Source of the DNA: a virus
Virus record (IMG/VR): IMGVR_UViG_3300035670_001460
Location: 1-20,526 of that record
Direction: 5' to 3' (one strand)
Length of the DNA: 20,526 nt
Part shown: in pieces, positions 1-20,526 of the stretch
How the letters are laid out: every line of letters begins with the position of its first letter
Numbering within the stretch: the first letter of the stretch is position 1
Made by a program: the position numbers and the translations under genes
The notes under the pieces: generated by a model
What the model was told of the DNA's origin: nothing
What the model saw: the letters and a program-made list of their open reading frames with translations, nothing else
Database searches by the model: none

Positions 1-211
1 TTATCTTGTTATCTACGTCTATTGCTTGAAGAGCTTTCCATAATGCGTCTTCGTCAAAAGAAAATCTATTATTACTCCAGCTTATTCTATCTTTATCTAA
101 TCCTAGTACAATTTCATCTACATAATCGTAGTATGTTTTAATACTTTCAGGTAAAAACTTAGCATCGTAACTTATCAGACTTATTACGCTCTTCTTCCGT
201 GTAGGTTTCAT
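1..211 (-). CDS. Partial glycosyltransferase-like protein (N-terminal 70 residues)
   Basis: The reading frame starts at an ATG (211-209) and runs off the window edge, giving 70 residues. The N-terminus has a hydrophobic strand (VISLISYD, residues 9-16), then a helix with LPESI and a second strand DEIVLGLD. This resembles the first beta-alpha-beta unit of GT-A glycosyltransferases, where the nucleotide-sugar binds. An AGGA about 7 bases before the ATG can serve as ribosome-binding site. The start overlaps the small basic gene upstream by 53 bases in another frame. It lies directly after a GT2-like gene and an epimerase gene, which supports a sugar-transfer role. The catalytic part lies outside the window, so family assignment is inference from fold pattern. 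Confidence 0.6.
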   Translation of the reverse strand, partial: MKPTRKKSVISLISYDAKFLPESIKTYYDYVDEIVLGLDKDRISWSNNRFSFDEDALWKALQAIDVDNKI

Positions 212-335
212 ATAATCCTATGCCTCTTTTCCAATTTTCTTTTATTATTTGAAATGCTGCTCTTCTTCTTGCTGCTTTCAAAGCTCTTTTATGCTTTTTT
301 CTAACCAATACCTTATTGTTATTATTCTTTTTCAT
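159..335 (-). CDS. Small, very basic hypothetical protein (58 aa)
   Basis: This ATG-started frame encodes 58 residues, with long Lys/Arg runs in the N-terminal half (KKHKRALKAARRRAAF). It begins inside the last codons of the preceding glycosyltransferase gene (14-base overlap) and its 3' end overlaps the next glycosyltransferase start by 53 bases. The clean stop-to-start overlap with the upstream gene suggests translational coupling. No strong Shine-Dalgarno sequence is visible. I do not recognise a family. The basic composition would fit nucleic-acid or membrane-phosphate binding, but that is not evidence of function. It could be a chance frame between two real genes. Confidence 0.4.
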   Translation of the reverse strand: MKKNNNNKVLVRKKHKRALKAARRRAAFQIIKENWKRGIGLYETYTEEERNKSDKLRC

Positions 336-1089
336 CGTCTACCCACATGTCTGTAGTCGTTAATAGATCACTGCCTTGCCATTTATCAAGGAATATTCTA
401 TGATTTATGGCTGCGTGTTGTTGTTTGATTGGATTTTGGCTTTGGATTCTCTTATTGTCTTTACCTTCAAAATGAAGTAACTTAACCGGTGTTTGATATA
501 TCTTCCAACCAAGCTTGCGGGCAGTAAGACAATAATCCACATCACGGTAGTAAGTCCAATAATAGCTAGGGTCAAAGGAACCACAGTCACGGATAACAGC
601 CCTGCGGATATAAATTCCGCCAAACGTAACCCAGGATACTTCTCTGAGTCTGTCGTACTTTCCCGTGTCTTCTTCCAAGTTTCTAGATGTGCTTGAACTA
701 AATAGCTCAAGTCCTCCTCCGAAATGTATCGCTTCTCCATTTACAAACCGGCCTCCTGCATGTTGTATGTAATAATTATTGTTTTCACTTTTAGCAGGGT
801 AAAGCAAAGTAGTACCAAATATTCCCGCTTCTGGATGTGCTTGAACGTAGTTCAATAAGTCTGTATACCATTTATTAGTAGTATCGTTAGGCATTGGAAG
901 CATGTCTGCATGTAGAATTATAATATCTCTATCTGGATACATATTCCAAAGAGTTTGGTATGCTAAATCACTACCAATCATACCGTGGTCTTTCCAAAAT
1001 ACTACAGGCAGTCTATATCCTAGTGCAGTTTTAAGGGCTTGTACTTCCTCGTCGTGTACGAAAGGTACTACTATTATAGGGTTCAACAT
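322..1089 (-). CDS. Glycosyltransferase, GT2-like
   Basis: A 255-residue protein expected to move a sugar from a nucleotide-sugar donor to an acceptor in the cytoplasm. The N-terminus (NPIIVVPF, residues 3-10) looks like the first strand of the GT-A fold. The strand DIIILHADMLP (residues 55-65) holds an HAD where GT2 enzymes carry the metal-binding DxD. Residues 182-194 (RDVDYCLTARKLG), followed by WKIYQTPVKLLHFEG, match the conserved C-terminal region of rhamnosyltransferase-like GT2 enzymes (ED-x-D-x-C-x-R-x-x-x-x-G pattern). AAAGGA lies about 5 bases before the ATG. It follows the epimerase gene after a 170-base leader and overlaps the next small gene. Phage homologues may modify host surface glycans, virion proteins or DNA; the target is unknown. 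Confidence 0.85.
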   Translation of the reverse strand: MLNPIIVVPFVHDEEVQALKTALGYRLPVVFWKDHGMIGSDLAYQTLWNMYPDRDIIILHADMLPMPNDTTNKWYTDLLNYVQAHPEAGIFGTTLLYPAKSENNNYYIQHAGGRFVNGEAIHFGGGLELFSSSTSRNLEEDTGKYDRLREVSWVTFGGIYIRRAVIRDCGSFDPSYYWTYYRDVDYCLTARKLGWKIYQTPVKLLHFEGKDNKRIQSQNPIKQQHAAINHRIFLDKWQGSDLLTTTDMWVDDEKE

Positions 1090-1259
1090 TAAAATCCTTT
1101 ATTTTTATAGACTTGTATCAAGAATGTACGCATTGAAAAACGCACATACGCTACAGCTGAGTTTTTTACATTTACTGGTCGGTGCCAACCATAGCTAAAA
1201 ATTACTTTGTCGTCTGAGTTTTTGTTGGTTGGCGTTCATATTGTTTTGTATGTCTGCCG
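1090..1259 (-). promoter_or_regulatory. Structured leader between epimerase and glycosyltransferase genes
   Basis: A 170-base non-coding gap, long for this compact region. On the minus strand, GCCAACC (1233-1227) can pair with GGTTGGC (1190-1184) across a 36-base loop. The second segment can instead fold locally as GGTTGG...CCGACC. These two pairings exclude each other. A 14-codon ATG frame (1239-1195) lies within the loop but has no ribosome-binding site. TATAAAAATA just before the downstream ribosome-binding site is reminiscent of a T4 late promoter (TATAAATA) but has an extra A. No terminator T-run is visible. It may be a regulatory leader or merely spacer. Confidence 0.3.
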
Positions 1260-2297
1260 TTATTTGTTGAACAGCTTATCTGTCCATGTTTTTGGGGTTT
1301 TTTCTGTTATTATTTCTAATTCTAAGTGATAGTTAAATTGTCTTTTAGGACTATTTTTAATCCAAACTACGGTATCGCTAACAGTGTCTTCAGTTGTGTA
1401 TTTTGTAGTATACTTTAATATGTTTTTTGCTTTTTCTGTGCTTACCCAGGCATCTTTTACTTCCTGCGGCCTCTCTGGCACATGTATTATTTTAGTCTCT
1501 GCGTTAAAATATTTGTGAACTATGTCAGCTAGTTCTCGTATAGTTATTTCACTACCGTGGTCAGGACCTATGTTAAACACTTCACCACTTGTAATACTGT
1601 CTTTATTTGCATATAAAGTTTCGTAGGCATCTACGCAGTCTCTGACATGAGAAAAACTACGTTTTTGTGTGCCATCTCCATATATGTAAACAGGTTTTTC
1701 GTGCAACACTCTGTTTGCAAATATGCTCATAACATTTCTGAAAGGATCACTATAGCATTGGTGAGGCCCGCACACGTTATGTGGCACCATGTGAAATACC
1801 TTTATACCGTGTATAATGCTCATTAAGTTCAGATGTTCTTCAGCATGTCTCTTGGCTAGTCCATAAGGATCTACTGGCCTAGAATCTGTATTGCTTTCTA
1901 CAAAAGGAGGTACACCTTTTCCATACCTAGCCATAGAGCTAGTATTAATAAAAGTTTCTACTCCAGAAGCTATAGCAGCACTACAGACACTGGCTGTGCC
2001 TACATATATGTTTTCTACAATTACTTTAGGGCTAAATACACTTAAACCTTCATGTGCTAGTGCTGCACAATGAATAATTAATTCTGGCTTATAGAACTTA
2101 AAGATTTCAGTTAGTTTTTTATTATTAAGAATATCTTCGTTAAAAAATATAAACTCACTATTTTGGTCAGGCATATTAGTATTATAGCCGCCAATCAAAC
2201 TGTCTATACCTACAACTCTGAATCCTAATTTTAGGAATCTATAGCATAAATGACTTCCTATAAGTCCTGCACTTCCTGTTATTACTACTGTTTTCAT
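1260..2297 (-). CDS. NAD-dependent epimerase/dehydratase (extended SDR, sugar-nucleotide)
   Basis: A 345-residue protein of usual length for UDP-glucose 4-epimerase or dTDP-glucose dehydratase relatives. It shows the Rossmann dinucleotide motif GSAGLIG (residues 8-14), an acidic residue after the second strand (GIDSL), the CAA-type strand end at 77-79, the catalytic Ser region TSS (119-121) and the YxxxK pair Y145/K149 in YGLAK. Later motifs (GDGTQKRSFSHVRDC, VFNIG) are typical of nucleotide-sugar epimerases. The ribosome-binding site is AGGA about 6 bases before the ATG. It would interconvert a nucleotide-sugar for the adjacent glycosyltransferases. Substrate cannot be fixed from sequence. 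It is preceded by a terminator-like hairpin that may attenuate or insulate it. Confidence 0.9.
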   Translation of the reverse strand: MKTVVITGSAGLIGSHLCYRFLKLGFRVVGIDSLIGGYNTNMPDQNSEFIFFNEDILNNKKLTEIFKFYKPELIIHCAALAHEGLSVFSPKVIVENIYVGTASVCSAAIASGVETFINTSSMARYGKGVPPFVESNTDSRPVDPYGLAKRHAEEHLNLMSIIHGIKVFHMVPHNVCGPHQCYSDPFRNVMSIFANRVLHEKPVYIYGDGTQKRSFSHVRDCVDAYETLYANKDSITSGEVFNIGPDHGSEITIRELADIVHKYFNAETKIIHVPERPQEVKDAWVSTEKAKNILKYTTKYTTEDTVSDTVVWIKNSPKRQFNYHLELEIITEKTPKTWTDKLFNK

Positions 2298-2317
2298 TTT
2301 ATATCCTAAATGTAAAT

Positions 2318-2342
2318 AAAAAAGCCCTTAGCAATTAAGGGC
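2318..2342 (-). terminator. Rho-independent terminator after bS21-like gene
   Basis: On the minus strand, GCCCTTA (2342-2336), a 5-base loop and TAAGGGC (2330-2324) form a 7-bp stem followed directly by six T (2323-2318) and more A/T. It lies 52 bases after the stop of the bS21-like gene and just before the epimerase gene. It can end the 2902-2394 operon. Because a weak promoter may sit between it and the upstream stop, it might also act as an attenuator for the epimerase gene. Confidence 0.8.
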
Positions 2343-2356
2343 CTTATTATGTTTTA

Positions 2357-2385
2357 ATAATATATGCTAATGGGGTACCATGCAA
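2357..2385 (-). promoter_or_regulatory. Possible weak sigma70 promoter upstream of terminator
   Basis: On the minus strand TTGCAT (2385-2380), a 17-base spacer and TATTAT (2362-2357) resemble -35 and -10 boxes. The -35 matches consensus only in the first three bases. Transcription from it would start near 2350 and meet the 2342-2318 hairpin within about 35 bases before reaching the epimerase gene. Confidence 0.3.
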
Positions 2386-2393
2386 GAATTATT

Positions 2394-2654
2394 TTAATTT
2401 TTTTGCTTACCGCTTGATTTTTGATTTGTGTTTCTAATTGGCAATTCCTTAGATAATCTTTCGTTTATGATTCGAAGTTTCTTTTTAGTCCTAGCCGTAT
2501 TTCTAACCTTATCTTCTCTTTTTTTCTGTCCTTTACTTTTAAAGAACTCTTTTTCTTTTACTTCTTGGTAGTGACCTTCTTTGCTTAGTTTACGCATAAG
2601 AACCTTATAAGTTCTTAGCGGGTCTCCTCCATATTTTTTAGTTTTTATTTGCAT
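2394..2654 (-). CDS. Phage-encoded ribosomal protein bS21 homologue
   Basis: An 86-residue, strongly basic protein. Residues 9-40 follow the bS21 pattern: GGDPLRTYKVLMRKLSKEG corresponds to the family's conserved single-helix start with ALRRFKR..EKAG, then VKEKEFFKSKGQKKREDK corresponds to the REFYEKPTxxRKRK segment. The C-terminal tail of about 35 residues is longer than in typical bacterial bS21 (about 70 residues). bS21 binds the 30S platform next to the anti-Shine-Dalgarno end of 16S rRNA and affects start-site choice. Homologues are known in several marine and very large phages. AGGA lies about 8 bases before the ATG. Start and upstream stop overlap as TAATG, so it is co-translated with the glutaredoxin-like gene. 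Host-ribosome incorporation is inference. Confidence 0.8.
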   Translation of the reverse strand: MQIKTKKYGGDPLRTYKVLMRKLSKEGHYQEVKEKEFFKSKGQKKREDKVRNTARTKKKLRIINERLSKELPIRNTNQKSSGKQKN

Positions 2655-2902
2655 TAGTCTTTTCCTGCTCCAGAGTTTCTTGCCCAGTTTAGTATTATAT
2701 CTAAAGGTTGCTTACCTCGCATAGTATAACCTTCTTTTCCCGCTTTTGTAATTAAAAAGCTTGGTACTGTGTTTACAGGCACATTTCCATTGTAATCTGC
2801 GATGTCAACTACGGTAACTGAATATCCTTGAGATTCTAGATACTCCCTAGTCTTAGTCACATAACCACTAAGTTGTTCGTTTTGAACTATTAAAATTTCC
2901 AT
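2654..2902 (-). CDS. Glutaredoxin/thioredoxin-fold protein lacking cysteines
   Basis: An 82-residue protein with the glutaredoxin order: first strand MEILIVQN, a helix to residue 26, strand SVTVVDI, then TVPSFLI with the cis-proline motif (TVP, about residues 46-48), a final strand and helix. Where glutaredoxins carry CPYC, this protein has EQLSG; there is no cysteine anywhere. It therefore cannot do dithiol or monothiol redox chemistry and may serve as a binding fold. It is the first gene after a strong promoter, has a GGAGG ribosome-binding site about 6 bases before the ATG, and overlaps the bS21-like gene by one base. The fold call is from motif order only. Confidence 0.6.
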   Translation of the reverse strand: MEILIVQNEQLSGYVTKTREYLESQGYSVTVVDIADYNGNVPVNTVPSFLITKAGKEGYTMRGKQPLDIILNWARNSGAGKD

Positions 2903-2922
2903 ATTGCCTCCAATTTGTATTC

Positions 2923-2950
2923 AGTATACTATATATGTGCTTAGTGTCAA
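2923..2950 (-). promoter_or_regulatory. Strong sigma70 promoter for glutaredoxin-like/bS21-like operon
   Basis: Minus-strand TTGACA (2950-2945), 16-base spacer and TATACT (2928-2923). The -35 is perfect and the -10 matches five of six. Expected start is near 2916, 14 bases before the ATG, with GGAGG inside the leader. Confidence 0.8.
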
Positions 2951-2989
2951 TTTAAAAAATTTTATAAGTCTGTTGCTCTTACAAGTAAG

Positions 2990-3001
2990 AAGCATATGCT
3001 T
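2990..3001. repeat. 12-bp perfect palindrome in divergent promoter region
   Basis: AAGCATATGCTT reads the same on both strands. It lies between the outward-facing -35 boxes at 2945-2950 (minus) and 3024-3029 (plus). Next to it, TCTTACAAGTAAGA forms a short imperfect dyad. Position and symmetry suit an operator for a dimeric regulator acting on both promoters, but no regulator is identified. Confidence 0.4.
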
Positions 3002-3023
3002 TTATTTTTATCTTGCTCAGAGG

Positions 3024-3052
3024 TTGTTAATTTGATTATATATAGTTATACT
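3024..3052 (+). promoter_or_regulatory. Sigma70-like promoter for gene at 3071
   Basis: TTGTTA (3024-3029), 17-base spacer, TATACT (3047-3052). Expected start is about 3059, just before the AAGAGGAAAA ribosome-binding segment. It diverges from the 2923-2950 promoter. Confidence 0.65.
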
Positions 3053-3070
3053 TAACCAAAAAGAGGAAAA

Positions 3071-3400
3071 ATGAGCAAACTAACACCTTTTGATATTGAA
3101 TTTTTTGAAATGAGTGCAACGCTAGCTAGTGAAATAACTGAACAGAGTAAAAAAACTTTAGTAAAAACACTACTTAAGCTTAACAATCCTACTTATTTTT
3201 ATAAACACGTAAAACGCCATCCAATTGAGCTACACGGATTCAATGCTCATAGCACTATTAACCCAGTATTATCAGCTATCGGCTCAATGATTAATATTCT
3301 TAAAACAGAAAATAACTCAGAAATGCTTCAAAAAAAGCTGCAAACGGAGTTTGCATGGGCGTTTAACAATTATCCTAAATACACCTCAGTTAATTTGTAA
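3071..3400 (+). CDS. Hypothetical protein (109 aa)
   Basis: ATG start with AGAGG about 5 bases upstream and its own promoter. The protein is predicted to be mostly helical and mildly basic, with no signal peptide, membrane segment, metal site or recognisable catalytic motif. Residues 20-40 (TEQSKKTLVKTLLKL) form an amphipathic helix. It is transcribed alone: the following gene at 3465 has its own promoter. I do not recognise a family. Its place as the first gene of the rightward block and its divergent promoter suggest an early-expressed accessory protein, which is inference. Confidence 0.75.
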   Translation: MSKLTPFDIEFFEMSATLASEITEQSKKTLVKTLLKLNNPTYFYKHVKRHPIELHGFNAHSTINPVLSAIGSMINILKTENNSEMLQKKLQTEFAWAFNNYPKYTSVNL

Positions 3401-3409
3401 TTTTTTATT

Positions 3410-3438
3410 TTGACAAAAATGAGTGCTTCTCGTATACT
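3410..3438 (+). promoter_or_regulatory. Near-consensus sigma70 promoter
   Basis: TTGACA (3410-3415), exactly 17-base spacer, TATACT (3433-3438). Expected start is near 3445, leaving GGAG (3453-3456) and the ATG at 3465 in the transcript. The -10 box lies inside the first arm of the 15-bp inverted repeat 3426-3440/3478-3492. Confidence 0.85.
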
Positions 3439-3492
3439 GGTAGGGAGGGGCCGGAGATATCATAATGGAAGACTTATCCAGTATACGAGAAG
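3426..3492. repeat. 15-bp perfect inverted repeat spanning promoter and start codon
   Basis: CTTCTCGTATACTGG (3426-3440) and its exact complement (3478-3492) flank a 37-base loop. The left arm includes the -10 box. The loop holds the Shine-Dalgarno sequence and ATG. The right arm covers codons 5 to 10 of the gene. RNA started at this promoter would lack most or all of the left arm, so only read-through RNA from the upstream gene could form the full hairpin around the start codon. As DNA it could also bind a regulator at two sites. Confidence 0.75.
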
Positions 3493-3791
3493 AGATACGC
3501 CAGTTACATGAGCGTTCTCAAAATACCAAAACTGAAGTAAAAGTACTTCAGACAAAATTTGATGAAAGACACATAGCACTAATGGAGAAGATGGAAAAGC
3601 TGGCCACAGACGTAGAGCGCTTAAACTCTAGATTTGACTCCGAAATGGGTTCTCTTCTTGAAAAAATAGATCAGTTAAATCAGCTAGCAAATCAGGGTAA
3701 GACTAGCTTAAGAACATTATGGTTTATTGGAGGCTTATTTGCAGCAACTGGAGCTGCTCTAGCAACATGGTCAGACTTATTATTCAAATAA
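3465..3791 (+). CDS. Coiled-coil protein with C-terminal membrane anchor (XhlA-like)
   Basis: A 108-residue protein. Residues 1-75 form a long heptad-like coiled coil (EEIRQLHERSQ, VLQTKFDERH, MEKLATDVERLNSRF). Residues about 84-104 (LWFIGGLFAATGAALATW) are one hydrophobic segment close to the C-terminus. This tail-anchored layout is that of the XhlA/haemolysin family found next to holins, and of other phage inner-membrane proteins. No holin or lysis gene is adjacent here, so a lysis role is not shown. GGAG lies 8 bases before the ATG. The gene has its own strong promoter and the unusual inverted repeat over its start region. Confidence 0.7.
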   Translation: MEDLSSIREEIRQLHERSQNTKTEVKVLQTKFDERHIALMEKMEKLATDVERLNSRFDSEMGSLLEKIDQLNQLANQGKTSLRTLWFIGGLFAATGAALATWSDLLFK

Positions 3792-3792
3792 T

Positions 3793-4164
3793 ATGTCAAT
3801 ACAATTAATAGATAAAATTAAGGACATACTAGTATCTACTCCTCTAGATATATACTCTGAGAGTTCAGATACTATAAACGAAGCTAACTTCGAACTAGTT
3901 AGCTCACGCTTCTCAGAAGATAAACTATCTCAGGAAGATAGGTATATTGGCAGTGCTAATATGTTTATAGCAGCTAGTTTAGTATGTTACGATTACTTTG
4001 ACTTTACTACTATTGATGAACTATCCGAGGAACAGCTCGATGAGTTTTATTTAGTATGGAAAGATGTAATAGAAGAGCTTAAAAAAGAAAGATTTATAAG
4101 AGAGATTGGACCACTATCTAAGAACAGTATAAAGGTAGTGGTAGATAATACGAAGTCGCCTTAA
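3793..4164 (+). CDS. Hypothetical acidic protein (123 aa)
   Basis: Starts with ATG one base after the previous stop, so it is probably translated by coupling; no clear ribosome-binding site is visible. The protein is acidic (many Asp/Glu) and largely helical, with a mixed N-terminus and a more basic C-terminal helix (ELKKERFIREIG). It has no recognisable catalytic or metal motif and no membrane segment. It shares the promoter of the coiled-coil membrane protein, which hints that the two may act together. Function unknown. Confidence 0.7.
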   Translation: MSIQLIDKIKDILVSTPLDIYSESSDTINEANFELVSSRFSEDKLSQEDRYIGSANMFIAASLVCYDYFDFTTIDELSEEQLDEFYLVWKDVIEELKKERFIREIGPLSKNSIKVVVDNTKSP

Positions 4165-4173
4165 AGGGGCTTC
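4152..4173 (+). other. Hairpin over stop codon of upstream gene
   Basis: GAAG (4152-4155) and CTTC (4170-4173) close an imperfect stem containing GCC/GGG pairs, with the TAA stop (4162-4164) in the loop. It is followed by AAATTCTT, only partly T-rich, so it is a weak terminator at best. Confidence 0.35.
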
Positions 4174-4180
4174 AAATTCT

Positions 4181-4189
4181 TGCTATAAT
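4181..4189 (+). promoter_or_regulatory. Extended -10 element (TGCTATAAT) before Hsp20 gene
   Basis: TGN plus a perfect TATAAT. No good -35 is present (TTAAAG at the 17-base distance). A start about 7 bases downstream (4196) would fall after the GGAG at 4191-4194 and only 7 bases before the ATG, producing a near-leaderless mRNA. Either the promoter is used that way or the match is fortuitous. Confidence 0.35.
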
Positions 4190-4202
4190 AGGAGAAAAGC
4201 AG

Positions 4203-4598
4203 ATGACTAACTTAACACCATATGACCCATTTTTTATTGGTTTTGAAGATTTACTATTAAAACTTAATAGCAAAGCTTCGGTCAATTTTCCGCCTTATAA
4301 TTTGTATAAGGAAAGTGATACTTCTTATGGAATAGAGCTGGCAGTAGCTGGATATTCAAAAGAGGAGATTTCAGTATCGCTAGGAAACGGAGTGTTAGAG
4401 GTATCTGGCACAAAAAAACCAGAAGACTCTAAAAAATATATTCACAAAGGAATTAGCTCAAAATCGTTTTCTAGAACTTTCACAGTAGCTGATACTATAG
4501 AAGTTACTAGTGCGGCATACCAAGACGGTATACTAAAAATAACACTCGCAAATAAAGTTCCAGAAACCAAGAAAGTAAAAGCAATACCTGTAAGTTAA
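4203..4598 (+). CDS. Small heat-shock protein, Hsp20 family
   Basis: A 131-residue protein of normal length for bacterial IbpA-like small heat-shock proteins, ATP-independent chaperones that hold unfolding proteins in soluble oligomers. The N-terminus has the PFFIGFEDLL segment seen in IbpA (FDPF..GFDRL type). Residues about 38-125 form the alpha-crystallin domain: NLYKES, YGIELAVAGYSKEEISVSL, GVLEVSG, FSRTFTV, and the AYQDGILKITL signature. The C-terminus AIPV supplies the I-x-V tail that links dimers into oligomers. GGAG lies about 8 bases before the ATG. Hsp20 genes are common in marine T4-like phages, where help with capsid folding is suggested. A strong terminator follows directly. Confidence 0.95.
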   Translation: MTNLTPYDPFFIGFEDLLLKLNSKASVNFPPYNLYKESDTSYGIELAVAGYSKEEISVSLGNGVLEVSGTKKPEDSKKYIHKGISSKSFSRTFTVADTIEVTSAAYQDGILKITLANKVPETKKVKAIPVS

Positions 4599-4606
4599 TT
4601 AGGTAG

Positions 4607-4648
4607 GAGCCGAGAGAGCGTTTGCTCTCTCGGTTCTTTAAATTTTTT
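4607..4648 (+). terminator. Strong Rho-independent terminator after Hsp20 gene
   Basis: CCGAGAGAGC (4610-4619), loop GTTT, GCTCTCTCGG (4624-4633) make a 10-bp GC-rich stem, extended by three further pairs including a G-U. TTCTTTAAATTTTTT follows. It ends the 3465-4598 transcription unit. Confidence 0.95.
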
Positions 4649-4670
4649 GTATTGCCAAATTAAAATTAAT

Positions 4671-5366
4671 ATGTTAACATATAATCAATGTAAAGACTTT
4701 AGAAATATAGATCAACCTAACGGTAGAGTGTATGACGTTCCCGTAGGGTTGTTTCCTAGTGTTACTACAGTTTTAAAGGCAACTGCCAATATGAGCGGCA
4801 TTGATGCTTGGAGAGCTAAAGTAGGCGAGGAAGAAGCAGATAAAATTCTTGAGGCGGCATCCTTGAGAGGGACGATACTACACAAATATTTAGAAGATTT
4901 TTTAATAGAGTATTCTAAACCTACGATAGAGGATGCCCGCCACTTTATTAAACATAGTGGCTTAGACAATGAACCGCTATTCATACAACAAATGGTAAAG
5001 TCTATAATGAAGCAACTTTTACTTCACAAATATGAGAGCTTGGCTCAGGAATTTGTTGTGTGGGATGATGAACTTAAACTTGCTGGACGCTGCGATAATC
5101 TAGGTTATTGGATGGGCAAGTTAACCTTAGTTGACTTTAAGACTGCAAGAAAAGAAAAACCTATAGCCTACGTTAAAGATTACTTTCTTCAGGCTACTGC
5201 TTATTGTAAGGCTCATAATAGGATGTTCCCAGAACAAGTAAATAGGTTCGTTATTCTAATTGCAAATGAACAGGGAGGATTCCAATTATTTACAGGAACG
5301 CCAAAAACATACATACCCGACTTGCGATACAGGGTAAAAAAGTTCTATGAACAAAAAACGTATTAG
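4671..5366 (+). CDS. PD-(D/E)XK nuclease, RecB/Cas4-like
   Basis: A 231-residue protein from the ATG at 4671. An in-frame TTG at 4647 lies inside the terminator T-run and is rejected. Motifs follow the RecB-family nuclease order: RGTILHKYLE with H71, E127 in QEFVVWDD, D142 in LAGRCDN, D155 and K157 in LVDFKTA, and the QxxxY motif Q174/Y178 in LQATAYCKAH. These residues bind two metals and cut DNA. The first 30 residues include the FPSVTTVL segment common in phage exonucleases of this family. Its end overlaps the PhoH gene by 20 bases, indicating one operon. The likely role is DNA processing during replication or recombination, possibly host DNA degradation. No obvious ribosome-binding site is seen. 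Confidence 0.85.
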   Translation: MLTYNQCKDFRNIDQPNGRVYDVPVGLFPSVTTVLKATANMSGIDAWRAKVGEEEADKILEAASLRGTILHKYLEDFLIEYSKPTIEDARHFIKHSGLDNEPLFIQQMVKSIMKQLLLHKYESLAQEFVVWDDELKLAGRCDNLGYWMGKLTLVDFKTARKEKPIAYVKDYFLQATAYCKAHNRMFPEQVNRFVILIANEQGGFQLFTGTPKTYIPDLRYRVKKFYEQKTY

Positions 5367-6066
5367 ACCCGTAGAACCAAAAAATAAAAAACAAAAAGAG
5401 TTTCTAAATGCGATAGCAGAGCTCCCAGTAGTTTTTGCAGTAGGAAGCGCTGGAAGCGGTAAAACATTCTTAGCTGCTTCACAAGCCTATCACTATTTAT
5501 CCTTTGAATTTGTTGATAGAATAGTAATAGTAAGGCCTGCTATAGCCACAGAGGACTTAGGTTATCTTCCAGGAGACATGAAAGAAAAACTAGATCCATA
5601 CTTATTACCTTTAATGGATGCTTTTAGTGACTTATCTAATCCAAAAATGGTACAAGATCTTGTCCATGAAGGTACTATAGAAGTTGCTGCACTAGCTTTC
5701 ATGAGAGGAAGAACGTTTAATAACGCTTTTATAATTCTAGACGAAGCCCAGAACACTACAATAGACCAAATGAAAATGTTTTTAACAAGATTTGGTGAAA
5801 ATGTAAAAGTAGTGATAACTGGAGATCCCACTCAAAGTGACATTACAGGTGAAAATGGATTACAGTGGGCAGTCAAACGATTAAAAAATTGTAGAAGTGT
5901 GGCTGTTATACACTATGAAAATAAAGATGTAGTAAGAAGCGCTCTTGTTAGAGATATACTACATCACCTAGAGAAAAATGATAAGAACAGTAACGATTTA
6001 CCCAATAGTGAGGAAAATATCATCAGAGACCTTCCAAGCTTTATTACAGGAACCGTTGACGCCTGA
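5347..6066 (+). CDS. phoH: PhoH-like P-loop ATPase
   Basis: A 239-residue protein matching the single-domain PhoH ATPase in length. Walker A is GSAGSGKT (33-40). The family segment VRPAIATEDLGYLPGDMKEKLDPYL (first part from residue 62) and MRGRTFNNAFIILDEAQN, with Walker B LDEAQN (131-136), are diagnostic, as is VVITGDPTQSD with the sensor region. PhoH proteins are RNA/DNA-linked helicase-like ATPases; phage copies are frequent in marine genomes and not tied to phosphate alone. The gene overlaps the upstream nuclease by 20 bases and the downstream small gene by 89 bases. The nuclease partnership suggests a nucleic-acid processing pair, which is inference. Confidence 0.95.
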   Translation: MNKKRIRPVEPKNKKQKEFLNAIAELPVVFAVGSAGSGKTFLAASQAYHYLSFEFVDRIVIVRPAIATEDLGYLPGDMKEKLDPYLLPLMDAFSDLSNPKMVQDLVHEGTIEVAALAFMRGRTFNNAFIILDEAQNTTIDQMKMFLTRFGENVKVVITGDPTQSDITGENGLQWAVKRLKNCRSVAVIHYENKDVVRSALVRDILHHLEKNDKNSNDLPNSEENIIRDLPSFITGTVDA

Positions 6067-6271
6067 GCATAGAACTCTAATAAAATCTTTTATGGAAGCC
6101 CAACGCAAGTTTGGGCTTCTTACAAAAAAGAAATATGTTTATTTTTGGACTATACATAATAAATACCTGCCTGTCGTAGAGTTAGAATATAGCGACGTGG
6201 CAAAAGTTAAAGTATATTCAGAACGATCTGCAAATAGTATTCATAATGATTATACTAACAGGAAGAAATAA
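5978..6271 (+). CDS. Hypothetical protein (up to 97 aa)
   Basis: The longest frame begins at ATG 5978, overlapping PhoH by 89 bases. A TTG at 6056 preceded by AGGA, or a GTG at 6008, could be the real start and would shorten the overlap. The part beyond PhoH (residues from about 27) looks protein-like: [47 protein letters not shown], a helix followed by strands (fragmentary description only). It has no known motif. Its stop is one base before the next gene. Function unknown. Confidence 0.6.
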
Positions 6272-6272
6272 T

Positions 6273-6467
6273 ATGCCTATAAAGAAAGGTTCTAGCCAGA
6301 AAACTATCTCAGCAAATATTAAAGAGCTGATTAAGGATAAACCTGGCAAAACAAGAAAAAAAGCTATTGCCAGCATAGCAGCTAAACAAGGAATAAGCAA
6401 AAAAGAAGCTGAAAGAAAACAAGCTATTGCTATTGCACTATCCGCGGCTGGTAAATCCAAAAAATAA
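6273..6467 (+). CDS. Small Lys/Ala-rich protein (64 aa), phage SSxxTxSxNI-type family
   Basis: Start taken at ATG 6273, preceded by AGGAAG, rather than the ATG at 6246 that overlaps the upstream gene. The N-terminus [19 protein letters not shown] and the C-terminus [16 protein letters not shown] match a short protein type I recall from many phage and metagenomic genomes, where a QAIAIAL helix is shared. It is strongly basic, without hydrophobic segment. It opens a run of eight tiny, mostly basic genes. Such proteins may bind DNA or be packed with it, but I know of no established function. Confidence 0.7.
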
Positions 6468-6478
6468 GGTGTTAAACT

Positions 6479-6703
6479 ATGGCAAAAGAGCTTAAATCAA
6501 AAAAGCCTGGAATGAAGCTGTTAACTGGAAAAGAACGTAGTTCTTTAGCCAAACGTGCTGTAGCCGGTAAAGACATTGGCAAGGCAGGTAAAATGTTCTC
6601 TAGAGTTGCGGAGAGTGCAGCGGCAAAATACGGTAGTGAAGAAGCCGGTAAAAGAGTAGCAGCAGCTGCTATGATTAAAGCTCGCGCAGCTAAGAAAAAA
6701 TAA
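6479..6703 (+). CDS. Small Lys/Ala-rich protein (74 aa)
   Basis: ATG start eleven bases after the previous stop, with a weak AAGGTG ribosome-binding segment. The sequence is basic and helical, with KPGMKLLTGKERSSLAKRA in the N-terminal half and the repeat-like Ala/Lys helix AAAKYGSEEAGKRVAAAAM near the C-terminus. It has no cysteine, tryptophan or membrane segment. Composition is like that of bacterial histone-H1-like tails, though no specific family is claimed. Same operon as its neighbours. Confidence 0.65.
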   Translation: MAKELKSKKPGMKLLTGKERSSLAKRAVAGKDIGKAGKMFSRVAESAAAKYGSEEAGKRVAAAAMIKARAAKKK

Positions 6704-6704
6704 A

Positions 6705-6884
6705 ATGGCTACAAAGTCAAGAGTAAACGAAGCCGGCGTGTATACTAAACCTACTCTTAGAAAACAGATATTTGAACGTATCAAAGCTGGGAGTAAAGGC
6801 GGGGCGCCCGGGCAATGGAGTGCTAGAAAAGCACAACTACTAGCTGTCGAGTATAAAAAAGCTGGCGGCGGTTACAAAAAATAA
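6705..6884 (+). CDS. Small basic protein (59 aa) with GQWSARKAQLL motif
   Basis: This ATG frame starts two bases after the previous stop. The core, KAGSKGGAPGQWSARKAQLL followed by A-V-E-Y-KKAGGGYKK, is a short motif family that I recall in T4-like phages and in large DNA viruses of eukaryotes (possibly the one catalogued as DUF5872; not checkable here). The gene is below 60 codons and easily missed. GC content of the middle (GGCGGGGCGCCCGGG) is locally high because of the Gly/Ala/Pro codons. Function unknown. Confidence 0.75.
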   Translation: MATKSRVNEAGVYTKPTLRKQIFERIKAGSKGGAPGQWSARKAQLLAVEYKKAGGGYKK

Positions 6885-6895
6885 GGAGACCTTAA

Positions 6896-7033
6896 ATGGC
6901 TAAGAAACCTATGAAAAAAGAAGAAGCAGGTAAAAAACCTATGAAAGCTGCAGCTAATGGCTTAACTGCTGCACAGAAAAAACTACCACCAGCACTGCAA
7001 GCAGCAATGCTTAAGAAAATGAAGAAAAAGTAA
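6896..7033 (+). CDS. Tiny Lys/Ala/Pro-rich protein (45 aa)
   Basis: ATG preceded by AAGGAG about 7 bases upstream, a strong ribosome-binding site. The protein has an internal repeat (AKKPMKKEEAG / GKKPMKAAANG) and ends in a Lys-rich tail (LKKMKKK). Its TAA overlaps the next ATG (TAATG), so translation is coupled. No family recognised. The good ribosome-binding site and tight packing support it as real. Confidence 0.65.
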   Translation: MAKKPMKKEEAGKKPMKAAANGLTAAQKKLPPALQAAMLKKMKKK

Positions 7034-7290
7034 TGGCACTAAAAGCACCTCAACGATCTTTAAAAAAGTGGACTGAGCAGAAATGGCAGTATTCTTCAGA
7101 TAAAGAAGCAGACAAGCCAAAATCAGAAAGAGGTAGATATCTGCCTGAAAAAGCTTGGAAGGCACTGTCTAGAGGTGAAAAAGCTGCTACTAATAGAGCT
7201 AAACGAGAGGGTACTAAAGAGGGAAAACAATTTGTTTCCCAGCCAGAAAGTGTAGCTAAAAAAGTAAAACGTTATAGGAAAATGAAATGA
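7033..7290 (+). CDS. Small basic protein (85 aa), KKWTEQKW...RYLPEKA family
   Basis: The protein has the conserved blocks RSLKKWTEQKWQYSSDK, GRYLPEKAWKALSRGEKAAT and KREGTKEGKQFVSQPESVA. I recall this arrangement from a widespread family of roughly 70-90 residues in phages, algal viruses and metagenomes, with no experimentally known role (possibly DUF5872 or a neighbour; not checked). It is highly basic. It starts within the preceding stop (TAATG) and ends overlapping the next small frame (ATGA), consistent with one coupled operon. Confidence 0.8.
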   Translation: MALKAPQRSLKKWTEQKWQYSSDKEADKPKSERGRYLPEKAWKALSRGEKAATNRAKREGTKEGKQFVSQPESVAKKVKRYRKMK

Positions 7291-7409
7291 CAGTAGCTCC
7301 AGCGTTTCAATCTACTTTTCTAGGACAACCTAAAATTAAAAAACAAAAGGCTGAACCAAAAAATGGCAACAACAAAAGACGTAAAAAGATTGCCAAGCGG
7401 AAAAATTGA
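7287..7409 (+). CDS. Tiny basic protein (40 aa), possible
   Basis: An ATG overlapping the previous TGA (ATGA) opens a 40-codon frame ending 47 bases inside the next gene. The N-terminal half (MTVAPAFQSTFLGQPKIKK) is neutral; the C-terminal half is Lys/Arg/Asn-rich (NNKRRKKIAKRKN). The coupling arrangement matches its neighbours. The C-terminal basic part is also the out-of-frame reading of an AAAA-rich stretch, so the frame could be fortuitous. Confidence 0.4.
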   Translation: MTVAPAFQSTFLGQPKIKKQKAEPKNGNNKRRKKIAKRKN

Positions 7410-7722
7410 ATACCGTGGTGAGACATATCCCGGATTTAACAAACCTAAAAGAAACACTAGCTCTTCTCAGCATAAACAAGTAGTTTTAGCTAAGAAAGGC
7501 GACGAGATAAAGGTTGTAAAGTTTGGTCATAAAGATTACGGACACAATTATTCTGCAGAGGCTAGAAAAAATTACTTAGAAAGAAGCGCTGGAATACGTG
7601 ACGGTTCTGGTAATTTAACAAAAGACGATAAATTTAGTGCAAACTACTGGGCAAGAAAAAAGTTATGGGCAGGTCCAGGAGGATCTAAAGCTAGCCCTAA
7701 ACCAGGCGGCCCAAGAAAATAA
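7363..7722 (+). CDS. Conserved phage protein (119 aa), KVVKFGHKDYGHN family
   Basis: Contains VVLAKKGDEIKVVKFGHKDY, then ARKNYLERSAGIRDGSGN and DDKFSANYWARKKLWAG, the signature order of a conserved phage/viral protein type I recall (perhaps annotated as DUF6321 in databases; uncertain). In relatives the RFG..N..R..SF.ARH..YW core is retained. The C-terminus is Pro/Gly/Lys-rich and probably disordered. An AAAGG about 12 bases upstream may be the ribosome-binding site. Position within the small basic gene run suggests shared timing. No known biochemical function. Confidence 0.8.
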   Translation: MATTKDVKRLPSGKIEYRGETYPGFNKPKRNTSSSQHKQVVLAKKGDEIKVVKFGHKDYGHNYSAEARKNYLERSAGIRDGSGNLTKDDKFSANYWARKKLWAGPGGSKASPKPGGPRK

Positions 7723-7735
7723 CGGAGAGTTTAAT

Positions 7736-8011
7736 ATGAGCGAAGCAAAAATGGCAAGGGCCAGTCTAAAAAAGACAGTAGCCTATGCAACAGAGCTACT
7801 TACTATGATTGGTAAAGATGCAGAAATAGAAGGTTGGATACAAGCTAAAATTTCAGAAATGGACCATCACATAGAATCTATATATAGCTATTACAAGTTT
7901 GGAGATAGCGAGGATGCAGAGGAAGCAAATGATGATGTATCATCTGCTGAGGACTCTGATATGGAAGAAGGCAGAGTAGTTATTAGTATGGATGAACTTC
8001 CTAGACCTTAA
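7736..8011 (+). CDS. Hypothetical protein with acidic C-terminal tail (91 aa)
   Basis: Start taken at ATG 7736, with CGGAGAG about 6 bases upstream; the longer frame from 7637 overlaps the previous gene and is rejected. Residues 1-55 form two amphipathic helices (ARASLKKTVAYATELL, IEGWIQAKISEMDHHIESIYSYY), a pattern seen in short conserved marine-phage proteins. Residues 58-80 are an Asp/Glu/Ser run (DAEEANDDVSSAEDSDMEEG). The acidic tail contrasts with the preceding basic proteins, so it might bind or shield them; this is speculation. It ends the operon. Confidence 0.75.
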   Translation: MSEAKMARASLKKTVAYATELLTMIGKDAEIEGWIQAKISEMDHHIESIYSYYKFGDSEDAEEANDDVSSAEDSDMEEGRVVISMDELPRP

Positions 8012-8026
8012 TAAGTCATTTTTTTA

Positions 8027-8055
8027 TTGACATCTTTCTGTTTTTATTATATATT
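8027..8055 (+). promoter_or_regulatory. Strong sigma70-like promoter for UV-endonuclease gene
   Basis: TTGACA (8027-8032), 17-base spacer, TATATT (8050-8055). Start expected near 8062, 23 bases before the ATG. The spacer contains the left arm of a 10-bp inverted repeat whose right arm covers the ribosome-binding region. Confidence 0.85.
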
Positions 8056-8077
8056 GTTGTTATGTTCAAACAGAAAG
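8034..8077. repeat. 10-bp inverted repeat linking promoter spacer and ribosome-binding region
   Basis: CTTTCTGTTT (8034-8043) and AAACAGAAAG (8068-8077) are exact complements separated by 24 bases. The left arm is between -35 and -10; the right arm covers bases -17 to -8 before the ATG at 8085, including the weak GAAAG ribosome-binding segment. Only RNA coming from upstream contains both arms. Confidence 0.7.
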
Positions 8078-8084
8078 TTGTAAT

Positions 8085-9101
8085 ATGACTGAATACTTTA
8101 ATAAAACTAATCGTTCTTGGCGCATTTCTCAATGTTGCCAGTTTTTTGACCCAAAACTTGTAAAAACTTACAATGTTGGTACGACTACTAAAACTACTGC
8201 ACTAGGCCCTAGCGGAAAACAAAAAGTGCAAGAAAAAGCCCTAGCAAACTTAGATAAACTGTATAAAACTTTGTCTGAGTATTTTGCTAAACAACCAGTA
8301 AATCTACGTAGTTTTCGTATTAGCACCACTCTTCTTCCAGTATTTACTGTCGAAGAAGCTAAGCCTTGGTATCAAGAAATTGATGACAAAATTCGTTTAA
8401 AACTAGAACGAATTGGTAAAGTAGCTAAAGACAATGAAATCAGACTGTCTATGCATCCCGGTCAGTATACGGTTCTAGCGTCTAATAATTCAGACGTAGT
8501 TAAGAACTCAATTGAAGATATTGAATATCATTCAATGATTGGCAGGTATATGGGTATTGAGCCAAGAGAGTTTGTAGTAAACATTCACCTGCAAGGCGTG
8601 TATAAAGGTACTCGTGAAGAAGGTATTAATCGCTTTGCCACAAACTTTCAATATCTAAGTGATTATGCTCAGCAATGTCTAGCTGTAGAAAACGAAGATA
8701 AGCCTAACGGCTATGATATCGAACATGTACTAGACCTTTGTAGTCGTATTCCTACTCGTGCAACTTTCGATATTCACCATTACGATTGTTGGGGGCGTAA
8801 ACAGCGACCCTACCCTACTGTAAATCTCAAAGAGTTTAGCAATGCCGTAAAGACTTGGGGCAGTATTAGACCACTATTTCATATTAGTCATACTAGGCAA
8901 GAAAATGGTGTCGATGTACCTAAAGCTTTAGAGCATAGTGAAATTCTGCATGACCTTGACAGGCTAGCAGTAATGGTACCTATGCTACAATATGCTGACT
9001 TCGATATCGAAGCAAAAAATAAAGAAGTAGCAGTTAATCATTGTTATAACTTCATAAAAGAAGAAGAAATGTATGCTGGAGAGCCTTTGCAGGCTCTCTA
9101 A
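8085..9101 (+). CDS. uvsE: UV-damage endonuclease (UvdE/UvsE-like)
   Basis: A 338-residue protein of usual length for the bacterial UvsE family, which nicks DNA 5' of UV photoproducts and other lesions and starts excision repair. Expected TIM-barrel metal ligands are visible: H124 in RLSMHPGQYTVL (the family signature), H149 in IEYHSMIG, H168 in VVNIHLQG, E202 in AVENEDK, D229, H231 and H232 in FDIHHYD, and a later FHISHTR. RISTTLLP near residue 80 and LGPSGKQKVQEKALANL also fit the family. It has its own promoter. Arginine codons here are mostly CGT, unlike the AGA-rich glycosyltransferase genes, which may mark separate origin or higher expression. For a sunlit-water phage, repair of UV damage is a plausible benefit. 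Confidence 0.92.
   Translation: MTEYFNKTNRSWRISQCCQFFDPKLVKTYNVGTTTKTTALGPSGKQKVQEKALANLDKLYKTLSEYFAKQPVNLRSFRISTTLLPVFTVEEAKPWYQEIDDKIRLKLERIGKVAKDNEIRLSMHPGQYTVLASNNSDVVKNSIEDIEYHSMIGRYMGIEPREFVVNIHLQGVYKGTREEGINRFATNFQYLSDYAQQCLAVENEDKPNGYDIEHVLDLCSRIPTRATFDIHHYDCWGRKQRPYPTVNLKEFSNAVKTWGSIRPLFHISHTRQENGVDVPKALEHSEILHDLDRLAVMVPMLQYADFDIEAKNKEVAVNHCYNFIKEEEMYAGEPLQAL
9079..9098 (+). other. Hairpin in last codons of UV-endonuclease gene
   Basis: GAGAGCCT (9079-9086), loop TTGC, AGGCTCTC (9091-9098): an 8-bp perfect stem that ends at the TAA stop. No T-run follows, so it is not a standard terminator. It may protect or process the mRNA between the two genes. Confidence 0.6.
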
Positions 9102-9117
9102 GCTATAGGAGAATATA

Positions 9118-9411
9118 ATGTTCAGAGCAATTAAAGATACTAACACAGGTGCGGTATATGATTGGTATAAAATAAATGAAGACGGTACTGAGTCTCATTT
9201 TAATGTGCCAAGAGGCATGTGGAAGCGCGAGCAAGACTGGACTCAAGAAGAGATAGATGCTCTATTTGATAACGTAAAAACCAAAGACCCAGAAGTTAAA
9301 CCTACAGAAGAGCCTTTAGAGGCAGATAATCTTGTAGAAGAAACTTTAGAAGATTCAGCTTCAGAAGAAGATTCTGCTGACGTAGTAGAGGATGATAAGA
9401 GTTTTTTGTAA
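9118..9411 (+). CDS. Hypothetical protein with acidic tail (97 aa)
   Basis: ATG with AGGAG about 7 bases upstream. Residues 1-52 are mixed and Trp-containing (VYDWYKINEDGTESHFNVP, MWKREQDWTQEEIDALF) and may form a small folded domain. Residues 55-97 are almost entirely acidic, Ser/Thr/Pro-rich (EEPLEADNLVEETLEDSASEE) and probably disordered. No family recognised. It follows the UV-endonuclease gene by 16 bases and is separated from it by a hairpin. Confidence 0.7.
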   Translation: MFRAIKDTNTGAVYDWYKINEDGTESHFNVPRGMWKREQDWTQEEIDALFDNVKTKDPEVKPTEEPLEADNLVEETLEDSASEEDSADVVEDDKSFL

Positions 9412-9451
9412 CTTCTAACAAACCAAAAATATTTACTAGATTGTTTAAACG

Positions 9452-10237
9452 ATGATAAAAAATAATATATTTGTGCTAACCTATTCAGCTGCACAAAGTT
9501 TTTTTGACAATACCAATCCAGTTAAAAACTCATTATACTATATGATAGATAATGGCAACCAAAAGTATACACCTACTTTTGGTTGCAACTTTTTTACTAC
9601 TAGTAAGAACATTGGTTGTGCTGGTGGCTGGAATTTAATATGCGATATAGCTTTTGATAATCTTAATCTCGATAAGATAGTCATAACACAAGATGATGCA
9701 AAAATAAACCCAGATCATATAGTGCAGGCTTTAGAAGAGACTGAAGGTTTAATGATAACGGGAGTTATACAGCCCTTCTTTGAGTTTAGTACATTTGTTA
9801 TCACTCGGGATGTTTGGAACCTAGTAGGTAGATTTGACGAAAACTTTGTATACGTATATAGCGAAGATGCAGATTATAAACAACGCTGTATGCTAAATGG
9901 GGTAGTACTCAACTCTCTATATGTTGAGAATAAGAATGTAAACGGCAGTGCTTCTATAAAAAATGATCCATCTATAGACAGAATAAAGTATAATCGAGAG
10001 TACTTACAGTTTAAATGGGGAAATAGCGTACATCCTAATCCGTATGCACAAGCTGATTTTCAGCCACCTTTTGAAAATAAAACACCATTTCAACAAGAAG
10101 CTAGTGGTCTATCTTTAGATTATATACCGCTTACTAAGCGAATCAAAAACATATACGGAGAACTCACAGAGTTCCCAAGCGAAACAGAATACAGGAGGTT
10201 TGTAAAAGATGGATTTCATATCCAGCCCAGCATTTGA
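9452..10237 (+). CDS. Glycosyltransferase, GT2-like
   Basis: A 261-residue protein with GT-A features: N-terminal strand NIFVLTYSA, NIGCAGGWNLICD (residues 53-65), where GT2 enzymes have the NxGxaxGxN acceptor/donor loop, a DxD-like DDA at 81-83 in KIVITQDDAKI, FVITRDVWNLVGRFDENF (115-132), typical before the catalytic acidic residue, and SEDADYKQRCMLNG (137-150), which matches the ED-x-D-x-x-x-R catalytic block. The last 80 residues do not match the family and may hold an acceptor-binding part. AT-rich with AGA codons. It overlaps the next gene by 29 bases. Substrate unknown; linked to the other glycan genes only by function, not distance. Confidence 0.85.
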   Translation: MIKNNIFVLTYSAAQSFFDNTNPVKNSLYYMIDNGNQKYTPTFGCNFFTTSKNIGCAGGWNLICDIAFDNLNLDKIVITQDDAKINPDHIVQALEETEGLMITGVIQPFFEFSTFVITRDVWNLVGRFDENFVYVYSEDADYKQRCMLNGVVLNSLYVENKNVNGSASIKNDPSIDRIKYNREYLQFKWGNSVHPNPYAQADFQPPFENKTPFQQEASGLSLDYIPLTKRIKNIYGELTEFPSETEYRRFVKDGFHIQPSI

Positions 10238-10565
10238 GGTAGTACAAGAACTGCCTAGAGAGCTTAAGAACAGCGAGCTTTTAGGTCGTAGGTTTTACAC
10301 CGATCTTAAAAAGAGGTATCCAAAAATAGACAGTATAGGAGAGCCTAGCGACTGGTCTCGCTATACTATTAGAATGGATCCTTATCTCATTTCTTTTGCA
10401 ACTTTACCCTTGCTATCTACTATACGATATAGATATAGTAGAGTTACTAATAAACTAGATTTGCACTTTGAAGAAGAGTGTCTACCTTTAGAAGTACGAA
10501 CCTTAACGCAACATTTTTTTAAAGAGATTGAACAATGGCAAAAGAGAAAGAACAAAAAGCAGTAA
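10209..10565 (+). CDS. Hypothetical protein (118 aa)
   Basis: ATG 29 bases inside the preceding gene, with a strong AGGAGGT placed 11 bases upstream, slightly far. The protein starts with MDFISSPAFEVVQELP and contains LGRRFYTDLKKRYP and SDWSRYTIRMDPYLISFATLP, then a basic C-terminus (KEIEQWQKRKNKKQ). No cysteine pairs, no membrane segment long enough, no recognised motif. It overlaps the DsbA-like gene by 31 bases, so it belongs to the same coupled operon. Function unknown. Confidence 0.7.
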   Translation: MDFISSPAFEVVQELPRELKNSELLGRRFYTDLKKRYPKIDSIGEPSDWSRYTIRMDPYLISFATLPLLSTIRYRYSRVTNKLDLHFEEECLPLEVRTLTQHFFKEIEQWQKRKNKKQ

Positions 10566-10801
10566 AACCAGTAGACCCGGAAGATGTAGCTTCTACAATT
10601 GACACTATTGTGTCATTGATGGAAAGCGTAGATGCTAGTCGCGAAATGATTAACGCAAAAGTCAAATATCTTAAAGATACGTATGGTCTTAACTCTACAT
10701 ATGTAAGAGCGGCAGCTACAGCTATTAAAAAACAAGCTGTCGATGAGATTGACGAAAAAACAAAAGCAATTCAGGAAATTATCGACCTATGTACCTCTTA
10801 A
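10535..10801 (+). CDS. DsbA-like phage double-stranded DNA-binding protein
   Basis: An 88-residue helical protein. Its middle and C-terminus (INAKVKYLKDTYGLNSTYVRAAATAIKKQAV, given in part; DEIDEKTKAIQEIIDL) follow the pattern of T4 DsbA, an 89-residue DNA-binding protein that modulates late transcription: a helix with D/K-rich face, G-L/V-N/D turn, helix, then E-x-x-E-x-x-E-x-x-x-L-Y-x-x. Length and order fit. Phage T4 DsbA is unrelated to the disulfide oxidase of the same name. N-terminal 12 residues are Lys/Glu-rich. Assignment is from remembered T4 sequence, so moderate. Confidence 0.6.
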   Translation: MAKEKEQKAVKPVDPEDVASTIDTIVSLMESVDASREMINAKVKYLKDTYGLNSTYVRAAATAIKKQAVDEIDEKTKAIQEIIDLCTS

Positions 10802-11238
10802 TTACTGGCGGATTTGATCCTATACATTCTGGGCATCTAGCAGCTTTTAACAAAGCTGCAAGTTTAGGGCACCTAGTTGTGGGTCTTAACAGTGATATGT
10901 GGTTGACTCGCAAGAAAGGTACTTTCTTTTTGCCGTACTCAGAACGTAAGACTATAATAAACAGTCTTAATATGGTATACTCAGTTCTAGAACCTTGGAA
11001 TGACGATGACGGTACGGCCTGTCATGCAATCAACAAGTTTCACAAAGAGTTTGGTGCTAGGAGAGAGACTTTAGCTTTTGTTAATGGCGGAGATAGGACT
11101 CCCTCAGGTGCTAGTGAAGCTGAGTTTGATTTGTGTACAAGCCTAGGTATCTTTAGTATCTTTGGGGTTGGCGGTGGTAAAACTGCAAGCTCTTCTAATT
11201 TCCTAGGTGATTATCTGGAAGCTATGACAAAAAAATAA
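10789..11238 (+). CDS. Cytidylyltransferase-like nucleotidyltransferase
   Basis: A 149-residue protein. GGFDPIHSGHL at residues 7-17 holds the HxGH motif (H13, H16) that binds the nucleotide phosphates in glycerol-3-phosphate cytidylyltransferase, RfaE-type adenylyltransferase and related enzymes. VVGLNSD (residues 30-36) is the conserved second strand. The C-terminal GGGKTASSSNFL corresponds to the RTEGISTT-type motif that closes over the nucleotide. It would activate a sugar- or polyol-phosphate as a CDP or ADP form. Start is inside the previous gene (13-base overlap). A terminator follows at 11254-11299. Together with the epimerase and glycosyltransferases it suggests phage glycan synthesis. 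Confidence 0.85.
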   Translation: MYLLITGGFDPIHSGHLAAFNKAASLGHLVVGLNSDMWLTRKKGTFFLPYSERKTIINSLNMVYSVLEPWNDDDGTACHAINKFHKEFGARRETLAFVNGGDRTPSGASEAEFDLCTSLGIFSIFGVGGGKTASSSNFLGDYLEAMTKK

Positions 11239-11253
11239 TTGCCAACATGTAAG

Positions 11254-11299
11254 TCCTGTGCTATATTTATCTTACAAATATAGCATGGGATTTTTTATT
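11254..11299 (+). terminator. Rho-independent terminator abutting next start codon
   Basis: TGCTATATTT (11259-11268) and AAATATAGCA (11276-11285) give a 10-bp stem, extended outward by five more pairs (two G-U) to 11254/11290. TTTTTTATT follows at once. The next ATG (11300) begins three bases after the T-run, so the terminator doubles as the leader of the next gene. Confidence 0.85.
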
Positions 11300-11473
11300 A
11301 TGGCAATCTGTAAAGTTTGTGGTGAAGATTTTAGTGAGAAGCGTTACGCGCTGGGTTATAGAACCTGTCTAGAGCATTCGGAGCCTATGAAACAATTTAC
11401 TGTAGCTCCTGCATACAATAAGGGCGCATATCAACTTATTACTAGATTAGCGGTGGTAGACATTGGACGATAA
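11300..11473 (+). CDS. Small zinc-ribbon protein (57 aa)
   Basis: Start at ATG 11300 (MAICKVCGEDF); a GTG at 11258 and ATG at 11285 in frame are within the terminator stem and are unlikely. The motif CKVC (residues 4-7) and CLEH (about residues 22-25) give a C2CH zinc site, with GEDFSEKRYALGYRT between. The rest (MKQFTVAPAYNKGAYQLITR) is common in phage zinc-ribbon proteins of this size. No good ribosome-binding site except GGGA in the hairpin stem, so expression may depend on the upstream terminator. Overlaps the next gene by 11 bases. Confidence 0.65.
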   Translation: MAICKVCGEDFSEKRYALGYRTCLEHSEPMKQFTVAPAYNKGAYQLITRLAVVDIGR

Positions 11474-11981
11474 ACAACTATATGAACAAAAAGCTAAGTC
11501 CTGGGCTCGTCAATGTGAAGATGTTATCAGGACGTGGGACAGCTACCAAAACTTTGTATTGAGTAAATTGGAGCTAGACTGGTCTCTCAAAAGACGTAGT
11601 AGCCGTGGTGGATGGTATAAGGAAGGAGCAGGAATTAGCATAGCTATGAGTTTAGCTTGTATGCCTCGAACCTCTCCGTACAGAATGTATGAGTATAAGA
11701 GTTTTGATGCTGATCCTGTAATTGGCGGGTTTTACGCAACAGATGAGAACCTGTCTTTAGGCTTACACGTCTGCCATGAAATGGCACATGCGGCTCAGTT
11801 TTATAGCCATTTTAATTTAGGTGTTGAATCTGATAGACCTCATGGAGTTCTTTTTAAAAACACATATAGAAAAATTAGGGTGGCGGTGCTTAACCGGCAC
11901 ATTCCTGTGAATCAAAAACAATTGAAAGAGCAATACGAAAGTATGTTACTTAGTTTTGTTCGCGGAGGCAAATTACATTGA
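11463..11981 (+). CDS. SprT-like zinc metallopeptidase
   Basis: A 172-residue protein whose best start is TTG 11463, inside the end of the previous gene; no in-frame ATG precedes the conserved region. LHVCHEMAHAAQF holds the HExxH zinc site (H105, E106, H109), and PHGVLFKNTYRKIR supplies the third His (H127), as in SprT/SPRTN-type proteases (HExxH...H-G-x-x-F). There is no C-terminal zinc ribbon in this protein, but the separate zinc-ribbon gene just upstream might complement it. SPRTN cuts DNA-protein crosslinks; phage relatives are uncharacterised to my knowledge. It belongs to the ligase gene run. Confidence 0.75.
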   Translation: MDDKQLYEQKAKSWARQCEDVIRTWDSYQNFVLSKLELDWSLKRRSSRGGWYKEGAGISIAMSLACMPRTSPYRMYEYKSFDADPVIGGFYATDENLSLGLHVCHEMAHAAQFYSHFNLGVESDRPHGVLFKNTYRKIRVAVLNRHIPVNQKQLKEQYESMLLSFVRGGKLH

Positions 11982-12190
11982 GTGCTATTGGATTTTTAGG
12001 TGCTGCACTAGTAGTACTAGGTATTTTAGGCTATGTTGGCACACTAGTTGCTATTTTAGGTGGTATGATGGTAGCAGTGTCTACATATTCGATGTATAAG
12101 TTTCATCAGGACATTTCAGTTTTAGCCTTCTCAATAGGTTATCAAACTGCTATGATGATGGAAGAAGATGAAGAACTAGAGGAAGAATAA
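11978..12190 (+). CDS. Small membrane protein with acidic tail (70 aa)
   Basis: Start TTG at 11978 overlaps the previous TGA, with GGAGG about 7 bases upstream. Residues 3-40 are strongly hydrophobic (IGFLGAALVVLGILGYVG and LVAILGGMMVAVST), long enough for two closely spaced membrane segments. Then a short soluble stretch follows and the last ten residues are acidic (EEDEELEEE). The stop overlaps the ligase ATG (TAATG), so it is co-translated. No family recognised. A membrane protein between SprT and ligase genes is odd and may only reflect operon packing. Confidence 0.7.
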   Translation: MSAIGFLGAALVVLGILGYVGTLVAILGGMMVAVSTYSMYKFHQDISVLAFSIGYQTAMMMEEDEELEEE

Positions 12191-13893
12191 TGGATTATCA
12201 ATCTTTAAAGAAGATTGTACTTTATCACGACAAGCTATACTATGACCTGGGTAAGCCCGTCTTAGAAGATTCAGAGTACGATGGCCTGTTTGATCAGCTA
12301 GTCGAAGTAGAGAAGCTACAGGGCTGGAAAGATCCTGATAGCCCTACTGTGCGTATTACAGCGGCTACTGGCAAAGTAAAGCATCCTCATCGTCTATACT
12401 CTCTTAAAAAGGTTTACGAGCAGTCGGACGTAGATCCGACATTTTCTATTCGGCTACCCAAGCTCGACGGTGTTAATCTTAGCGTTACCTATACAAACGG
12501 CAGTATTAACACTATGCTTACCCGTGGCGACGGTGAGTATGGTGAAAGTGTAGTACATCTTAGCCGTATCATTAAAGGCATTCCAGTAAAAGTGGTAGAC
12601 GACTTCACTTATGTTGGTGAGGTAGTAACGGACAATCATGACGTAGAAAACTTCCGCAACTATGTTGCGGGAGCTCTTGGTCTTAAGAGCGCAAAAGAAG
12701 CTGAAAGCCGTAATCTTCGTTTTATCGTTCATGATGTTCTAGGTTGTGATCTAGACTATCTAGACCGCATGACTCTAGCTCGTAAGAATGGTTTTGACAC
12801 TGTTGACGAGGGCGATTACTCTATGTACCCTCAGGACGGTATCGTATTTCGTAACAAGTCTTATGCAGTAGAGCAAGACCTCGGCTATACTTCTAAGTAT
12901 CCTCGATTTGCTGTTGCTCTAAAGAAGAAAGAACATTTCAGTGCTGTAACTTATTTGAAGGATATTCAGTGGGCTGTAGGTCGTAGCGGCGTAGTAACTC
13001 CTGTTGGTATTGTTGAGCCTGTCATTCTTGACAGTGCTACTGTATCTCGCGTTATTCTTCACAACATTGATTTTGTAGAACAAAACGGTCTTCGTCGTGG
13101 AGACATGGTTTTGATTGAGCGTCGTATCACTCCGCAGTTTGTTAAGGTTGTAGAACACTCTAGTTACGAGCCTTTTACCATTGCAGATGCCAAAGCTGCT
13201 CTTAACATGGACGTTTACCGCAAAGGCCCAAAGCTCTATGTAGACGAAGATAATGGATTTCGCCTAGTAGAGTACTTCGTTAAAACACTAGGCATTAAAG
13301 GTCTTGGTGAGGCTAGTATCAAGAAGCTAGATATCCAGCATCCTAGCGAGTTGTTTGGTCGCACTGATTGGGATGCTCTAGGTAAAAACGGTCAGAAGAT
13401 TCAAGAAGAGATTAATCGTCCAAAAGACTATGCTACAGTTCTAGCTTCACTAGGTATTCCTAATGTTGGTAAAAGTACTGCTCGTTTGATTGTTGACCAT
13501 ATCCCTAAGTTTGAAAATCTTAGAGACATTGCAAGTGTAAATATTAAAGGTATCGGGCCAACTACTGTAGAAAGCATTTTGGCTTGGATTGATGTAAACG
13601 AAGATTGGGTTTTAGAACTTCCTTATGCTCTGGAAGAACAAGCTCAGCAAAACGTTTTACCGTCTGAGGTAAAGAAAATTGCTATCAGCGGTAAGCTAGA
13701 TATGACTAAGAAAGAGCTAGCTAGTCACCTAACTCGTCATGGTTTTGTACTTAGTGATACTGTAACTAAAGACTGCTATGCTCTAATTTCATCCGGCGAA
13801 GAGTCTACCAAGACAAAACAAGCCGAAAAATATGGTATCCCAGTTTACAACTACTGGAATAACCGCGCCTCAATCCTAAAGGGACTAATTTAA
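12190..13893 (+). CDS. ligA: NAD-dependent DNA ligase (LigA-like), lacking zinc finger
   Basis: A 567-residue ligase, about 100 shorter than usual LigA. Domains in order: Ia (EYDGLFDQLVEVEKL, DSPTVR, about 1-75), adenylation with nucleophile K91 in KLDG, TRGDG, YVGEV, DGIVFR and RFAVALK, the OB fold (WAVGRSGVVTPV, VSRVILHN), helix-hairpin-helix repeats (IKGLGEASI, LGIPNVGKSTA, IKGIGPTT) and a C-terminal BRCT (KIAISGKLDMTKKELASHL). The Cys4 zinc finger between OB and HhH is absent: no CxxC appears there. The Glu two residues before the nucleophile (ELK in E. coli) is Leu here, and motif IV Lys is Arg. It seals nicks in replication/repair. Arg codons are largely CGT. Confidence 0.95.
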   Translation: MDYQSLKKIVLYHDKLYYDLGKPVLEDSEYDGLFDQLVEVEKLQGWKDPDSPTVRITAATGKVKHPHRLYSLKKVYEQSDVDPTFSIRLPKLDGVNLSVTYTNGSINTMLTRGDGEYGESVVHLSRIIKGIPVKVVDDFTYVGEVVTDNHDVENFRNYVAGALGLKSAKEAESRNLRFIVHDVLGCDLDYLDRMTLARKNGFDTVDEGDYSMYPQDGIVFRNKSYAVEQDLGYTSKYPRFAVALKKKEHFSAVTYLKDIQWAVGRSGVVTPVGIVEPVILDSATVSRVILHNIDFVEQNGLRRGDMVLIERRITPQFVKVVEHSSYEPFTIADAKAALNMDVYRKGPKLYVDEDNGFRLVEYFVKTLGIKGLGEASIKKLDIQHPSELFGRTDWDALGKNGQKIQEEINRPKDYATVLASLGIPNVGKSTARLIVDHIPKFENLRDIASVNIKGIGPTTVESILAWIDVNEDWVLELPYALEEQAQQNVLPSEVKKIAISGKLDMTKKELASHLTRHGFVLSDTVTKDCYALISSGEESTKTKQAEKYGIPVYNYWNNRASILKGLI

Positions 13894-14160
13894 TTGAATA
13901 CTGATAATGTTGTCTATTTCAGCGCATTTGCTCGTGCTAAGCCTGAGCAAAATGTAGTCCATGAACTGCTTACTTCTGTGGTGAATGACTATAACGATAA
14001 ACTAACTACATATAACATTAATGTAGAAGATCCTACTATTGCTTTTGATATAGCCACAATTCAGTATCTGTTGCGAGGCATGGCTCATCGCAGCCAAGGA
14101 GAGGAGCATCCTAGTCAGATTATTCTTAACACGCTTCGAGGAAATATGCTAGGATTCTAA
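13894..14160 (+). CDS. Hypothetical protein (88 aa)
   Basis: Start TTG immediately after the ligase stop; AAAGGGA 7-13 bases upstream may serve as ribosome-binding site. Residues 1-18 include NVVYFSAFARAKPEQN, followed by ELLTSVVNDYNDKLTTYNI and a helical C-terminus (IQYLLRGMAHRSQGEEHP). The arrangement resembles short conserved proteins of T4-like cyanophages that start with a VVYF strand, but I cannot name a family. It is not a membrane or secreted protein. Likely in the ligase operon. Confidence 0.7.
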   Translation: MNTDNVVYFSAFARAKPEQNVVHELLTSVVNDYNDKLTTYNINVEDPTIAFDIATIQYLLRGMAHRSQGEEHPSQIILNTLRGNMLGF

Positions 14161-14176
14161 CTCTCCCCAAGGAGAG
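14161..14176 (+). other. Hairpin containing ribosome-binding site
   Basis: CTCTCC (14161-14166), loop CCAA, GGAGAG (14171-14176). The right arm is the Shine-Dalgarno of the following small gene (ATG 14182). If stable in the mRNA it would hide the site; opening it would need a passing ribosome or a trans factor. Confidence 0.55.
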
Positions 14177-14181
14177 TACTA

Positions 14182-14358
14182 ATGAACTCATTAGATCTAC
14201 TATATAATGCTACTGCTATTCAAGCTAAGAATAAAGGTATAGTAAATTTCAAAGGAGACCGGGACAAATGGAAACAAAAAAAGAGAAATATACGCAGAGT
14301 AGATCGGATGACCCTAAAGAATGCAAGTAAAAGTTGCCTGTCACATATCTCAGGTTGA
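14182..14358 (+). CDS. Small basic protein (58 aa)
   Basis: ATG with GGAGAG five bases upstream, in the hairpin described above. The protein begins MNSLDLLYNATAIQAKNKG and continues with FKGDRDKWKQKKRNIRRVD, making a strongly basic helix, and ends SCLSHISG. It overlaps the next gene by 38 bases. The excellent ribosome-binding site and spacing support a real gene that is just under common length cutoffs. No family recognised. Confidence 0.55.
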   Translation: MNSLDLLYNATAIQAKNKGIVNFKGDRDKWKQKKRNIRRVDRMTLKNASKSCLSHISG

Positions 14359-14569
14359 AGCTTACATAGAGCACTATGAAGCCTCAGGATTTCAGTTACT
14401 AGGTAAAATGGTTACAGGTGAGGAAGCTACTCTCACCTTTCAAGGATATAGCACGGCTCATGCAGCCGAAGCTTCATACTGGGATTCCAGTGCACAAGCG
14501 TTTATTCAGTTTCAAGATGGAACTACTAGCCCTCTGTACGTAAGACGTTCGCGTTGGATGGAGGACTAG
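14321..14569 (+). CDS. Hypothetical protein (82 aa)
   Basis: ATG overlaps the small basic gene by 38 bases. Ribosome-binding site is weak (AAAG). The protein has strands and helices (VKVACHISQVEAYIEHYEASGF, in part; MVTGEEATLTFQGYSTAHAAE) and ends with YVRRSRWMED. It has one cysteine and no metal site. The sequence composition is ordinary and protein-like. No family recognised. Confidence 0.65.
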   Translation: MQVKVACHISQVEAYIEHYEASGFQLLGKMVTGEEATLTFQGYSTAHAAEASYWDSSAQAFIQFQDGTTSPLYVRRSRWMED

Positions 14570-14618
14570 TCCATTTTTAAATAAATTTTTTGTTGCATCT
14601 GGCTCTCGAATCACGTAA

Positions 14619-14630
14619 TGTATATATACA
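14619..14630. repeat. 12-bp palindrome upstream of putative DNA-binding gene
   Basis: TGTATATATACA is a perfect palindrome 25 bases before the GTG start of the next gene. It may be an operator, perhaps autoregulatory, or part of an AT-rich promoter; no convincing -35/-10 pair with 17-base spacing was found here. Confidence 0.35.
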
Positions 14631-14655
14631 CAAAACCTTATGGAGTTTTAAAACA

Positions 14656-14976
14656 GTGTCAGAAACTCAACAAAATTACACCGCAGAACAAACCGCACAA
14701 CTACTATCTCTATATGAACAGCTAGGTACTGAAGGCATTGATGAAATTGCTGAGCAACTAAACAAGCCTGTAAGGTCTATCCGCTCTAAACTTGTTAAGG
14801 AAGGCGTATACGTGCCTGCACCTAAGCAAGATAACAAAAAGAACGGACCTAGTAAGAAAGAGCTTCTAAATACGCTAGAGAGCCTTGTAGGATTTGACAC
14901 TACAGGCTTTAGCGGTTCTACCAAACAGGTACTTGCTGACCTGATTGTATATCTAGACAAAAATCACACTAAGTAA
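14656..14976 (+). CDS. Putative DNA-binding protein with N-terminal helix-turn-helix (106 aa)
   Basis: Start chosen as GTG 14656 with GGAG about 10 bases upstream; a longer frame from TTG 14590 lies over the palindrome and lacks a ribosome-binding site. Residues 7-45 (YTAEQTAQLLSLYEQLG, then IDEIAEQLNKPVRSIRSKL) fit a Myb/SANT-like or MarR-like three-helix unit, with the recognition helix at PVRSIRSKLVKEGVY. Similar proteins are frequent in T4-like phages of marine hosts. The middle is a Lys/Asn/Pro linker. The C-terminus is helical (LADLIVYLDKN). Function: probable transcription or DNA-binding factor, target unknown. Confidence 0.6.
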   Translation: MSETQQNYTAEQTAQLLSLYEQLGTEGIDEIAEQLNKPVRSIRSKLVKEGVYVPAPKQDNKKNGPSKKELLNTLESLVGFDTTGFSGSTKQVLADLIVYLDKNHTK

Positions 14977-14989
14977 TTAGCGTGACAGG

Positions 14990-15300
14990 TAAGGCTCTTA
15001 ATAAGAAGAAATCATATTTGTCTGCTATGTCAGAAGAATGAGATGAGCCATAAAGAAGAGCGGTGGCGGGGCTGCTTCTTTACCAATAAATCCTCTTCAA
15101 AAGACTATTGTCTGAAGTCGGGGAGCCTGTTGTGAGTGGTACAGGCTAACAAAAAAACTCTCTGAGGGCTTGTGAATTTAACCTCAGCACACAACCAAAT
15201 TCACCGATACGAAGTCAATCGCATATAAGTCCTAGTGTGCATTAGGCATGGCTTCACTTAAGGCGTGTGGTTATTGCTAATCACACGCCTTAAATTTTCT
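14990..15300 (+). ncRNA. Candidate structured non-coding RNA with possible pseudoknot
   Basis: The 380-base gap between genes at 14976 and 15357 has no good ORF but many pairings. GGCTC/GAGCC (14993-14997/15045-15049); an 8-bp stem TAAAGAAG/CTTCTTTA (15051-15058/15075-15082); CTTCA/TGAAG with GAC/GTC (15095-15117); AGCCTGT/ACAGGCT (15124-15130/15141-15147); an H-type pair CTGAGG/CCTCAG (15162-15167/15182-15187) interleaved with GTGAATTT/AAATTCAC (15172-15179/15197-15204); CCTAGT/ATTAGG (15231-15246); and a terminator. No promoter was found directly upstream, so it may be the 3' part of the 14656 transcript. It shows no tmRNA or RNase P hallmarks that I recognise. Pairing is from sequence only. 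Confidence 0.45.
15258..15299 (+). terminator. Rho-independent terminator, 12-bp stem
   Basis: TTAAGGCGTGTG (15258-15269), a 12-base loop, CACACGCCTTAA (15282-15293), then TTTTCT. The T-run is modest but the stem is perfect. It separates the structured region from the promoter at 15302. Confidence 0.75.
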
Positions 15301-15301
15301 C

Positions 15302-15330
15302 TTGCACTCAGGTTATTTTCAGCGTATATT
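15302..15330 (+). promoter_or_regulatory. Sigma70-like promoter for SWIM-protein gene
   Basis: TTGCAC (15302-15307), 17-base spacer, TATATT (15325-15330). Start expected near 15337. The spacer holds the left arm of an inverted repeat that pairs with the ribosome-binding site. Confidence 0.75.
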
Positions 15331-15356
15331 ATTTATATAGAAACGAGGAGATAACC
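15311..15356. repeat. Inverted repeat pairing promoter spacer with Shine-Dalgarno
   Basis: GGTTAT (15311-15316) complements ATAACC (15351-15356). In RNA the helix extends to ten pairs, GGTTATTTTC (15311-15320) with GGAGATAACC (15347-15356), using two G-U pairs. The right arm contains the GGAG Shine-Dalgarno and ends exactly at the ATG. RNA starting at the promoter lacks the left arm. Confidence 0.65.
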
Positions 15357-15599
15357 ATGTATACCGTTAAGAAAAAGTTTCCAGATGTGTACGAAGTGGC
15401 TAACTTCGGAGACCGTAAAGACCCAGATGCAGTTTATACTGTTCGTAAGGCTAAGTGCAGCTGTCCTGCTGCTTGGGGTAAGCGTTCTTGTAAACACGTA
15501 AGCATTGTAAACCGATTCAAAACGCTCAAAGAAGGTGCCTGGTGGTTTGAGATTGTAGACAATGAAGTTTTCTCCCACCGTATCCAAGCGTTCGAATGA
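15357..15599 (+). CDS. SWIM-type zinc-finger protein (80 aa)
   Basis: An 80-residue protein with CSCPAAWGKRSCKHVSIVNRF: the SWIM pattern CxC...CxH (C34, C36, C46, H48), a zinc-binding module that in larger proteins binds DNA or proteins. Before it, TVKKKFPDVYEVANFGDRK and VYTVRKAK form the usual N-terminal strands of the module; after it lie Trp-rich residues GAWWFEIVDNE. It has a GAGGAG ribosome-binding site and its own promoter. Free-standing SWIM proteins of this size occur in phages; role not known. Confidence 0.75.
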   Translation: MYTVKKKFPDVYEVANFGDRKDPDAVYTVRKAKCSCPAAWGKRSCKHVSIVNRFKTLKEGAWWFEIVDNEVFSHRIQAFE

Positions 15600-15608
15600 A
15601 ATTCGATA

Positions 15609-15637
15609 TTGCCTGTAGGTTAAAAATAACATATAGT
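15609..15637 (+). promoter_or_regulatory. Sigma70-like promoter for first tRNA pair
   Basis: TTGCCT (15609-15614), 17-base spacer, TATAGT (15632-15637). Start near 15644 would be six bases before the first tRNA. Confidence 0.65.
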
Positions 15638-15649
15638 TGATATAACAGA

Positions 15650-15726
<77 letters not shown>

Positions 15727-15732
15727 ATATAT

Positions 15733-15809
15733 GCTTTCATAGCTCAACTGGATAGAGCGGCTTCGTCCTAAGGAGAAGGTTACAGGTTCGAGTCCTGTTG
15801 AGAGCACCA
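15733..15809 (+). tRNA. tRNA-Arg (anticodon CCU)
   Basis: Acceptor GCTTTCA pairs with TGAGAGC (one G-U); D-arm GCTC/GAGC; anticodon loop GTCCTAA gives CCU, reading AGG. The anticodon stem is weak (one G-A end mismatch, one G-U). T-stem ACAGG/CCTGT; CCA encoded. It follows the Arg-UCU gene by six bases and is probably co-transcribed. Confidence 0.88.
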
Positions 15810-15821
15810 CTCAGGGTAATC

Positions 15822-16001
15822 ATGACAGAAGAAAAAGAAAAAAAGAAGTGGCCCAAAGAATACTACGGAACTCGCTATGATTGTTCCTTAGAACATCTTA
15901 AACATGCTACTCCGAGCAAAGCTCGTAGAGCAGGCATTTTAGGGTGGAGAAGTTGGGATAGCAAAGCCAACGTACTAGACACAGTGAAACCTCAGGCTTA
16001 G
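15822..16001 (+). CDS. Small Lys-rich protein (59 aa)
   Basis: ATG twelve bases after the tRNA, with AGGG about 6 bases upstream. The frame could extend into the tRNA (15798) but the ATG at 15822 is far more credible. The N-terminus is very Lys/Glu-rich (TEEKEKKKWPKEYYG), followed by DCSLEHLKHATPSKARRAG and GWRSWDSKA. Highly basic. No recognised family. Found between tRNA genes, where phages often carry small accessory genes. Confidence 0.65.
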   Translation: MTEEKEKKKWPKEYYGTRYDCSLEHLKHATPSKARRAGILGWRSWDSKANVLDTVKPQA

Positions 16002-16067
16002 TACGAGGCTAGATAGCTAGTAGACCTGCCCTGAGGGTGTAGAGGGGCAATCAAATAAAAATAGTTG
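16002..16067 (+). other. Spacer with short hairpin before promoter
   Basis: GCCCT (16028-16032) can pair imperfectly with AGGGGC (16042-16047, one bulged G). It has no ORF or other recognisable signal. It may end or process the upstream tRNA transcript. Confidence 0.3.
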
Positions 16068-16096
16068 TTGACACTAGGTTAGCAGCGTGTTATATT
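16068..16096 (+). promoter_or_regulatory. Strong sigma70 promoter for second tRNA unit
   Basis: TTGACA (16068-16073), 17-base spacer, TATATT (16091-16096). Start expected near 16103, nine bases before the tRNA with anticodon CAU. Confidence 0.85.
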
Positions 16097-16111
16097 ACTT
16101 GTAACGAATAC

Positions 16112-16188
16112 GCCTCTATAGCTCAATTGGTTAGAGCGTCGGACTCATAATCCGCAGGTTGTAGATTCGAGTTCTACTGGAGGCACCA
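16112..16188 (+). tRNA. tRNA with CAU anticodon (elongator Met or Ile2)
   Basis: Acceptor GCCTCTA pairs with TGGAGGC; anticodon loop CTCATAA gives CAU; T-loop TTCGAGT; CCA encoded. G1-C72 is paired, so it is not an initiator (which has a mismatch). Without modification data, Met elongator and lysidine-type Ile (AUA) cannot be separated. Confidence 0.92.
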
Positions 16189-16195
16189 AATTATT

Positions 16196-16831
16196 ATGCA
16201 CTTAATAGATTTTCTTAGTGTACACTGCCGTGATTTGCCTCTTGCAAAAGAAGGTATAACTTTAGATTCTTTAGTACAGGCGCTACTTACTAGCGGTGAG
16301 GTAAGTTCTAATCTATCTATATCTAATTCTAAATGGGTTAGAATTACTAAACAATGGTTTCCAGACAAACCTCCTCGTCAAAGAATACTGACTTATCTTC
16401 TACTGAAGAATAATGTCTATTATTGTAATAAGTGTAATTTAATCTTACCTTTAGATAGTTTCAATATTAAAAATACATGTACAAAAGGTATTGCTAATTA
16501 TTGTAAGGATTGTCATAATAAAACTCAACAATCTTATTACTATAATAACTCTGAAGCTCAAGTATCCAGAGTTAGAAAAAGAGATAGAAGTTTAGACAGG
16601 TCTTTATCTTCAGAAGAAATATATTTTATATTTTGTAGAGATAAGCACAAATGTGTATTTTGTGGGTACACTAATCAAGACTACAATATTGACTATGGGG
16701 AAAATCTCAGTTTAGACCACATAATACCAGTATCTAAGGGCGGCCTCACTACAGTAGATAATATACAACTGTTATGTAGGTCTTGTAACTCTAAGAAGTC
16801 TAACAGAATCATAACGGATACTATTATATGA
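16196..16831 (+). CDS. HNH endonuclease, free-standing homing-type
   Basis: A 211-residue protein. The C-terminus has the HNH block: CVFCGY (C153, C156), then LSLDHIIPVSKGG (D174, H175), DNIQLLCRSCNSKKSN (N189, C194, C197, N198), with four Cys holding structural zinc. Upstream is a second zinc ribbon, CNKC (C77, C80) and YCKDC (C103, C106), and a Ser-rich N-terminal region with LDSLVQALLTSGEVSS. Composition is AT-rich with AGA codons. The gene starts eight bases after a tRNA and its stop overlaps the next start (ATGA), suggesting recent insertion into a tRNA cluster. The target site is unknown. Confidence 0.88.
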   Translation: MHLIDFLSVHCRDLPLAKEGITLDSLVQALLTSGEVSSNLSISNSKWVRITKQWFPDKPPRQRILTYLLLKNNVYYCNKCNLILPLDSFNIKNTCTKGIANYCKDCHNKTQQSYYYNNSEAQVSRVRKRDRSLDRSLSSEEIYFIFCRDKHKCVFCGYTNQDYNIDYGENLSLDHIIPVSKGGLTTVDNIQLLCRSCNSKKSNRIITDTII

Positions 16832-16851
16832 GACAGCAAGGAAAAAATGTA

Positions 16852-17214
16852 ATGCACAGCGTCAAAATTGATAAAGTAAAACTTTTGGCTATTGTAAAAG
16901 AAAATAAAGCCAAACACATTTCAGAGTATAATGAGGCTGTAGACGATTACAAAGCACTAGCTGTTAAAATTGCCAAACACAATCTGGAACTTGCCAACAC
17001 TGGAGATCTAGATAAGATTAAAGATATGAAGAGCGTTCCTACAGCTCCTACTAGTTACGAAGCCGATTATACTCGTGCTGCCCGTATGCTAGAGTTGAGC
17101 GTAGATGATGTGATTGAACTTGAAGATGTTGTCTTCAATCAACTTGTGCTAGATGAATGGGCTTGGAAACGCTCGTTTACTACTAGCAGCATGTTGTACA
17201 AGTCTAGTTTTTAA
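16852..17214 (+). CDS. Conserved phage protein of unknown function (120 aa)
   Basis: The longer frame begins at ATG 16828, overlapping the HNH stop; ATG 16852 with AAGGAAAA upstream gives 120 residues and is preferred. The protein has KVKLLAIVKENKAKHISEYNE, then YEADYTRAARMLELSVDDVIEL and LVLDEWAWKRSFTTSS. I recall the last block (E-W-x-W-K-R-x-F-T) from many marine-phage proteins of this length, uncharacterised. Acidic and helical, with no metal site. The HNH insertion lies between it and the tRNA upstream, so it was probably next to that tRNA before. Confidence 0.75.
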   Translation: MHSVKIDKVKLLAIVKENKAKHISEYNEAVDDYKALAVKIAKHNLELANTGDLDKIKDMKSVPTAPTSYEADYTRAARMLELSVDDVIELEDVVFNQLVLDEWAWKRSFTTSSMLYKSSF

Positions 17215-17217
17215 ATT

Positions 17218-17286
17218 AGGAAGAAAAGCGCACTGACCTGAGCCTATAGTCTGTACTGGCTACGAAGGTTATTTCCCTCTCTTCCT
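17218..17286 (+). other. Structured spacer, tRNA-like closing stem
   Basis: AGGAAGA (17218-17224) pairs with TCTTCCT (17280-17286), enclosing 55 bases. Inside, AGCC...GGCT (17241-17244/17258-17261) encloses AGT/ACT. Size recalls a tRNA, but there is no clear T-loop, anticodon stem or CCA. It may be a decayed tRNA or a processing hairpin. TGCGAG/CTCGCA (17293-17312) follows. Confidence 0.35.
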
Positions 17287-17322
17287 CGGCTTGCGAGAAT
17301 CAGACCCTCGCAGTACGAATAT

Positions 17323-17399
17323 CCGAGTGTAGCGCAGTTTGGTAGCGCAACTGGTTTGGGACCAGTGGGTCGGGAGTTCAAATCTCTCCACTCGGACCA
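17323..17399 (+). tRNA. tRNA-Pro (anticodon UGG)
   Basis: Acceptor CCGAGTG pairs with CACTCGG; D-arm GCGC/GCGC; anticodon stem ACTGG/CCAGT with loop TTTGGGA gives UGG, reading CCA. T-stem GGGAG/CTCTC (one A-C or G-U irregularity); CCA encoded. Confidence 0.92.
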
Positions 17400-17624
17400 A
17401 TATACACCGCCTGCGGGTAATAGCTAGCGCTTTTGTCTAGCCGGGGTATTTTACCGTGTGCATAGCGGTAAATAGAGTGTAGCTTTTGAAGCACTATAGC
17501 TGCTCTTGACTGTGAATTAACACATGATTAGTAAGTGTTGCAACGGGTATGCTGTCCGTCGGTATACACAGAGATAGTGCTGGCTGCGTAGCGGCTAGTA
17601 TAGGGCGGACCAAATAAACATATT
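17400..17624 (+). other. 225-base inter-tRNA spacer with hairpins, no clear gene
   Basis: No ORF of good quality and no promoter pair. Hairpins: GCTAG/CTAGC (17423-17441), TTTACCG/CGGTAAA (17450-17472), imperfect AGTG/CACT (17477-17495), ACGG/CCGT (17543-17559). The 3' end reads GGCGGACCAAAT, tRNA-3'-end-like, but no matching tRNA could be folded. It may hold a small RNA or a decayed tRNA. Confidence 0.3.
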
Positions 17625-17708
17625 GCCCCCTTGGTGAAATTGGTAGCCGCGCGAGACTTAAAATTTCGTTCCTACGGAGTGCCGGTTCGAGTCCGGCAGG
17701 GGGTACCA
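17625..17708 (+). tRNA. tRNA-Leu (anticodon UAA)
   Basis: Acceptor GCCCCCT pairs with AGGGGGT (G-U at end); anticodon stem CGAGA/TTTCG with loop CTTAAAA gives UAA, reading UUA. The long variable arm (TTCC...GGA) is typical of class II Leu. T-stem GCCGG/CCGGC; CCA encoded. Confidence 0.93.
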
Positions 17709-17724
17709 ACTTTAAGGTAATCTA

Positions 17725-17931
17725 ATGTCCACCACAGATAAGACTAAATATGTAAGCGGAGGCACTGGTTTTTTAGGGCTACTAACTCTACTTTTCATAC
17801 ATCATAAACTAATAGGTACTATTACTTGGAGTTGGTGGTGGGTGTTATCCCCTATCTGGATTCCAGTAGCTATAGTTTTAGCAGTATTCATAATCGCAGC
17901 CGCTATCGGCGTTTCTCTAACTAAACGATAA
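17725..17931 (+). CDS. Small two-helix membrane protein (68 aa)
   Basis: ATG after a weak AAGG. After nine polar residues, GGTGFLGLLTLLFIHHKL and WSWWWVLSPIWIPVAIVLAV form two membrane segments, with a short Lys/Arg end. I recall this Trp-rich WSWWWVLSPIWI motif in conserved small phage membrane proteins, some loosely annotated as Fragile-X-F-associated; that label has no functional support. It is followed nine bases later by another tiny membrane gene. Confidence 0.75.
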   Translation: MSTTDKTKYVSGGTGFLGLLTLLFIHHKLIGTITWSWWWVLSPIWIPVAIVLAVFIIAAAIGVSLTKR

Positions 17932-17939
17932 GGATAATC

Positions 17940-18107
17940 GTGGAACTTTTAATTATCATTCTTTTTGGTGCTCTTTTTGCTTGGCTATGTGCCGAAATGG
18001 CAAAAACTCGTAACCGTGATACTACTGTGTGGGCTATTCTAGGTTTTCTATTTGGTCTGTTTGCAGTAATTGTACTAGCACTTATTGGCACAGCCAAATC
18101 TGACTAA
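17940..18107 (+). CDS. Small two-helix membrane protein (55 aa)
   Basis: GTG start with AAGGA about 6 bases upstream. MELLIIILFGALFAWLC is the first membrane segment, a short loop with basic residues (AKTRNRDTTV) follows, and WAILGFLFGLFAVIVLALIG is the second. The pattern of a C, then K/R-rich turn, then W...G..FG is one I recall from small phage membrane proteins. It has not been tied to a function. Possible roles such as superinfection exclusion are only speculation. It ends before the tRNA-Thr leader. Confidence 0.75.
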   Translation: MELLIIILFGALFAWLCAEMAKTRNRDTTVWAILGFLFGLFAVIVLALIGTAKSD

Positions 18108-18131
18108 CGGGTGGTCACGTAATAGACCCGC

Positions 18132-18153
18132 GAGACACCACGGTAAGTGTCTC
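18132..18153 (+). other. 7-bp hairpin before tRNA-Thr
   Basis: GAGACAC (18132-18138), loop CACGGTAA, GTGTCTC (18147-18153). No T-run follows. Likely a processing or stabilising hairpin just before the tRNA at 18160. Confidence 0.5.
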
Positions 18154-18159
18154 AACATT

Positions 18160-18235
18160 GCCCTTATAGCTCAGTTGGTAGAGCAGCTCACTTGTAATGA
18201 GAAGGTCCGGCGTTCAAGTCGTCGTGGGGGCACCA
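18160..18235 (+). tRNA. tRNA-Thr (anticodon UGU)
   Basis: Acceptor GCCCTTA pairs with TGGGGGC (two G-U); D-arm GCTC/GAGC; anticodon stem GCTCA/TGAGA with loop CTTGTAA gives UGU, reading ACA. T-arm CGGCG/CGTCG with TTCAAGT; CCA encoded. Confidence 0.92.
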
Positions 18236-18240
18236 TCTAT

Positions 18241-18367
18241 AAGTACCTGTTTGACACTTCGCCGGTCTGGCCGGAAGCAAGAGGCAGAATAAGGGTGTAT
18301 GGAGCAAGACCTGCATCGCTGCCACCAGACATAGACCGTCTCGTCAACGGATAATGGGCAGGTACTT
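18241..18367 (+). promoter_or_regulatory. Switch-like structured leader before small gene
   Basis: AAGTACCTG (18241-18249) can pair with CAGGTACTT (18359-18367), which includes the AGG ribosome-binding segment for the ATG at 18372. A second segment, ACCTGC (18309-18314), can pair with GCAGGT (18358-18363), overlapping the same target, so the two exclude each other. In between, CCGG/CCGG and GGCAG/CTGCC can fold. No known riboswitch class is recognised. Confidence 0.45.
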
Positions 18368-18371
18368 TTAC

Positions 18372-18545
18372 ATGGAATACTCTATATCAGATTATAACTA
18401 TATTGCAAGTGCTATTGGTAATGCCAAATTTAGTGGTCTGACCTTAGAACAAATTTGGTCGTGCATTGCAATGTGTGAAACAAGAGAACAACTTGATGCT
18501 GCTATATCAGCAGCTATCAGACTACAAGAGTTATCTAGGGGTTAA
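18372..18545 (+). CDS. Small hypothetical protein (57 aa)
   Basis: Start taken at ATG 18372, with AGG about 9 bases upstream, rather than ATG 18354 inside the leader fold. The protein (MEYSISDYNYIASAIG, then LTLEQIWSCIAMCETREQLD, AAISAAIRLQEL) is helical with two cysteines. No recognised family. Its last nine bases, including the stop, are the first nine bases of the tRNA-Trp gene, so it and the tRNA cannot be mature from one copy without processing damage to the mRNA end. Expression may be controlled by the leader structure. Confidence 0.6.
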   Translation: MEYSISDYNYIASAIGNAKFSGLTLEQIWSCIAMCETREQLDAAISAAIRLQELSRG

Positions 18546-18610
18546 GTGTTACGGTAGCACATCTCTCTCCAAAAGAGAAAGCCAGGGTTCAACTCCCTGT
18601 TCCCCTGCCA
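18537..18610 (+). tRNA. tRNA-Trp (anticodon CCA), unusual core
   Basis: Anticodon stem TCTCT/AGAGA with loop CTCCAAA gives CCA, reading UGG. T-arm CAGGG/CCCTG with TTCAACT. Discriminator G and encoded CCA match bacterial Trp. The acceptor starts AGGGG/CCCCT as in E. coli, but positions 6-67 and 7-66 are T-T. Position 8 is A and position 14 is T, the reverse of the usual U8-A14. It overlaps the upstream stop codon by nine bases. Confidence 0.8.
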
Positions 18611-18847
18611 AAATCAAAATGTCCATACTCGGACTGTGCTGTTTGTGCCAGCAGGCAGTACTACTAATACGACCCCATCCACCTCTCCTACTTATAGCCT
18701 TTGTAGTGATGTGCAACGCACGGAGTAAAAACACAGGTTAAGCTGCTGTGTAATAGGTCATCAAATCGGCTTGGTGAAGAGACTAAACACCTTAACGCAT
18801 CCTTTGAACATTGATGTAGGCTATCAACGATCATCGTAACAAATAAT
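18611..18847 (+). other. 237-base spacer, no confident gene
   Basis: Holds small hairpins: TGCTG/CAGCA (18638-18654), GTGC/GCAC, ACACAG/CTGTGT (18731-18752) and GGTG/CACC (18774-18791). A Cys/Leu-rich 40-codon frame (18619-18741) has no ribosome-binding site. TGCTG with a 7-base loop looks like an anticodon arm, but no T-arm follows. Confidence 0.3.
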
Positions 18848-18919
18848 GGGCTTGTCCATCGGGATGGGGGCTTCCCTTGCACGGAAGTTATGCGGGTTCG
18901 ACTCCCGACAGGTCCACCA
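18848..18919 (+). tRNA. tRNA-Ala (anticodon UGC), shortened D-arm
   Basis: Acceptor GGGCTTG pairs with CAGGTCC (two G-U-type pairs), discriminator A, encoded CCA. Anticodon stem CTTCC/GGAAG with loop CTTGCAC gives UGC, reading GCA. T-loop TTCGACT. The D-region folds only as CCAT/ATGG with a 4-base loop CGGG, much shorter than usual. Total length is 72 with CCA. Confidence 0.75.
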
Positions 18920-18945
18920 AAATTCAACGATAAGGCAGATGCCAT

Positions 18946-19083
18946 GTGGAGAGATACGCCGTTCAGCATGTACTCGTGCAACTAGAAAAACTAGCCAAGC
19001 AGCTAGAAGCAGAAAATCGCCCATCAAGGGCTTTGAGAACTGCCATAATTATGATTGCAAGGGAGATGCAGAATGGTTCTTGA
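18946..19083 (+). CDS. Tiny helical protein (45 aa) before SpeD homologue
   Basis: GTG start, with AAGG 12 bases upstream, in a frame that reads VERYAVQHVLVQLEKLAKQL, then EAENRPSRALRTAIIMIARE, MQNGS. This gives two clean amphipathic helices separated by a turn, unlike the other frame here, which is Arg/Ser/Cys-rich. It overlaps the SpeD ATG by 11 bases, suggesting coupling. No family recognised. Below common length cutoffs; its coding quality is the chief support. Confidence 0.5.
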   Translation: MERYAVQHVLVQLEKLAKQLEAENRPSRALRTAIIMIAREMQNGS

Positions 19084-19441
19084 ACACAAACACCTTATAG
19101 TTCGTACAGAAGTTAACCGCCCACCTACCAGTGAGGAATGGGCTGTTGAATGGGTACGGGATTTAATATCAAAGATAGGCATGAAGGCACTAGTTGGCCC
19201 TTTTGCTAAATATCTTGATGTTCCAGGAAATCGCGGGCTTACTGTAGCCTGCATTATAGAAACGTCGCATATAGCGATGCACGTATGGGATGAGCCTAGT
19301 CCGGCACTAATACAGTTGGATGTGTACACTTGCGGCTCTCTCGACATAAACATCATTTTTGATGAATTAAAGCAATTTGAACCTGTGAAGGTAGAATACA
19401 AGTATCTTGACAGAGAACATGGATTGAACGAAGTTCAATGA
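19073..19441 (+). CDS. speD: SpeD-like pyruvoyl-dependent decarboxylase (AdoMetDC family)
   Basis: A 122-residue protein of class-1b SpeD length, from ATG 19073 with GGGAG about 8 bases upstream. IETSHIAMHVWDE contains the pyruvoyl-forming Ser (S65, H66) and H70; LDVYTCGSLD contains C87, matching the family signature DVYTCGD. SpeD self-cleaves before the Ser to make the pyruvoyl group and decarboxylates S-adenosylmethionine for spermidine. The residue before the Ser is Thr64, where bacterial SpeD has Glu, and the acidic residue lies one position earlier. Some phage homologues have been reported to decarboxylate other amino acids instead, so substrate is uncertain. No speE-like gene is near. 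Confidence 0.85.
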   Translation: MVLEHKHLIVRTEVNRPPTSEEWAVEWVRDLISKIGMKALVGPFAKYLDVPGNRGLTVACIIETSHIAMHVWDEPSPALIQLDVYTCGSLDINIIFDELKQFEPVKVEYKYLDREHGLNEVQ

Positions 19442-19593
19442 GGTTGTGGAGATATTGGGCAAAAGCTCTTGGTGAAAAAGCTTCACCAGACGACACAGAG
19501 GCAGATATAGTAGCCACTATCAGGACGCTAATAGTAGCAATCTATATCATAACTAATATTGTTATTATCAGCGGAGTAATCCATCACTGGTAA
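19438..19593 (+). CDS. Small single-membrane-segment protein (51 aa)
   Basis: ATG overlaps the SpeD stop (ATGA), so translation is coupled. MRLWRYWAKALGEKASPDD is followed by TEADIVATIRTLIVAIYIITN and VIISGVIHHW: an N-terminal amphipathic part and one membrane helix near the C-terminus. The N-terminal W-x-Y-W-A-K-A-L-G-E-K block is one I recall in small marine-phage membrane proteins. Function unknown. Confidence 0.7.
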   Translation: MRLWRYWAKALGEKASPDDTEADIVATIRTLIVAIYIITNIVIISGVIHHW

Positions 19594-19600
19594 TCACAGT

Positions 19601-19675
19601 TGGGGGATAGTTCAGCGGTAGAACATCGGTTTTTGGTACCGAGTGTCGGGGGTTCGAGCCCTCCTCCCCCAGCCA
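19601..19675 (+). tRNA. tRNA-Gln (anticodon UUG)
   Basis: Acceptor TGGGGGA pairs with TCCCCCA, discriminator G, encoded CCA. Anticodon stem TCGGT/ACCGA with loop TTTTGGT gives UUG, reading CAA. T-loop TTCGAGC. The U1-A72 start is typical of bacterial Gln. Confidence 0.94.
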
Positions 19676-19676
19676 T

Positions 19677-19711
19677 ACAAACACTAGCACAAGCTAATCC
19701 AAAGTGTTTGT
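19677..19711 (+). other. 9-bp hairpin between tRNA-Gln and endolysin
   Basis: ACAAACACT (19677-19685) pairs with AGTGTTTGT (19703-19711) around a 17-base loop. No T-run. It ends one base before the GTG of the endolysin and may control translation or process the tRNA 3' end. An alternative GTG start (19704) is inside the right arm. Confidence 0.55.
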
Positions 19712-19712
19712 A

Positions 19713-20526
19713 GTGAGACTATATTTGACACTGACTAAACAACACGTAGAACAAATGCTGCACGGCAATCCAGACATAGACGAGTGGTTCTCGGCTATGT
19801 CTTTATTATTTCCACGGTATGAAATAAATACGCCTGCACGAATAGCCGGATTTGTAGCGCAATGCGGACATGAATCTAATAACTTCAAAGTGCTAGAAGA
19901 AAATCTTAACTACTCTGCTGAAGGGTTGAATAAGATATTTCCTAAATACTTTGTAAAAGCAGGTAGAGACGCACAAGCGTATCATAGACAGCCAGAAAAA
20001 ATTGCAAACATAGTATATGCTAGCCGTATGGGCAATGGTGGTACTGCAAGCGGTGAAGGATGGAAGTTTAGAGGTCGTGGAGTTATACAACTAACTGGTA
20101 AAGACAACTATTCTAGGTTTGCCAAGCACATCGGTAAGACATTAGACGAAACTATTGAATACTTAAAAACAAAACAAGGCGCACTAGAGAGTGCGTGCTG
20201 GTTCTGGAAAACTAATGGACTGAACGAGATAGCCGACAGCGGCGATATCGTGGCTATGACCAAACGTATCAATGGCGGAGTTATTGGACTAGAGGATAGA
20301 AAAAAACACTACGAACATGCTTTAGCAGTTCTAGGAGGTAAGGTCCGTGCAGTACACGATCAGATTACAGATGCCGTTACTCAAGCCTTAAAGAAAGGCG
20401 CTAATGGTCCTGCAGTTGCAAAAATGCAGAAAGCCTTAGGAATAAAAGCTGACGGCGATTTCGGCCCTGGAACAGAAGCAGCACTCAAGAAGTGGCAAGC
20501 TGCTAATGGATTAACTGCTGATGGCG
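19713..20526 (+). CDS. GH19 endolysin with C-terminal peptidoglycan-binding domain (partial)
   Basis: Runs off the window edge after 271 codons. The N-terminal 205 residues are a glycoside hydrolase family 19 (chitinase class I/lysozyme-like) domain: ARIAGFVAQCGHESNNF with the catalytic Glu, EENLNYSAEGLNKIFPKYF, KFRGRGVIQLTGKDNY and ESACWFWKTNGLN are diagnostic. From about residue 230 a PG_binding_1 repeat begins (GANGPAVAKMQKALGIKADGDFGPGTEAALKKWQ, shown in part). It would cut peptidoglycan at lysis. No signal peptide is seen, so a holin should deliver it. Start is GTG 19713; GTG 19704 is an alternative, and no strong ribosome-binding site is visible. Confidence 0.93.
   Translation, partial: MRLYLTLTKQHVEQMLHGNPDIDEWFSAMSLLFPRYEINTPARIAGFVAQCGHESNNFKVLEENLNYSAEGLNKIFPKYFVKAGRDAQAYHRQPEKIANIVYASRMGNGGTASGEGWKFRGRGVIQLTGKDNYSRFAKHIGKTLDETIEYLKTKQGALESACWFWKTNGLNEIADSGDIVAMTKRINGGVIGLEDRKKHYEHALAVLGGKVRAVHDQITDAVTQALKKGANGPAVAKMQKALGIKADGDFGPGTEAALKKWQAANGLTADG

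Follow-up and report, generated by a model that had tools for sequence, protein, structure and literature searches.

Next to a tRNA cluster in the virus contig IMGVR_UViG_3300035670_001460 lies a stretch of about 300 nt in which no gene is found, and the question it raises is whether this is ordinary spacer, part of a neighboring transcript or an RNA in its own right. The whole of this 20.5-kb contig (20,526 nt) was analyzed and is referred to here as the window. A sequence-only reading had proposed a structured phage RNA in a GOLLD-like setting that belongs to no recognized class, a proposal that is now supported by covariation and by the absence of any Rfam match.

The spacer and its genomic setting

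The element occupies positions 14977-15300 of the plus strand, from the stop codon of the gene on its 5' side to the promoter-like site at 15302 on its 3' side, and comprises a variable 5' domain, a conserved core and an intrinsic terminator. The spacer is gene-free, as had been stated: a six-frame check of 14977-15299 revealed no noteworthy open frame and none open throughout. The sequence-only reading had also named a hidden conserved reading frame as a result that would speak against an RNA, and no frame common to the relatives runs across the element. The upstream gene (14653-14976, plus strand), which was judged complete by comparison with relatives and has orthologues in the loci L017, L095 and L080, encodes a small HTH-type DNA-binding protein with weak profile matches (PHROG 1725, E 3.8e-5; Sigma70_r4_2, E 0.008, below the cut-off). 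A group I intron was considered and rejected, there being no Rfam match and the upstream gene being complete, not interrupted. The downstream gene (15357-15599, plus strand) encodes an 80-aa CxC...CxxH protein that is zinc-finger-like by eye and gave no match in the profile search. The first tRNA gene of the array, tRNA-Arg(TCT), follows at 15650-15726 on the plus strand (ARAGORN/Rfam), which agrees with the position beside a tRNA cluster that had been pointed out.

Three other features of the array region were noted. An HNH endonuclease ORF (16196-16831) lies between tRNA-Met and the 16828 gene and is absent there in a sister contig; a homing endonuclease has probably inserted into the array here. 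A tRNA-Ala at 18848-18919 has a low score (29.4 bits), while the tRNA-Ala found beside tRNA-Trp in the sister is missing from the window; the window copy may be degenerate. Finally, the 225 gene-free nt between tRNA-Pro and tRNA-Leu (17400-17624) form a single long fold (-69 kcal/mol), are 73% identical in the sister and have a partial match in L121, and are possibly a second structured RNA.

When taken alone, the single sequence provides weak evidence of non-randomness. The RNA folding energy of the window element has a z-score of -2.63 with the terminator and of -0.73 without it, on either strand, and the latter value is unremarkable; the pairing density that had been offered as a sign of something beyond chance is thus a weak one. 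Pseudoknots of at least 14 perfect pairs arose in 6 of 1500 dinucleotide shuffles (0.4%), and two other sites of the 20.5-kb window likewise score at least 14 perfect pseudoknot pairs. An ordinary spacer, with chance helices and a terminator, would be in line with a single-sequence fold that is unremarkable without its terminator. This explanation is, however, already refuted by the relatives, through the reciprocal model matches and controlled covariation described below, and we assign it practically no weight. The structured RNA reading is settled because relatives were compared, and not by single-sequence statistics; single-genome folding energies overlook such RNAs, which synteny and covariation detect.

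Relatives and the phages that carry them

The sister contig, IMGVR_UViG_3300016476_000584 (G001), is 99.6% identical to the window at the element, inside a block of 98-100% identity. Being nearly identical, it is uninformative for covariation except at 15212, where the sole change in the element (A to G) keeps helix P5 as a G-U pair. Using the UvdE-type nuclease at 8085 as query, we obtained 80 IMG/VR loci (52-95% identity), some of which share synteny with a large part of the window. A homologous element was found in L017, L095 and L080/L096, in the spacer flanked by their 14653 and 15357 orthologues, whose proteins are 46-72% identical to those of the window; L080/L096 contain only the core.

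Covariance model R1, built from L017, L095 and L080 only, detected the window at 86.3 bits (E 1.4e-19) and a second branch (L102-L108 and L014) at 42-50 bits. Conversely, model R2, built only from the second branch, including L121, and with the window and its branch left out, gave the window a score of 54.1 bits (E 1.2e-11 in 1.07 Mb); L017, L080 and L095 scored 58-70 bits. As covariance-model E-values are rough, we relied on the gap between true and false scores: the best false match of the models, in coding DNA, reached 31 bits, and only matches above ~40 bits were trusted. Matches rejected as false were one at L022 1673 (31 bits), inside a glycosylase-like ORF (Fpg by eye), and weak ones in L035 and L032 that are seemingly coding. 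L006 and L007 have one gene in common with the window locus only, and their spacer, read by eye, is without the element.

A sequence descriptor retrieved 12 stretches in all of IMG/VR, every one on contigs of this phage group, and no match in 84,980 prokaryote species genomes. A looser pattern gave 18 further loci outside the group, 0 of 18 passing the model. With the element as query, blastn returned nothing meaningful from 50,697 phage records, and a search of bacterial genome contigs with a marker protein turned up no relative. Exact patterns may miss divergent members and, therefore, the true range is possibly wider. When antisense, terminator-only and weak partial matches are left out, the RNA is present in a single copy per contig searched.

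The RNA family occurs in one group of tailed phages, all uncultured, which have tRNA arrays and a permuted tmRNA. In every relative with its surroundings listed, a tRNA-Arg gene lies at most ~3 kb from the RNA, 3' or 5' of it. The immediate neighbors differ by branch. Upstream, the HTH gene of the window branch is replaced in the second branch by a PMM-like HAD protein; downstream, orthologues of the 15357 gene follow the RNA immediately in the window branch only, whereas the second branch has a T7 gp0.7-kinase-like gene (PHROG 15752, E 6e-16). In L114, the protein-kinase-like gene of PHROG 15752 that lies directly downstream in this branch is ~180 bases 3' of the RNA motif. From its description, we take PHROG 15752 to be the T7 gp0.7 family; the wording of the entry is that a relative of the kinase modulates RNase III and RNase E.

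Further RNA-related features were observed in these phages. The sister has a permuted (two-piece) tmRNA (L010:3400-3740, minus strand; Rfam RF04321, 99.9 bits) that overlaps a match to the alphaproteobacterial tmRNA model RF01849 (60.6 bits), and ARAGORN gave permuted tmRNA matches in L018, L020, L025, L032, L033, L040 and L041, with tags mostly of the ANDN type; these matches predict that the phages of the group encode a trans-translation RNA of their own. In the window, neither ARAGORN nor Rfam reported a tmRNA. Locus L011 encodes a DUF7788/DUF2828 protein (2284-3720, minus strand), widespread in large phages and labeled 'RNA-binding protein' in the annotation of some Vibrio and Cronobacter phages, and also contains two tRNA-like Rfam matches without an ARAGORN call (L011:4332-4445 and L011:12087-12159), one of them 114 nt long.

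Core fold and covariation

The comparisons show the predicted core (15120-15298, plus strand, from models R1 and R2) to consist of two tandem H-type pseudoknots, a P5/P6 domain with a loop-loop contact and a terminator. From 5' to 3', the order is pseudoknot 1, an A-rich linker, pseudoknot 2, P5 around P6 and the terminator, all on the plus strand. In pseudoknot 1 (15125-15162), the stem pairs GCCTGT (15125-15130) with ACAGGC (15141-15146), and the loop helix pairs GTGAGT (15132-15137) with ACTCTC (15157-15162), with one T-T mismatch. Across the family, the stem reads CCTG/CAGG or CTGG/CCAG, while the loop helix is elsewhere AACAGT/ACTGTT, AAAGGT/ACCTTT, AGTGAT/ATCACT, ATAGTC/GACTAT or GTAAAG/CTTTAC. 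The A-rich linker that spans pseudoknot 1 (15147-15156; TAACAAAAAA in the window, GTAAACNANAA in relatives) is kept in all members.

Pseudoknot 2 (15162-15204) is the one already proposed, and it was described exactly, as a 6-bp helix (CTGAGG 15162-15167 with CCTCAG 15182-15187) interleaved with an 8-bp helix (GTGAATTT 15172-15179 with AAATTCAC 15197-15204), with loops of 4, 2 and 9 bases. In relatives, it reads TAGG/CCTA with CTAAAC/GTTTAG or TTAAAC/GTTTAA. A frameshift signal (AAAAAAAC 5' of pseudoknot 2) was considered and rejected, as no open reading frame crosses it and the heptamer is not conserved. Further downstream, P5 (15211-15255; GAAGTC 15211-15216 with GGCTTC 15250-15255), which covaries, encloses P6 (CCTAG 15231-15235 with TTAGG 15242-15246), and this domain has the letters AAGTCC...GGC. 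In a third contact (15187-15240), the long loop of pseudoknot 2 (GCACA 15187-15191) pairs with the P6 loop (TGTGC 15236-15240). The two loops are complementary in 9 of 9 sequences and the contact covaries between branches: it is GCACA/TGTGC in the window branch (with one mismatch in L017), TCCGA/TCGGA in L105 and L108 (and, with one mismatch, in L103), and CCCGA/TCGGG in L014 and L121. The intrinsic terminator (15258-15293) ends the RNA in all members; its presence had been foreseen correctly, although its stem has 16 pairs and not the 12 that had been given. The pseudoknot-type contacts of the first-hairpin loop and of the P6 loop were both absent from the sequence-only reading.

As the MAFFT and covariance-model alignments shift the loop helices by 1-2 bases between branches, pairs were counted on hand-assigned arms, and these counts were rechecked by searches with a free register. 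Chimeras of the 5' arm from one sequence and the 3' arm from another served as the control. For the loop helix of pseudoknot 1, P5, P6 and the third contact, own arms gave 92-100% paired cells, as compared to 53-64% for chimeras. In the loop helix of pseudoknot 1, 6 of 6 columns covary (98% paired for own arms versus 56% for chimeras), and in P5, which is represented by nine distinct arm pairs, 5 of 5 columns do so. The sequence of pseudoknot 2 varies less: S2 pairs at 100% versus 75% for chimeras, while S1 is the weakest helix (83% versus 76%), with mismatches in L095, L108 and L121. Free-register permutation, with relatedness ignored, yielded p values of 0.0002 for pseudoknot 1, 0.00075 for P5 and 0.001 for the third contact. 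For the latter, own sequences form 6.1 bp versus 3.1 bp in between-branch chimeras, and the observed sum was reached in 0 of 5000 shuffles; a looser test with the whole P6 hairpin gave p 0.06, relatedness again being ignored. It should be noted that neither R1 nor R2 was built with the loop helix of pseudoknot 1, S1 of pseudoknot 2 or the third contact. The check on covariation that the sequence-only reading had called for is thus positive, with paired strands covarying in the pseudoknot and in other core helices across relatives. The fold is kept across nine distinct sequences though almost all letters differ, and this pattern of substitution indicates that the fold of the core is under selection.

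The 5' domain (14993-15117, plus strand) is present in the window, the sister, L017 and L095, and is absent from L080/L096 and the second branch. It contains P1 (GGCTC 14993-14997 with GAGCC 15045-15049), P2 with a G-rich loop (TAAAGAAG 15051-15058 with CTTCTTTA 15075-15082) and P4 (CTTCA 15095-15099 with TGAAG 15113-15117), and its changes are compensatory in a set of three distinct sequences.

Transcription, probable role and comparison with known RNAs

A promoter-like site, TTGCAT-17-TAATGT (14593-14621, plus strand), precedes the 14653 gene; it was recognized by eye and missed by automatic scans, and L017 and L095 have TTGCCA-17-TATAGT in its position. It is probably the start of the RNA-bearing transcript. 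Past the terminator, a second putative promoter for the 15357 gene, TTGCAC-17-TATATT (15302-15330, plus strand), recurs in the same place and with the same 17-base spacing in L017, L095 and L080; TTGC-17-TATATT-like sites also precede several genes on the window strand. In most members, no promoter was recognized between the upstream gene and the RNA; L121 has a TTGC-17-TATATT-type site immediately 5' of the RNA. With one site before the 14653-like gene and another after the terminator, the RNA probably makes up the 3' portion of the 14653 transcript, separate from 15357 and, in the window branch, not the leader of the next gene.

Such an RNA could be a 3'-UTR module that shields the upstream mRNA from 3' exonucleases. 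Pseudoknots can block exonucleases, and the core begins ~14-20 bases past the upstream stop codon in several members. We nonetheless consider this unlikely, as the RNA is single-copy per contig, the upstream genes differ, the promoter-like site of L121 falls between gene and RNA, and a terminator hairpin by itself would usually suffice.

The main rival, which we regard as possible but clearly not probable, is a cis-acting, riboswitch-like attenuator, in which the knotted domain would sense a ligand or protein and control terminator read-through into the downstream gene. Every member has an aptamer-like compact fold followed by an intrinsic terminator, as in riboswitches of the H-type pseudoknot kind. 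This rival stands because of the second branch, where the gp0.7-kinase-like gene starts only ~20-30 bases past the terminator, too close for a promoter to fit in between. However, the element matches no Rfam riboswitch; the downstream gene family varies by branch (15357-like or gp0.7-kinase-like), so that a conserved association with one kind of gene is not seen; a conserved promoter-like site lies between terminator and gene in the window branch; and the terminator stem shares no strand with the core helices.

The reading that we prefer, with a probability of roughly 60%, is that of a dedicated, stable structured noncoding RNA acting in trans as a scaffold or decoy for a factor of translation or RNA decay. 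Syntenic homologues, divergent members in other contexts and reciprocal model detection all argue for a dedicated RNA. The appearance of a free-standing RNA gene heading the tRNA array comes from the neighbors that differ by branch and from the promoter-like site of L121, and a stable, trans-acting role is suggested because the RNA persists, once per contig, while its neighbors change. In the window phage, the RNA would be transcribed with the 14653 gene, end at its own terminator, possibly be trimmed at its 5' end, and accumulate as a compact, nuclease-resistant molecule made together with the tRNA cassette. It may then bind a factor of host or phage origin; as evidence from the neighborhood, the tRNA array, the permuted tmRNA and the kinase point to translation or RNA decay. 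More speculatively, and rather doubtfully, the contact between loop and hairpin might also form between molecules and give oligomers, in the manner of GOLLD or ROOL on a smaller scale, or the RNA might bind the ribosome or RNase E and thus spare phage tRNAs and mRNAs.

The Rfam search for which the sequence-only reading had asked (release 15) gave no family match for the element: up to E 10, there was no meaningful match for the window element, L017 or L080, and none to the GOLLD, ROOL, HDV-like/theta or pistol models. tmRNA, RNase P, group I intron and 6S RNA were rejected as identities, as neither Rfam nor ARAGORN gave a match and inspection by eye revealed no motifs. Within open-licence PubMed Central papers and Rfam release 15, this is a new, previously undescribed RNA family, of which the window element would be the founding locus.

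A self-cleaving ribozyme processing the tRNA-array transcript, as HDV-like theta ribozymes or pistol might, is very improbable. Pseudoknot 1 has an A-rich linker reminiscent of pistol. Theta ribozymes are, like the element, small pseudoknotted phage RNAs that occur near tRNAs (PMC10879173). Nonetheless, no Rfam ribozyme family matches even at E 10, and the nested double pseudoknot of the HDV type is absent, the element having two sequential H-type pseudoknots and another helix order. Cleavage by theta ribozymes takes place at the 3' end of the tRNA, whereas the element ends in a terminator ~350 nt upstream of the first tRNA, from which a gene also separates it; lying upstream and behind a terminator, it is poorly placed for such cleavage. 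tmRNA is a chain of pseudoknots with A-rich linkers, and the permuted tmRNA, encoded by the same phage group, thus resembles the element in its pseudoknot chain and linker. The element, however, is without a tRNA-like domain or tag frame, and the permuted tmRNA of the sister sits elsewhere.

The broad kind to which the element belongs is already known, namely the structured phage RNAs near tRNA islands, GOLLD and ROOL, which are unexplained. Like them, the element is phage-encoded and close to a tRNA island (the array from 15650, and likewise in relatives). Many GOLLD members exceed 800 nt; ROOL, which contains several pseudoknots, is encoded by phages or prophages close to tRNA islands, and one example has 659 nt (PMC12286853). 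In contrast, the element measures ~180-320 nt, and we saw no helix correspondence with GOLLD and no sequence or helix correspondence with ROOL. The phages that carry it are known only from metagenomes and have large tRNA sets and a permuted tmRNA. With three covarying pseudoknot-type contacts in ~140 nt, the family presents a well-defined, testable fold, and a much smaller member of the GOLLD/ROOL-like kind would ease studies of structure and oligomerization and searches for partners.
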